Of a stretch of 64,000 nt of DNA, positions 1 through 64,000 are shown piece by piece. The stretch spans positions 1,984,001-2,048,000 of the forward strand of contig NZ_AP022582.1 in the NCBI RefSeq assembly GCF_010731595.1. The letters are read 5' to 3'. Source of the stretch: Mycobacterium seoulense (lineage in GTDB: Bacteria; Actinomycetota; Actinomycetes; Mycobacteriales; Mycobacteriaceae). Each line of letters opens with the position of its first letter. Positions within the stretch are counted from its first letter, which is position 1. Below the pieces are notes generated by a model, which worked only from the letters and a program-made list of their open reading frames with translations, did no database searches and was not told the origin of the DNA. The position numbers and the translations under genes are program-made.

Positions 1-1167
1 CGCCTGCAGCCCGGCCCGCATCGAGTCGGGGTTGGCGTTGTAGGCGTCGTCGATCACCGTGACCCCGTCCGCGCGGGTGGTCACGTGCATGCGGTGCCGC
101 GACACGGGCCCGGCGTGCGCCAGCGCGGCGGCGACCTGCTCGGCGGTGGCGCCGCACTGCAGCGCGACGGCGCTCGCGCACAACGCGTTGGTGACCTGGT
201 GGTCGCCGTAGACGCCCAGCTGCACGTCGACCTCCACAGGACCTCGGCTGTCCATCGCGTGCAGGGTAAAGCGGGGCCTGGCCAGTTCGTCCAGCGACAC
301 TCCGTCGGCCCAGACGTCGCTGGGCCCCGAATCGGTGTGGCTGAACCGGCTGACGCGCACCACGCGCGCATCGGTGACGCGGGCCATCGCCGCCACGGCC
401 GGGTCGTCGAAGTTGAGGATCACCACACCGGACGATGGAACGGATTGGGGCAGTTCGGATTTGGTGCGCGCGATGGCTTCCCGCGAGCCGAACTCGCCCA
501 GGTGGGCGGTGCCGACGTTGAGGACGACGCCGATCGCCGGCCGGGCGATCTCGGCCAGCGCGGCGATGTTGCCGGGGTGGCGGGCCGACATCTCGAGAAC
601 GAGGTACTCGGTGCGGCGCGTCGCGCGCAACACCGTCCACGGGTGCCCCAGCTCGTTGTTGAACGACCCGGGCGGGGCCACCACCTCGCCCAGTGGCCCG
701 AGCACGGCGGCCACCAGGTCTTTCGTCGATGTCTTCCCCGACGAGCCGGTGATCCCGATGATGGTCAGCCCGCCCGCCACCAGCTCCGCGGCCACCGCCT
801 TGGCCAGCTTGGCCAGCGCCGCCAGCACCGCCGCGCCCGAGCCGTCGGAGTCGTGTTCGAGAACCCCGGCCAGGCCACCGTCGGGGCGGCCGTCGGTCCG
901 CGGTTGCGGGGACACCACGATGGCGGGCACCCCCACCGGCCGGGCGGCCAGCACCGCGACCGCGCCCGCCGCCACCGCCGCGCCCGCGTAGTCGTGCCCG
1001 TCGGCCCGCGCTCCCGGCAGCGCGAGGAACAGCCCGCCGGGGCCGACCGCGCGCGAGTCGAATTCGACTGTGCCCGTGACGCGGAGCTCTGCCGCGGCCT
1101 GTGGCGAGATGTCGGCCAGCGTGCCGCCCACGATGTCGGCGATCTCGGCGACGGTCAGGTCGATCAC
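1..1167 (-). CDS. murF: UDP-N-acetylmuramoyl-tripeptide–D-alanyl-D-alanine ligase MurF (3' end outside window)
   Basis: Cytoplasmic Mur ligase that adds D-Ala-D-Ala to UDP-MurNAc-tripeptide, the last soluble step of peptidoglycan precursor synthesis. The first 389 codons are present; the family is usually about 500 residues, so the C-terminal domain lies beyond base 1. The minus strand translates to an N-terminal uridine-binding domain followed by the ATP loop [12 protein letters not shown] near residue 133, typical of Mur ligases. The GTG start at 1167 overlaps the murE stop as GTGA, which implies translational coupling and fixes the start. It is the last visible gene of the dcw operon running mraZ to murF. 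Identity is confident from motif and position. Confidence 0.95.
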
Positions 1168-2753
1168 GGCCGCGCCCCCAAAGCTTTGAGGGCCGCGCCG
1201 AGCTCCACCCGGTCGTCGAAGGGACGGGTCTCGCCCCCGGCGCGCTGGCCGGTCTCGTGACCCTTGCCCGCGACCACCACGACGTCGCCGGGGCGCGCCC
1301 AGGCCACCGCGCGATCGATCGCGGCGCGGCGGTCACCGATCTCGACGACCTCGGCGTTGCCGCCGCGCGCCCCGGCCAAGATTTCCCGCCGAATGGCGGC
1401 GGGGTCCTCGCTGCGCGGGTTGTCGTCGGTGACGACGACGAAATCGGCCAGCTCCGCGGCGATCTCACCCATCGGTCGCCGCTTGCCCGCATCGCGGTCA
1501 CCGCCCGCCCCCAACACGACCGCGAGCCGGCGACCGGGGCGGCGCAGGTTGGCCAGCACCGAACGGAGCGCCTCGGGCTTGTGGGCGTAGTCGACCAGCG
1601 CGAGGAAATCCTGGCCGCAGTCGATCTCCTCCATGCGGCCGGGCACCCGGGTTTCCAGCAGCCCGGGCGCCGCCTGCTCCGGCGACACTCCCACCGAATC
1701 CAGAATCGCCAGTGCAACAAGGCAATTGGCGACGTTGTAACGCCCCGGCAGCCGGATGCCGACCCGGTGGCGCACGCCGGCGGGATCGATCGCGGTGAAC
1801 TGCTGCCCGCCGGCGCCCATCGGGATCACGTCCATGGCGCGCCAGTGCGCGGGCTGGCCGGCGACGCTGACGGTGATCGCGTCACCGGCCCGGGCGGCCA
1901 TGGCCCGCCCGGCGTCGTCGTCGATGCAGACCACCACCGTGCGGGCCCGCAGCGGCGACGCGGGGTCGAACAGCTTCGCCTTGGCCTCGAAGTAGTCGGC
2001 CATGGTCGGGTGGAAGTCGAGGTGGTCGCGGGACAGGTTGGTGAAGCCGGCCACCGCGAACCCGGTGCCGTCCACCCTGCCGAGCGCCAGCGCGTGGCTG
2101 GACACCTCCATGACGACGGTGTCCACCCCGCGTTCGGCCATCGCGGCGAACATGGCCTGCAGGGCGGGCGCCTCGGGAGTGGTCAGCGCGCTGGGAACGT
2201 CGGCGCCGTCGATGCGGATGCCGATCGTGCCGATCAAGCCGGCCGTCCGGCCGGCGGCGCGCAGCCCCGATTCGACCAGATACGTCGTCGTGGTCTTGCC
2301 GGCGGTACCGGTGATCCCGACGACCGTCACCCGCTCCGACGGGTTGCCGTACACCGTGGCGGCCAGCGAGCCCAGCACCGTGCGGGGCGCCGGGTGCACC
2401 AGCGTCGGCACGGCCGCCGCCGAGCCACCCATCTCCGCGACCCCGGCGGCGTCGGTGAGCACGGCGACGGCGCCGCGTTCGATAGCCTCGGCCGCGTAGC
2501 GGGCCCCATGTGTCGAGGCGCCCGTCAGCGCCGCGAACAGGTCGCCGGGCCGCACGTCCTGGGCGCGTAGCGTCACGCCGGTGACGGCCACGTCGGGAAC
2601 GGCGGTGTCCTCGTCCGCGGGTACCGCCCCGACCTGGGCCGCCAGCGCGGGCAGGCGCGTCCCCGCGCCGGCGCCTGGGCGCAAATCAGTGGGCACCGAC
2701 ACCACCTGTTCACACCTCCCTGCAGACGCCGCGTGATCCTCATGATCGGCCAT
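1164..2753 (-). CDS. murE: UDP-N-acetylmuramoyl-tripeptide synthetase MurE
   Basis: Adds meso-diaminopimelate to UDP-MurNAc-L-Ala-D-Glu in the cytoplasm. The 529 residues are close to the usual mycobacterial length (about 535). The ATP-binding loop GITGTAGKT lies at about residues 146–154, the central domain carries a [11 protein letters not shown] motif, and the C-terminal DNPRSEDP segment is the motif that selects diaminopimelate over lysine. The ATG start at 2753 gives a family-like N terminus. It is followed with a 4-base overlap by murF and lies downstream of pbpB across a 157-bp gap that contains a long inverted repeat, so it may be partly uncoupled from pbpB. Confidence 0.97.
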
Positions 2754-2821
2754 GACACCCTACCGAGAGGCACCCGCCACCCAGGTGGCCTCGTCAATCG
2801 AGTGTGCGTCGAGGGCCTTCA

Positions 2822-2872
2822 GTGTGCGCGCAGGGCGGGATTCGGGCCCCGAATCCCGCCCTGCGCGCACAC
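2822..2872. repeat. Perfect 25-bp inverted repeat between pbpB and murE
   Basis: Two perfect 25-base arms (2822–2846 and 2848–2872) are separated by one base. Each arm has GTGTGCGCGCAGGG at its outer end and GATTCGGG at its centre. The motif AGTGTGCG also occurs just before it, near 2801. It lies 38 bp downstream of the pbpB stop and 68 bp upstream of the murE start on the minus strand. In RNA it would form a very stable hairpin without a U tract. It could be an attenuating or processing hairpin, a protein-binding palindrome, or a dispersed intergenic repeat; the sequence alone does not decide. Confidence 0.85.
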
Positions 2873-2910
2873 CCGACGCCGTCACCGCACGAGCGATGGT
2901 CTCCGGCCAG

Positions 2911-4977
2911 CTAGGTGGCCTGCAACGTCAGCGGCGGGCCGGGATCCGGCGAGAGGGGCACGTTCTCGCGCTGCATGAGCCAGCCGGCGATGTTGTGGAA
3001 CAGCGGGGCCGCCGAGTGGCCCGGCGTACCGTCCGCGTTGCGCTCCGGGTTGTCCATCATGATGCCGATGACGTAGCGCGGGTTGTCCACGGTGGCCATG
3101 CCGGCGAAGGTGATCCAGTAGACGTTGTCGAAGTAGCAGCCGCACGCGGGGTTGATCTGCTGCGCGGTCCCCGTCTTGCCGGCCATCTGGTAACCCGTCA
3201 CCGCGGCGGCGGGCCCGGTGCCCTGCTGGTAACCCATCGGATCGCGTTGCACGACGGCGCGCAGCATGTTGCGCACGGTCTGGGCCGTCTGCGGTGAAAC
3301 CACCCGCACCCCTTCGGGACGCGGCTCCTCGGTACGGGTCCCGTCCGGCGCGATGGTGGCCTTCACGATCCGCGGCGGTATGCGCACCCCGTCGTTGGCG
3401 ATGGTCTGGTACATGCCGGCCATCTGCAACAGTGTCATCGAAAGGCCTTGCCCGATAGGCAGGTTCGAGAAGGTGCTGCCCGACCACTGGTCGATGGGCG
3501 GCACCAGCCCCGCGCTCTCACCGGGCAGGCCCACGTTCGTGCGCTGGCCGAGACCGAATTTGCGGACCATGTCGTAGAAGCGTTCCGGGCCGACGCGCTG
3601 GGCGAGCATCAACGTGCCGACGTTGGAAGACTTTCCGAACACACCCGTGGTGGTGTAGGGCATCACGCCGTGGTCCCACGCGTCGTGGATGGACACCCCG
3701 CCCATCTGGATCGACCCGGGCACCTGCAGCACCTCGTCCGGATTGGACAGGCCGTACTCGATCACCGAAGAGGCGGTGATGACCTTGTTCACCGACCCGG
3801 GCTCGAAGGGTGAGGACACCGCCAGGTTGCCCAGCTGTTTGTCACCCTGACGCCCGATGTCCTGGGACGGGTCGAACGTGTTGTCGTTGGCCATGGCCAG
3901 CACTTCGCCGGTCTTCGAGTCCAGCACGACGGCCGAGACATTGTGTGCCCCAGAGAGATTCTTGGCCTGCTGGACCTGCTGCTGCACGTAGAACTGGATG
4001 TCGTCGTCGAGGGTGAGCTGGACCGTCGAACCGTTGACCGCCCGATGCCGGTTGCGGTAGCTGCCCGGGATGACGACACCGTCGGACCCACGGTCGTAGG
4101 TGACCGAGCCGTCGGTTCCGGACAGCACCGAATCCAGGGACTCCTCCAGCCCCAGCAGCCCATGACCGTCCCAGTCGATGCCGCCGACGATGTTGGCCGC
4201 CAACGATCCGCCGGGGTACTGCCGCAGGTCTTGTCGCTCCGAACCGACTTCGGGAAACTTGTCGGAGATGGCGCTGGCGACGGCGGGGTCGACGGCGCGC
4301 GCCAGATACACGAAGTTCTCGTCGCTTTGCAGCTTCTTCAACACGGTCGTCGAGTCCGGCTTGTTGCCCAGCCGGGTGGCGACCTCCTGGGCGATGTCCC
4401 GCAGCCGCTGCTGGGGATCGGGGGCCACCGAGTTCTTGTTCTTGGCCTCTTCCAGCTGCTTGCGAATCCTCTTGGGCTGGAACGTCAGCGCCCGCGACTC
4501 GGTGGTGAACGCCAGCTGATCCTTGTTCCGGTCGACGATGCTGCCGCGGACGGCCTTCTCGACGTCGGTGACCTTGAGCTGGCCCGCGGCCTGGGCGCGC
4601 AGCGATGGCGCGTTGGTGACCTGCAGGACGAACAACTGGACCGCCGCCACCACGATCAAGACCCCGATGGCCGCGTTGCCGGCCCGATGCCGGAAGACGA
4701 ACGACGCGCCGCGGCCGCCCGCCTGCACGAGTTGCCGGGTGCGCCGCTCCCGCGCCGAGTGCCCGGTCGCCACCGCGTCCGGCCGGTCGGCCGGGCGGGC
4801 TTTCCCGGCGTCCTTGGCTGGCTTGGATTTCCGGAACCTCTTCGGCTCCCGGACGTCCTGGCCTTTCGGTTGCTTCGCGCGCCGCTTCGGCTGGCGAAGC
4901 CCCTTGGGGTCCTGCGCCTTACCGGGACCGCGCGTCGGCTGCGACCGGCGGGTGCGCTTCGAGTCGCCGCGGCTCAC
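2911..4977 (-). CDS. pbpB: Septal peptidoglycan transpeptidase PbpB (FtsI/PBP3)
   Basis: Class B penicillin-binding protein that cross-links septal peptidoglycan in the divisome with FtsW. The 688 residues comprise a long basic, disordered cytoplasmic N terminus (about 100 residues rich in K/R/P), one membrane segment (AAIGVLIVVAAVQLFVLQV), a dimerisation domain and a transpeptidase domain with the catalytic SVNK (SxxK), SSN and KTGT motifs. There are no C-terminal PASTA repeats, as expected for the mycobacterial protein. The ATG at 4977 overlaps the stop of the upstream ftsL-like gene as ATGA, indicating coupled translation. Confidence 0.97.
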   Translation of the reverse strand: MSRGDSKRTRRSQPTRGPGKAQDPKGLRQPKRRAKQPKGQDVREPKRFRKSKPAKDAGKARPADRPDAVATGHSARERRTRQLVQAGGRGASFVFRHRAGNAAIGVLIVVAAVQLFVLQVTNAPSLRAQAAGQLKVTDVEKAVRGSIVDRNKDQLAFTTESRALTFQPKRIRKQLEEAKNKNSVAPDPQQRLRDIAQEVATRLGNKPDSTTVLKKLQSDENFVYLARAVDPAVASAISDKFPEVGSERQDLRQYPGGSLAANIVGGIDWDGHGLLGLEESLDSVLSGTDGSVTYDRGSDGVVIPGSYRNRHRAVNGSTVQLTLDDDIQFYVQQQVQQAKNLSGAHNVSAVVLDSKTGEVLAMANDNTFDPSQDIGRQGDKQLGNLAVSSPFEPGSVNKVITASSVIEYGLSNPDEVLQVPGSIQMGGVSIHDAWDHGVMPYTTTGVFGKSSNVGTLMLAQRVGPERFYDMVRKFGLGQRTNVGLPGESAGLVPPIDQWSGSTFSNLPIGQGLSMTLLQMAGMYQTIANDGVRIPPRIVKATIAPDGTRTEEPRPEGVRVVSPQTAQTVRNMLRAVVQRDPMGYQQGTGPAAAVTGYQMAGKTGTAQQINPACGCYFDNVYWITFAGMATVDNPRYVIGIMMDNPERNADGTPGHSAAPLFHNIAGWLMQRENVPLSPDPGPPLTLQAT

Positions 4978-6155
4978 CGGGGCACACCCGGTGTCACAAC
5001 GGGGCCCGGCGCCGCGGGCTGCGGCACGAGCACCGGAGCGACGGGAGCGACGGGAGCGGCGGGGACGATCCCTTGGGGAACCGCGGGCGCGCGTTGCACC
5101 GGAACCGGCACCTCCGCGGGTAACGGTGCGGGCACCTGCCCGGGCGGCGGAATGGGCAAGCCGCCCAGCGGGATCGGCACCTCGGCGGGCACCGGGGCGA
5201 GCGCGGGTCCCGGCGAGGGCGCGGGCAGCCCCGGTACCGGCGCACCCGGCGCGGGCAGGGCACCCGGCGCCTGCCCGAGGGCCGGCGCGCCCGGCAGGCC
5301 CGGCAGCTGGGGTCCGGCCGGTGCCAGGTGCTGGCCGCCCAGCGTCGACGATCCGTCCGGAGCGCGCAACAGCGCCTCGGGTCCCGAGCGCGCCGGCGGC
5401 GCCGCCACCGGGTCGGGTTGCACCCGGACCGGAACCTCCGCGGGAGGCGCCGGCGGCGCCACGGGCTGCGGCGGACCCTGCTCGGGGAGCTTGCTGTTCA
5501 GCGGCGGGGGCGGCACCCCGTCGGCCGGCTTGGGTGTGCCGACCACCACCCAGTTCCCGGACGGGTCCTGGACCAGATGCGCGGTGTCGCGCGTCGGGAT
5601 CATGCCCTGCTTGCGGGCCGCCTCGGCCAGCGCCGGCGCCGATTCCGCCTCGCGCACATCGCGTTCCAGCGCCTCCTTCTGCTGTTGCAGCAGCCGGGTC
5701 TTCTCCCGCGCGTGGCTCAACTTATACGAGCGCTCGGCGGAGTCCGTGGACAACCACAGCGTCAGGCCCAGCCCGACGCCGAGCGCGCCGATGACGAGCA
5801 CGACAAAGGGGACCTTGCTCGCCAGAGTGCGGGGCCGCAGATCGATCGCGGCCAGCCGGGCCGCCAAACGCTCACTCAGGCGAGGGCGAATAACTTTGGG
5901 CGCCTTGGCTTTCCGCGCCTTGGCGCGGGCCTTGGCCTGGCTGGTACTCTTGGGCCGCGCCGGCCGCTCGACCGGCCGGGCGATGGGACTGGTCTGCGGT
6001 CCGGACTTGGGCGCGCGGCTCTCGCGGGTGGGCGCCGAGGTCCGCCCGGGCCGGGGCCGTCGCACGGGGCCGGGATCGGCGGCCGAGCGCCTGCTCCGCC
6101 GGGCGGAACCGTCGCGTCCGCCGCGACGATTCGGCGTCTCCCGCTTTGCTTTCAT
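4974..6155 (-). CDS. Proline-rich FtsL-like septum-forming membrane protein (Rv2164c type)
   Basis: This gene sits in the ftsL position of the dcw cluster, between rsmH and pbpB. The 393 residues show a basic, R/P-rich cytoplasmic N terminus of about 130 residues, a single membrane segment ([20 protein letters not shown]), a short coiled coil rich in K/E/Q/R that matches the FtsL leucine-zipper region, and a tail of about 190 residues dominated by Pro, Ala and Val. FtsL proteins are normally near 100 residues, so the long Pro-rich periplasmic tail is an actinobacterial addition that may cross or contact the cell wall. The role as the FtsL partner of FtsB/FtsQ and PbpB is inferred from topology and position. 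It overlaps its neighbours by 4 bp on both sides. Confidence 0.85.
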
Positions 6156-7342
6156 GCGTCGCCCTTTCCGGTTGCCTGCTGGACCCGTTGCACAGCTCGT
6201 AGCCGCACCGCCGCGCTGCGGGGATTGCGTTCCACCTCGGCGGCGTCCGCACGCTCGGCGCCGTGGGTCAGCGACCGGAATAGCGGCTCGTGGCCGGGGA
6301 GTTCGACGGGCAGGTCCACCGGGGTACGCGAGGCGACCGCATCGGCGAACAACCGTTTGACGATCCGGTCTTCCAGCGATTGATAGGCCAGCACCACCAT
6401 GCGTCCACCGACGGCGAGCGCGTCCAGACCGGCCGGGATCGCGCCGCGCAACGAATCCAGTTCGTCGTTGACGGCGATCCGCAGGGCCTGGAAGGTCCGC
6501 TTGGCCGGATGCCCCCCGGTGCGCCGGGCGGGGGCCGGAATCGCCTGGTAGAGCAGCGCTACCAACTCCGCGGTCGACGTGAAGGGGGTGCGGGCGCGCT
6601 GGCGCACGATCTGTGTCGCGATGCGGCGCGCGAACCGTTCTTCGCCGTAGCGGTGCAGGATGTCGGCCAGCGCCGCCTCGTCGTAGGTGTTGAGGATGTC
6701 GGCCGCCGTCAAGGGCGACTCGGGATCCATCCGCATGTCCAGCGGCGCGTCCTGGGCGTAGGCGAAGCCCCGCTCGGCGCGGTCGAGCTGCATCGAAGAC
6801 ACCCCGAGGTCGAACAGCATCCCGTCAACCGATCCGGCTGTACCGTAACCGGATTCGGCCAGTGCCGCGGCGATGCCGTCGTAGCGGGTGTGCACCAGCG
6901 TGACCCGGTCGGCGAAAGGCGCCAGCCGGGCCCGGGCAATTTCCAGCGCGCTGGGATCGCGGTCGAGTCCGATCAGCCGCAGCCCCGGCAGGTCGGTCAG
7001 GAACCGTTCGGCATGCCCGCCGGCGCCGAGGGTGGCGTCGAGGAGGACCGCACCCGCGCCGTCGGCGTGGTTGCGGGTCAGCGCCGGGGTGAGCAGTTCG
7101 ACGCAGCGGTCCAGCAGGACGGGCACATGCCCGAAGTCCGGTGAATCGTCAACCACCGCAACACCTCCCCGGGTCGGGCCGAATGCCCCTGACCCCTCGG
7201 CGGCCCGGAGGGCCGGCGCCCTTGCATCGAGGTCCCTGTCCGAAGGCACGAACCTGGCGTTGGGGAAGTACGCCAGGGTCGGTTCGGGCAGAGGCCACGT
7301 TGCACGGGCATGCGCCTCAGATGATGTCGCCGAGTGCTTCAT
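6152..7342 (-). CDS. rsmH: 16S rRNA (cytosine-1402-N4)-methyltransferase RsmH (MraW)
   Basis: SAM-dependent methyltransferase that modifies C1402 of 16S rRNA in the ribosomal P site. Family signatures are visible: [15 protein letters not shown], the SAM-binding [33 protein letters not shown], and the C-terminal [13 protein letters not shown]. The ATG at 7342 gives 396 residues, the length I recall for the M. tuberculosis protein, and overlaps the mraZ end by 26 bp. A longer frame reaches an ATG at 7402, preceded by GGAG, but that would overlap mraZ by 86 bp, so I prefer 7342. Mycobacterial RsmH has an extra N-terminal segment before the methyltransferase fold, and it is present here. Confidence 0.93.
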
Positions 7343-7748
7343 CGCTTGCCGCGGAGAAGTTCTCTTCGTGGGTCTGCTGGTAGTCCTGCCATGCCTGCGC
7401 ATCCCAGATCTCCAGGTAGTCGACCGCTCCGATCACCACGCAATCCTTGGAGAGGTTGGCGTAGCGGCGGTGGTCGGCCGACAACGTGATACGTCCCTGC
7501 GCGTCGGGATGCTGCTCGTCGGTGCCGGCGGCGAGGTTGCGCAGAAACGCACGGGCGTCGGGGTTGCTGCGGGAGGCCTTGCTCGCCCGGCGCGCGAGCT
7601 GCTCGAATTCCCCCCGCGGGTAGACGGCGAGGCTGTGGTCTTGGCTCTTGGTGACCATCAACCCCCCTGCCAGTGCGTCGCGGAACTTGGCGGGCAATGT
7701 CAGCCGCCCCTTGTCGTCGAGTTTGGGCGTGTAGGTGCCGAGAAACAC
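7317..7748 (-). CDS. mraZ: Transcriptional regulator MraZ
   Basis: AbrB-like DNA-binding protein of the nucleoid and first gene of the dcw operon. In E. coli MraZ represses its own operon by binding TGGGN repeats. The 143 residues contain two MraZ domains: the first begins [21 protein letters not shown] with the conserved DxKGR, and the second carries [13 protein letters not shown]. The GTG start at 7748 is preceded by GGAGGTGA at ideal spacing and yields exactly the usual mycobacterial length. An in-frame GTG at 7763 lies upstream of that ribosome-binding site and is less likely. A ladder of TGGGG boxes lies 47–71 bp upstream (7795–7819), fitting autoregulation. Confidence 0.96.
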
Positions 7749-7784
7749 CAGCTCACCTCCCACTCGGGGTCACCCAAACACTGC

Positions 7785-7819
7785 AGCCACCATACCCCAC
7801 AATCCCCCACTTCGCCCCA
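7785..7819 (-). promoter_or_regulatory. MraZ-box array in the mraZ leader/promoter
   Basis: On the minus strand three TGGGG pentamers (7815–7819, 7805–7809, 7795–7799) are spaced exactly 10 bp apart, that is, with 5-nt spacers. A degenerate fourth copy (TGGCT, 7785–7789) continues the phase. This is the architecture described for E. coli MraZ operators (TGGGN with 5-nt spacers). A TAACTT hexamer at 7848–7853 could be the −10 element, which would place the boxes just downstream of the transcription start. The functional assignment is inference from the family; the repeat geometry is seen directly. Confidence 0.8.
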
Positions 7820-7961
7820 TTCCTGGAGTGTCGCGGCGTCGTTTTCCAAGTTACCTGCCACGTCCGGCCGCCCACACCCCCGGACGAAGCGTCCGGTGCT
7901 CACGCGGGACGCCCCGACAATCAGGTGAAAACTGCACTTCACAGCGCCTCGGAGCGGTGCG

Positions 7962-8029
7962 TGGGGCGAAGTGGGGGGCCTCAGTGGGGCCCGGTGGGGC
8001 TCAAGTCCTGCCTCGCAGCTCGGTTGGGG
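7962..8029 (+). promoter_or_regulatory. Second, oppositely oriented MraZ-box-like array
   Basis: Five TGGGG pentamers lie on the plus strand at 7962, 7972, 7985, 7995 and 8025. The first pair and the second pair each have a 10-bp period, and the last copy is 30 bp after the fourth and so in phase with it. The first pair shares TGGGGCGAAGTGGGGG with the minus-strand array at 7804–7819, so the two arrays form an inverted arrangement about 150 bp apart. No recognisable plus-strand gene follows within 880 bp. It may be an auxiliary operator that lets MraZ oligomers bridge the promoter; function is inferred. Confidence 0.55.
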
Positions 8030-8143
8030 CTCGATTCGGCGTCAAAACGGCATCGACGGCCCGGCGATCGCCGAGCTGCCGGGGTGTGTCTGTGATGATC
8101 GCGCCGGTCGCCGGGCGCGGCCGGCCAGGGACCGGGCATGAAA

Positions 8144-8170
8144 ACGGGATAGCCGATATGGCTATCCCGT
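8144..8170 (-). terminator. Intrinsic terminator after the DUF3040 gene
   Basis: A perfect 11-bp stem (ACGGGATAGCC, 8144–8154, with its complement at 8160–8170) encloses a 5-nt loop. On the minus strand it is followed by TTTTC. It lies 17 bp beyond the stop of the DUF3040 gene and upstream of the mraZ control region. A hairpin plus T-tract is uncommon in mycobacteria and makes this a good intrinsic terminator insulating mraZ from upstream read-through. Confidence 0.82.
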
Positions 8171-8186
8171 CGGGTTGGCGATGCCG

Positions 8187-8591
8187 CTAGTCGTCGAAGC
8201 GGCGACGAAACCGGTCTTCCATACGGCTGGTGAACGATCCCCCGCCACCCTTGGCGCGGCGCTGGCGCACCGACCCGGGCGCCGATCCTGGGTGGTCGGG
8301 CCGGCCGGACAACCGGGGACCCGTGATGGCGAACACCACGCCGCCGAACATCACGATGAATCCGAAGACGCTGAGAATCGGGAAGTTTCCGATCATGGTC
8401 GCTTTGAAGGCCACGCCGGAAACCAACATTGCCAGTCCGATGACGAACAGCGCCGCGCCCTGCAGGCGGCGGCGCGCGGTGGGTGCACGGAACCCTCCGC
8501 CGCGGACGCTCGACGCGAATTTGGGATCTTCGGCGTAGAGAGCGCTCTCGATCTGATCGAGCATCCGCTGCTCATGATCGGAGAGTGGCAT
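8187..8591 (-). CDS. DUF3040 membrane protein (Rv2169c type)
   Basis: A 134-residue protein beginning MPLSDHEQRMLDQIE, the hallmark start of DUF3040 proteins, followed by a soluble stretch and two adjacent membrane segments (AALFVIGLAMLVSGVAF and FPILSVFGFIVMFGGVVFAI). The C-terminal tail is basic and Gly/Ser-rich. The ATG at 8591 is preceded by GGAGG at good spacing and matches the mycobacterial length; an earlier in-frame start at 8636 lacks such a site. The role is unknown; the family is widespread in Actinobacteria, often near division genes. It is probably a single-gene transcript ended by the terminator at 8144–8170. Confidence 0.88.
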   Translation of the reverse strand: MPLSDHEQRMLDQIESALYAEDPKFASSVRGGGFRAPTARRRLQGAALFVIGLAMLVSGVAFKATMIGNFPILSVFGFIVMFGGVVFAITGPRLSGRPDHPGSAPGSVRQRRAKGGGGSFTSRMEDRFRRRFDD

Positions 8592-8918
8592 TCGTCCCTC
8601 CTTGCCGACAGTCTGGCGCGTAACCATCGATAGCACGCGGATGTCCCGTTGCGGGGCAACTAATTGAATGATACGAGGTCATTCTGCGCCATACCACTGG
8701 TTCGGTGGCGATTCTATCCCGGCCGCGGCCCCGCCCCCAGCCGAGCCGGAACGGCCGTGCGCTACAACCGGCTTCCGCCCGTGGTGGCTCGTGGGTTCGT
8801 TGCCGCGACCGCCCGTCAACCATCCTCACCCGGGTCCGATAATGGCGGTGAGGGCTGGGGGCGCGCGAAACCCCGGCGCACAGCAACACCCGGGCACGGA
8901 CGAGGAGGACACCGCGAG
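8592..8918. promoter_or_regulatory. 327-bp divergent intergenic region
   Basis: The region lies between the divergent DUF3040 and GNAT genes. On the minus strand a TATCAT hexamer (8669–8674) could be the −10 for the DUF3040 gene, and it sits inside a GAATGA/TCATTC inverted repeat (8666–8684). On the plus strand GATAAT (8838–8843) could serve the GNAT–lppM transcript. Both are motif-level guesses. An open frame continues upstream of the GNAT start through this region but shows no resemblance to the family. Confidence 0.45.
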
Positions 8919-9527
8919 TTGGCGATCTTCCTCATCGATCTGCCGCCCACCGACATGGAGCGCCGTCTCGGCGACGCCCTCAAGGTGTACGTCGACGCGA
9001 TGCGCTACCCGCGGGGCACCGAAAATCAGCGTGCCGGGATGTGGCTCGAGCACATCCGCCGGAGCGGCTGGCGAGGGGTGGGCGTCGTGGATGCCGAGCT
9101 GGGCGAGGGCGCGGACGCGGCGAACCCGCCGGCCGCCGAACTGAGCAACGCGCCCTTGCTCGGGGTGGCCTACGGCTACCCGGGGGCGCCCGGGCAGTGG
9201 TGGCAACAGCAGGTCATCCTCGGCCTGCAACGCGGCGGTCTACCGCCCCAGGAGATCGCGGGCCTGATGAACAGTTATTTCGAGTTGACCGAGCTGCACA
9301 TTCATCCGCGGGCGCAGGGTCGCGGCCTCGGTGAGGCGCTGGCCCGGCGGCTTCTCGCGGGCCGGTCCGAAGAGAATGTCCTGCTGTCCACGCCGGAGAC
9401 CACCGGTGAGCCCAACCGCGCCTGGCGGTTGTACCGGCGCCTGGGGTTCACCGACGTCATCCGCCAGTACCACTTCGCAGGCGACCCACGGGCATTCGCG
9501 ATCCTGGGGCGCAAGCTGCCGCTGTGA
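8919..9527 (+). CDS. GNAT-family N-acetyltransferase (Rv2170 type)
   Basis: A 202-residue acetyltransferase of the GNAT fold. The acetyl-CoA-binding motif A is visible as ELHIHPRAQGRGLGEALARRLL (middle QGRGLG) at roughly residues 128–148, followed by the C-terminal strand LSTPETTGEPNRAWRLYRRLGFTDV. The proposed TTG start at 8919 gives the N terminus (M)AIFLIDLPPTDMERRLGDAL, which I recall for the mycobacterial orthologue, with GAGGAGG about 11 bases upstream. M. tuberculosis Rv2170 has been reported as a lysine acetyltransferase acting on isocitrate dehydrogenase; that function is transferred by homology. It overlaps lppM by 4 bp (GTGA). Confidence 0.85.
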   Translation: MAIFLIDLPPTDMERRLGDALKVYVDAMRYPRGTENQRAGMWLEHIRRSGWRGVGVVDAELGEGADAANPPAAELSNAPLLGVAYGYPGAPGQWWQQQVILGLQRGGLPPQEIAGLMNSYFELTELHIHPRAQGRGLGEALARRLLAGRSEENVLLSTPETTGEPNRAWRLYRRLGFTDVIRQYHFAGDPRAFAILGRKLPL

Positions 9528-10273
9528 GCGCCGGCATCTGGCACGATGACCTGGTGCGCGCCAGCCTTGCCCCGTCCCGAAGCCGAGGATTCACCGCGCG
9601 GCGGCGCCGGGTGGTGGCCATCGCGATGCTGCTCATGCTGGTGCCGCTGGCCACCGGGTGCCTGCGGGTCAGGGCGTCGTTGACCATTTCGCCCGACGAC
9701 CTGGTGTCCGGCGAGATCGTCGCCGCCGCTAAACCCAAGACCCCCAAGGACACCGGCCCCCAGCTCGACAGCAACAACCTGCCGTTCAGCCAGAAGGTGG
9801 CGGTGTCGAATTACGACAGCGACGGCTACGTCGGATCCCAAGCGGTGTTCTCCGATCTGACCTTCGCCGAGTTGCCGCAGCTAGCCAACATGAACTCCGA
9901 CGCGCAGGGCGTGAATTTGTCGCTGCGCCGTAACGGCAACATGGTGATCCTGGAGGGTCGCGCGGACCTGACCTCGTTGACCGACTCCGAAGCCGACGTC
10001 GAGCTGACCGTCGCCTTCCCGGGCGTGGTGACCTCCACCAACGGCGACCGGGTCGAGTCCACGGTGGTCTCCTGGAAGCTCAAGCCGGGCGTGGTGAGCA
10101 CCATGACCGCCCAGGCCCGCTACACCGACCCGAACACCCGCTCGTTCACCGGGGCGGGCGTATGGCTGGGCATCGCGTCGTTTGCGGCCGCCGGCGTGGT
10201 CGCGCTGCTGGCCTGGATGAACCGCGACCGCTCGCCGCGGGTCACCACACCCCGCGACCACCCACCTGGTTAG
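9524..10273 (+). CDS. lppM: Lipoprotein LppM
   Basis: Secreted, membrane-anchored protein. A basic stretch (ARRRR) is followed by a hydrophobic segment and the lipobox LATGC (about residues 41–45), so cleavage would leave a lipidated cysteine. The mature domain is rich in beta-strand-like sequence, and a membrane segment near the C terminus (WLGIASFAAAGVVALLAWMN) is followed by a short basic tail. LppM of M. tuberculosis has been linked to phagocytosis and phagosome trafficking; that is carried over by homology. The GTG at 9524 overlaps the upstream stop; another GTG at 9554 would shorten the n-region and is a real alternative. Confidence 0.88.
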   Translation: MSAGIWHDDLVRASLAPSRSRGFTARRRRVVAIAMLLMLVPLATGCLRVRASLTISPDDLVSGEIVAAAKPKTPKDTGPQLDSNNLPFSQKVAVSNYDSDGYVGSQAVFSDLTFAELPQLANMNSDAQGVNLSLRRNGNMVILEGRADLTSLTDSEADVELTVAFPGVVTSTNGDRVESTVVSWKLKPGVVSTMTAQARYTDPNTRSFTGAGVWLGIASFAAAGVVALLAWMNRDRSPRVTTPRDHPPG

Positions 10274-11166
10274 CCCTGCCCGGCGGGTGACCAGTACGCC
10301 AGCATCTCCCCGAACGTCTGGAAGGCAGGCGCCGACACCCCGTAGGTCGCCTCGAGGTGGATGCTCAGCGGGAAACCCAGCTCGGCCACCCCGTCGATCA
10401 CGCGTTTGTAGAGGTCGACCATGAGCTGGCGCTTCCGGGGCGGTTCGCTGCCGGCCAGCCGCTTGACGAACTCCTGCTCGTCGGCCACCGCCGCGTTGCC
10501 CGGGTCCTGAATCAGCCAGTTGATCAGGCCGACCCGGCTCTCCAACTTGGGGACGAAACCGAACGACAGCAGTATCTCCGGCCGGTGATCGGTGTTTTTG
10601 GCGAATTCGCGCAGGAATCCCACGATCGCGTCGGAGTACAACAGCTGGGTCATGCCGTAGGTCGCGCCCTGGTCGCACTTGAAGTTGAACCGGCCCTGCT
10701 CTCCGTCGCGGGTGGGGATCAGGATCACGCCGCGGTTGGGCACCAAGTCGCGATAGATCGACAGGGCGTCGGTCGGCGCGACGCCGGATCCCTCGCCGTC
10801 GTTCATGGTGCGCGGGACGCCGACGAAGACCACGCCCTCCATCCCGGCGCCGAGCAGATCGGTGAGCCGCTTGCGCAGCGTCGGCTCGTCGGAGAAGGCG
10901 GTGACCTGGGTGCACAGGCCGTGCAGTCCCGTCAGCTCGGGCTTGACGATCGACCAGAAGTCGAGCACGTCCAGCTTGGGTTTCATCGCGATGGGACGGT
11001 CGTCGTCCTCGGCGATGATCCCGGGGATCATCACGTGCCGAAGCCGGCCGGCCAGACCGGATTCCGCCGAGTACTGCACCACCTTTCGCGCGTCCTCGAG
11101 CGCCCGCTCCCGGCCTTCATCGGCGTTGGGCGGCACCAGCTCAAGCGCAATGGTGTTGAGTGTCAC
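10270..11166 (-). CDS. Methylenetetrahydrofolate reductase-like protein (Rv2172c type)
   Basis: A 298-residue cytoplasmic protein beginning MTLNTIALELVPPNADEGRE, matching the mycobacterial Rv2172c family and close to its roughly 300 residues. The family is related to MetF/MTHFR TIM-barrel flavoproteins, and the M. tuberculosis orthologue has been reported as a non-canonical methylenetetrahydrofolate reductase. The NDGEGSGVAPTDAL and DQGATYGMTQLLYSDAI segments resemble substrate-binding parts of that fold. The GTG start at 11166 has an AGAGAGG site upstream. The frame remains open to 11511, but that stretch would invade the promoter region of idsA2 and is not family-like. It converges on lppM with a 4-bp overlap. 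Confidence 0.85.
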   Translation of the reverse strand: MTLNTIALELVPPNADEGRERALEDARKVVQYSAESGLAGRLRHVMIPGIIAEDDDRPIAMKPKLDVLDFWSIVKPELTGLHGLCTQVTAFSDEPTLRKRLTDLLGAGMEGVVFVGVPRTMNDGEGSGVAPTDALSIYRDLVPNRGVILIPTRDGEQGRFNFKCDQGATYGMTQLLYSDAIVGFLREFAKNTDHRPEILLSFGFVPKLESRVGLINWLIQDPGNAAVADEQEFVKRLAGSEPPRKRQLMVDLYKRVIDGVAELGFPLSIHLEATYGVSAPAFQTFGEMLAYWSPAGQG

Positions 11167-11290
11167 GCGGCCTCTCTCCATCCGACGACTAGTGGCTTTG
11201 GGGCGTTCCCCGGCCGCATAGCGGCGGACGGCCCCGACACCCCCGCCAGCATAGGCGTGGGGGTACCGCCCACTTACGGGGGAATAGTGA

Positions 11291-12502
<1,212 letters not shown>

Positions 12503-12506
12503 GCCG

Positions 12507-14051
12507 ATGACGACTCCGACGCACATCCCACCGTCCGACACCCCGGCAACGGAATCGCCTGGCGGCGGGCGGCTTTCGCGGCTGCGCGAGTTCGCCACCG
12601 CAGAGCAGTCCCGGCCGGCGAAGCTCGGCATGCTCGGTTCGGTACTGATCGCCGTGGGCGGCCTGGGCGCGGGCAGCATCCGGCAGCACGACCCGCTGCT
12701 GGAGTCGATCCACATGTCGTGGCTGCGTTTTGGCCACGGCCTGGTGTTGTCGTCCATCGTGTTGTGGGCGGGCGTGGGCCTCATGCTGATCGCCTGGGTG
12801 GGTTTGGGCCGGCGTGTGCTGGCCGGCGAGATGACCGAGTTCATGATGAAGGCCACCACCGGCTTCTGGCTGGCGCCGTTGCTGCTGTCGGTGCCCGTGT
12901 TCAGCCGGGACACCTATTCGTATCTGGCCCAGGGCGCGCTGCTGCGCGACGGCCTCGACCCCTACGCGGTCGGGCCGGTCGCCAACCCGAACATCCTGCT
13001 GGACAACGTGAGTCCCATCTGGACGATCACCACCGCCCCCTACGGCCCGGCGTTCATCTTGGTGGCCAAGTTCGTCACCATGGCCGTCGGCAACAATGTG
13101 GTGGCGGGGACGGCGCTGCTGCGGCTGTGCATGCTGCCGGGGCTCGCGCTGCTGATCTGGGCCACCCCACGCCTGACCCGCCACCTGGGCACCGACGGCC
13201 CGACGGCGCTGTGGATCTGTGTGCTCAACCCGCTGGTGCTCATCCATCTGATGGGTGGGGTGCACAACGAGATGCTCATGGTGGGTCTGATGGCCGCCGG
13301 CATCGCGCTGAGTTTCGCCGGCCGCCACGTGTGGGGTACCTCGCTGATCACCGTGGCGATCGCGGTCAAGGCCACCGCCGGAATCGCCCTGCCGTTCATG
13401 GTGTGGGTGTGGACGCGGCATTTGCGCGACCGCCGCGGATACCGGCCGGTTTGCGCGTTCGCGGCGGCCACGGCGATGTCGCTGCTGACCTTCGCCGTGG
13501 TGTTCGGCATCCTGTCGGCCGTGGCCCACGTGGGCCTGGGGTGGCTGACGGCGCTGGCCGGGTCGGTGAAGATCATCAACTGGCTGACGGTGCCAACCGC
13601 GGCCGCCAACCTCATCCACGCGGTCTTCAGCGGGGTCTTCGCGGTGCACTTCTACCCCCTGCTGCGGATCACCCGGTTCGTCGGGATCGCGATCATCGCG
13701 GTGTCGCTGCCGCTGCTGTGGTGGCGATTCCGGCGCGACGACCGGGCCGCGCTGACCGGCATCGCGTTCTCGATGCTGGTCGTGGTGCTGTTCGTGCCCG
13801 CGGCCCTGCCGTGGTACTACTCCTGGCCGCTGGCGGTGGCGGCCCCGCTGGCGCAGTCACGACGGGCGATCGCCGTCATCGCGGGCCTGTCGACGTGGGT
13901 GATGGTCATCTTCAAACCCGATGGCTCGCACGGGATGTACTCGTGGCTGCACTTCTCGCTGGCCACCGCCTGCGCGCTGATCGCCTGGTACGGCCTCTAC
14001 CGTGCCCCCGACCGGCGGGCCGACACCCCCGGGAAAGTCACCGCTCAGTAA
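12507..14051 (+). CDS. mptA: Alpha-(1->6)-mannopyranosyltransferase MptA
   Basis: GT-C type integral membrane mannosyltransferase that extends the alpha-1,6-mannan core of lipomannan and lipoarabinomannan from polyprenyl-phosphate-mannose on the outer face of the membrane. The 514 residues contain about a dozen hydrophobic segments. An acidic and aromatic first periplasmic loop after the first helices (VFSRDTYSYLAQGALLRDGLDPY) carries the RD motif expected of GT-C catalytic loops. It lies immediately after idsA2 and ends with a 7-bp convergent overlap with the Rv2175c-type gene. Position and sequence match M. tuberculosis Rv2174. Confidence 0.93.
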   Translation: MTTPTHIPPSDTPATESPGGGRLSRLREFATAEQSRPAKLGMLGSVLIAVGGLGAGSIRQHDPLLESIHMSWLRFGHGLVLSSIVLWAGVGLMLIAWVGLGRRVLAGEMTEFMMKATTGFWLAPLLLSVPVFSRDTYSYLAQGALLRDGLDPYAVGPVANPNILLDNVSPIWTITTAPYGPAFILVAKFVTMAVGNNVVAGTALLRLCMLPGLALLIWATPRLTRHLGTDGPTALWICVLNPLVLIHLMGGVHNEMLMVGLMAAGIALSFAGRHVWGTSLITVAIAVKATAGIALPFMVWVWTRHLRDRRGYRPVCAFAAATAMSLLTFAVVFGILSAVAHVGLGWLTALAGSVKIINWLTVPTAAANLIHAVFSGVFAVHFYPLLRITRFVGIAIIAVSLPLLWWRFRRDDRAALTGIAFSMLVVVLFVPAALPWYYSWPLAVAAPLAQSRRAIAVIAGLSTWVMVIFKPDGSHGMYSWLHFSLATACALIAWYGLYRAPDRRADTPGKVTAQ

Positions 14052-14449
14052 GCCATGGCCTGCGCCCGGCGCACGACCTCCCGGGCCTGGTGCGCGTGCA
14101 GGGCGTCGACGGGACGGGCGTTGCTGATGACATCCCGGCTGCCGTCGTGGGTGATCGTCAGCGACGGGTCGGGGGTGAACAGCCACCGCACGATCTCGGT
14201 GTCGTGATAGCCGCCGTCGTGCAGGATCGTCAACAGTCCCGGCAGGCTCTTGACCACCTCACCGGACTTGGTGAAGAAGACCTGCGGCACCACCACGCCG
14301 CCGTTGCGTTTCACCGCGACCAGGTGACCCTCGCGGAGTTGCTGCTGTACCTTGCTGACCGAAATCCTGAGCAATTCGGCGACCCGCGGCAGGTCGTAGG
14401 TTGGCTCGTCGGGATCCAAAACATCGTCGCCGGCAGGAATACTGCTCAC
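14045..14449 (-). CDS. DNA-binding PknL substrate (Rv2175c type)
   Basis: A 134-residue protein with a winged-helix/MerR-like DNA-binding domain: TYDLPRVAELLRISVSKVQQQLREGHLVAVKRNGG has the spacing of an excisionase-type helix-turn-helix. The C terminus (NARPVDALHAHQAREVVRRAQAMAY) is strongly conserved in mycobacteria. It is transcribed divergently from pknL; in M. tuberculosis the kinase PknL phosphorylates Rv2175c on an N-terminal threonine and lowers DNA binding. With the GTG start at 14449 no threonine lies before the domain; a TTG at 14500 would add 17 residues with one threonine. Start choice therefore affects whether the phosphosite exists here. Confidence 0.85.
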   Translation of the reverse strand: MSSIPAGDDVLDPDEPTYDLPRVAELLRISVSKVQQQLREGHLVAVKRNGGVVVPQVFFTKSGEVVKSLPGLLTILHDGGYHDTEIVRWLFTPDPSLTITHDGSRDVISNARPVDALHAHQAREVVRRAQAMAY

Positions 14450-14526
14450 GGCGCAAGTGTAGGCCTTGGCACGCGGATTGAACCCGCGTTTTCCGCCCAA
14501 TCACAGGTCGCACCTACGATGGCCCC

Positions 14527-15825
14527 GTGGCCGAAGCTGAATCGCCCGGGTCTCTCCCGGGCCGTCCCGGCCCGCATCGTCGGCCGGGCGAAATCGCGAC
14601 GGCTGACCCCTTGGACGGCGCGTTGCTGGATGGCCGCTACCTGGTGCAGTCCAAGATCGCCAGCGGCGGCACCTCGACGGTGTACCGCGGCCTCGACACC
14701 CGGCTCGACCGCCCCGTCGCGGTGAAGGTGATGGACACCCGGTATGCCGGCGACGACCAGTTCCTGACCCGGTTCCAGCGGGAGGCCCGCACGGTCGCCC
14801 GGCTCAAGGACCCGGGCCTGGTCGCGGTCTACGACCAGGGCTTGGACGCCCGGCACCCCTTCCTGGTCATGGAACTCATCGAGGGCGGCACGCTGCGCGA
14901 GCTGTTGGCCGAGCGTGGGCCGATGCCGCCCTATGCCGTGGCCGCGGTGCTGCGCCCGGTGCTGGGCGGGCTGGCCGCGGCGCACCGGGCCGGTCTGGTC
15001 CATCGCGACGTCAAGCCCGAGAACGTGCTGATCTCCGACGACGGTGACGTCAAGATCGCCGATTTCGGGTTGGTCCGCGCCGTCGCCGCCGCCGGAATCA
15101 CCTCCACCAGCGTCATTTTGGGCACCGCGGCCTACCTGTCGCCCGAGCAGGTGCGCCACGGCGACGCCAGTCCCCGCGGCGACGTGTATTCCGCCGGCAT
15201 CCTCACCTACGAGTTGCTCACCGGGCGCACCCCGTTCACCGGTGACTCGCCGTTGTCGATCGCCTACCAACGGCTGGACACCGACGTGCCGGCGCCCAGC
15301 GCCGCGATCGACGGTGTCCCCCCGCAGTTCGACGAGTTCGTGCAGCGCGCGACCGCGCGCGACCCCGCGAACCGGTACGCCGACGCGATCGAGATGGGCG
15401 CCGAGCTCGACGCGATCGCCGAAGAACTTGCGCTGCCGGACTTCTCCGTCCCCGCGCCGCGCAACTCCGCGCTACACCGCTCGGCGGCCCTGCAGCACGG
15501 CCGCGCGAGCCAACGCCCCCTCGGCGCGCAACAGCCACCACCGCCCGCGACCGCACCGGTCCGCCAGCCCACCCGGCAGTTGACCCGCGGCCCCGGGGAC
15601 TGGTCCGGGCCATCGCACCTCCCGCCGTCCGACGACGAACCCGAAGAATACGAATACCAGCCTGTCACAGGGGAATTCGCGGGCATCCCGATCGGCGAAT
15701 TCGCGTTCGCCCGGCAGCACGGCCGGCGCATGGTGCTGGTCTGGGTGGCGCTGGTGCTGGCGCTCACCGGGCTGGTCGCCACCGCGGCGTGGACGATCGG
15801 GAGCAACCTGAACGGACTGCTCTAG
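14527..15825 (+). CDS. pknL: Serine/threonine protein kinase PknL
   Basis: Membrane-anchored Hanks-type kinase. The 432 residues carry the glycine loop IASGGTSTVYRG (about residue 43), the catalytic lysine in VAVKVMD, HRDVKPEN, DFGLVRAV and the activation segment TSTSVILGTAAYLSPE, so all catalytic elements are intact. A Pro/Gln-rich linker leads to a single C-terminal membrane helix (VLVWVALVLALTGLVATAAWTIG), after which there is almost no extracellular domain. It is about 30 residues longer than the M. tuberculosis protein at the N terminus and linker. It is divergent from the gene for its likely substrate at 14045–14449 and has been linked to division-related regulation in the family. Confidence 0.95.
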   Translation: MAEAESPGSLPGRPGPHRRPGEIATADPLDGALLDGRYLVQSKIASGGTSTVYRGLDTRLDRPVAVKVMDTRYAGDDQFLTRFQREARTVARLKDPGLVAVYDQGLDARHPFLVMELIEGGTLRELLAERGPMPPYAVAAVLRPVLGGLAAAHRAGLVHRDVKPENVLISDDGDVKIADFGLVRAVAAAGITSTSVILGTAAYLSPEQVRHGDASPRGDVYSAGILTYELLTGRTPFTGDSPLSIAYQRLDTDVPAPSAAIDGVPPQFDEFVQRATARDPANRYADAIEMGAELDAIAEELALPDFSVPAPRNSALHRSAALQHGRASQRPLGAQQPPPPATAPVRQPTRQLTRGPGDWSGPSHLPPSDDEPEEYEYQPVTGEFAGIPIGEFAFARQHGRRMVLVWVALVLALTGLVATAAWTIGSNLNGLL

Positions 15826-15852
15826 CCCTTCGCCCGCGAGCGCGCCATCGGC

Positions 15853-17301
<1,449 letters not shown>

Positions 17302-17823
17302 TCATGGCGCTCCCCCGCCCGGATCGCGTCCGGGCCCGTTCGCGTCGCCTGCGGTGATCAGCCGGAACCGCCGCAGCTGGTCGCGGGCGTCGACCAGCGC
17401 GTCGTGGGCATCGCGCGAGCGCGGTGGCATCGGCGGGCACCCCCGGTCCTCCCACAATTGCCGGAGGTCCCGGGTGAAGCGGGGCAGCGCCCGCGGCAAC
17501 TCGGGCATGGTGCCCCACAGCTGGCACAGGGCCACGTGGTCGTAGGCGCCGATCCACGCCCACAGTTCGATGGGGTCGGTGCCCTGGACGTCGAAGAAAT
17601 CCTCGAGTTCCTCGCGGATCTGCCTGCGCGAGCGCCACAGCTGCGACGCCGGGGGCGGCAGCTTGGGCAGCACGTTGGCCCGCACCCAGCCGCCGGCGCG
17701 CTCGGGATCGAATTCCGTGGATACCGCGTAATACTCGCGGCCGTCCTCGGCGACCACGCCGATGGAGATCAACTCGATGGTGCGGCCGTCCTCGATGAAT
17801 TCGGTGTCGTAGAAGTACCGCAC
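17302..17823 (-). CDS. 3'-5' exoribonuclease RNase AS (Rv2179c type)
   Basis: A 173-residue DEDDh-family exonuclease related to RNase T. The N terminus MRYFYDTEFIEDG contains the first acidic pair (DTE), the middle has WAWIGAYDHVALCQLWG with the second aspartate, and DAHDALVDARDQLRRF supplies the final His–Asp pair. The M. tuberculosis protein was described as RNase AS, which trims adenylate-containing RNA; function is transferred. The C-terminal 15 residues are Gly/Pro-rich and likely disordered. It lies 10 bp downstream of the membrane-protein gene at 17834 and is probably co-transcribed with it. Confidence 0.9.
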   Translation of the reverse strand: MRYFYDTEFIEDGRTIELISIGVVAEDGREYYAVSTEFDPERAGGWVRANVLPKLPPPASQLWRSRRQIREELEDFFDVQGTDPIELWAWIGAYDHVALCQLWGTMPELPRALPRFTRDLRQLWEDRGCPPMPPRSRDAHDALVDARDQLRRFRLITAGDANGPGRDPGGGAP

Positions 17824-17833
17824 CGGTGGAAGC

Positions 17834-18718
17834 CTATCTGCTGATCAGGATGGGCTCTGTGGGCGGCGGGGCGGCGTGGACGTCGTGGTCGAGCTGGGCG
17901 TCGACCGCGCGTTCGTCGGGCAGGCCCGGGGTGCCCGCGATCGCGCACTGGACCCACAGCTTGGCCCGCACGATCGGGCGACGCAGCCGGCGTTCGCGCT
18001 GCAGCGCGCGCCGCATCTTCTCCGGTTGGGCGGTGTATCGCCAGCGTGCCCAGGGCGCGTGGGGGCGCGAAAGCCGGACGGCGCCGATCACCAGCAAAAT
18101 GACGATGAACATGCCGAGCAAACCGGTCCACACCTTGCCCTTGAGCACCACCACCACGGCCAGCGGCAGCGTCAGCACCAGGCCGCCGGCCACCGCGGCC
18201 CGCAGCGGCCACGAACCGGTCCCCTCCCAGATCGGGAGGAAGAACATCAGCGGGTGCAGGCCCATGATCAACAGGCCGGCGATTCCCACCGCCGCGAACA
18301 CCGCGTCCACCGACGTGCGCCCGTCCTCTTCCCAGTAGACGTCGGACAGGTGCAGGATCAACGCGTACTCGTCGAGCACCAGGGCCGCGCCGATCCCGAA
18401 AAAGATTGCGGACAAGGTGAATTCGGGCTCGTGTCCGTCGATGGACAGGGTGACCAGGGTCAGGCCGGAGAGCAACACCAGGACCACGCCGAACGTCACG
18501 TGATGGATGTGCACGCCGCCGAGATGGACGTTGCGCGGGTGCCACCATCTGGTCGGGCGGCCGGCGTGCGCGCGGTGGCGGATGAAGCGCACGAAGGTCC
18601 GCGTGACGAAGAAGGTCATGATGAACGCCACCAGGCAACACAGCAGGGGCAGCCTGCCGCCGGCGAGGATGTCCTGCGCGAACCAGTGCGTCACCCGCTG
18701 CACGAACCAGTGGAGCAC
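17834..18718 (-). CDS. Conserved integral membrane protein (Rv2180c type)
   Basis: A 294-residue protein with about seven hydrophobic helices, for example LPLLCCLVAFIMTFFVTRTFVRF and FGVVLVLLSGLTLVTLSI, and a basic, Arg-rich C-terminal tail. I know no function for the family. A histidine-rich loop (HPRNVHLGGVHIHHVTFG) between the first helices could bind metal. The GTG start at 18718 gives the usual mycobacterial length (about 295). The frame stays open upstream to 19033, but that would run far into the divergent mannosyltransferase gene and is coding-shadow sequence. It lies upstream of the RNase AS gene on the same strand. Confidence 0.8.
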   Translation of the reverse strand: MLHWFVQRVTHWFAQDILAGGRLPLLCCLVAFIMTFFVTRTFVRFIRHRAHAGRPTRWWHPRNVHLGGVHIHHVTFGVVLVLLSGLTLVTLSIDGHEPEFTLSAIFFGIGAALVLDEYALILHLSDVYWEEDGRTSVDAVFAAVGIAGLLIMGLHPLMFFLPIWEGTGSWPLRAAVAGGLVLTLPLAVVVVLKGKVWTGLLGMFIVILLVIGAVRLSRPHAPWARWRYTAQPEKMRRALQRERRLRRPIVRAKLWVQCAIAGTPGLPDERAVDAQLDHDVHAAPPPTEPILISR

Positions 18719-18808
18719 TCTTGAAACGTACGCCTGTGCGCGTCGGCCCCGCGGGAGCCGCGCGGGGCCACGTGCCACGCCCACACACCGATTACGCTGT
18801 TGGGCGAC

Positions 18809-20104
18809 ATGAGTAGATGGCGGGCGCCCGGCGTGGGCTTCCCAGGCAGACGCGGCCCCGGGCACGTCCTGTTGTGGTGCGTTCTTTGGCTGCTGGCGGC
18901 GGCGGGGCTGGGCTATGTGGGCTGGCAACTGTTCGGGCACATCCCCTATCGCATCGATATCGACGTGTATCAGATGGGTGCGCAGGCCTGGATGCGCGGC
19001 CATTCGCTGTACCACGGCGATGTGTTGTTCCACACACCGATCGGGCTCGACCTGCCGTTCACCTATCCCCCGCTGGCGGCGATCGTGTTCTGCCCGTTCG
19101 CCTGGCTGCAGATGCCGGCCGCCAGCGTCGCGATCACGGCGTTGACGCTGGTGCTGCTCGTCGTCTCGACGGTGATCGTGCTGACCCGGCTGGACGTCTG
19201 GGCCGCCTCGACCGCCCTGCCCGGCCCGGCGTGGCTGCGACGCTGGTGGCTGGCCGTCGTCGTCACCCTGGCGGCGGCGACCTGGCTGGAACCCATCATG
19301 TCGAACTTCGCCTTCGGCCAGATCAACGTCGTGCTCATGACCCTGGTGATCGCCGACTGCCTGCCCCGCCGGACCCCGTGGCCGCGGGGCCTGCTGCTGG
19401 GCGTGGGGATAGCGCTCAAACTCACGCCGGCGGTGTTCCTGCTCTATTTCCTGCTACGTCGCGACAACCGTGCGGCGCTGACGGCGCTGGCGTCCTTCGT
19501 GGGTGCGACGGCGGTGGGTTTCGTTCTCGCGTGGAGCGACTCGTGGGAGTACTGGACGCACACCCTGGCGCACACCGATCGGATCGGTGAGGCGGCACTG
19601 AACACCGATCAGAACATCGCCGGGGCGCTGGCCCGGCTGGGGCTGGGAGAGCAACCACGCTTCCTGCTGTGGGTGGCGGCCTCACTGCTCGTGCTCGCGC
19701 TCACGATATGGGCGATGCGCCGGGTGCTGCGGGCCGACGAGCCCGCGCTGGCGGTCGTGTGCGTCGCGCTGTTCGGGCTGGTGGTCTCGCCGGTCTCCTG
19801 GTCACACCACTGGGTGTGGGGGCTGCCGACGGTGGTGGTGCTGGCCGTGCTGGCCTGGCGGCGCCGCAACGTGGCGCTGGCCGTGGTCGCCGTCGCGGGG
19901 GTGGCGCTGATGCGGTGGTCGCCGATCGACCTGCTGCCGAAGCACCACGAGGCGACGGCGGTCTGGTGGCGCCAGCTCGTCGGGATGTCGTACGTGTGGT
20001 GGGCGCTGGCGGTCATCGTGGCGGCCGGGCTGACGGTCACCGCCCGCACGCGTTCCCGCGATTCGGCGCCGCAGCGATTGACGCCGGCGACAGCGGTCGG
20101 CTAG
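18809..20104 (+). CDS. mptC: Alpha-(1->2)-mannosyltransferase (Rv2181/MptC type, GT87)
   Basis: GT-C membrane glycosyltransferase that adds alpha-1,2-mannose side branches to lipomannan and lipoarabinomannan. The 431 residues show about ten membrane helices and, after the first helix, an external loop with [20 protein letters not shown], whose Asp residues match the catalytic aspartate position of the GT87/PimE family. The ATG at 18809 is preferred to a TTG three codons earlier. It is divergent from the membrane-protein gene at 17834 and converges on the acyltransferase gene with a 13-bp gap. With mptA and pimB in the same window it makes a mannolipid theme. Confidence 0.9.
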
Positions 20105-20117
20105 TCGACGTCGCGGA

Positions 20118-20855
20118 TCAACCGACGGCGGTTTCGGGGATCCGCGCGGCGTCGCCGATCGATCCCTGACCGTTCGAGCCGTTGCGGTTCTCCTTGACGC
20201 TGGCGGCGTAGATGTCCACGTACTCCTGGCCGGAGAGGCCCATCAGCTCGTAGATCACCTCGTCGGTGACGGCCCGCTCGATGAAGCGGTTGCCGGCCAG
20301 CCCTTCGAAACGGGAGAAGTCCATCGGCTTGCCGAAGCGAACGGTGACCCGTCCGAAGCGGAGCATGTTGGTGCCGGGCGGGTTGACGACGTTGGTGCCG
20401 ATCATCGCCACCGGGATCACCGGCACCCCGGTGTGCAGGGCCAGCCGCGCCAGGCCGGTCTTGCCCTTGTACAGCCGGCCGTCCGGCGAACGGGTGCCTT
20501 CGGGGTACATCCCCAGCAGCTTGCCCGCCGACAGCAGCCTCTCGGCGGTGGTCAGCGCGGCCTGCGCGCTGTCGGCATCGGTGCGGTCGATCGGAACCTG
20601 GCCCACCGCGGTGAAAAACCAGCGCTGGAACCAGCCCTTCAGGCCGGTTCCGGTGAAGTATTCCGATTTGGCCAGGAAGGTGATCCGGCGACGCACCACC
20701 AACGGCAGATAGAAGCTGTCCATCACCGCGAGGTGATTACTGGCCAAGATCGCCGGCCCGGAACTCGGAATGTGTTCCAGCCCTTCAACTTTTGGCCGAC
20801 CGAGCAAGTACAGCAGCGGGCCGAGCAGTACGTACTTGAATAGCCAGTACCACAT
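20118..20855 (-). CDS. plsM: 1-acylglycerol-3-phosphate O-acyltransferase (Rv2182c/PlsM type)
   Basis: PlsC-family acyltransferase of phospholipid synthesis. The 245 residues have the catalytic box NHLAVMD (NHxxxxD) at about residues 40–46, an RRRITFLAKSEYF block II, the substrate box YPEGTRSPDG, and block IV VPVIPVAM. The ATG at 20855, preceded by GGGAGGG, produces MWYWLFKYV, the family N terminus with a membrane-associated helix; the open frame upstream to 20915 is not conserved-looking. The M. tuberculosis orthologue was named PlsM for placing palmitate at sn-2 of glycerophospholipids; the symbol is used here on that basis. Confidence 0.9.
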   Translation of the reverse strand: MWYWLFKYVLLGPLLYLLGRPKVEGLEHIPSSGPAILASNHLAVMDSFYLPLVVRRRITFLAKSEYFTGTGLKGWFQRWFFTAVGQVPIDRTDADSAQAALTTAERLLSAGKLLGMYPEGTRSPDGRLYKGKTGLARLALHTGVPVIPVAMIGTNVVNPPGTNMLRFGRVTVRFGKPMDFSRFEGLAGNRFIERAVTDEVIYELMGLSGQEYVDIYAASVKENRNGSNGQGSIGDAARIPETAVG

Positions 20856-20939
20856 GGCCCTCCCTCTCGCCCGCCCGCCGGTGTTCTGCGCCAACTGTAC
20901 CCATCGCATGCGCAAGGGACCACCTTCGACGCAGCCGGC

Positions 20940-21320
20940 TCACTCCTCGACGGTGACGGGGATGGGCTGGTAGCGGGTTCTGGTCGCGGCGTCGGGAGCT
21001 TCCGTCTCGGTGGCGCCACCACCGGGCGGACCGTCGGGCGGGGGTTTCGCCGCGCCGTTCATGTCGTCGAGCATGGCGCGGACGACCTCGAGCAGCGCGA
21101 TGCTGTGGTCGGCGATCACGGTGATCAGGGGGTGCTGATCGCCGGTCGCCAATGCGGCCAGCGCGCACACCGGACACCACACCTGCTGACACTTGCCGGT
21201 CCCGACGCCCCGGCCGGCCGTCAGCGCGGCGGCCGTCCGCATCGCCGGGTCGATCCCATCCAGGATCGCCTGGGCGAGCCTGCGCAGCTCCGGCCCGATT
21301 TCGGGATGAGCCCCACTCAC
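20940..21320 (-). CDS. Conserved hypothetical protein with CxxVWCPVC motif (Rv2183c type)
   Basis: A 126-residue actinobacterial protein of unknown function. The central KCQQVWCPVCALAAL has three cysteines in a CxxxxCxxC arrangement that could bind zinc or an iron–sulfur site. It is flanked by helical segments, and the C terminus is Pro/Gly-rich and disordered. Its GTG start at 21320 overlaps the stop of the ArsA-like ATPase gene as GTGA, so translation is coupled to it. The gene is last in a four-gene minus-strand cluster (SRPBCC, SRPBCC, ATPase, this). A partnership with the ATPase is inference from the overlap. Confidence 0.8.
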   Translation of the reverse strand: MSGAHPEIGPELRRLAQAILDGIDPAMRTAAALTAGRGVGTGKCQQVWCPVCALAALATGDQHPLITVIADHSIALLEVVRAMLDDMNGAAKPPPDGPPGGGATETEAPDAATRTRYQPIPVTVEE

Positions 21321-22567
21321 TTAGGCCACACCTCCGGGTCTGGTCGAAAACGTACGGTCAGCTCGGTACCCCGCAGGTGTGCATCCAGCACCGTGCACCG
21401 CCGGAGCACGGACGCCAACCTCACCCTGCGCCGCAATCCGCCCGCGCTGATGATCAGGTCGTCGTCGACGCGCCCCAGCGTCAGCCCCGACGGATCGAGT
21501 TGCGGCAACGCTAGCCGCATTCGGTAAATGGAGCCAAGTCCCGTTCCGGATTCGAGGTCCACCGTCGGCCGTAGCGGTCCCGGCGGCGCCGTCCCGCCCC
21601 GGCGCCGGGCGCTGTCGAGCAAAGCGCCCAGCGCCTTGGGGCCGATCGGCTCCCCGGACAGGTGCGGGGTCATCACCAGGGCGACCTCACCAATGGTGGC
21701 GTCGAGCTCGTCCAGAACACCACGTTGTTCGGAAATGCGTTCGGCGTACCAGTAAAACGCGGGGTGCTCGGGCAGGTTGCGGTATTCGTAGGACTCGTCC
21801 TCGGACAGCACCTGATTGACGATCAGTTCCTCGACGCGCACACCCATCAGCGCCAGCGAGCCCAGGGTCCGCGCCGCTTCGGCCGCGACCACCCGCTCGG
21901 GCGTCAACACCAAATGCGCGCTGACCAATTCGCCGTCGGTCAGCAGGGCGCCGAGCGCCTCCACGCTGGCGCTGACGCGCTCCAGCAGCTCCACCACCGC
22001 CGCCGACCGGGTGTCGTCGGCGCCGACCGACAGCCGGCGATGACGTGGCCAGGCGCGCTCGACGTAGAGCCCGAAGGTGGCGGGCAGGGTCAGCATGCGC
22101 AGCGCGTCGGCCGTCGAGGCGCAGTCGACGACGATGCGATCCCAGCGCCCGGAGACGGCCAGCTCGCCGACGGCGTGCAGCCCGAGCACCTCCTGAACAC
22201 CCGGCAGTGCCGAAAGTTCTTCTGGCGCAATGGTGCTCAGCTCGGAATCGGGGAACCGCCGATCCAGTGTCTCGACCACGTCGTGCCAACGGGCCTCGAG
22301 CAGGGCCAGCGTGTCCAACGCCAGCGCGTCGAGAAAGCCGCCGCCGGCCTGCGCGTCATCGGCGAGGACGCGGACCAGTTCACCCTGGCTCGGCGGGACC
22401 GGGACACCGAGCACGTCGCCGAGTGAGTGCGCCTGATCGGTGGACACCACCAGCACCCGTTGCCCCGCACCTGCGGCGCTGACCGCGGTGGCACATGCCA
22501 GCGTGGACTTTCCTACCCCGCCCTTGCCAACGAAGAGACTGATCCGTGCCGGGGCGGGCGCCCGCAA
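21317..22567 (-). CDS. ArsA/Get3-like anion-transporting ATPase (Rv2184c type)
   Basis: SIMIBI-class P-loop ATPase. The deviant Walker A KGGVGKST lies near residue 17, followed by STDQAHSLGDVLGVP (switch I) and IVVDCASTADALRMLTLP (Walker B/switch II). The family includes ArsA, Get3 and actinobacterial paralogues of unknown cargo. The conserved start is unclear: TTG at 22567 is used; CTG at 22585 overlapping the upstream stop is an alternative. The frame stays open upstream to 22927 only because it shadows the SRPBCC gene. It is sandwiched between the SRPBCC gene and the CxxVWCPVC gene with overlaps, arguing for a shared pathway. Confidence 0.83.
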   Translation of the reverse strand: MRAPAPARISLFVGKGGVGKSTLACATAVSAAGAGQRVLVVSTDQAHSLGDVLGVPVPPSQGELVRVLADDAQAGGGFLDALALDTLALLEARWHDVVETLDRRFPDSELSTIAPEELSALPGVQEVLGLHAVGELAVSGRWDRIVVDCASTADALRMLTLPATFGLYVERAWPRHRRLSVGADDTRSAAVVELLERVSASVEALGALLTDGELVSAHLVLTPERVVAAEAARTLGSLALMGVRVEELIVNQVLSEDESYEYRNLPEHPAFYWYAERISEQRGVLDELDATIGEVALVMTPHLSGEPIGPKALGALLDSARRRGGTAPPGPLRPTVDLESGTGLGSIYRMRLALPQLDPSGLTLGRVDDDLIISAGGLRRRVRLASVLRRCTVLDAHLRGTELTVRFRPDPEVWPK

Positions 22568-22581
22568 TCCGCTGGACTCAC

Positions 22582-23016
22582 TCAGCCCTCGACTCGTTTC
22601 TTCAGATCCTTCAACGCGGTGTCGGTCAACCGGCGCTCGGCCTTGCGTTTGAGCAGGCCGATCATCGGAACGGCGAGATCGACCGAGAGCTCGTAGGTGA
22701 CCTCCGTGCCAGATCCCTTGGGGGCCAATCGATATGTGCCCTCCAGCGAACGCAGCAGCGAGCTGGAGACCAGTGACCAACTGACAGATTGCCGGTCCTT
22801 GGGCCACTCGTAGGACATCACCAACGTGTCCTTGAGGACGGCGGCGTCCAGCACCACCCGCGCGACCTTGGGGTAGCCGTCGGCGTCCTTCTCCTTGACC
22901 TCGGCTTCGCGGTACTCCGAGATCCACTGCGGGTAGGAATCGATATCCGCGATGACGCCCATCACCGTGCCCGGGTCGGCGTCGATGTAGATGGTTTGCG
23001 ACGTCTTCTCCGCCAC
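22582..23016 (-). CDS. SRPBCC-family protein (Rv2185c type)
   Basis: A 144-residue START/SRPBCC (polyketide cyclase/Coq10-like) domain protein: MAEKTSQTIYIDADPGTVMGVIADIDSYPQW is the usual first strand and helix, and the C-terminal long helix (LAVPMIGLLKRKAERRLTDTALKDLKKRVEG) closes the hydrophobic pocket. Such proteins bind lipids or other hydrophobic ligands; the ligand here is unknown. The gene lies directly upstream of the ArsA-like ATPase gene, and its stop is close to or within the start of that gene, so they are co-translated. Confidence 0.88.
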   Translation of the reverse strand: MAEKTSQTIYIDADPGTVMGVIADIDSYPQWISEYREAEVKEKDADGYPKVARVVLDAAVLKDTLVMSYEWPKDRQSVSWSLVSSSLLRSLEGTYRLAPKGSGTEVTYELSVDLAVPMIGLLKRKAERRLTDTALKDLKKRVEG

Positions 23017-23131
23017 CTGGTGCTGCCCTCTCTCCCGCTAGCGGTCGACACCGCCGGCCGGGAAACTACTGTGCGGGTCCAACCCCCGGGCCTCCGGTCC
23101 GAAACGGTACTCTTCCCGCAACCTGACCCGG

Positions 23132-23521
23132 CTAAACTACCGGAGAAACTCCGACCGGACGTGTGCGTTCCAGTGTCGTCTTGACCTCGAAGGCCATTTT
23201 CTTGCCCGCCACCCGACGGCGGTGTGTCATTTTCGCGAGATTGAGCTTGGCCAGCTGCCAGGCCGCCACCCCCGTCGGTTCGGCGTGCAGGAAGTAGTGC
23301 AACACCACCCCGTCCAGCGACGGCTCGAGCCAGATCTCCATGGTGCCGGTCAACGCGCCGGTGACCGCCCAGCGGATGCCCTTGTCGGCGCGATCCTCGA
23401 TGACCTGCAACCGCAGGTCGGGCCACCAGCGACGCCAGCACGACCGATCCGCGACGGCGGCACCGACCCGCGCGCCGCCGGCGGCGATGAACGTCTCGTC
23501 CGCGATCTGGATGCTGTTCAC
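23132..23521 (-). CDS. SRPBCC-like conserved protein (Rv2186c type)
   Basis: A 129-residue protein beginning [16 protein letters not shown], the same length I recall for the M. tuberculosis orthologue. [20 protein letters not shown] and [21 protein letters not shown] alternate as in SRPBCC beta sheets, so a second ligand-binding fold is likely; the C terminus contains a basic [19 protein letters not shown] helix. The GTG start at 23521 is chosen by family length. It is first of the four-gene minus-strand cluster and is divergent from fadD15, with the shared promoter region in 23522–23685. Function is unknown. Confidence 0.8.
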
Positions 23522-23685
23522 CACCTCAGCTTCACACACCGATCCCCATGGCCACGCCGAGGGCGGGCGGCAGTGCGGGACCCGGGCGGCAGAGTGCCAC
23601 CGTTCCTGCGCGAATGCGCGGATTAGGCTGGACGACAACAAGCCGTCCCCCGGACCGTCACCCAAGCCAAACGAGGTCAGTAAGA

Positions 23686-25488
23686 GTGCGTGAGTACAGT
23701 GTCCCCGCCCGCTTCTCCGTCGGCGAGCACGACAACATCGCGGCCATGGTCTTCGACCACGCGCGCGAGGACCCCAGCTTCGTCATCTTCCGACGTCAGG
23801 TCGACGGCGAGTGGACCGACGTCACCTGCGCGCAGGTCGCCGAAGAAGTTCGCTCCGCGGCGCTGGGCCTGATCGCGCTCGGGGTCCAGGCCGGTGACCG
23901 GGTGTCCATCTTCTCGGCCACCCGCTACGAGTGGGCGATCATCGACCTGGCGATCCTCTCGGTGGGCGCGGTCACCGTGCCGATCTACGAGACGTCGTCG
24001 GCCGAGCAGGTGCGTTGGGTGCTGCAGGACTCCGAGGCGGTGCTGGCCTTCGCCGAAACCGACGCGCACGCGGCGATGGTCACCGAGCTGACCGCCGAGC
24101 TGCCCGCGCTGCGCCGCGTGCTGCACATCGACGGCTCGGGCCCCAGGGCGCTCGATCAGCTCGCCGAGGCGGGCGCGTCGGTCGAGCCGGCCGAGCTCAC
24201 CGCCCGCCAGGAGGCGCTGCGGTCCGACGACCCGGCGACGCTGATCTACACCTCGGGGACCACCGGACGACCCAAGGGCTGCCAGCTGACCCATTCGAAC
24301 CTGCTGTATGAGACCCGCGGCGCCAAGGAGTGCCTGCCGACACTGCTCGACGAGGGGCAGCGGCTGCTGATCTTCCTGCCGCTGGCCCACGTGCTGGCGC
24401 GCTCGCTGACGCTCTCGGCGTTCGCCAACAAGGTCACCGTCGGGTTCACCAGCGACATCAAGAACCTGCTGCCCATGTTCGCGGTGTTCAAGCCGACGGT
24501 GGTGGTGTCGGTGCCGCGGGTGTTCGAGAAGGTTTACAACACCGCCGAGCAGAACGCGGTCAACGACGGCAAGGGACGGATCTTCGCGGCCGCCGTGCAA
24601 ACCGCGGTCGACTGGAGCCAGGCGAAGGACCGCGGGCGGACGGGACTGGTGCTGCGCGCCAAGCATGCGTTGTTCGACCGGCTGGTGTACCACAAGCTGC
24701 GCGCCGCGCTCGGCGGTGAATGCCACGCGTCCGTCTCGGGAGGCGCCCCGCTGGGAGCACGGCTGGGCCATTTCTACCGGGGTGTGGGCCTGACGATCCA
24801 CGAGGGCTACGGCCTGACGGAGACCAGCTCGGCCATCACCGTCAACCAGGTCGGCAACGTCAGGATCGGCACGGTCGGAACGTTGTTGCCGGGCAACAGC
24901 ATGCGCATCGCCGAGGACGGCGAGCTGCTGGTGCGCGGCGGCGTCGTGTTCAGCGGCTACTGGCACAACGAGCAGGCCACCCGCGACGCGTTCACCGACG
25001 GCTGGTTCAAGACGGGTGACCTCGGCACGCTCGACGAGGACGGCTTCCTGAAGATCACCGGCCGCAAGAAGGAGATCATCGTCACCGCCGGGGGCAAGAA
25101 CGTCGCCCCGGCCGTGCTCGAGGACCAGCTGCGCGCGCACGCGCTGATCAGCCAGGCCATGGTGGTGGGCGACGCCAAGCCGTTCATCGGCGCGCTGATC
25201 ACCATCGATCCGGAGGCGTTCGGCGCCTGGAAGGAACGCAACCACAAGGCGGCCGGCGCCTCGGTCGCCGACCTGGCCAACGACCCGGACCTGATCGCCG
25301 AGGTGGACGCCGCGGTCAAGCACGCCAACCAGGCGGTGTCGCACGCCGAGTCGATCCGCAAATTCCGCATCCTGCCCGTCGACTTCACCGAGGACACCGG
25401 TGAGCTGACGCCGACCTTGAAGGTCAAGCGCAACGTCGTCGCCGAGAAGTTCGCCTCCGACATCGACTCGATCTACGAAAAGGAGTAG
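23686..25488 (+). CDS. fadD15: Long-chain fatty-acid–CoA ligase FadD15
   Basis: AMP-forming acyl-CoA synthetase that activates fatty acids. The 600 residues match the M. tuberculosis length. ANL-family motifs are visible: the P-loop [11 protein letters not shown] (about residue 188), [14 protein letters not shown], the [10 protein letters not shown] motif with the ATP-contacting aspartate, and the C-terminal [17 protein letters not shown] hinge. The GTG start at 23686 follows ACGAGGTC. It converges on pimB across an intergenic tandem repeat. The co-localised SRPBCC and ATPase genes are divergent from it and not part of its transcript. Confidence 0.95.
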
Positions 25489-25506
25489 CGGGCCGGGCGT
25501 CTAGCC

Positions 25507-25668
25507 GCCGCAGAGCCCGATTGCGCGGCTTCTCAGCGGGCCTCAGCGGCCCGCATCGTCGCCGCGGAGCCCGATTGCGCGGCTTCTCAGCGGGCCTCAA
25601 CGGCCCACATCGTCGCCGCGGAGCCCGATTGCGCGGCTTCTCAGCGGGCCTCAACGGCCCACATCGTC
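25507..25668. repeat. Three-copy 54-bp tandem repeat (MIRU/VNTR-like)
   Basis: Three head-to-tail 54-bp units lie at 25507–25560, 25561–25614 and 25615–25668. Units 2 and 3 are identical; unit 1 differs at about three positions. The array fills the space between the convergent fadD15 and pimB genes, and unit 3 includes the last codons and stop of pimB. Each unit read on the minus strand therefore ends with GACGATGTGGGCCGTTGA-like sequence, so copies can be added without changing PimB. GGGCC-TCAAC-GGCCC in each unit can form a small hairpin. The structure is like mycobacterial interspersed repetitive units used in strain typing. Confidence 0.92.
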
Positions 25669-26808
25669 GCCGCGCAGAAGCGCGGCGAGCCGGGCAGCCA
25701 GCGTGTCCCACCGCCAGTGGGCCATCACCCACTCACGCCCGGCCGCGCCCATGGCCGCGGCGCGGTCGCGGTCGCCGAGCAGCCCGGCGACCGCGTCGGC
25801 GATTGCGGTCAGCGAGCGCCCGTCGACCACCAACCCAGTCTTGTTCTGCTGCACGGCTTCCGGGGCTCCACCGGAGTCGCCGGCGACCACCGGCTTGCCG
25901 GTCGCGGACGCCTCGAGGAAGACGATGCCCAGGCCCTCGACGTCCATCCCGGCCCCGCGGGTGCGGCAGGGCATCGCGAAGACGTCGGCCAGCGCATGGT
26001 GTGCGGGCAGTTCGGCGGCCGGCACACCCCCGGTGAACGTCACGTGCTCGGCCACCCCGCAATCGCGGGCCAGCTTGCGCAGCGAGTCCAGGTACGGACC
26101 GCCACCGACGACGACCAGGGCGGCCCCGTCGACGCGTCGCCGGATCGTCGGCATGGCCTTGATCAACATGTCCTGCCCCTTGCGCGGTACCAGGCGGGAC
26201 ACGCACACGACCGTGGGCCGCTCACCCAGCCCATACCGGTCGCGCAGCCCGGCCCCTGCCGCCGGGTCGGGGCGGAACCTGTCGGTGTTCACCCCGGGCG
26301 GCAGGTATTCCAGCGAGGCGTGCGGTCCGAAGGCCGGCGCGAACCGGCCGCGGGTGTAGCGGCTGACGAACGTGACGACGTCGGTGGTGTCGCCGATGCG
26401 CCGCAGCACCGAGCGGGCAACCGGCAGCATCGACCAGCCGACTTCGTGGCCGTGCGTGCTGGCCACCACCCGGTTCGCCCCGGCCTGCCGGGCCCGCGCC
26501 GCCAGCAGCGCCAGCGGCGCGGCCGCGCCGAACCAGACGGTGTCGATGTCGTCGTCGGCGATCAGCCGGCGCATGCGGGCGTCCACCGCCGGGCCGGGCA
26601 GCATCAAGGTGCCGGGATGGCGGACCACCCGGTAACCGGTCGCCTCGGCCGAGGCGTCGAAGGCGTCGGCGCCCTTCCATTGCGGCGCGTACACCGTCAC
26701 CGAATGCAGCCGGGCGTCGACCAGCCGACCGACGAAGTCGCTCAGGTAGGACTGAATGCCGCCCGGCCGGGGCGGAAAGTCGTTGGTTACCAGCAGGACC
26801 CGACTCAC
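25651..26808 (-). CDS. pimB: GDP-mannose-dependent phosphatidylinositol mannoside mannosyltransferase PimB'
   Basis: Peripheral-membrane GT4 (GT-B fold) enzyme that adds the second mannose to PIM1. The 385 residues equal the mycobacterial protein. MSRVLLVTNDFPPRPGGIQSYL has the N-terminal glycine-rich acceptor loop, STHGHEVGW and VCVSRLVPRKGQDMLI follow, and EGLGIVFLEASATGKPVVAG is the EX7E donor-binding motif. The last 6 codons and the stop lie inside the 54-bp tandem repeat. It is the first committed-pathway gene for PIM/LM/LAM here, complementing mptA and mptC. Confidence 0.95.
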   Translation of the reverse strand: MSRVLLVTNDFPPRPGGIQSYLSDFVGRLVDARLHSVTVYAPQWKGADAFDASAEATGYRVVRHPGTLMLPGPAVDARMRRLIADDDIDTVWFGAAAPLALLAARARQAGANRVVASTHGHEVGWSMLPVARSVLRRIGDTTDVVTFVSRYTRGRFAPAFGPHASLEYLPPGVNTDRFRPDPAAGAGLRDRYGLGERPTVVCVSRLVPRKGQDMLIKAMPTIRRRVDGAALVVVGGGPYLDSLRKLARDCGVAEHVTFTGGVPAAELPAHHALADVFAMPCRTRGAGMDVEGLGIVFLEASATGKPVVAGDSGGAPEAVQQNKTGLVVDGRSLTAIADAVAGLLGDRDRAAAMGAAGREWVMAHWRWDTLAARLAALLRGDDVGR

Positions 26809-26856
26809 CGCGTCAGGCTAGCCTGACGGTGCGCGGGGTTCGTGGGAGGGCTTCGC

Positions 26857-27780
26857 TCACCCGGGGCGGGCGAGCCACGCGTGCCAGCGCACGAGCAGCC
26901 CGGGTGAGTCGGTGGCCAGGACGTCGTGCACGGCGGTGGGCACGTCGGTGCGCCCGACGCCGCAGGCGGCCAGGTACAGGTCGTGCAGCTTGGCCGCCCC
27001 GTAGGTGTCCGCCACGAAACGCGCGAACCACCACGCGCGGTCGTACGCCAGCGAGCGCTGCGGCCCGGGCCCGTCCAGTTCGGCGTCCGAAGGCAGCGTC
27101 AGCGGTACCGGCAGCGCGTCGGCGGGCACCGGGCCCGGGGGCCGGGCGACGAAATCGGCCACCCCTTCGGTCAGCCACTGCGGCGCATCCGGGGCGGTGT
27201 CCACGCGCGCCGCGTAGTGAAAAAGCTCGTGGGTCAACACGATCCGTAGTGCCTCCGCGGTCATGTTGGCCGCTCCGGGCGCGAACACGATCCGCTGACC
27301 GACGGCCACCCGGTGCGCGGGGTCGACGCGGTCGACGACCGTCACGGCCGCGATGTCGGCCCATTGCGCCGCCGGTCCCCCGCCCGCGGCGGCGCGGAAC
27401 TCCTCGTCCGTGCCCGCCGCGACCACCGAGACGTCGCGTGACCAATCGACGCCCCAGAACGCCTCGACCGCGTGGATCGCGGCGCCGATGCCGGACGCCA
27501 CCCGGGACAGCAGCCGGTCACCGGCCGGACCGGCGGGGCCGGTCAGCTGAACGGTGCGGTCGCCCACGATCAACGACTTCGTCGCGGGGCTGAGCTGGCT
27601 GTGTGCGGGGGTGACCAGTTGCGCGGGCCGTGTCCCGCTTCCGCGTTCGGCTTCGAGCGGCACGGCCGCCGCCACGACGAGCTCGACCAGGAGCACCCAG
27701 CCAAGCAGCAGCGTGAGCCGGCGGCGACTCCGGCGCGGGCCGCTAGTAGCGGCGGGCGTCGTGGATCGGGCCTGCGGCAT
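26857..27780 (-). CDS. Putative secreted HEXXH-type metallopeptidase (Rv2189c type)
   Basis: A 307-residue protein with an N-terminal membrane anchor or uncleaved signal (LTLLLGWVLLVELVVAAAVPL) and an external domain. LTHELFHYAAR is a HEXXH zinc motif, and the following LTEGVADFVARPPG places a glutamate where gluzincin (peptidase MA-like) families have the third ligand, so it may be an active protease on the outer face. M. tuberculosis annotates it only as conserved hypothetical. The ATG at 27780 overlaps the end of ripC by 38 bp, so the two are probably co-translated and may act together on the cell wall; that link is inference. Confidence 0.78.
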   Translation of the reverse strand: MPQARSTTPAATSGPRRSRRRLTLLLGWVLLVELVVAAAVPLEAERGSGTRPAQLVTPAHSQLSPATKSLIVGDRTVQLTGPAGPAGDRLLSRVASGIGAAIHAVEAFWGVDWSRDVSVVAAGTDEEFRAAAGGGPAAQWADIAAVTVVDRVDPAHRVAVGQRIVFAPGAANMTAEALRIVLTHELFHYAARVDTAPDAPQWLTEGVADFVARPPGPVPADALPVPLTLPSDAELDGPGPQRSLAYDRAWWFARFVADTYGAAKLHDLYLAACGVGRTDVPTAVHDVLATDSPGLLVRWHAWLARPG

Positions 27781-28894
27781 TCATCGGCACCACGCGCACC
27801 GGCTGGCCGTAGGTGGAGGAATGGATCACCATGCCGTCACCGACGTAGATGCCGCTATGTGACGCGTCGGAATAAAAGGTGATCACGTCGCCGGGCTGCA
27901 GGTCCGACACCGCCACCGGTTGGCCGCCTTGGGCCTGCGCCTGGCTGGAGTGCGGCAACGAAATACCGGCCTGCTGGAAGGCCCACATCACCAATCCGGA
28001 GCAGTCGAACCCACCGGGCGCGGCGCCGCCCCACACGTAGGGCGAACCGACCTGGGTCAGCGCCGCCTGCACGACGGTCCCGCGGTCACCGCCGCCGACC
28101 CCGCCACCGAACGGTCCGGGCAGTCCGCCGGGCGGGGGCGCCTCGCCGGGCGCCTGGCCGGCGGGCGGCGGCGCCCCGGGCGGTGCGGCCTCCGGCGCGG
28201 GGGCGCCGGGTGCCGGCAGACCGGCGGGGATGGGACCGGGATCGGCGAGCGCGGTGCGCTGCTCGGGCGACAACGAGACGTACTGCGACTTGACGACGGC
28301 GATCTGCACCTGCAGCTGACTTTGCTTGGACTGCAGGCTCGCCCGCACCGCGGCGGCCTGCTCGGCCGCGCTCTTCGCGTCGGCGGCGGACTTGGCGGAC
28401 TCCCGCTCGGCCTTGGCGGCCTGCTCGTTCGCGACCCGGAAGTTCGTCATCTGGTCGGCCATCTGCGTAGCCATCTGCCGCTGCATGGCCAGCTTGTCGA
28501 TCAGCCCTTGCGGCGATCCCGCGGTCAACATGGCCGTCATGCCGTCGACGCGGCCGCCCATGTAGGTGGCGGCGGCGAGCTTGTTGACGGCACCTTGGAA
28601 GGACGCCAAGCGGGCCTTGGCCGCATCGACGGCGGCCTGGGCGTCGTCGTGCTTCTTGTCCGCCGCACGCTGGGCCGCCAGCTTGTGGTTGAGGTCCAGC
28701 TGCGCGCTGTGCATCGCCTCGGTGGTCTGCTCGGCCTGGCGGGACAACTGGTTGAGCTTGGCCAGCGCGTCCTCGGCCGGGTCGGCCGACACGTGGGCGG
28801 CGAGGACACCGGATAACACAGTGAAGCCCGCTAGCGTCCCGATGGCAGATCGTGTGAGTACACGCGCAAACGGGTATCTAGAGCTAAGCCTCAA
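27743..28894 (-). CDS. ripC: Peptidoglycan endopeptidase RipC (NlpC/P60)
   Basis: Secreted cell-wall hydrolase. The 383 residues have a signal peptide (about residues 1–37, ending near AAHVSA), a coiled-coil region of about 180 residues rich in A/Q/K/E, a Pro/Gly-rich linker and a C-terminal NlpC/P60 domain with the catalytic cysteine in GGFDCSGLVMW and histidines in SHSGIYVGD and VIHSSTYG. In M. tuberculosis RipC is activated through FtsX of the FtsEX complex binding its coiled coil. The TTG start at 28894 follows AAGGAAGC and matches the family N terminus. The upstream 185 bp is AT-rich and contains an MtrA-like element. Confidence 0.93.
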   Translation of the reverse strand: MRLSSRYPFARVLTRSAIGTLAGFTVLSGVLAAHVSADPAEDALAKLNQLSRQAEQTTEAMHSAQLDLNHKLAAQRAADKKHDDAQAAVDAAKARLASFQGAVNKLAAATYMGGRVDGMTAMLTAGSPQGLIDKLAMQRQMATQMADQMTNFRVANEQAAKAERESAKSAADAKSAAEQAAAVRASLQSKQSQLQVQIAVVKSQYVSLSPEQRTALADPGPIPAGLPAPGAPAPEAAPPGAPPPAGQAPGEAPPPGGLPGPFGGGVGGGDRGTVVQAALTQVGSPYVWGGAAPGGFDCSGLVMWAFQQAGISLPHSSQAQAQGGQPVAVSDLQPGDVITFYSDASHSGIYVGDGMVIHSSTYGQPVRVVPMNAAGPIHDARRY

Positions 28895-28951
28895 GATTTT
28901 GCTTCCTTAAACGGCCATCGACGACCACGCGCGTCGTCGAGCTGGGTTTAG

Positions 28952-28968
28952 GTCTCAAACAGGTTACG
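28952..28968 (-). promoter_or_regulatory. Candidate MtrA-type box upstream of ripC
   Basis: On the minus strand GTAACC and GAGACC are separated by TGTTT, resembling the MtrA direct repeat (two GTAAC-like half sites about 11 bp apart); the second half is weak. MtrA is known to control NlpC/P60 genes such as ripA in mycobacteria. The motif lies about 58 bp upstream of the ripC start, in the most AT-rich stretch nearby. Confidence 0.35.
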
Positions 28969-29079
28969 AAACGATATCGACGTTTGTCCAAAGCGAGCGG
29001 TTAAGAAATTGGCAAGATTTCTGTCATTATCATGTGAACGACGCGGACCCCTTCGTAAACCTTTGGCACGCAAAGCATC

Positions 29080-29334
29080 TTAGGCGACGCCCGAATCGCG
29101 CTCGCGGCGGATAGGCACCAACCGCAATCGCGGTGCCAGCCCCGCATCGGCGAGTACCGCCAATGCAGCGCATTCGTCCTCCAACAAAGTTTGCGGAACC
29201 CCGAGTAACACGCTGACGACGCAATCGCGGCACCCCGGCCCGCGGACCGCGCAGTCGTCGCAGTCGATCACCACCGGCGCCCGCGCTTCGGGCACCGTCG
29301 CGCCGTTGCTGTCGGGTCCACTGCTTCGTGCCAT
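29080..29334 (-). CDS. Small cysteine-rich protein
   Basis: An 84-residue protein with the motif IDCDDCAVRGPGCRDCVVSVLLG, four cysteines in a CxxC(x6)CxxC arrangement that suggest a zinc ribbon or other metal site. An ATG at 29334 is preceded by GAGAGGA. The C terminus is a short helix-rich stretch ending RLRLVPIRRERDSGVA. I recognise the motif as recurrent in Actinobacteria upstream of cell-wall hydrolase genes but know no function. It could be co-transcribed with ripC, which starts 185 bp downstream. The gene is easily missed because of its size. Confidence 0.75.
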   Translation of the reverse strand: MARSSGPDSNGATVPEARAPVVIDCDDCAVRGPGCRDCVVSVLLGVPQTLLEDECAALAVLADAGLAPRLRLVPIRRERDSGVA

Positions 29335-31274
29335 CGGGATCGGTCCTCTCGGTCAAGGCTCAGGCGAACGTCAGGTCGGACTGCCCGAACGGTAACCGCA
29401 GCCACCGACAACCAGCCGGCACCGCGTTTCGGGCGGTAAAGGGGCCTGGGTTCGTTCGGCGTGGGAGACACCCGGGTGTCGGTGGCCGCGCTTAACGTCG
29501 CGGCATGGGTGCCGGTGGTGCGACTCAGCTCAGTTTCGCCGACCTGGGGTCGTCCTTCGAAACCCCGGACGTCGCGCTGCGCGACACCACGTTCGTCGTG
29601 GTGGACCTGGAGACCACCGGGGGCCGCACGAAAAGTACGGGCGGACACGCCCCCGACGCCATCACCGAGATCGGCGCGGTCAAGGTCCGCGGCGGCGTGG
29701 TGCTCGGCGAGTTCGCCACGCTCGTCGACCCGCAGCGCAGCATCCCCCCGCAGATCGTGCAGCTGACCGGGATCACCACCGCGATGGTGTCCGACGCCCC
29801 GACCATCGACGCCGTGTTGCCGATGTTCCTCGAGTTCGCCGGCGGGGCGGTGCTGGTCGCCCACAACGCCGGGTTCGACATCGGATTCCTGCGCGCGGCA
29901 GCCGCGCGCTGCGATCTGCCCTGGCCGCGGCCACAGGTCCTGTGCACGGTGCGGCTGGCCCGCCGCGTGCTCAGCCGCGAGGAAGCCCCCAGCGTGCGGC
30001 TGGCCGCCCTGGCACGGCTGTTCGCCGTGGCCACCCAGCCCACGCACCGGGCCCTCGACGACGCCCGCGCCACCGTCGACGTGCTGCACGCGCTCATCGA
30101 GCGGGTGGGCAACCAGGGCGTGCACACGTATGCCGACCTGCGCTCCTATCTGCCGGACGTGACGCCGGCGCAGCGGCGCAAGCGGGTCCTCGCCGAGGGC
30201 CTGCCCCGCCGGCCGGGGGTCTACCTGTTCCGTGGGCCGTCGGGCGAGGTGCTCTACGTCGGGACCGCCGTCGACCTGCGCCGCCGGGTCGGCCAGTACT
30301 TCACCGGCGCCGACCCGCGCGGCCGGATGAAGGAAATGGTCAACCTAGCCACCGCGGTCGACCACGTCGAGTGCGCTTACGCGCTGGAGGCCGGCGTCCG
30401 CGAGCTGCGGCTGCTGGCCGCGCACGCCCCGCCCTACAACCGCCGGTCGAGGTTCCCGCACCGGTGGTGGTGGGTGGCGCTCACCGACGAGGCGTTCCCG
30501 CGGCTCGCGGTGGTGCGAGCGCCCCGCCACGACCGGGCCGTCGGGCCCTTCCGGTCGCGCTCCGACGCCGCCGACACGGCCGAACTGCTGGCCCGCTTCA
30601 CCGGGCTGCGCACGTGCACCACGCGGCTGGGACGCTCGGTCCTGCACGGGCCGGCCTGCGCCGAGGCGGAGATCTCGCCCTGTCCCGCCGCGCGCGACAT
30701 CACGGCCACGCAATACGCCGCGGCGGTGGCGCGCGGCGCGGCCCTGATCGACGGGATGGAGAACGCCGCCCTGTCGGCCGCGGTGGATCAGGTCACGGCG
30801 CTGGCCGAGCGACGACATTTCGAGAGCGCCGCGCGCCTGCGTGACCGCACCGCCACCGCCGTCGAGATCCTCTGGCGGGGCCAGCGGTTGCGCGCGCTGG
30901 CCACGCTGCCCGAGCTGATCGCCGCCGCCCCCGACGGCCAGGGCGGCTATCACCTGGCCGTCGTCCGGCACGGCCAGCTCGCGGCGGCCGGCACCGCCGC
31001 GCGCGGGGTGCCCCCGATGCCGGTGGTCGACGCGATTGTGGCCGGGGCACAGGCGATCTTGCCGACGGCGGCCCCCCTCGGCGGCGCGTTGGTGGAGGAA
31101 TCCGCTCTCATCGCGCGCTGGCTGACCGCTCCGGGAGTGCGCATCGTCCGCGTCGACGACTCCCCCGACGCCGCGGGCTGGGCCTCGCCGCTGCATTCTG
31201 CCGGCGCCTGGGCCGCGTGGGCGGCATCGGCGCGCTCGGCGCGGCTCGCCTACGAGCAAGCGGCGCAATACGAT

Positions 31275-33119
<1,845 letters not shown>

Positions 33120-33159
33120 GCCGACGGCTCCGAATACAAGACGGAACAGGAGTGCTGGG

Positions 33160-34026
33160 TTGAAGAAACTGGGGTCTATCCGATCCGGTGCGCGGCCCGG
33201 TCAGCCGCGAAAAGCCGCCAGCGACCGCTCCCGGCGGCGGCTGCGCCGCCGCCTGTCGGGCGGGCTGTTGCTGCTGATCGCGCTGACCATCGCCGGCGGG
33301 CTGGCCGCCGTGCTGACCCCGCGCCCGCAGGTTGCCGTCGCCGACGAGTCGTCCTCGGCGCTGCTGCGGACCGGCAAGCAGCTGTTCGACACGTCGTGCG
33401 TGTCGTGCCACGGCGCCAACCTGCAGGGGGTGCCCGACCGCGGGCCCAGCCTGATCGGCGTCGGCGAGGAGGCCGTCTACTTCCAGGTCTCGACCGGCCG
33501 GATGCCCGCGATGACCGGCGAGGCCCAGGCGCCCCGCAAGGAGCCGATCTTCGACGAAGCGCAGGTCGACGCGCTGGGCGCCTACGTGCAGGCCAACGGC
33601 GGCGGCCCCACGACCGTGCGCAACCCGGACGGCAGCCTGGCCATGAAATCGCTGCGCGGCGACGACCTGGGCCGCGGCGGCGACCTGTTCCGGCTGAACT
33701 GCTCCTCCTGCCACAACTTCACCGGCAAGGGCGGGGCGCTGTCGTCGGGTAAGTACGCGCCGCCCCTCGAGGCGCCCAACGAGCAGCAGATCCTGGCGGC
33801 CATGCGGACCGGCCCGCAGAACATGCCGAAGTTCTCCGACCGTCAGCTGTCCTTCGAAGCCAAGAAGGACATCATCGGCTACATCAAGGCGGTCACCGAA
33901 GAGCGCCAGCCCGGCGGCTACGGCCTCGGTGGATTCGGGCCCGCACCCGAGGGCATGGCCGCGTGGATCATCGGGATGGTCGCCGCCATCGCTTTGGCGC
34001 TGTGGATTGGGGCACGAGCCTCATGA
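33160..34026 (+). CDS. qcrC: Cytochrome bcc complex diheme cytochrome c subunit QcrC
   Basis: Diheme c-type cytochrome that passes electrons within the bcc–aa3 supercomplex directly to the CuA centre, with no soluble cytochrome c. The 288 residues have a basic N terminus, a membrane segment ([19 protein letters not shown]), two heme-binding motifs CVSCH and CSSCH, and a C-terminal helix ([20 protein letters not shown]). The TTG start at 33160 is used. The stop overlaps an ATG of a short ORF (34023–34082) that leads to qcrA. Confidence 0.95.
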
Positions 34027-34082
34027 GCCGCGTCGAGACGATGCAGAGCGTAGCGATGAGGAGGAGCGGCGCATATGAGTGA
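34023..34082 (+). other. Candidate mini-ORF bridging qcrC and qcrA
   Basis: ATG at 34023 overlaps the qcrC stop (ATGA) and opens a 19-codon frame starting MSRVETMQS that ends in a TGA at 34080–34082, overlapping the qcrA start region. It could couple translation between the two genes by reinitiation. In M. tuberculosis the annotated QcrA start begins MSRA at the same relative place, so the mini-ORF may be the remnant of an older start for qcrA. Translation is not demonstrable from sequence. Confidence 0.4.
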
Positions 34083-35280
34083 CGTCAATGCCGTAGGCGG
34101 CTCTGACACCGACAAGGGCGCCGCGCCGAACGAACCCGACGAGGCGGCCCTGGCCGCCATGTCGCGGCAGGAGCTGGTGGCGCTGGGCGGGAAGCTCGAC
34201 GGGGTCGAGACGATCGTCAAGGAACCCCGCTGGCCCGTGGAGGGCACCAAAGCCGAGAAGCGAGCCGAGCGCGGAGTCGCCCTGTGGTTGTTGCTGGGTG
34301 GTGTTTTCGGGCTGGCGCTGCTGCTGGTCTTCCTGTTCTGGCCGTGGGAGTACAAGCCGAAGAATGCCGCGGGCAGCCTGTTGTACGACCTGGCCACCCC
34401 GCTGTACGGGCTGACCTTCGGGATGTCGATCCTGTCGATCGCCGTCGGCACCATCCTGTACCAGAAAAGGTTTATCCCCGAAGAGATTTCGATCCAAGAG
34501 CGGCATGACGGCGCCTCCCGGGAGGTCGACCGCAAGACGGTCGTGGCCAACCTCACCGACGCCCTGGAGGGCTCCACCGTGCGGCGGCGCAAAGTGGTCG
34601 GGCTGTCGTTGGGACTGGGCCTGGGCGCGTTCGGCCTGTCGACGCTGGTCGCGTTTGCCGGCGGCCTGATCAAAAATCCGTGGAAGCCGGTGGTGCCCAC
34701 CGCAAACGGCAAGAAGGCCGTGCTGTGGACCTCCGGCTGGACCCCGCGGTATGCGGGCGAGACCATCTTCCTCGCGCGGGCGACCGGGTCGGCCGGTGCG
34801 TCGCCGTTCATCAAGATGCGCCCCGAGGACCTCGACGCCGGCGGCATGGAGACCGTCTTCCCGTGGCGGGAATCCGACGGTGACGGCACCACCCCGGAAT
34901 CGCAGGAAAAGCTCCGCGCGATCAACCAGGGCGTCCGCAATCCCGTGATGCTCATCCGCATCCGGCCGTCCGACATGCCCCGCGTGGTCAAGCGCCAGGG
35001 CCAGGAGAGCTTCAACTTCGGCGAGTTCTTCGCCTACACCAAGGTCTGCTCGCACCTCGGGTGCCCCGCGTCGCTGTACGAGGAGCAGTCCTACCGAATC
35101 CTGTGCCCATGTCACCAGTCGCAGTTCGACGCCCTGCACTTCGCCAAGCCGATCTTCGGCCCGGCGGCGCGCGCGCTGGCGCAACTGCCCATCACGATCG
35201 ACACCGACGGATATCTGGTCGCCAACGGTGACTTCGTCGAGCCCGTCGGACCGGCATTCTGGGAGAGGACGACAACATGA
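34075..35280 (+). CDS. qcrA: Cytochrome bcc complex Rieske iron–sulfur subunit QcrA
   Basis: Rieske subunit of the bcc complex. The 401 residues have three predicted membrane helices (about residues 65–84, 105–125 and 180–200), a feature of actinobacterial Rieske proteins, and a C-terminal cluster-binding domain with CSHLGCP and CPCHQSQF supplying the two Cys and two His ligands. The ATG at 34075 follows GAGGAGG. The N terminus is about 28 residues shorter than in M. tuberculosis and differs there. The stop overlaps the qcrB start as ATGA. Confidence 0.95.
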
Positions 35281-36977
35281 GTCCAAAACTGAGTCCCCCG
35301 AAACCGCCCAAGATCGGCGATGTCCTGGCCCGCCAGGGCGAAGACATCGACACGCGCTATCACCCCTCGGCGGCGGTGCGCCGGCAGCTCAACAAGGTCT
35401 TCCCGACCCACTGGTCCTTCCTGCTGGGCGAGATCGCGATGTATAGCTTCATCGTGCTGCTGCTCACCGGCGTGTACCTGACGCTGTTCTTCGACCCGTC
35501 CATGGCCGAGGTCACCTACAACGGGGCCTACCAGCCGCTGCGCGGGGTCGACATGTCGAAGGCCTTCGCCTCCACCCTCGACATCTCCTTCGAGGTGCGC
35601 GGCGGCCTGTTCGTCCGGCAGGTGCACCACTGGGCCGCACTGATTTTCGCCGCGTCGATCATGGTGCACCTGGCCCGCATCTTCTTCACCGGCGCGTTCC
35701 GGCGGCCGCGTGAGGCCAACTGGGTCATCGGCTCGCTGCTGCTGATCCTGGCGATGTTCGAGGGGTACTTCGGCTACTCGCTGCCCGACGACCTGCTCTC
35801 GGGCATCGGGCTGCGCGCCGCGCTCTCCTCGATCACGCTCGGGATGCCGGTGATCGGCACCTGGTTGCACTGGGCGCTGTTCGGCGGCGACTTCCCTTGC
35901 GGCGGTGTCGGAAACGAATGCGCGACGGCGGGCTACATCATCCCCCGCATGTACGCCCTGCACATCCTGCTGCTGCCGGGGATCATCCTGGCCTTGATCG
36001 GGCTGCACCTGGCGATGGTGTGGTTCCAGAAGCACACCCAGTTCCCCGGCCCCGGCCGCACCGAGCACAACGTGGTCGGCGTCCGGGTGATGCCGATCTT
36101 CGCGGTGAAATCCGGCGCGTTCTTCGCGGCGATCGTCGGTGTCCTGGGCCTGATGGGCGGCCTGCTGCAGATCAACCCCATCTGGAACCTGGGCCCCTAC
36201 AAGCCATCTCACGTTTCGGCCGGTTCGCAGCCGGACTTCTACATGATGTGGACGGAAGGCCTGGCCCGCATCTGGCCGCCGTGGGAGTTCTACTTCTGGC
36301 ACCACACGATTCCGGCCGCCGTCTGGGTGGCGCTGATCATGGGCCTGATCTTTGTCCTGCTGATCGTCTACCCCTTCCTGGAAAAGCGGTTCAGCGGCGA
36401 CTACGCGCACCACAACCTGCTGCAACGTCCACGGGACGTCCCGGTGCGCACGTCGATCGGCGCGATGGCGATCTCGTTCTACATGTTGCTGACGCTGGCG
36501 GCGATGAACGACATCATCGCGTTCAAGTTCCAGATCTCCTTGAACGCGACGACGTGGATCGGCCGCATCGGGATGGTCATCCTCCCGCCGGTCGTCTACT
36601 TCATCACCTACCGGTGGTGTGTCGCGCTGCAGCGCAGCGACCGCGAGGTGCTGGCGCACGGGATCGAGACGGGCATCATCAAGCGGTTGCCGCACGGGGC
36701 CTACATCGAGCTGCATCAGCCGCTCGGCCCCGTCGACGACCACGGCCACCCGATACCGCTCGAGTACCAGGGCGCGGCGCTGCCCAAGCGGATGAACAAG
36801 CTGGGCTCGGCGGGTTCACCGGGCAGCGGCAGCTTCCTGTTCGCCGACCCGGCGTCGGAGGACGCGGCCCTGCGCGAGGCGGCACACGGGTCCGAGCAAC
36901 GTGCCCTGACCGCGCTGCGCGAGCACCAGGACAGCATCGCCGGTTCGACCAACGGGAAGAACGGCGAGCGCCACTAG
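35277..36977 (+). CDS. qcrB: Cytochrome bcc complex cytochrome b subunit QcrB
   Basis: Cytochrome b of the bcc complex, which carries the quinol oxidation site targeted by Q203-type inhibitors in this genus. The 566 residues have eight or more helices; paired heme-ligand histidines appear in [20 protein letters not shown] and [26 protein letters not shown], and [10 protein letters not shown] provides a PEWY-like motif in its actinobacterial form. The cytoplasmic C-terminal tail is longer than in proteobacteria. The start overlaps the qcrA stop. The last gene of the operon, its TAG stop shares CTAG with the stop of the minus-strand gene at 36974. Confidence 0.95.
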
Positions 36978-37435
36978 CTCCGTGCCGGTTCGGTGAAGAC
37001 CGCGCCGCACTGTTGCTGGGCCGCCCGCAGGATGGAGCCGGCGGTCAGGAAGGCCGGCTTCGTCTGGTCGCGCGAGTCGACGGGCAGGTTGGCCGCACAG
37101 CGCAGCATCATCAGGCCGAGCGCGCTGTAGGTGGTGTACGGGACGATCAGCAGGTTGACGCGTGCGTCGTCCCCGATGATGGTCATCACGTGCTGGCGCT
37201 TCCGTTCCCAGCCCGCCCAATTCAGGTCGGGCGGTCGCTGCAGCGGCGGCCAGTTGACGTTGATGGAGCTGACGTCTCCCAGCAGGGGTGTCAGGACGGC
37301 GATCAGCTCGGGCAATTCGTTGGTGATGCGGTCCGCGCGCGGCCACCACGCTCCGTCGATGGCACGGCCCAGTTCACGGGCCACCGACACCCGGACTGGA
37401 TTGGCTCGGCGCCGGCGTTCGAACAATTCGGTCAT
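36974..37435 (-). CDS. DUF5994-like protein
   Basis: A 153-residue protein with the motif [22 protein letters not shown] near the N terminus, and [19 protein letters not shown] and [19 protein letters not shown] downstream. The DGAWWPRS-type block is characteristic of DUF5994. No function is known. The ATG at 37435 is chosen because conserved sequence begins shortly after it ([16 protein letters not shown]); the frame stays open to 37582 with low-complexity sequence. It converges on qcrB with overlapping stop codons. M. tuberculosis does not have it at this position as far as I recall. Confidence 0.7.
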
Positions 37436-37799
37436 CCGAGGGCCCGGCGGCCAGGCAGACTCGCGACAATCACGGGCGGATCCCTTCACGTCGGCGTCGT
37501 TCACCCCGGCTGGCCCGGGGCGGACGGAGGAATCGCATTGCCCGTGGCCGGCATCCGCATTGGGGGGCTGCACCGCTGACAATGAAACGGCTCGGAGTCA
37601 ACGCTACGCCACCGCCACCCCGCGGGGCGGCCAGGGGCCGGACCGCGCGCGCTCGGCCGGCCCGGCGACCCGGGAGGCGGCCCAGCGGGGCACGTCGGGC
37701 CGCGCGGACCGCCCTGGCTCCGTCTGTAGGACTACAGTGGTAAGGGTCCGACCGTGGCGCTGTCCGGGTGAGCGGGGGGCGACAGGGTGAGGATGGGCA
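37436..37799. other. 364-bp region without a well-supported gene
   Basis: The region contains possible upstream extensions of the minus-strand DUF5994 frame. On the plus strand there is a palindrome (CTGTAG-GA-CTACAG, 37724–37737) overlapping a TACAGT −10-like hexamer (37733–37738), about 60 bp before the small gene at 37800. Confidence 0.55.
37724..37737 (+). promoter_or_regulatory. Palindromic operator-like site over a −10-like hexamer
   Basis: Perfect inverted repeat CTGTAG-GA-CTACAG, overlapping TACAGT. The TGTAG/CTACA half sites recall BlaI/MecI- or CopY-type operators, but the spacing was not matched to a known consensus. It probably controls the 76-residue gene at 37800. Confidence 0.4.
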
Positions 37800-38030
37800 A
37801 TGGCGATACAGGACTGGGGCGACGCCCCGGAGATCCACCCTTCGAAGATCCGCGTGGGTGACATCATCGGCACGTTGCGTCCCACGGCACTGCGTTACAC
37901 CGTCAAGATGATCAGCGGGCCGCAGACCACTCCCCGGCGCTGGACATTCTTCGGCCGCGACGACCACGGCAAGCAATACACGGGCACGTTCGGCGAGAAC
38001 GAATTGGTTCGCAGGTACACCAAGTCGTGA
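37800..38030 (+). CDS. Small conserved-looking protein of unknown function
   Basis: A 76-residue protein, MAIQDWGDAPEIHPSKIRVG at the start, then alternating hydrophobic and charged residues typical of a small beta-barrel, ending in VRRYTKS. An ATG with upstream GAGGATGGG supports translation. No signal peptide or membrane segment. I do not recognise a family. Its own palindrome-bearing promoter upstream and lack of overlap with neighbours suggest an independent transcript. It lies between the DUF5994 gene and the DUF2561 gene, a spot where M. tuberculosis has no comparable gene that I recall. Confidence 0.65.
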   Translation: MAIQDWGDAPEIHPSKIRVGDIIGTLRPTALRYTVKMISGPQTTPRRWTFFGRDDHGKQYTGTFGENELVRRYTKS

Positions 38031-38037
38031 CGCGCGC

Positions 38038-38685
38038 TTACTGAGCGGCGACGGCGCGGCGCAGCTGGCGGACGTGCAGCCACTCGATCACCGGCATCCC
38101 GGCGGTGACGACGCCGGCTACGCCGTACGCGACCCAGGACGGGGTGTCGTGGCCCACGGCCATCAGGTACGTCGCCGTAGCCACCGCCACCAGCGCAGCT
38201 CCCATCGCGCCGACCAAGAGCACGGTGCCGCGCAACCAGGCCCGATCCACCGCCTCGCCCGACCACTCGGAGTCGGTCTCCTGAGCGGGCGCCTGCGCGC
38301 GCGGTTGGCGCGCCCATTCGGCCGCGGTCCGCGGCGCCTGGGACATCAGCCGCACCGGGGGCCGGCTGGCCGCGGTCATCCCCCTGGCGGCCGGCTCGGT
38401 CTGGGCCATCCGGCGGGCCCGCAACAGCATGGGGATCGCCCCGGCGATGATCAGCGCGGACACGATGATCACGGCGTAGAGCACCCAGGAGGTGGTGTGC
38501 GCGCCGCCGGCCGCCTTGTGAAAACCCCGACCCAGGTCCGCCAGCGCGACGGTCGCGGCCACGCTCACGCCCAGTAAGACCAGCCAGACGGCGCCGCAGG
38601 CGCCGATCAGGATGCGGTCGACGACGTCGGGCGAAATGGTGTCGTCGCCGAACCCGCGGCGGTACGCCGAATACCTGCTCACCAT
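38038..38685 (-). CDS. DUF2561 membrane protein (Rv2197c type)
   Basis: A 215-residue integral membrane protein with about four helices in two pairs (IGACGAVWLVLLGVSVAATVAL and YAVIIVSALIIAGAIPMLL; GTVLLVGAMGAALVAVATATYLMA and YGVAGVVTAGMPVIEWL) separated by a basic cytoplasmic loop. MVSRYSAYRRG matches the family start. The ATG at 38685 overlaps the mmpS3 stop (TGATG), so it depends on translation through mmpS3. It is last of the ctaC–ctaF–mmpS3–DUF2561 minus-strand series; a role beside the oxidase is only suggested by position. Confidence 0.85.
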   Translation of the reverse strand: MVSRYSAYRRGFGDDTISPDVVDRILIGACGAVWLVLLGVSVAATVALADLGRGFHKAAGGAHTTSWVLYAVIIVSALIIAGAIPMLLRARRMAQTEPAARGMTAASRPPVRLMSQAPRTAAEWARQPRAQAPAQETDSEWSGEAVDRAWLRGTVLLVGAMGAALVAVATATYLMAVGHDTPSWVAYGVAGVVTAGMPVIEWLHVRQLRRAVAAQ

Positions 38686-39631
38686 CAGCAGCTCGTCTGC
38701 GGCGAGTCGTTGGTGTTCGACGAAAGGACCGTTCCGTCGCTCGTCGTGATCGAGCAGTTGAGCCGGCTGACCCGGAAAAGGCTGGACGCCTCGACCGAGC
38801 CCACGTCGGACTGGGAGATCGGCGTGACGGTCATCGACCACGGGATGTACACGTTGTGCTGCGTGCGCCGCCGGCCCGACGCGTCGACGTAGGTCACCGA
38901 GATGATGTCACCGGGCGCCTTGGTGCCGGTCACCGAATACGTCACCTGCCGCGGCCCTGCGGGGGTCGTCGAAGGAGGTGGCGGTGGCGCTGCCGCCGTC
39001 GAGGTGGCCGGGGGCGGCGCCGGGGCGGGCGGCGGCGGTGGCGGCGGCGGGGCGGGCGTCACCGTCACGGTCTGTGTCTCCGTTGCTGTCGGGGGCGGCG
39101 GTTCGGTCGTGGGTGGGGGCGGCGGAGGCGGGGCGGCGGCTTGGTGGTCGTGATCTCGTCCTGCATCGGCGGCGTCGACGGGACGGTGGTGGTGTTCGGG
39201 TTGGCCAGCTTGGTGGTGTCGGTGCGCGCGAACAGCAGCGACACCGACACCACGAGCGCGATGGCGGCCACGATGGCGGCGATCCCCACCACCCAGGGCC
39301 ACCGCGGCGCACCGTGCTCCTCGTCGGTGTCGGCAGACTCGTCGAAGGCGTCGTAGTCGTAGAGCCTCAGATCGGCCGGCAGGTAGGGACCGCTGATGAA
39401 GTGCTCCGACTCGGGGGCCGAATAGGCCCGTGAATAGACGTCGGTCTGGCCCGTCTGGTCGACCGCCGGCTCGGCGCTGTCGTCGAAGGGTTCGATCTCG
39501 TCGACGGAACCGGGCTCCTCCCCCGGCTCGGGGCCGTCCGTGGGCTCGATGTCGGAATCCGGTTGGTGGGGAGCCTCGTTCACGGAATCGGGTTCCTCAG
39601 GTTCCCATTCCGGGGGTTTCGGCCCGCTCAT
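38685..39631 (-). pseudogene. mmpS3: MmpS3, split by a one-base frameshift
   Basis: The N-terminal half (from ATG 39631) has an acidic cytoplasmic segment, a membrane helix ([25 protein letters not shown]) and the start of a proline-rich region; the C-terminal half, in another frame, has a long P/A/T linker and the conserved MmpS domain ([33 protein letters not shown]…) ending at 38685. The frame is lost in a run of four G on the plus strand at 39130–39133; one extra base restores a single frame of 315 residues. M. tuberculosis MmpS3 is about 300 residues. It is either a true mutation, an assembly or sequencing error in a GC homopolymer, or recoding. MmpS3 is described as a cell-wall/division-associated protein, and loss would be notable. 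Confidence 0.85.
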
Positions 39632-39812
39632 CTTTGCCTGCCCTGTCCGACTGCCTCACCAGCGCGCGGGGCCCGGCGGCCATACCGTTGCGCGCGCGCT
39701 TGAGAAATTGTCATTTGCCTGGGCAAAACATTACCGAACCGAGAGGGGCAGAGAAGTCCTGGCGAACCAGCCACAGATCACGTGATCGGATTGTGACCTT
39801 TTGGGTCGGGAA

Positions 39813-40232
39813 TCAGTGCTTCTCGGGCCCGACGTAGTACTCGAAGATCAGGCCCGCGACCGAGGCGAGCACGAACATCACCCCGGCGGCGATCAGCCAC
39901 GTCAGCCACAACGCGATCCCGACCGCGGTCACCGAGGCCGACAGTGCGACCAGGATCGGCCACCAGCTGTGCGGGCTGAAAAAGCCCAATTCGCCTGCTC
40001 CGTCACTGATCTCGGCGCCCTCGTAGTCCTCGGGACGCGTATCGATGCGGCGTGCCACGAACCGGAAGAAGGTGGCCACGATCAATGCCAGGCCGCCGGT
40101 CAGCGCCAGCGCGGTCGTGCCCGCCCACTCCTCACCACCGGTGGCGAAAAGCGCGGTAAGCACGCCGTAAAGCACCGCAACCACAATGAAAAACCCGGCG
40201 ACGAATTCGAAAAGCCTGGCTTCAATATGCAT
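39813..40232 (-). CDS. ctaF: Cytochrome c oxidase subunit IV-type CtaF
   Basis: Small actinobacterial subunit of the aa3 oxidase. The 139 residues match M. tuberculosis Rv2199c in length, with four helices (for example [21 protein letters not shown] and [20 protein letters not shown]). A polar loop with [26 protein letters not shown] lies between the helix pairs. It is 13 bp downstream of ctaC and in the same transcript. A long gap (39633–39812) follows before mmpS3, with no gene. Confidence 0.93.
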
Positions 40233-40245
40233 TTGGTGTCCTAAC

Positions 40246-41355
40246 CTACTGACTTCCGGCCAACTGGCCGCGGCGGGTGTCGAACGGGTGCGTGGACACC
40301 GCGAGCGGCGCCTGACCGATCGACTGCAATGCCTGGGCGTTGGTCTTCCCGTCGATCCGCTGCTGCAGGTAAGCCTTGAAGTCGTTGGGCGGCACCACCC
40401 GAACCTCGAAGTTCATCATCGAGTGATAGGTGCCACAGAACTCGGCGCAGTGCCCGACGAATGCCCCGGGCCTGCTGATGTCGTCGACCTGGAAGACGTT
40501 CACCGAGTTGTTCGCCTCGGCGTTGGGGATCACGTCGCGCTTGAACAGGAACTCCGGCACCCAGAAGGTGTGGACGACGTCCGCGGACGCCAACCGGAAC
40601 TGGATGCGCTTGCCGGTGGGCAGCACCAGCACCGGGATTTCATTGCTGGTGCCCAGGATTTCGACCTTGTCGAAGTTCAGGTAGGTCCGGTCCGAGGTGT
40701 TGAGCCCGCGGACCGGTCCGACGAGTTCCTCGCCGTGGGCGTCCTTGCCTTCGGGCTTGGAGACCATCGCGTTCTTGCGCGCCTGGTCGACGCCGTCGTA
40801 GGTCAGCGTGCCGTCCTTGAACTCGACGCGCTGATAGCCGAACTTCCAGTTCCACTGGAAGGCGGTGACGTCGACCACCACCTCGGGATCCTTGTCGACG
40901 TGCAGCATCTTCTCCTGCACCACCACGGTGAAGTAGAACAACACCGAGATGATCAGGAACGGCGTCACGGTCAGCACCAGTTCCAGCGGCATGTTGTAGC
41001 CGAACTGACGGGGCAGCTCGGTGTCGGTGGCCTTCTTGCGGTGGAAGGCCGACGCCCAGAAGATCAGGCCCCACACGATGACCCCGACGACCAGCGAGGC
41101 GATGGTCGCTCCGACCCACAGCTCGCGGTTGAGGTGGGCCTGCGGGGTGATGCCCTTGGGCCAGCCCAGACCCAGCGCGTCCGACCAGCTGCATCCGCTC
41201 AGGGTCACCGCCAGCACGCCGAACGTCGCGGCCAGCGCCACCGGCCGCAGACGACGGGACAGACCCCGCCGAACGCCCCCGGAACGGCCGCCGAAAAGGC
41301 CCCGGAACCTGCCCTGCGACAAACGTTGCGAACGGACCTGCTCGCGAGGTGTCAC
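40246..41355 (-). CDS. ctaC: Cytochrome c oxidase subunit II CtaC
   Basis: CuA-containing subunit II. The 369 residues begin with a basic N terminus and signal segment ending in a lipobox-like LSGCSW (cysteine near residue 52 is likely lipidated), followed by two membrane helices and a periplasmic cupredoxin domain with [14 protein letters not shown] and the CuA motif [16 protein letters not shown] (C-x3-C, His, Met). The GTG at 41355 is preceded by AGGAGG at 8 bp; the frame is open up to 41490 but has no such site. It heads the minus-strand transcript ctaC–ctaF and is divergent from asnB. Confidence 0.95.
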
Positions 41356-41501
41356 GTTGGCGCCTCCTGCTCGGATATCGAATACTACGCAGCGTAGACC
41401 ACGCCGCTGACCCGAGCGACGAAACCCCGGCCCACCGGCCGTCACGACCTGCCGGGTGCGCTCGCCACGGCCGTCGCCGAAGTGCGGCATACTGGGGCGC
41501 C

Positions 41502-43454
41502 GTGTGTGGTCTGCTGGCGTTCGTCGCCGCCCCCGACAGTGCCACCGACGACGCTGCCGCGCGGGCCGACGGGGCGATCGCGCGCGCGGCGCACCTGATG
41601 CGCCACCGCGGTCCCGACGAGCCGGGCACGTGGACCGACCCGGGCGCCGACGGATCCGTCGTGTTCGGGTTCAACCGGTTGTCGATCATCGACATCGCGC
41701 ATTCGCACCAGCCGCTGCGGTGGGGGCCGCCGGAGGCGCCCGACCGCTACGTCCTGGTGTTCAACGGCGAGATCTACAACTACCTCGAGCTGCGCGACGA
41801 GCTGGCCACCGCACACGGCGCGGCCTTCGCCACCGACGGCGACGCCGAGGCCATCGTCGCCGGCTACCACTACTGGGGCGCCGACGTGCTCACCAGACTG
41901 CGCGGCATGTTCGCCTTCGCCCTGTGGGATACCGCCACCCTCGAATTATTCTGCGCCCGAGACCCTTTCGGCATCAAGCCGCTGTTCATGGCGACGGGCG
42001 CCGGCGGCACGGCGCTCGCCAGTGAGAAGAAGTGCCTGCTGGACCTGGCGGACCTGGTCGGGTTCGACACCCGCATCGACGACCGGGCCGTGCAGCACTA
42101 CACCGTGCTGCAATACGTGCCCGAGCCCGAGACGCTGCACCGCGGGGTGCGCCGACTGGAGTCGGGCTGCTCCGCGCGGATCCGGCCCGGGCGTCAGCCG
42201 GAGGTCACCCGCTACTTCGTCCCGCGCTTCGCCGCCACGCCGATCACCCGCGACACCGAACAGGCCCGCTACGACGAGATCACCGCCGTGCTCGAGGACT
42301 CGGTGGCCAAGCACATGCGCGCCGACGTCACCGTCGGGGCGTTTCTGTCCGGCGGCATCGACTCCACCGCCATCGCGGCGCTGGCCATCCGGCACAACCC
42401 CAACCTGATCACGTTCACCACCGGTTTCGAGCGGGAGGGCTTCTCCGAGATCGACGTCGCGGTGGCCTCGGCCGAGGCGATCGGCGCCCGCCACATCGCC
42501 AAGGTGGTCCACCCGGACGAGTTCGTCGCCGCCCTGCCCGAGATCGTGTGGTACCTCGACGAGCCGGTGGCCGACCCCGCGCTGGTGCCGCTGTTCTTCG
42601 TCGCCCGCGAGGCCCGCAAGCACGTCAAGGTGGTGCTGTCCGGGGAGGGGGCCGACGAGCTGTTCGGCGGCTACACCATCTACCGGGAGCCGTTGTCGCT
42701 CAAGCCGTTTGACTATCTTCCCCGGCCGCTGCGGCGGTCGATGGGCAAGGTGTCCAAGCCACTGCCGGAGGGCATGCGCGGCAAGAGCCTGCTGCACCGC
42801 GGCTCGCTGACGCTCGAGGAGCGCTACTACGGCAACGCCCGCAGCTTCTCCGACGCGCAGCTGCGCGACGTGCTGCCGGGGTTCCGCGACGAGTGGACGC
42901 ACACCGACGTGACCGCCTCGGTGTACGCGCAGTCGGCCGGCTGGGACCCGGTGGCGCGCATGCAGCACATCGACCTGTTCACCTGGCTGCGCGGCGACAT
43001 CCTGGTCAAGGCGGACAAGATGACGATGGCCAACTCGCTGGAGCTGCGGGTGCCGTTCTTGGACCCCGAGGTCTTCGCCGTCGCCTCGCGACTGCCCGTC
43101 GAGGCCAAGATCACCCGCACCACCACCAAGTACGCGCTGCGCCGGGCCCTGGAGCCCGTCGTCCCCCCGCACGTGCTGAACCGGCCCAAGCTCGGGTTCC
43201 CGGTGCCGATCCGGCACTGGCTGCGTGCCGGCGAGTTGCTGGACTGGGCCTACGGGCTGGTGGCGTCCTCACAGGCCGGTCACCTCGTCGACCTGGCCGC
43301 CGTCCGGCGCATGCTCGACGAGCACCGCAACGGCGCAAGCGATCACAGCCGGCGGCTGTGGACGCTGTTGATCTTCATGCTCTGGCACGCGATCTTCGTC
43401 GAGCACAGCGTGGTGCCGCAGATCAGCGAGCCGCACTACCCCGTGCAGCTCTGA
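41502..43454 (+). CDS. asnB: Glutamine-hydrolysing asparagine synthetase AsnB
   Basis: Forms asparagine (and in mycobacteria also takes part in peptidoglycan DAP amidation or stress-resistance roles reported for the family) from aspartate, glutamine and ATP. GTG at 41502 gives (M)CGLLAFV, which places the glutaminase nucleophile cysteine at position 2 after methionine removal, so the start is certain. A class II glutaminase domain (about 1–230) with RHRGPDEPG and [14 protein letters not shown] is followed by a synthetase domain with the pyrophosphate loop [12 protein letters not shown] and [11 protein letters not shown]. The 650 residues match M. tuberculosis. Confidence 0.95.
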
Positions 43455-43482
43455 GGGTCCTACCGCGAGCCGGGGCGGGAAC

Positions 43483-44475
<993 letters not shown>

Positions 44476-44653
44476 TTAGTAAGGTTATCTAGCTTACGCA
44501 CGCGTCTGGACCGTCGCTGTCTCCACGGTCGGCGCGAAGCGGTGCGCTAGCCTCCCTAGGGAACTCGCTCAAGTCGCCGGGCCACGGCGCTCGGTGGGGG
44601 TATCCCGCACCCAGCCCGTGTATACGTCCCGTCTACCACCGTAGGAGACCACG

Positions 44654-45310
44654 ATGGCAGGTCCGCACTCGCCGAACCACACTGTCGGCGGGAGCGGACC
44701 CAGCGGCCCTGAGCCGCCGGCCCAACCTCGACCGCTCGAGTTCCCCGGAGATCCCCGCGCCGGCGACGCAGCCCCCGCCAATTATGCCGGGCAGCCGCCC
44801 CCGCCGATGCCCTACCCGCGGCGCCGGTCCAAGCGGCGGCTGATCATCGGCGTTCTGCTGGCGGTCGCGGCGGTGGCCGCCCTGACGGTGGCGATCGTGT
44901 ACGGCGTTCGCACCAACGGGGCCAACACCGGCGCCACGTTCTCCGAGGGGGCCGCAAAGACGGCCATCCAGGGGTATCTGGACGCGCTCGACCACCGCGA
45001 CATCGCGGAGATCGAACGCAACGCGCTGTGCGGCATGTACGACGGCGTCCGCGACAAGCGGTCCGACCAGGCGTTGGCCAAGCTGAGCAGCGACGCGTTC
45101 CGCAAGCAGTTTTCCCAGGTCGAGGTGACCTCGATCGACAAGATCGTGTACCTGTCGCAGTACCAGGCGCAGGCGCTGTTCACCATGCGGGTGTCGCCCG
45201 CGGTGGGGGGTCCGCTGCGCGGTGACCTGCAGGGCATCGCCCAGCTGCTCTTTCAGCGGGGGCAGATCATGGTCTGCTCGTACGTGCTGCGCACCGGGGG
45301 CTCGTACTGA
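44654..45310 (+). CDS. Membrane-anchored protein with extracytoplasmic NTF2-like domain (Rv2203 type)
   Basis: A 218-residue protein with a Pro-rich cytoplasmic N terminus of about 55 residues, one membrane helix (LIIGVLLAVAAVAALTVAIVYG) and an external domain (ATFSEGAAKTAIQGYLDALDHRDIAEIERNALCGMYDG) that resembles the NTF2-like folds found in Mce-associated and Rv0361-type proteins. A cysteine pair (CGMYDG and MVCSYVL) may form a disulfide. Function unknown. It stands alone on the plus strand and converges on the IscA-like gene. Confidence 0.82.
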   Translation: MAGPHSPNHTVGGSGPSGPEPPAQPRPLEFPGDPRAGDAAPANYAGQPPPPMPYPRRRSKRRLIIGVLLAVAAVAALTVAIVYGVRTNGANTGATFSEGAAKTAIQGYLDALDHRDIAEIERNALCGMYDGVRDKRSDQALAKLSSDAFRKQFSQVEVTSIDKIVYLSQYQAQALFTMRVSPAVGGPLRGDLQGIAQLLFQRGQIMVCSYVLRTGGSY

Positions 45311-45337
45311 GCGGGCTCCCCGTGCGGGCCTACCCGG

Positions 45338-45694
45338 TCAGTTGAACGAGTCGCCGCAGGCGCACGAACCGGTGGCGTTGGGGTTGTCGATCGTGAAGCC
45401 CTGCTTCTCGATGGTGTCGACGAAATCGATGGACGCGCCTTCGACGTAGGGCGCGCTCATCCGGTCCACCGTCAGCGTCACGCCGCCGAAGTCGGCGGTC
45501 AGGTCGCCGTCCAGCGTCCGGTCGTCGAAGAAGAGGTTGTAGCGCAGCCCCGCGCACCCGCCCGGCTGGACCGCGATGCGCAACGCCAGGTCGTCCCGCC
45601 CCTCCTGGTCCAGCAGGGACTTTGCCTTGGTGGCGGCGGCCTCGGTCAGGATCACGCCGTGCGTCTTGGCGTTCGTCTCGTTTTGCACCGTCAT
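45338..45694 (-). CDS. A-type iron–sulfur cluster carrier (IscA/ErpA-like, Rv2204c)
   Basis: A 118-residue HesB/IscA-family protein. The three conserved cysteines are visible in GGCAGLRY and at the C terminus GSCACGDSFN (CxC), the set that binds an Fe–S cluster. The ATG at 45694 follows GGAGA and gives the same length as M. tuberculosis Rv2204c. It probably delivers clusters to enzymes such as the radical-SAM enzyme LipA and respiratory complexes; that is inference from family roles. It converges on the Rv2203-type gene and starts 100 bp from the glycerate kinase stop. Confidence 0.92.
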   Translation of the reverse strand: MTVQNETNAKTHGVILTEAAATKAKSLLDQEGRDDLALRIAVQPGGCAGLRYNLFFDDRTLDGDLTADFGGVTLTVDRMSAPYVEGASIDFVDTIEKQGFTIDNPNATGSCACGDSFN

Positions 45695-45794
45695 TGCTTC
45701 TCCTACGTGCCTCATCGTTGGGTGGGTTCGTTCAGGTCGAGCCGGGGTGGTCTCGCGTTAGGCGGCCCAATCCGCCCGGAAAAAGCCCACTGCA

Positions 45795-46874
45795 TCAACG
45801 GTACCTTGACGGACCGCTATTCCCGAGTCGCGCCGCCACCACCGAGGCCAGCCCCATGAGCTGGTTGGCCGCGTCGGCCTGCGCCAGCCGCACCGATCCG
45901 GCGTGATCGGCGATGGACAGGGCGGCCATGATGCCCGCCGAGCGCACCGTGGCGTTGTCCAGGCCGACCTGACCTGCCAGCACGATCACCGGCAGTCCCC
46001 GCGGCCGGGCCGCATCGGCGAGAAAGCCCACCACCTTGCCGTGCAGCGACTGCTCGTCGAAGCGGCCCTCCCCGGTGACGATCAACTCCGCCGTGTCCAG
46101 ATCGTCGGCCAACCGGGTGTGATGGGCGATGATCGCCGCCCCCGACTCGCAGCGGCCGCCCAGTGCCAGCAGACCGGCGCCGATGCCGCCGGCGGCGGCC
46201 GCGCCCGGTTCCGCGCTCACGTCGCGTCCGGCGACGGCTTCCAGGATGAGCGCCCACGCCTGCAGGCGGACTTCCAGAGCCGCGACGGTGACCGTGTCCG
46301 CGCCCTTCTGCGGCCCGAAGACCCTGGCCGCCCCCCACGGCCCGAGCAGGGGATATTCGGTGTCGGAGGCGGCGATGAGCTCCACGTTGCCCAGTTGGCG
46401 GCGGGCGGAATCCAGGCCGCCGAGCTCGGCGATCATGCCCTGCCCGCCGTCGGTGCAGGCGCTGCCGCCCAACCCGATCACGATCCGCGTCGCCCCGGCC
46501 CGCATCGCCTCGGCGATCAGCTGGCCCACTCCCCTGCTGTGGGCAGCCATCGCCGTCTCCGGGGTGGGCGGACCGCCCAGCAGGGCCAGGCCGCACGCCT
46601 GCGCGCATTCCAGGTAGGCGGTCGTCGTCGCGGGGTCGAACAGCCACTGCGCTTCGACCATGGTGGACAGCGGCCCGGACACCCGCAGGCGCCGCGTCTT
46701 GCCCCCCAATCGGCTGGCGAGCACCTCGAGGAAGCCGGGCCCGCCGTCGGACTGCGGGGCGACGATGAACCGGTCGCCCGGACGGGACCGGGTCCACCCC
46801 GTCGCGATGGCCGCCGCGGCCTCCACGGCCGTCATGCTGTCGCCATAGCAATCCGGGGCCACCAGGACGAGCAT
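45795..46874 (-). CDS. Glycerate kinase (GlxK/GarK family)
   Basis: A 359-residue kinase of the glycerate kinase family. [22 protein letters not shown] is the typical N-terminal signature (usually D-S/K-F-K-G; here Y-G-D-S), [11 protein letters not shown] and [19 protein letters not shown] follow, and [22 protein letters not shown] is the conserved C-terminal block. The ATG at 46874 matches the M. tuberculosis length (358); the frame remains open to 46949 through a low-complexity stretch. It would phosphorylate glycerate for entry into central metabolism. Confidence 0.88.
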
Positions 46875-47065
46875 GGCGGGCAGCTGCAGGCGGCCGGGAG
46901 CGAGGCCAAAGGCGGCATCATCCGAGGCCGTCGACCCGTCGTCCATCACAGGCAGCCGTTCATCACTGGTAAGAGTAGGGCCAAGTGAGGCGCTGACGCA
47001 GGTCTAATAGCGAGGCATTCCAAGCCAATTCCGGGACCGGCCGTGGGCGAAGTAACCTGGCCCCT

Positions 47066-47746
47066 GTGAAGTTGATGGGCCGTAAGAAGGGCCAGGACGA
47101 CCTTGACGAGGGCGCGGCGGCGCTCGACGCCGCCGGAGCCGCAGAAGCGACCTCTCGGGGCCCGCGTGGGACGAGCCCGAAGGGCCGCCCCACGCCCAAA
47201 CGCAGCGAAGCGCGGCGCACCGCGCGCAAGGGCCCGGTCGCGCCCGCACCGATGACCGCGTCGGAGGCGCGGGCCCGCCGCAAATCGTTGGCCGGCCCCA
47301 AGCTCAGCCGCGAGGAGCGCAAGGCCGACCGCGCCGCCAGCCGCGCGAAGATGGCCAATCGCCGGGAGCGCATGATGGCCGGTGACGAGGCATACCTGTT
47401 GCCGCGGGACCAGGGGCCGATCCGGCGCTACGTGCGCGACGTGGTGGATTCCCGGCGCAACCTGCTGGGCCTGTTCATGCCCGCGACGCTGTTCTTGATG
47501 TTCGCGATGTTCACCACCCCGCAGCTGCAGCTCTACGTCTCCCCGGCGATGCTGCTGCTGATGGGCGTGATGATGGTCGACGGGCTACTCCTGGGCCGCA
47601 AGGTGAACAAGCTGGTGGACACGAAGTTCCCGGAGAACACCGAAAGCCGTTGGAAGCTGGGCCTGTACGCTGCCAGCCGGGCGTCGCAGATGCGGCGGTT
47701 GCGCACGCCGCGGCCCCAGGTCAAGCGCGGCAGCGATGTCGGTTAG
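47066..47746 (+). CDS. DUF3043 membrane protein (Rv2206 type)
   Basis: A 226-residue protein: a highly charged, Arg/Lys/Ala-rich cytoplasmic N terminus of about 110 residues, then RRYVRDVVDSRRNLLGLFMP leading into two membrane helices (LGLFMPATLFLMFAMFT and YVSPAMLLLMGVMMVDGLLLG) and a basic C terminus ending RMRRLRTPRPQVKRGSDVG-like sequence. Function unknown; the family is actinobacterial. GTG start at 47066. It lies 26 bp upstream of cobU on the same strand and may share its transcript. Confidence 0.85.
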   Translation: MKLMGRKKGQDDLDEGAAALDAAGAAEATSRGPRGTSPKGRPTPKRSEARRTARKGPVAPAPMTASEARARRKSLAGPKLSREERKADRAASRAKMANRRERMMAGDEAYLLPRDQGPIRRYVRDVVDSRRNLLGLFMPATLFLMFAMFTTPQLQLYVSPAMLLLMGVMMVDGLLLGRKVNKLVDTKFPENTESRWKLGLYAASRASQMRRLRTPRPQVKRGSDVG

Positions 47747-47772
47747 ACATCGCCGGAAAGCCGCCTGAGCGG

Positions 47773-48309
47773 GTGCGCACGCTGGTGCTCGGCGGGATCC
47801 GGTCGGGCAAATCCCGGTGGGCGGAGGACGCCATCGCCGAGGCGCTGCCGGCCGGCCAACCGGTGTGCTACCTGGCCCCGGGGCCGACGGGTGCGGGCGA
47901 CGCGGCCTGGGCCGACCGGGTCGCCGAGCACCGCAGCCGCCGGCCGGGGCATTGGTCGACGGTCGAAACCGACGACGTCGCAAGCCAGCTGCGCGGGGCG
48001 CCGGACACCCCGACTCTCGTCGACGACCTGGGCGCCTGGCTGACCGGCGCGCTCGACCGCCACGGCGGGTGGGACGGCGGGTCGGTGGCGGCCCCGGTCC
48101 GCGACCTGCTCGCCGCGATCGACGCGTTCAGCTCCACGTTGGTTCTCGTCAGCCCGGAGGTCGGGCTGACCGTCGTCCCGGCCACCGCGTCCGGGCGCCG
48201 GTTCGCCGACGAACTGGGCGGCCTCAACCAGCGCGTCGCCGACGTGTGCGACCGGGTGGTCCTGGTGGTGGCCGGGCAGGCGGTGCCGATCAAGCCGTCG
48301 GGGACCTGA
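47773..48309 (+). CDS. cobU: Bifunctional adenosylcobinamide kinase/guanylyltransferase CobU
   Basis: Activates adenosylcobinamide for nucleotide-loop assembly in cobalamin synthesis. The 178 residues begin [18 protein letters not shown], with the Walker A of the kinase; [11 protein letters not shown] and [33 protein letters not shown] are diagnostic for CobU. The GTG at 47773 fits the family length. Its stop overlaps the cobT start (TGATG), so cobU-cobT-cobS form a coupled cluster. In M. tuberculosis cobU sits elsewhere (Rv0254c), so this is a different layout. Confidence 0.93.
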
Positions 48310-49361
48310 TGGAATTCGCCCCGGTATCGCCGCCCGATGCGGGCGTCGCCGCTGCGGCCCGCGCCCGCCAGGACACCCTGACCAAGCCGAGGGGCGCGCT
48401 GGGCCGCCTCGAGGACCTGTCGGTGTGGCTCGCCTCATGCCAGGGGCATTGCCCGCCGAGACAATTCGAGCGCGCCCGGGTGGTGGTGTTCGCCGGTGAC
48501 CACGGGGTCGCCCGGTCCGGGGTATCGGCCTACCCGCCGGAGGTGACGGCCCAGATGGTCGCCAACTTCGAAGCCGGCGGCGCGGCGATCAACGTGCTGG
48601 CCGATGTCGCGGGCGCGACGGTGCGGGTCGCGGATCTGGCGGTGGCGGGCGATGGGCCGACGGACCGGATCGGCGCCCACAAGGTGCGGCGCGGCAGCGG
48701 CGACATCACCGTCGAGGACGCGCTGACCCATGACGAGACCGTCGCCGCGATCACCGCGGGCCGGGCCATCGCCGACGAGGAAGTCGACTCCGGCGCCGAC
48801 CTGCTGATCGCCGGGGACATGGGGATCGGCAACACCACCCCGGCCGCGGTCCTGGTGGCGGCGCTGACGAACGCCGAACCGGTCGCGGTGGTGGGCTTCG
48901 GCACCGGGATCGACGACGCCGGATGGGCGCGCAAGACGGCCGCGGTGCGCGATGCCCTGTTCCGGGCGCGGCAGGTGCTGCCCGACCCGGTGGCGCTGCT
49001 GCGCTGCGGCGGCGGCGCCGACCTGGCCGCGCTGGCGGGGTTCTGCGCGCAGGCCGCGGTGCGGCGCACCCCGCTGCTGCTCGACGGGATGGCGGTGACG
49101 GCCGCCGCGTTGGTCGCCGAGCGGCTGGCTCCCGGCGCGCGGCTGTGGTGGCAGGCCGGTCATCGGTCCACCGAGCCGGGCCATGCCCTGGCGCTGACCG
49201 AGCTCGGCCTGGAGCCGATCCTGGATCTGCGGATGCGGCTGGGTGAGGGCAGCGGCGCCGCGCTGGCGCTGCCGGTGCTGCGCGCCGCGGTGGCCACGCT
49301 GTCGTCGATGGCGACGTTCGCGCAGGCGGGCGTGTCCGACCGGGCCGCTCCCGCGCCGTGA
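48309..49361 (+). CDS. cobT: Nicotinate-nucleotide–dimethylbenzimidazole phosphoribosyltransferase CobT
   Basis: Makes alpha-ribazole phosphate, the lower-ligand precursor of cobalamin. The 350 residues carry [64 protein letters not shown] and the C-terminal [20 protein letters not shown], with the catalytic glutamate in that last block. The ATG at 48309 overlaps the cobU stop. Followed by cobS with a 4-bp overlap. All three loop-assembly enzymes are thus in one operon. Confidence 0.95.
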
Positions 49362-50116
49362 TGCGTTCGCTGGCAACGGCTTTCGCGTTCGGCACGGTGC
49401 TGCCGTTGCCGCGTGTGCGCAACGCTGCAATGGGTCGCGGCGCCATGACGGCGCTGCCCGTGGTGGGCGCCGTCCTGGGCGCCTTGGCCGCGGCCGTGAC
49501 GTGGGGCGGGGCGTGGGCGTTCGGGGCGTCCAGCCCGCTGTCCGGGCTGCTCGCGGTCGCGGCGCTGCTGCTGGCCACCCGTGGCCTGCACATCGACGGG
49601 GTGGCCGATACGGCCGACGGCCTGGGCTGTTACGGGCCGCCGCAGCGCGCGCTGGCGGTGATGCGCGACGGCTCGACCGGGCCGTTCGGCGCGGCGGCCG
49701 TCGCCGTGGTGATCGCGCTGCAGGGGCTGGCCTTCGCCGCGCTCGGGGCGGCGGGCAGGCCCGGAATCGTCGGCATCGCGATGACGGTGTTCGCCGGCCG
49801 GGTGGCCGGGGTGCTGGCCAGTCGCCGGTCGGTGCCGGCGGCCGCGGGCAGTGCCCTGGGGGTGCGGGTCGCGGGCAGCCAGCCCGGGGCCGTGGTGGCG
49901 GCCTGGGTCGCGTTGCTGCTCGCCGCCTCGCTGGCCGCCGGTCCGCGGCCGTGGCAGGGGCCGGCGGCCATGCTGGCGGGCCTGTGCTGCGGCGCGGTGT
50001 TGGTGCGGCACTGCGTGCGCCGCTTCGGCGGCATCACCGGTGACGTGCTGGGCGCCGCCATCGAGCTGACCACGACGGTGAGCGCCGTGGCGCTCGCCGG
50101 ATTGGTGCGGTTCTAG
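49358..50116 (+). CDS. cobS: Adenosylcobinamide-GDP ribazoletransferase CobS
   Basis: Integral membrane cobalamin-5-phosphate synthase, joining alpha-ribazole to adenosylcobinamide-GDP. The 252 residues have six or more helices and the family motif [37 protein letters not shown] with its metal-binding aspartates. The GTG at 49358 overlaps the cobT stop as GTGATG; ATG at 49361 is an equally possible start one codon in. It ends the cobU-cobT-cobS operon and converges on ilvE across a strong hairpin. Confidence 0.93.
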
Positions 50117-50126
50117 CCGCGAGCAC

Positions 50127-50160
50127 CCGGGCGGCCGGGCGCTCGGGCCCGGCGGCCCGG
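50127..50160. terminator. Hairpin between convergent cobS and ilvE
   Basis: A 14-bp stem with one mismatch (50127–50140 pairing with 50147–50160) and a 6-nt loop lies 11 bp after the cobS stop and 26 bp beyond the ilvE stop on the opposite strand. There is no T-tract on either strand, so it would be a mycobacterial-type GC-hairpin terminator serving both directions. Confidence 0.5.
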
Positions 50161-50185
50161 CTGGACGGGCGTTCGGGCGAGAAGA

Positions 50186-51292
50186 TCAGCCCAGCCGGGC
50201 CATCCAGCCGTGCGTGTCGGCGAAGGTGCCCCGCTGGATCCCGGTCAACGTGTCGCGCAGCGCCATCGTCACCTCACCGGGCTGGCCGTCGGCGACGGTG
50301 AACTCGGTGTCGCCGTACTTGACGCGCGAGACCGGGGTGATGACGGCGGCGGTGCCGCAGGCGAACACCTCGGTGATCTCGCCGGCGGCCGCCTTCTTCT
50401 GCCACTCGTCGATGTCGATCTTGCGTTCCTCGACGGAGAATCCAGCGTCAATCGCCAACTGCAGCAACGAATCCCGGGTGATGCCCGGCAACAGCGAACC
50501 GGACAGTTCCGGGGTGACCAACCGCGCCGACCCGCCGCTGCCGAACACGAAGAAGATGTTCATGCCGCCCATCTCTTCGACGAAGCGACGTTCGACGGCG
50601 TCCAGCCACACCACCTGGTCACACCCGTGCGCGGCGGCCTCGGCCTGCGCCAGCAGCGAGGCGGCGTAATTGCCACCGAACTTGGCCGCACCGGTGCCGC
50701 CGGGACTGGCCCGCACGTAGTCCGTCGACACCCAGACGGTGACGGGGTTGATGCCGCCCCTGAAATACGCCCCGGCCGGCGAGGCGATCAGCAGGTAGCG
50801 GTACCGCTTGGACGGCCGCACGCCCAGTCCGGGCTCGGTGGCGATGATGAACGGGCGCAGATACAACGCCTCTTCGCCCCCGGCGCCGGGAACCCAGGCC
50901 TTGTCGACGGCGATGAGCTGACACAGCGAGCCCATGAACAGGTCATCGGGCAGCTCGGGCATCGCGAGCCGCCGCGCCGAGGACCGCATCCGCGCGGCGT
51001 TGGCCTCGGCGCGAAACGACACGACCGAACCGTCGGCCCAGCGGTAGGCCTTGAGCCCTTCGAAGATCTCCTGCGCGTAGTGCAGCACGATCGCCGACGG
51101 GTCCAGCTCTATCGGGCCGTACGGGATGACCCGCGCGTTGTGCCAGCCCCGCTCCTCGTCGTAATCGATCGACACCATGTGGTCGGTGAAGTACTTGCCG
51201 AATCCGGGCTCGGCCAGGATGGATTCACGGTCGGCGTCGGTCACCGGATGGGCCGAGCGGGAAACCGTGAACTCGAGGGAGCCGCTGGTCAT
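50186..51292 (-). CDS. ilvE: Branched-chain amino acid aminotransferase IlvE
   Basis: PLP enzyme that makes leucine, isoleucine and valine from their keto acids (and in mycobacteria also methionine by ketomethiobutyrate recycling). The 368 residues equal the M. tuberculosis protein. Class IV features: [26 protein letters not shown], the PLP lysine in [18 protein letters not shown], and [13 protein letters not shown]. The ATG at 51292 yields [12 protein letters not shown]; an open stretch upstream to 51388 overlaps gcvT and is not family sequence. It lies 52 bp downstream of gcvT. Confidence 0.96.
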
Positions 51293-51344
51293 GGCGTGAT
51301 TGTATATCCGCCTGCGACCGGGCTTTTCACCCGAACCTGCGGCA

Positions 51345-52442
51345 CTACCGGGTCTTCGCTTCGACGAAGGGCGGCCGCACGACCTCACACTCGGCGGCGC
51401 GCCCGCGGATGTCGACGGTGACTCGGTGGCCGTCCTCGACCCCGGCGCCGGCGTCGATCAGCGCCAGCCCGATCCCGACTTGCAGCGTCGGGGAGAACGT
51501 CCCCGACGTGGTGACCCCCACCGGCGTCTCGCCGGCGAGCACCGTCAGCCCGGGGCGCAGCACACCGCGGCCGACCATCCGCAGCCCGCGCAGCAGCCGC
51601 CGCGGCCCCGCCGCCTTCTCCGCCAGCAGCGCGTCGCGGCCGAAGAACGCGTCCTTCTTCCAGCCGATCGCCCACCCGCATCGGGCCTGCAGCGGCGAAA
51701 TGTCGCGCGCCAGTTCATGCCCGTGCAGCGGGTAACCCATCTCGGTGCGCAGCGTGTCGCGGGCGCCCAGGCCCGCCGGCTCGCCGCCGGCGGCGGCAAC
51801 GGCGGCGGCCAGCGCGTCGAACACCACACCCGAGGATTCCCACGGCGGTAGCAGCTCGTAGCCGTGTTCTCCGGTGTAGCCGGTCCGGCACACCCGCACC
51901 GGCACCCCGGCGTAGGAGGCGTCGGCATAGCCCATGTAGTCCATGTCGGTGGGCAGGCCCAGCTCGCCGAGCACGCCGGCCGATCGCGGGCCCTGCACCG
52001 CCAGCACCGCATAGGAGCGATGCTCGTTGGTGATCGTCAGGCCGGCGGGGGCCACCGCCCGCAGCGCCTCGACCACCGCGGCGGTGTTCGCCGCGTTGGG
52101 CACCAGAAAGATCTCGTCGTCGCCGACGTAGTAGGCGATCAAGTCGTCGATGACGCCCCCGGATTCGGTGCAACACAAGGTGTATTGCGCCTTGCCCGGC
52201 CCGATGCGGCTCAGGTCGTTGGTGAGCGTCGAGTTGACGAATGCGGCGGCACCCGGCCCGCGGATCGACGCCTTGCCGAGGTGGCTGACGTCGAACAGTC
52301 CGACCGCGTTGCGGGTGGCGTTGTGCTCGCTGACGGTGCCGGCGTACGACACCGGCATCAGCCACCCGCCGAACTCGGCGAAACTGGCCCCCAGGTCGCG
52401 GTGGCGGTCTTCCAACGGGCCATGCTGCAGGTCATCGGTCAC
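51345..52442 (-). CDS. gcvT: Glycine cleavage system T protein (aminomethyltransferase)
   Basis: Tetrahydrofolate-dependent aminomethyltransferase of the glycine cleavage system. The 365 residues show [65 protein letters not shown] and [18 protein letters not shown], with the conserved Asp/folate contacts. The GTG at 52442 is used. In this family the other glycine cleavage genes are elsewhere in the genome. It is divergent from the adenylate cyclase gene (41-bp gap), so the two promoters overlap or one is leaderless. Confidence 0.95.
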
Positions 52443-52483
52443 GACGGTTCACCCTAATCGCGGGTGCTGGCACACTTGGGTGG

Positions 52484-53608
52484 GTGGTCGATTCCCCGGA
52501 CTTCGAAGCGCTCGAGGCCGCCGGAATCGCCGATGCGCGCGAGCGGGCCGACCTCATCAAGTACCTGGGCGAACTCGGCTTCACCGTCGACGAAATGGTG
52601 GAGGCCGAACAGCGGGGCCGGCTGTTCGGCCTCGCCGGTGACGTCCTGCAATGGTCGGGGCGCCCGATCCACACGATGGCAACCGCGGCCGAACAACTCG
52701 GGTTGTCGCCCGGGGAAGTCGCCCAGGCGTGGGGTTTGCTCGGCCTGACGGTCGCCGGCCCCGACGTTCCGGCGCTGAGCCAGGCCGATGTCGACGCGCT
52801 GGCGACCTGGGTCGCCTTGAAGTCGGTGGTGGGCGAGGACGGCGCGTTCGGATTGCTGCGGGTACTCGGTGCCGCGATGGCCCGCCTCGCCGAGGCCGAG
52901 TCGACGGCGATCCGGGCCGGGACGCCGGACATCCAGATGACCTACACCAACGACGAGCTCGCCACGGCGCAGGCGTACCGCGCGGTCGCGGAGTTCGTCC
53001 CCCGGATTTCCGCACTGATCGACGTCGTTCACCGCCATCATCTGACCGGCGCCCGCACCCACTTCGAGGGCGTCCTTCGCGACACCTCGGCAACCGTGAT
53101 GTGCGGCATCGGTTTCGCGGATCTGTCCGGCTTTACCGTGCTCACCCGCGCGCTCACCCCCGCGCAGCTTTCGGCTCTGCTCAACGAGTTCGCCGGCACC
53201 GTCGCCGACGTGGTGCACCGCGACGGCGGCCGGGTGGTGAAGTTCATCGGTGACGAGGTGATGTGGGTGAGCGCGTCACCCGAACGCCTCGCCCGGGCGG
53301 CGGTCGATCTGGTCGAGCATCCGCGGGCCCGCGAGGAGGGGCTGCGGGTCCGCGCCGGCCTCGCGTACGGCGGCGTCCTGGCGATCAACGGCGACTACTT
53401 CGGCAGCCCGGTCAACTTGGCGGCGCGTCTGGTCGGGGCCGCGGCCCCGTGCCAGATCCTGGCCGATTCGGCCCTGCACGAGCAACTGCCGGAGTGGCCG
53501 GCGACGGTCCGTGGCCCCTTTGACCTCAAGGGCTTTGACGACCCCGTCGTCGCGTTCGAGCTGCACGGCGGGGGCGCCGCCGACCCCGGCGCGGGCTCCG
53601 GCGATTAG
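52484..53608 (+). CDS. Class III adenylate cyclase (Rv2212 type)
   Basis: A 374-residue cytosolic cyclase. The N-terminal domain (about 1–200) is the helical pH-sensing module described for M. tuberculosis Rv2212, whose activity depends on pH and fatty acids. The C-terminal catalytic domain has GIGFADLSGFTVLT (metal-binding Asp), KFIGDEVMWVS (second Asp) and GLAYGGVLAINGDYFGSPVNLAARL. GTG start at 52484, only 41 bp from gcvT. pepB follows on the same strand 11 bp later, so a shared transcript is likely. Confidence 0.9.
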   Translation: MVDSPDFEALEAAGIADARERADLIKYLGELGFTVDEMVEAEQRGRLFGLAGDVLQWSGRPIHTMATAAEQLGLSPGEVAQAWGLLGLTVAGPDVPALSQADVDALATWVALKSVVGEDGAFGLLRVLGAAMARLAEAESTAIRAGTPDIQMTYTNDELATAQAYRAVAEFVPRISALIDVVHRHHLTGARTHFEGVLRDTSATVMCGIGFADLSGFTVLTRALTPAQLSALLNEFAGTVADVVHRDGGRVVKFIGDEVMWVSASPERLARAAVDLVEHPRAREEGLRVRAGLAYGGVLAINGDYFGSPVNLAARLVGAAAPCQILADSALHEQLPEWPATVRGPFDLKGFDDPVVAFELHGGGAADPGAGSGD

Positions 53609-53619
53609 GGTAACTGCCC

Positions 53620-55167
53620 GTGACCACCGAATTGAGCTATCAAAGCCCCGCCGTCAACGTCGCCACATCGCTGCCGAAACGCCAGGCGGGCTCTTCGGTA
53701 TTGGTCGTGCCGGTGGTCTCGACCGGCGACGAGGACAGGCCGGGCGCGGTAGTCGCCCAGGGCGAGTCGCCGCTGACCGCGGAGGCGGTCGCCGAAATCG
53801 AATCCGGGCTGCGGGCGCTGGACGCCACCGGCGCCAGTGAGCAGGTCCACCGCCTGGTCGTGCCGTCGCTGCCGGTGTCCAGCGTGCTGGCGATCGGCCT
53901 GGGCAAACCGCGGCCCGAATGGCCGGCCGACACGATCCGTCGCGCCGCCGGTGTGGCGGCGCGGTCCCTGGGCACCGCCGAGGCGGTGTTCACCACCCTC
54001 GCCGGGTTGCCCGGCGCCGACGTGTGCTCGGCGGCCGTCGAGGGATTCATTCTCGGCAGCTATCGGTTCACCGAGTTCCGCAGCGGCAAGACCGCGCCGA
54101 AAGACAACGGGCTGCGCAAGATCACCGTGCTGTCCGCCGCGAAGGACGCCAAAGCGGCCAGCGCGCACGGCGCGGCCGTGGCGACCGCGGTGGCCACCGC
54201 CCGCGACTTCGTCAACACACCGCCGAGTCACCTGTATCCCGCCGAATTCGCCCGGCGTGCAAGGGCTTTGGGCGAATCCGTGGGTCTCGAGGTGGAGGTC
54301 CTCGACGAGAAGGCGCTGCAGAAAGCGGGCTACGGCGGCGTGATCGGCGTCGGCCAGGGCTCGTCGCGGCCGCCGCGGCTGGTGCGGCTGACCCACCGGG
54401 GTTCGAAGCTGGCCAAGAAATCCAAGCAGGCGAAACGCGTCGCGTTGGTCGGCAAGGGCATCACGTTCGACACCGGCGGCATCTCGATCAAGCCCGCGGC
54501 ATCGATGCACCACATGACCTCGGACATGGGCGGCGCGGCCGCGGTCATCGCCACGGTGGCGCTGGCCGCGCAGTCGCGCTTGCCGATCGACGTGATCGCC
54601 ACCGTGCCGATGGCCGAGAACATGCCGTCCGGCACGGCCCAGCGGCCCGGCGACGTGCTGACGCAGTACGGCGGCATCACCGTCGAGGTGCAGAACACCG
54701 ACGCCGAGGGCCGGCTGATCCTGGCCGACGCCATCGTGCGCGCGTGTGAGGACAACCCGGACTACCTGATCGAGACGTCCACCCTGACCGGCGCGCAGAC
54801 CGTGGCGCTGGGCGCCCGGATCCCGGGGGTGATGGGCAGCGAGGCGTTCCGCGACCGCGTGGCGGCGATCTCGCAGCGGGTGGGCGAGAACGGCTGGCCG
54901 ATGCCGCTGCCCGACGAGCTCAAGGACGACCTGAAGTCCACCGTGGCCGACCTGTCCAACATCAGCGGTCAGCGCTTCGCCGGCATGCTGGTCGCCGGGG
55001 TGTTCCTGCGCGAATTCGTCGCCGACGGGGTGGGCTGGGCGCACATCGACGTGGCCGGCCCGGCGTACAACACCAGCGGCCCGTGGGGTTACACGCCCAA
55101 GGGCGGCACCGGTGTGCCGACCCGCACCATGTTCGCGGTGCTCGAGGACATCGCCGAAAACGGCTAG
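53620..55167 (+). CDS. pepB: Leucyl aminopeptidase PepB (M17)
   Basis: Cytosolic dizinc aminopeptidase. The 515 residues match M. tuberculosis. The catalytic motif [14 protein letters not shown] (about residue 352) and [31 protein letters not shown] supply metal-binding Lys, Asp and Glu, with an N-terminal regulatory domain typical of M17. GTG start at 53620. Ends only 3 bp before the stop of the convergent oxidoreductase gene. Confidence 0.96.
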
Positions 55168-55170
55168 CCC

Positions 55171-56772
55171 TCAGCGCTTCCCGGTCAGCAGCGAGAAAAC
55201 GGCGCGCCGCACCTGGCGGCGCGGCCATCCGCTCGCGCCGTCGGCGGCCAACGCGGCGTTGGCCGCGTTGCGCCCGCAGGCGCCGTGCACCGAGCCACCC
55301 GGGGTGGCCGACGCGCTGCCCAGATACAGGCCCTGCACCGGGGTTTCGGCCCGGCCCATGCCGGGCGCCGGACGAAAGATCAGCATCTGCTGCAATTGCG
55401 CGGTCCCGCCGTTGAGCGCACCCAGGTGCAGGTTGGCGTCACTGGCCTCCAGGTCCGACGGCCGCTGCACGAACCGGTCGACGACCGCCGAACCGAAGCC
55501 CGGCGCATGCTCCTCGATGACCCGGTCCACCGCCGCGGCGAGCCGGTCGGCCGACGCGTCGTCGGCGACGTTACGCGGCAAATGCGTGTAGGCCCAGACG
55601 CTTTCGGTTCCCTCGGGAGATCTGCTGGGATCGGCCGTGGTGGTCTGCCCCAACAACATGAACGGGTGCTCGGGCACCACCCGGGTGTTCAGGTCGGCCA
55701 TCCAGCGGACCAGCCCGTCGCCGTCGGCGCCCAGATGGACGGTGCCCACGCCGTGCAGGCTCTTCGCCCGCCAGGGAACCGGCCGGTCGAGCGCATAGTT
55801 GACCTTCACCACCGGCGGATCCCACTCGAAGTGTTCGAGGTCGCCTAACAGCTTGGGCGGCAGCGCATCCGCGGGCAGCATGTCGCGGAACAGGCGCGGC
55901 GCCGTCACGTCGGCGATGATCGCCCGCCGCGCCGCCACCGTGCGCCCCTCGGCCGTCGTCACGCCGACCGCGCGGCCACCCCGCACCTGGATGCGGGAAA
56001 CGTTCTGGTTGCACTCGATTCGCGCGCCCGCGGAGCGGGCACGGCTGACCAGGGCGGCGGTCAGCTGGCCCGAGCCCCCGACGGGCACGGGCCAGCCGCG
56101 GTCCTGCGCCAGCATCGTCATCAGGAATCCCATGGCCCCGCTGATGGGCGCGTCCGGCGGGACGTCGGCGTGCATCGCGTTGCCCAGCAACAACACTCGC
56201 GGCGCCTCGCCGGCGAACAGCTCGCTCGCCATGGTGTTGGCGGGCAGCACCAGCAGCCGCGCCACCCGGAGCGCTTCGGACGTGCCGAGTTTGGCCAGCA
56301 GCCGCAGCACCGGCCGCACCGGCGGGAAGGGCGCCAGCATGGCGTCGAGCAGCGGCGCCTTGATCCGCTGCCACAAATCCACCAGCCGCCACCAGTTGTC
56401 GCCGTCGGCCGGTTCCCGGCGCGCGAATTCCGTTGCCGTGCGCGCCGGGTCGCGGTAGACGACGGGCGGGTCCTCATCGGCCGCGCTGCGCGGATGCCCG
56501 ACCACCGCCGGGGCGTGTGACCACCGCAGGCCATGGTCCTCCAGCCCCAGCGCCGCGATCGCGGGTGAGGCCGCCGTCATCGGGTAGTAGGAGCTGAACA
56601 GGTCGGTGATGTAGCCCGGCGTCAGCTCGGCACTGCGAACCGCGCCGCCCGGTTCCGGCTGGGCTTCGAGCACCAGCACGTCCCATCCGGCGTCGGCCAG
56701 CATCGAGGCGGCGACCAGCCCGTGGTGCCCCGCCCCGATGACGACCGCGTCGGCGGTGTCGCGCGCGCTCAC
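55171..56772 (-). CDS. FAD-dependent phytoene-dehydrogenase-type oxidoreductase
   Basis: A 533-residue flavoprotein. The N terminus has the dinucleotide-binding AVVIGAGHHGLVAASMLADAGWDVLVLEAQ with EPGGAVRS following, and the C terminus has GLYLGSASATPGGSVHGACGRNAANAA, both typical of the crtI-like NAD(P)/FAD oxidoreductases. The natural substrate is unknown; members act on carotenoids, retinoids or other lipids. The GTG at 56772 overlaps the stop of the SRPBCC gene (GTGA), so the two are translated together. M. tuberculosis has pepB directly next to ephD, so this pair is an addition here. Confidence 0.82.
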   Translation of the reverse strand: MSARDTADAVVIGAGHHGLVAASMLADAGWDVLVLEAQPEPGGAVRSAELTPGYITDLFSSYYPMTAASPAIAALGLEDHGLRWSHAPAVVGHPRSAADEDPPVVYRDPARTATEFARREPADGDNWWRLVDLWQRIKAPLLDAMLAPFPPVRPVLRLLAKLGTSEALRVARLLVLPANTMASELFAGEAPRVLLLGNAMHADVPPDAPISGAMGFLMTMLAQDRGWPVPVGGSGQLTAALVSRARSAGARIECNQNVSRIQVRGGRAVGVTTAEGRTVAARRAIIADVTAPRLFRDMLPADALPPKLLGDLEHFEWDPPVVKVNYALDRPVPWRAKSLHGVGTVHLGADGDGLVRWMADLNTRVVPEHPFMLLGQTTTADPSRSPEGTESVWAYTHLPRNVADDASADRLAAAVDRVIEEHAPGFGSAVVDRFVQRPSDLEASDANLHLGALNGGTAQLQQMLIFRPAPGMGRAETPVQGLYLGSASATPGGSVHGACGRNAANAALAADGASGWPRRQVRRAVFSLLTGKR

Positions 56773-57221
56773 TTCACCTGGCTCGGCTCCAGGCGTTTCG
56801 CCAGAGCCGCCAGCCGCCACAGGCACTCCTTGTTGCGCGGGTAGGCCGCGGCCAGCGCCATCGAATTGGGAACGGCCGCCATCGGGCCCTCCACGGGCAC
56901 CTCGATCATCTCCACCCGGCAGCCCTGCGGCGTCTCGTGCAGCAGCATCGTGATCCTCGCGGCGCCCAACGGCCCCAGGCGGGCACACAACACCAGCTTG
57001 TGCGGCGGCTCGCACTCCTCCACGATCGTCGCGTCGTTGATCACCAACGGCCAGATGCCGATCGAGTGCCTGATCGAGGAGCCCGGCTCCGGCCAGTTCG
57101 GGTCGACGGCCCGCATCCGGCTGTTGCCGACCACCCACTGGGTGTAGGTCCACCCCTGGGCCAGTACCTCCCACACCCGCTCGCAAGGCACGTCCACGTC
57201 CCGCGTCGCACTCAGCACCAC
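56769..57221 (-). CDS. SRPBCC-family protein paired with the FAD oxidoreductase
   Basis: A 150-residue START/SRPBCC domain: MVLSATRDVDVPCERVWEVLAQGWTY starts the fold, with EECEPPHKLVLCARLGPLGAARITMLL and the closing helix MALAAAYPRNKECLWRLAALAKRL. Such proteins bind hydrophobic ligands and can deliver substrate to, or accept product from, a redox partner; that is the working idea here. The gene is first in the two-gene minus-strand operon and overlaps the oxidoreductase gene by 4 bp. Divergent from the small membrane protein at 57358. Confidence 0.78.
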   Translation of the reverse strand: MVLSATRDVDVPCERVWEVLAQGWTYTQWVVGNSRMRAVDPNWPEPGSSIRHSIGIWPLVINDATIVEECEPPHKLVLCARLGPLGAARITMLLHETPQGCRVEMIEVPVEGPMAAVPNSMALAAAYPRNKECLWRLAALAKRLEPSQVK

Positions 57222-57357
57222 GTTGCATTCCCCTCTCGGCTATCGCGGCGGGATACCCCGGAATTGGGCGCGATATCCGGACAACTTCGCGTTTACCGGC
57301 CTCCCCCAGCGGCTAATCTCCCTCCGATCGAAAACCCGTACGAAGAAAGGCGAGATC

Positions 57358-57702
57358 GTGACGGTGCGACGGTTGATCCTCGGAGTGGGGGCCGTACTTT
57401 TGCTGGCCGGCGTGATCGGCCTACTGGCGCCGGTGTCGATTTCCGACGGCAACGGCCATTCGATCGGGTGCGGGAACGCCGTCGCCACGGACCTGTCCGC
57501 GGCCAGAAGCGCGAACAACAACAGCGTGGCGAACATCCCGATCCTCAACCAAATCGTTCCGCACACCGACTATGTGGCGCAGTGCCAGTCGTCGGTGGGC
57601 AGCCGGCGCATGTGGTCGATCCCGCTGGCGGTCATCGGGCTCATCGCCATCGGCGGGATCTTGCTGACGGGCCGCCAGGGCGCGGCGCGGGCCGGCACCT
57701 GA
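57358..57702 (+). CDS. Small two-helix membrane protein
   Basis: A 114-residue protein with an N-terminal helix (LILGVGAVLLLAGVIGLLAPV), an external loop of about 55 residues with two cysteines (IGCGNAVATDLSAAR and VAQCQSSVGSR) that may form a disulfide, and a second helix (IPLAVIGLIAIGGILLTG). The GTG at 57358 is preceded by AAAGGCGAG; the open frame upstream to 57223 is not family-like. It recalls mycobacterial conserved membrane proteins of unknown role. It stands alone and converges on ephD. Confidence 0.7.
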   Translation: MTVRRLILGVGAVLLLAGVIGLLAPVSISDGNGHSIGCGNAVATDLSAARSANNNSVANIPILNQIVPHTDYVAQCQSSVGSRRMWSIPLAVIGLIAIGGILLTGRQGAARAGT

Positions 57703-57732
57703 GCCGGAGGCGGTGGGCGCCAAGCGCCCGAG

Positions 57733-59508
57733 TCAGATGACCCGCATCCGCGCGAAGTTGCGCAAGCCCTGCGGCGCCACGCGCGAAAGGCCGTACAGCG
57801 CATAGGCTTCCGGCGCAACCGGGCGAATCGGCTTCTTCTTCTGCACCGACGACAGGATGGCGTTGGCGACCTTGTCGGGGCCGTAGTGCCGCAGCGCGAA
57901 CATCTTGCCCAGCTGGCCGCGCCGGCCGTCGACCTGTTCGCCCTTGCCGGCGGGCGCGTCGAACCGGGTGGTGTTGATGATGTTGGTGTCGATGACGCCC
58001 GGGCAGATCGTGGTGAGCCCCACCCCGGCGGTGTCGAGTTCGGCGCGCAGGCAGTCGGAGAACATGTAGGTCGCCGCCTTTGACGTGCAGTAGGCGTTCA
58101 GCGATTGCAGCGGGGCGTAGGCGGCCATCGACGACACGTTGACGATGTAGCCGCCGGTGCCCCGCTCGACCAGCCGGCGGGCGAACGACCGGCACCCGTT
58201 GACCACGCCGCCCAGGTTGACGTCGAGCACCCGGTCGAACTGCTCGGCCGGGGTGTCCAGGAATCCCCCGGCCTGGCCGATGCCGGCGTTGTTGACCACG
58301 ATGTCGGGCACGCCGTGTTCGGCGCTGACCCGCTCGGCGAACGCCTCGACGGCCTGGGCGTCGGACACGTCCAGCACGTAGGGGTGCGCGACGCCGCCGC
58401 GGGTGGCGATCTCGGCGGCGGTGGCCTTGACGGCCGCTTCGTCGATGTCGCTGACGACCAGCTCGGCGCCCTCGCGCGCGAAAGCGAACGCCGTCTCGCG
58501 GCCGATCCCGCTGCCGGCGCCGGTGACCGAGACCAGGGTGTCGCCGAAGGACCCGCGCGGACGTCCGACCTGCGCGCGCAGCAGCGCGCGACTGGGCGGC
58601 TTGCCCTCGGCCAGGTCGGCGAAGTCGTGCACGGCCGCGGCCATCACCTGCGGGTGGGACATCGGCGAGAAGTGACCGGCCTTGATGTCGCGCCGCCAGA
58701 GCCGCGGCACGAAGCGCGGCGTGTGGTCGTAGCCGTACGGCCGGACGTACTTGTCCTTGGTGTTGACGATCAACTGCACCGGAACGTCGACGACGTGGAT
58801 GCTCCGGCCGCGGCCGGAGAACGAGCGAAAGTAGTTGGCGGGATAGGTTTTCACCGACCGGGCGGCATCGCGGGCCAGATGCGGGGAGTGGTGGATCTGC
58901 TCGGCCGGGATGTTGTCCACCGCGTTGCGCCGAAGCGCCGGGATCGACAGCGTCAGCCGAAGGGACAGCGGCGCGAGCACCGGTATCGAGAAGAAGATCA
59001 TGTAGGTCAGGCGCAGCGCCTGGCTGATCGCGCGCGCGAAGGTGCGCGGGCGCCAGGGCGCCCGCAGTCCGCTGAAGATGTAGTCGACCAGTTGGTCCTG
59101 GCTCGGGCCGGACACCGACGTGAACGTGGCGATCCGGTCACCGGCGCCGGGCCGCTTCAGGTAGTGCCACACACCCACCGAGCCCCAGTCGTGGGCGAGC
59201 ACGTGCACGGGCCGGCCCGGGCTGAGCTCTCCGGTCACCGCGGCGAAGTCGTCGGCAAACCGGTCCATAGTGTACGCCGACACCGGCTTGGGCGCCGATG
59301 ACTCACCTACGCCACGGTTGTCGTAGCGAAGGATGCGGAACCGATCGGCCAGCAGCGGCACGACGCCGTCCCACAGCACGTGCGAGTCGGGGAAGCCGTG
59401 CACCAGCACGACGGTGGGGCCGTCGGGGTTGCCCTCCTCGAAAACCGCGATTCGCGCGCCGTCGGCGCTCTCGACGAGATGCTGGGCTAGCTGTTGTGTT
59501 CCCGGCAT
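57733..59508 (-). CDS. ephD: EphD, alpha/beta-hydrolase–short-chain dehydrogenase fusion
   Basis: A 591-residue bifunctional protein. The N-terminal half is an epoxide-hydrolase-type alpha/beta hydrolase with LVHGFPDSHVLWD and the nucleophile in LAHDWGSVGVWHYL; the C-terminal half is an SDR with VTGAGSGIGRETAFAFAREGAELV, VNNAGIGQAGGF, and the catalytic Ser–Tyr–Lys set in NVSSMAAYAPLQSLNAYCTSKAA. The M. tuberculosis protein of 592 residues has been tied to mycolic-acid oxygenation. The ATG at 59508 follows GGGGAGG. It is divergent from dlaT. Confidence 0.94.
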   Translation of the reverse strand: MPGTQQLAQHLVESADGARIAVFEEGNPDGPTVVLVHGFPDSHVLWDGVVPLLADRFRILRYDNRGVGESSAPKPVSAYTMDRFADDFAAVTGELSPGRPVHVLAHDWGSVGVWHYLKRPGAGDRIATFTSVSGPSQDQLVDYIFSGLRAPWRPRTFARAISQALRLTYMIFFSIPVLAPLSLRLTLSIPALRRNAVDNIPAEQIHHSPHLARDAARSVKTYPANYFRSFSGRGRSIHVVDVPVQLIVNTKDKYVRPYGYDHTPRFVPRLWRRDIKAGHFSPMSHPQVMAAAVHDFADLAEGKPPSRALLRAQVGRPRGSFGDTLVSVTGAGSGIGRETAFAFAREGAELVVSDIDEAAVKATAAEIATRGGVAHPYVLDVSDAQAVEAFAERVSAEHGVPDIVVNNAGIGQAGGFLDTPAEQFDRVLDVNLGGVVNGCRSFARRLVERGTGGYIVNVSSMAAYAPLQSLNAYCTSKAATYMFSDCLRAELDTAGVGLTTICPGVIDTNIINTTRFDAPAGKGEQVDGRRGQLGKMFALRHYGPDKVANAILSSVQKKKPIRPVAPEAYALYGLSRVAPQGLRNFARMRVI

Positions 59509-59618
59509 CGGGACCTCCCCGCTTCGACTGCAGTGGCCACACCGTAGCAAGGGGATTCTGGCCGCCCCGGCAACCGCGCGGTCCGCCCTGGATGTGTGCG
59601 GGCGCGGACGCAGTGACA

Positions 59619-59636
59619 GGATAGTTTTGGATAGTT
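59619..59636 (+). promoter_or_regulatory. Direct repeat GGATAGTT upstream of dlaT
   Basis: GGATAGTT occurs at 59619–59626 and 59629–59636, exactly 10 bp apart and so on the same DNA face. It lies 65–82 bp upstream of the dlaT start, near TAGTTA/TAGTTT −10-like hexamers. It may be a binding site for a regulator of dlaT or ephD, or an accident of promoter sequence. Confidence 0.4.
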
Positions 59637-59700
59637 ACTTCGAACGGCTAGCCAGATGTTCGACCCGCCCCGACCCACGAGCGATCGAGGAGTCAAGACG

Positions 59701-61554
59701 ATGGCCATCTCCGTCCAGATGCCTGCACTCGGTGAGAGCGTCACCGAGGGGACGGTCACCCGCTGGCTCAAGCAGGAAGGCGACACGGTCGAACTCGACG
59801 AACCCCTCGTCGAGGTGTCCACCGACAAGGTCGACACCGAAATCCCGTCGCCCGCGGCGGGCGTGCTGACCAAGATCGTCGCCCAGGAGGACGACACCGT
59901 CGAGGTGGGCGGGGAACTGGCCGTCATCGGCGACTCGTCCGAGGGCGGCGGCTCCTCCGAGGGCGACGGCTCGGACGCGGCCGCGCAGGCGCCCAGCCAG
60001 CCGGAGCCGCAGGCCGAATCCGCCCCGCCGGCCCAGCAGGAGCCCGAGCCCGAAGCGGCGGCCCCGGCCCAGCCGGAGCCCGAAGCGGCGGCCCCGGCCC
60101 AGCCGGAGCCCGAACCCCAGCCCGCCCAACAGAGTTCCGGTGGCGGCGACGCGACGCCGGTGTTGATGCCCGAGCTCGGCGAGTCGGTCGCCGAGGGCAC
60201 GGTGACCCGCTGGCTGAAGAAGGTCGGCGACCCGGTCCAGGTCGACGACGCGCTGGTGGAGGTGTCGACCGACAAGGTGGACACCGAGATCCCGTCACCA
60301 GTGGCCGGTGTCCTCATCAGCATCACCGCCGAGGAGGACGCCACCGTCCCCGTCGGCGGGGAACTGGCGCGGATCGGCACCGGTTCCGAGGCCCCGTCCG
60401 CTCCCACGCCCCCGCCCGCCCCCAAACCGGAACCCAAGCCCGAGCCGGCACCCGAACCACCCAAGGCCGAGGCGAAGCCCGAACCCCGGCCGCAACCCCA
60501 GCCCGAGCCGGCCCCGAAAGCTCAACCGGCGCAAGCGCAGCCGGCCGCGCCGGCACCCGGCGACTCCGGCCCGAACGGGGCGCCGTACGTGACGCCGCTG
60601 GTGCGCAAACTGGCCACCGAGAACGGCGTCGACCTGGCCACGATCACCGGCACCGGTGTCGGCGGCCGCATCCGCAAGCAGGACGTGCTCGCCGCGGCGG
60701 AGGAGAAGCAACGCCAGAAGCAGCAGGCCCAGAAAACGCCCGCGCCGCCGCAGGCAACCCCCGCAACCCCCGCAGCGGACGGCAAGGCGGCCCCGGCCGC
60801 AGCGCCGACCCCGGCGCCCGCCCTGGCGCACCTGCGCGGCACCACACAGAAGGCCAGCCGGATCCGCCAGCTGACCGCGAACAAGACGCGGGAGTCCCTG
60901 CAGGCCACCGCCCAGCTCACCCAGACGCACGAGGTCGACATGACCAGGATCGTCGGGTTGCGGGCCAGGGCGAAGTCCGCGTTCGCCGAGCGTGAGGGCG
61001 TGAACCTGACCTTCCTGCCGTTCATCGCCAGGGCGGTGATCGACGCGCTGAAGATCCACCCCAACATCAACGCCAGCTACAACGAGCAGACCAAGGAGAT
61101 CACCTACTACGACGCCGAACACCTCGGCTTCGCCGTGGACACCGAGCAGGGCCTGCTCTCCCCCGTCATCCACAACGCCGGCGATCTGTCGCTGGCCGGG
61201 TTGGCCCGGGCGATCGCCGACATCGCCGCGCGCGCCCGCTCGGGCGACCTCAAGCCCGACGAGCTGTCCGGTGGCACCTTCACCATCACCAACATCGGCA
61301 GCCAGGGCGCTTTGTTCGACACCCCCATCCTGGTTCCGCCCCAGGCCGCCATGCTGGGCACCGGGGCGATCGTCAAGCGGCCCCGGGTGATCGTCGACGA
61401 ATTCGGCAACGAATCCATCGGCGTCCGCTCGATCTGCTACCTGCCGCTGACCTATGACCATCGGCTCATCGACGGCGCTGATGCCGGACGGTTCCTCACC
61501 ACGATCAAGCACCGGCTGGAAGAGGGAGCGTTCGAGGCCGACTTGGGTCTTTAG
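59701..61554 (+). CDS. dlaT: Dihydrolipoamide acyltransferase (E2) DlaT
   Basis: E2 core of the pyruvate dehydrogenase complex; in M. tuberculosis DlaT also serves the peroxynitrite reductase/peroxidase with AhpC, AhpD and Lpd. The 617 residues have two lipoyl domains, each with the lipoyl-lysine in [12 protein letters not shown] (near residues 43 and 193), long Pro/Ala/Glu linkers, an E3-binding domain ([34 protein letters not shown]) and the acyltransferase domain with the catalytic histidine in [13 protein letters not shown]. Linkers are longer than in M. tuberculosis (553 residues). The ATG at 59701 gives [13 protein letters not shown]. LipB and LipA, which make its cofactor, are encoded downstream. 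Confidence 0.95.
60049..60108 (+). repeat. Two-copy 30-bp in-frame tandem repeat in the dlaT inter-lipoyl linker
   Basis: Units at 60049–60078 and 60079–60108 are identical and encode [10 protein letters not shown]; a further partial unit (CCCGAA) follows. As an in-frame repeat in a flexible linker it can change copy number without disrupting the enzyme. Confidence 0.8.
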
Positions 61555-61569
61555 GAAGGCTGCCGAACC

Positions 61570-62481
61570 GTGGCCAAGCCCGTCATCGCCATAGCGGGTT
61601 CGTCAGGGCTGATCGGGTCCGCCCTGACGGCGGCGTTGCGTGCGGCCGATCACCGGGTGTTGCGCATCGTGCGCCGGGCGCCGTCGAATTCCGACGAGTT
61701 GCACTGGAACCCCGAGAGGGGCGAATTCGACGTCGACGCGATCAGCGACGCCGACGTCGTCGTCAACCTGTGCGGCGTCAACGTCGGCCAGCGGCGCTGG
61801 TCGGGCGCCTTCAAGCAGGGCCTGCGCGACAGCCGCATCGCTCCCACCGAAGTCCTGGCCCACGCCGTCGCCGAGGCCGGGGTGCCAACCCTGGTCAACG
61901 CCAGCGCCGTGGGCTACTACGGGAACACCAAAGACCGCGTGGTCGACGAAAACGACCGGGCGGGAAAGGGTTTCCTGGCCCAGCTGTGCGAAGACTGGGA
62001 GGCCGCCACGCTGCCGGCGCAATACGGGGGCGCCCGCGTGGTGCTGGCCCGCACCGGACTGGTGTTGGCCCCCGGGGGCGGCCTGTTGGGGCGGTTGCGG
62101 CCGTTGTTTCGGACCGGGCTCGGGGCCCGGCTGGGCAGCGGCCGTCAATACATGTCCTGGATCACGCTCGAAGACGAGGTGCGAGCGCTGCTGTTCGCCA
62201 TCTCCGACCCCGCGTTGTCCGGCCCGGTGAACATGACCGGGCCGGCCCCGGTCACCAACGCCGAATTCACCACCGCGTTCGGCCGGGCGATGAACCGGCC
62301 GACCCCGTTGATGCTGCCGGGCTTTGCGGTGCGGGCCGTGCTCGGCGAGTTCGCCGACGAGGGCGTGCTCATCGGCCAGCGCGCCATCCCGTCGGCACTG
62401 GAGCGAGCCGGTTTTCAGTTCCACCACAACACCATTGGCGAAGCGCTCGGCTACGCCACCGCCCGGCGCGAACACGACTAG
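61570..62481 (+). CDS. TIGR01777/SDR-type NAD-dependent epimerase-like protein (Rv2216)
   Basis: A 303-residue extended-SDR protein. The N-terminal [25 protein letters not shown] is the Rossmann GxxGxx[20 protein letters not shown] and NASAVGYYG follow, and the C-terminal region [36 protein letters not shown] is a DUF1731-like tail. It is the actinobacterial form of YfcH/TIGR01777, function unknown. GTG start at 61570, 16 bp after dlaT on the same strand, so it is likely in the dlaT–lipB–lipA transcript. Confidence 0.88.
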
Positions 62482-62551
62482 CGGCGACCGCGAACGCGGC
62501 CGAAGTGGGTCCGGCCCGCGGCGTGATCGCCCGGCGAGTACCGTCGCGAAC

Positions 62552-63250
62552 GTGATCGATTCCATCCGGTCCAGCCGGGCCGCGATCGACGTCCGCCAGC
62601 TCGGAATCGTCGAATACCGCGCCGCCTGGCAGCTGCAGCGCGAGCTGGCCGACGCCAGGGTCGCCGGTGGCGGCGACACCCTCCTGCTGCTGGAGCACCC
62701 TCCGGTCTACACCGCGGGACGGCGCACCGAGCCGCACGAACGGCCGGTGAACGGCACCCCCGTCGTCGACACCGACCGCGGCGGCAAGATCACCTGGCAC
62801 GGCCCGGGCCAACTGGTCGGCTACCCGATCATCGGCCTGGGCGAACCGCTCGACGTGGTCAATTACGTGCGGCGCCTGGAGGAGGCGCTGATCAAAGTGT
62901 GCGGCGACCTGGGCCTGGAAACGTGCCGGGTGCACGGCCGGTCCGGGGTGTGGGTGCCGGGCGGCGCCGGCCGGCCCGACCGCAAGGTAGCCGCCATCGG
63001 AGTCCGGGTCTCGCGCGCGACCACCCTGCACGGGTTCGCACTCAACTGTGACTGCGACCTCGCCGCCTTCACCACGATCGTGCCGTGCGGCATCACCGAT
63101 GCCGGCGTGACCTCGTTGTCGGCCGAGCTGCGGCGCCCGGTGCAGGTCGACGATGTCCGCGCGGCGGTCGCCGGCGCCGTCTGCGACGCCCTCGACGGCG
63201 CCCTGCCGGTCCGGGAACACCCCGGCACGCGCGTAGCATCAGCCATGTGA
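62552..63250 (+). CDS. lipB: Lipoyl(octanoyl) transferase LipB
   Basis: Transfers octanoate from acyl-carrier protein to lipoyl domains. The 232 residues have the catalytic cysteine in [11 protein letters not shown] (about residue 177) and the lysine in [15 protein letters not shown] (about residue 143), the Cys/Lys dyad of LipB, plus [17 protein letters not shown]. The GTG start at 62552 is consistent with the family length (about 230). The stop overlaps the lipA start (GTGA). Confidence 0.95.
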
Positions 63251-64000
63251 CTGTCGCACCCGAAGGCCGCAAACTCTTGCGCCTCGAGGCGCGCAACGCG
63301 CAAACGCCGATCGAGCGCAAGCCGCCGTGGATCAGGGTCCGGGCCCGGATGGGGCCCGAATACACCCAGTTGAAGGGCTTGGTCCGCCGTGAGGGCCTGC
63401 ACACGGTCTGCGAAGAGGCCGGCTGCCCCAACATCTTCGAATGCTGGGAGGACCGGGAAGCCACCTTCCTGATCGGTGGCGACCAGTGCACCCGGCGCTG
63501 CGACTTCTGCCAGATCGACACCGGAAAGCCCGCCGCCCTGGACCGCGACGAGCCGAGACGCGTCGCCGACAGCGTGCGGACCATGGGACTGCGCTACGCC
63601 ACCATCACCGGGGTGGCCCGCGATGACCTGCCCGACGGCGGGGCCTGGTTGTACGCCGAGACCGTGCGCGCGATCAAGGAGCTCAACCCGTCGACCGGCG
63701 TCGAGCTGTTGATCCCGGACTTCAACGGCGAGCCGGCGCGGCTTGCCGAGGTGTTCGAGTCGCGCCCGGAGGTGTTGGCGCACAACGTCGAAACCGTGCC
63801 CCGCATCTTCAAACGGATTCGGCCCGCCTTCACCTATCAGCGCAGCCTGGACGTCATCACGGCGGCCCGCGACGCCGGCCTGGTCACCAAGAGCAACCTC
63901 ATCCTCGGGCTCGGCGAAACCCCCGACGAGGTGCGCACCGCCCTGGCCGACCTGCGGGGCGCCGGCTGCGACATCGTCACCATCACCCAATACCTGCGGC
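63247..64000 (+). CDS. lipA: Lipoyl synthase LipA (3' end outside window)
   Basis: Radical-SAM enzyme that inserts the two sulfurs into protein-bound octanoate. The first 251 codons are present of about 310. Both cluster motifs are intact: [12 protein letters not shown] (auxiliary [4Fe–4S]) near residues 55–66 and the radical-[11 protein letters not shown] near residues 81–88. The GTG at 63247 overlaps the lipB stop, so the pair is coupled. The start is supported by the family N terminus [21 protein letters not shown]. The frame runs open off the end of the window. Confidence 0.96.

Follow-up and report, generated by a model that had tools for sequence, protein, structure and literature searches.

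Two inverted arrays of MraZ-type boxes upstream of the mycobacterial division cluster

Organization of the mraZ locus

We analysed a 64,000-nucleotide window of the Mycobacterium seoulense genome (contig NZ_AP022582.1, positions 1,984,001 to 2,048,000), and coordinates below are those of this window, the whole stretch of DNA under analysis, unless a genome position is named. The features at the head of the division cluster are as follows.

6152..7402, minus strand: open frame of mraW/rsmH, the second cluster gene (Pfam PF01795, residues 90-406)
7210-7313, minus strand: mraW RNA (Rfam RF01746, 78.7 bits)
7317..7748, minus strand: mraZ (Pfam MraZ PF02381), GTG start at 7748 with GGGAGG at 7761-7756 ahead
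7789..7794, minus strand: candidate -10 hexamer TATGGT (TAnnnT), abutting the last proximal box
7795-7799, 7805-7809 and 7815-7819, minus strand: proximal MraZ-type array, three TGGGG boxes in 10-bp steps
7828..7832, minus strand: GACAC, at -33 from the last proximal box
7928..7941, minus strand: middle conserved element TGAAGTGCAGTTTT (genus consensus cTGAacTGCGgTTTT), between the two arrays
7962..7999, plus strand: distal inverted array, TGGGG at 7962, 7972, 7985 and 7995, forming two 10-bp pairs
8025..8029, plus strand: fifth, outlying distal TGGGG box, 30 bp beyond the previous box
8146..8168, minus strand: terminator-like hairpin GGGATAGCC-ATATC-GGCTATCCC, then GTTTT, found by eye 3' of the DUF3040 gene
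8187..8636, minus strand: DUF3040 gene (Pfam PF11239), upstream of mraZ and on the same strand

The product of mraZ was identified as MraZ because it matches the Pfam family in two stretches and also matches PDB MraZ entries (1n0e, 9qlr, 9sx6, 9qlg and others), with alignments to their chains that span residues 1-129 and take in both the D-x-K-x-R and the D-x-x-x-R stretch; the closest relatives of the gene are in Mycobacterium records. The true start of mraW/rsmH probably lies inside its open frame. The mraW RNA, located just behind the mraZ stop and ahead of the mraW methyltransferase domain, was the only Rfam match in the window to reach the gathering score, and is possibly a second layer of cluster control. 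Rfam returned no match on the arrays, and at lax settings gave two chance-level matches (E 2.7 and 3.3), both inside the DUF3040 gene. Of 80 named loci, 77 have this gene in the same orientation as mraZ, none has it in the opposite one, and three gave no hit. Among 100 short loci from other genera, orders and families, 29 also contained a piece of it, counted regardless of strand. Both arrays sit between the terminator-like hairpin (8168–8146) and mraZ.

Upstream regions of relatives

Three sources supplied the upstream regions: the 80 top-ranking named records, the 30 top-ranking genus loci, and places picked from longer lists at the genus (60), family (40), order (20) and class (40) levels, mostly one per genus or family. 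From 231 regions we retained 201 (142 genus, 39 family and 20 order) and dropped 30 as near-duplicates or shorter than 330 bases. All 80 named records were assigned to the genus group, although some are titled Mycolicibacterium, Mycolicibacter or Mycobacteriaceae. Spacing counts were anchored on TGGGN-TAnnnT, so that anchored regions have a -10 by construction, and the 7 of 20 order regions that lacked the anchor were excluded from later counts (order n = 13). Relatives share ancestry, so genome counts do not represent independent events, and correction for this was attempted only in the tree-based spacer analyses.

The proximal array is part of the core promoter

The sequence-only reading had placed three minus-strand TGGGG pentamers 10 bp apart upstream of mraZ, at 7815, 7805 and 7795, and these coordinates are exact (TGGGGcgaagTGGGGgattgTGGGG at 7819–7795 on the minus strand). 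The array is built into the core promoter, a point absent from that reading, and transcription is expected to start a few bases 3' of TATGGT. Across the 201 regions, TGGGG ran directly into TAnnnT in 190 of 568 occurrences within the last 170 bases before the start codon but in 0 of 124 occurrences farther upstream (an unanchored count). Of the upstream regions, 133/142 in the genus, 27/39 in the family and 6/20 in the order carried a forward TGGG[AG] pair with a 10-bp step close to the start. A TGG at -20, the third promoter box, characterizes the genus: it occurs in 139/142 genus regions but in 3/39 family regions. In other genera a TTGA(A/C)-like -35 was often seen by eye 5' of the boxes, which then occupy the spacer between -35 and -10. 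Measured from the last promoter box, GACAC stood at exactly -33 in 53 of the 142 genus regions and occurred three times in total within -45 to -20 over the 39 family regions; it is reported as the WhiA motif in Streptomyces venezuelae (PMC3781837, consulted in part).

A distal array in inverted orientation

The five plus-strand TGGGG boxes between 7962 and 8029, which the same reading had described as a second set facing the other way, are likewise exactly where it put them, and four of them form the two 10-bp pairs, with successive steps of 10, 13, 10 and 30 bp. Two other records, named Mycobacterium colombiense and Mycolicibacterium vulneris, have the outlying box at an unchanged position. 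Among successive reversed-box spacings of up to 45 bp in relatives, 10 bp accounted for 228 of 396, and the next commonest was 13 bp (55). The E. coli MraZ operator rule is TGGGN boxes with 5-nt spacers, and both arrays consist of direct repeats of this type upstream of mraZ. The second array is inverted and remote from the promoter, and the two share an MraZ-type box at the MraZ-type 10-bp step.

Similarity between the arrays extends to the bases next to the box. With TGGG itself being the selection, distal boxes in the genus were preceded by G in 98% and followed by G in 98% of cases; promoter boxes in the genus were preceded by G in 62% and by A in 35%, and followed by G in 96%; and promoter boxes in the family were preceded by G in 100% and followed by G in 93%. 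GTGGGG is therefore a core common to distal boxes and most promoter boxes, although the flanks of distal boxes are otherwise looser and less A-rich. None of the 441 distal boxes in the genus ran into TAnnnT. The distal array is likely, with rather high confidence, to be a binding site of MraZ. An extra reversed box, at -84 to -90 relative to the last promoter box, occurs in other genera of the family (21/39 regions) and was also found in 5/13 order and 4/142 genus regions. Some of the other-genus loci carry farther reversed pairs besides this box.

The pentamer is scarce in the surrounding DNA, with 116 occurrences of TGGGG in the window compared to a shuffle mean of 194. In the 5.53-Mb, one-contig genome, TGGGG-N5-TGGGG had 10 sites, of which 4 fell inside 205 bp at this locus, two per strand. 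A backward-read control pattern had 18 sites, indicating that TGGGG-N5-TGGGG is not enriched genome-wide. Chance is nevertheless a poor account of the arrays, given this clustering of 4 of 10 sites, the rarity of TGGGG in the window and a recurrence in relatives far above shuffles (see below). The most promoter-core-like of the 10 sites, at genome position 267781, was considered as an MraZ target and is taken as a chance occurrence, being inside a 398-codon open reading frame.

Conservation of the inverted pair

We searched the distal region of relatives for the reversed pair [CT]CCCA-N5-[CT]CCCA and found it in 131/142 genus, 22/39 family and 8/20 order regions. The forward pair, which served as the other-strand control, occurred there in 5, 2 and 1 regions, and dinucleotide shuffles gave means of 0.5, 0.1 and 0.0 for the reversed pair. 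Both arrays were present in 126/142 genus, 20/39 family and 1/20 order regions, so that the phasing of the pentamers, on whose presence in close relatives the sequence-only reading had staked its claim, is kept there. Among the 40 class-level loci, for which slightly wider bounds were used, 8 had the forward pair, 4 the reversed distal pair and 1 both, and co-occurrence of the arrays is accordingly rare at the order and class levels (1/20 and 1/40). In a whole-genome scan, the inverted double array (gap 116–146) matched in at least 76 of 118 genus genomes, while the backward control matched in none; among the matches listed, it adjoined mraZ in 24 of the 24 genomes compared with mraZ coordinates. 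The distal pair was absent from 11 of the 142 genus regions, including those of M. leprae, M. lepromatosis and M. uberis, which indicates that the distal array is dispensable in some lineages. In M. leprae and M. lepromatosis the middle promoter box is altered too.

The core shared by the two arrays had also been pointed out from the sequence. It is exact in this window, where TGGGGCGAAGTGGGGG at 7819-7804 (minus strand) and at 7962-7977 (plus strand) forms a perfect 16-nt inverted repeat, but it is not kept among relatives: the arrays shared a spacer in 8 of the 131 genus regions with a distal pair, compared to a mean of 6.3 when partners were permuted. This repeat owes its presence largely to coincidence in the one genome analysed. 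Because no covariation links the spacers of one array to those of the other, base pairing between the arrays is not the conserved feature; the kept features are the boxes, the 10-bp step and the orientation.

A conserved element between the arrays

The regular expression TGAnnTG..TTT detected the middle element, which is absent from the sequence-only reading, in 85/142 genus, 6/39 family and 0/13 order regions. A matrix scored above the 99% single-base shuffle score in 107/142 genus, 11/39 family and 1/13 order regions, the genus figure being partly circular because the matrix was made from genus hits of the regular-expression type. Genome-wide, the element had 2 exact and 12 one-mismatch places compared to 5 for the backward control, and the other exact copy lies at genome position 835560. 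Inspection of the 13 other genome places as a possible regulon yielded nothing informative. A further regulator probably binds the element and would aid or oppose a bridge between the arrays.

Spacing and helical phase

The distance from the nearest distal pair to the last promoter box was 142–143, 151–155, 162–166, 173–178, 185–187 or 196–200 in 128 of the 161 regions that have a distal pair, though the loss of single boxes from a 10-bp array could itself yield stepped distances. At periods of 10.5 and 11, phasing of the nearest pair reached R 0.60-0.72 in the genus (n = 131) and was weak in the family (R 0.36-0.43, n = 24). The distance from the middle element to the promoter, which is unaffected by box loss, was 117-120, 129-132 or 140-143 in 102 of 107 genus cases. 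The best-fit period was nearer 11 than 10.5 bp, and 103 of 105 element distances fell within 2 bp of an 11-bp grid that was picked after seeing the data; the element hits at 232 and 234, both in the genus, were left out of the grid and control comparison.

On a tree of 77 loci, we inferred 19 changes in spacer length, ten of which were at least 4 bp (9, 10, 10, 11, 11, 11, 12, 13, 18 and 21 bp), and a looser element score cut gave a similar set. These changes departed from uniform sizes (P = 0.0008-0.002) and, compared to the step sizes of a control spacer between the last box and the start codon, gave P = 0.04 at 10.5 bp to P = 0.11 at 11 bp. The control spacer itself had 30 changes, 18 of them large, and was enriched near 10-12 bp (P = 0.01-0.02 against uniform sizes). 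Its lengths in relatives cluster at 53-55, 65-66 and 77-78, which calls for caution in arguing from phase. Because the control spacer is partly phased too and phasing in the family is weak, the evidence for helical phasing between the arrays is suggestive.

A proposed remote auxiliary operator and competing explanations

We favour, with a probability of about 0.6, the interpretation that the distal array serves as an auxiliary MraZ operator at a distance, cooperating with the promoter array, most likely via a bridged or looped MraZ complex. The main operator would lie inside the dcw core promoter and the inverted auxiliary operator ~140 bp upstream, such that MraZ, the product of the first gene, would repress its own promoter by blocking RNA polymerase from the promoter boxes. 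The subunits of one oligomer, or of two touching oligomers, would fill both promoter and distal boxes while the DNA between the arrays is bent or looped. MraZ forms rings, and a ring that is polar and reads direct repeats could grip two inverted arrays if the intervening DNA bends back; with the arrays inverted, both arms would be read by one and the same polar face of the oligomer. Occupancy of the distal array would raise local occupancy and make repression steep. The locus has what a looping pair consists of, two copies of one site with one of them remote, and bridging of the two arrays by MraZ is somewhat more probable than its absence.

The best of the competing explanations, unlikely in our estimate, is a distal MraZ site that acts independently of the promoter complex, for instance as a roadblock that stops DUF3040 transcripts from reading through, or as a local MraZ reservoir. 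Such a role is consistent with the same-strand position of the upstream gene in 77/80 loci and with the placement of the distal array between the terminator-like hairpin and the promoter, and the phasing evidence for contact is not decisive. An independent platform, however, needs neither a fixed inversion, which we observed as 131 reversed versus 5 forward pairs in 142 genus regions, nor preferred distances.

It is considerably less probable that the distal boxes are bound by a different regulator or activator that recognizes G-rich DNA. Their less A-rich flanks, the further conserved element beside them and the reported binding of MtrA to the mraZ promoter in Dietzia (PMC9602371, consulted in part) would fit such a protein, whereas the GTGGGG core and 10-bp step are identical to those of the promoter boxes. 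We give still less credence to G-runs working as G-quadruplexes, as described for the mraZ promoter of Staphylococcus aureus in a study, seen in part, that reports conserved motifs of this kind in mraZ promoters (PMC11796246). The distal array has four GGGG runs, and a quadruplex pattern with loops of up to 12 occurred in 76/142 genus and 21/39 family distal regions. With loops of up to 7, however, the pattern dropped to 29/142 genus and 15/39 family distal regions and to 8/142 and 1/39 promoter regions, such that the conserved set of four G-runs with short loops expected of a quadruplex promoter element was not found. Box pairs with a 10-bp step were far commoner (131/142 distal and 133/142 promoter regions in the genus), and a quadruplex can do without the leading T and the 10-bp spacing.

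Two further explanations are very improbable. Pairing of the arrays through the 16-mer, as a cruciform or in RNA, carried by a long leader for which UpsM of Rhodobacter sphaeroides is the model (PMC5089854, consulted in part), draws on the perfect inverted repeat of this window but conflicts with the lack of covariation between array spacers (8/131 versus 6.3 permuted), with the position of the distal array upstream of the predicted transcription start and with the missing Rfam match at the arrays. A divergent promoter or small RNA with the distal array as its operator would explain why this array faces away from mraZ, but no distal box out of 441 in the genus is joined to TAnnnT and the DUF3040 gene is opposite in 0 of 80 loci (77 with a hit), which together argue against a mirror promoter, and Rfam gave nothing above the gathering score nearby, only chance-level matches (E about 3).

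The auxiliary-operator interpretation can be taken further, to a tentative model that we hold to be possible but doubtful. In mycobacteria and their relatives, an enhancer-like switch would operate in which one MraZ ring, or a pair of rings, clamps the inverted arrays and loops out DNA with a binding site for a second regulator. Division would be timed jointly by this factor and MraZ, and the switch would be ancestral to the family, with its loop length altered in whole helical turns. As a regulator, MraZ is conserved very widely among bacteria, and conserved inverted polar arrays would give a reason for its many-subunit ring, namely gripping two DNA segments at once. The middle element points to a further regulator of the mycobacterial division cluster with its site between the arrays.

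Comparison with known operators

A single promoter-near array is the usual arrangement of MraZ operators, and the MraZ boxes of E. coli reportedly form one array, bound by MraZ. The locus described here resembles the E. coli operator in its short G-rich direct repeats in 10-bp steps upstream of mraZ and differs from it by the additional array, inverted and remote. Given this second array and the reversed pair in 131/142 genus regions, we consider the arrangement a variant of the MraZ operator. We found no description of a second, inverted MraZ array in the literature searched, which left subscription papers mostly outside, and its novelty is unproven.

The lac, gal and ara systems of E. coli are repressed by looping between main and remote auxiliary operators. 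Likeness to these systems lies in the occurrence of the same operator at and away from the promoter, and helical-phase spacing matters in them. Their operators are palindromes for a dimer or tetramer, whereas the mycobacterial arrays are polar and would serve a many-subunit protein, and the requirement for phase is only suggestive here.

Among other MraZ systems, the protein is described as a self-repressor in E. coli and a cluster repressor in M. genitalium, and Mollicutes sites as AAAGTG[T/G] direct repeats, in the portion consulted of PMC8475190. The portion consulted of PMC7761207 calls MraZ an octameric toroid, gives four 7-nt repeats with 3-nt spacers for Burkholderia cenocepacia, and places the E. 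coli and B. cenocepacia repeats 3' of the -10, whereas the boxes described here enter the -10 from upstream. Like the arrays of M. seoulense, the Mollicutes and B. cenocepacia sites are, by these accounts, direct repeats with a GTG core, with a 10-bp step in Burkholderia. The same portions describe one array and mention no inverted remote array, whereas the mycobacterial locus has two arrays, one at the promoter and one inverted and remote.
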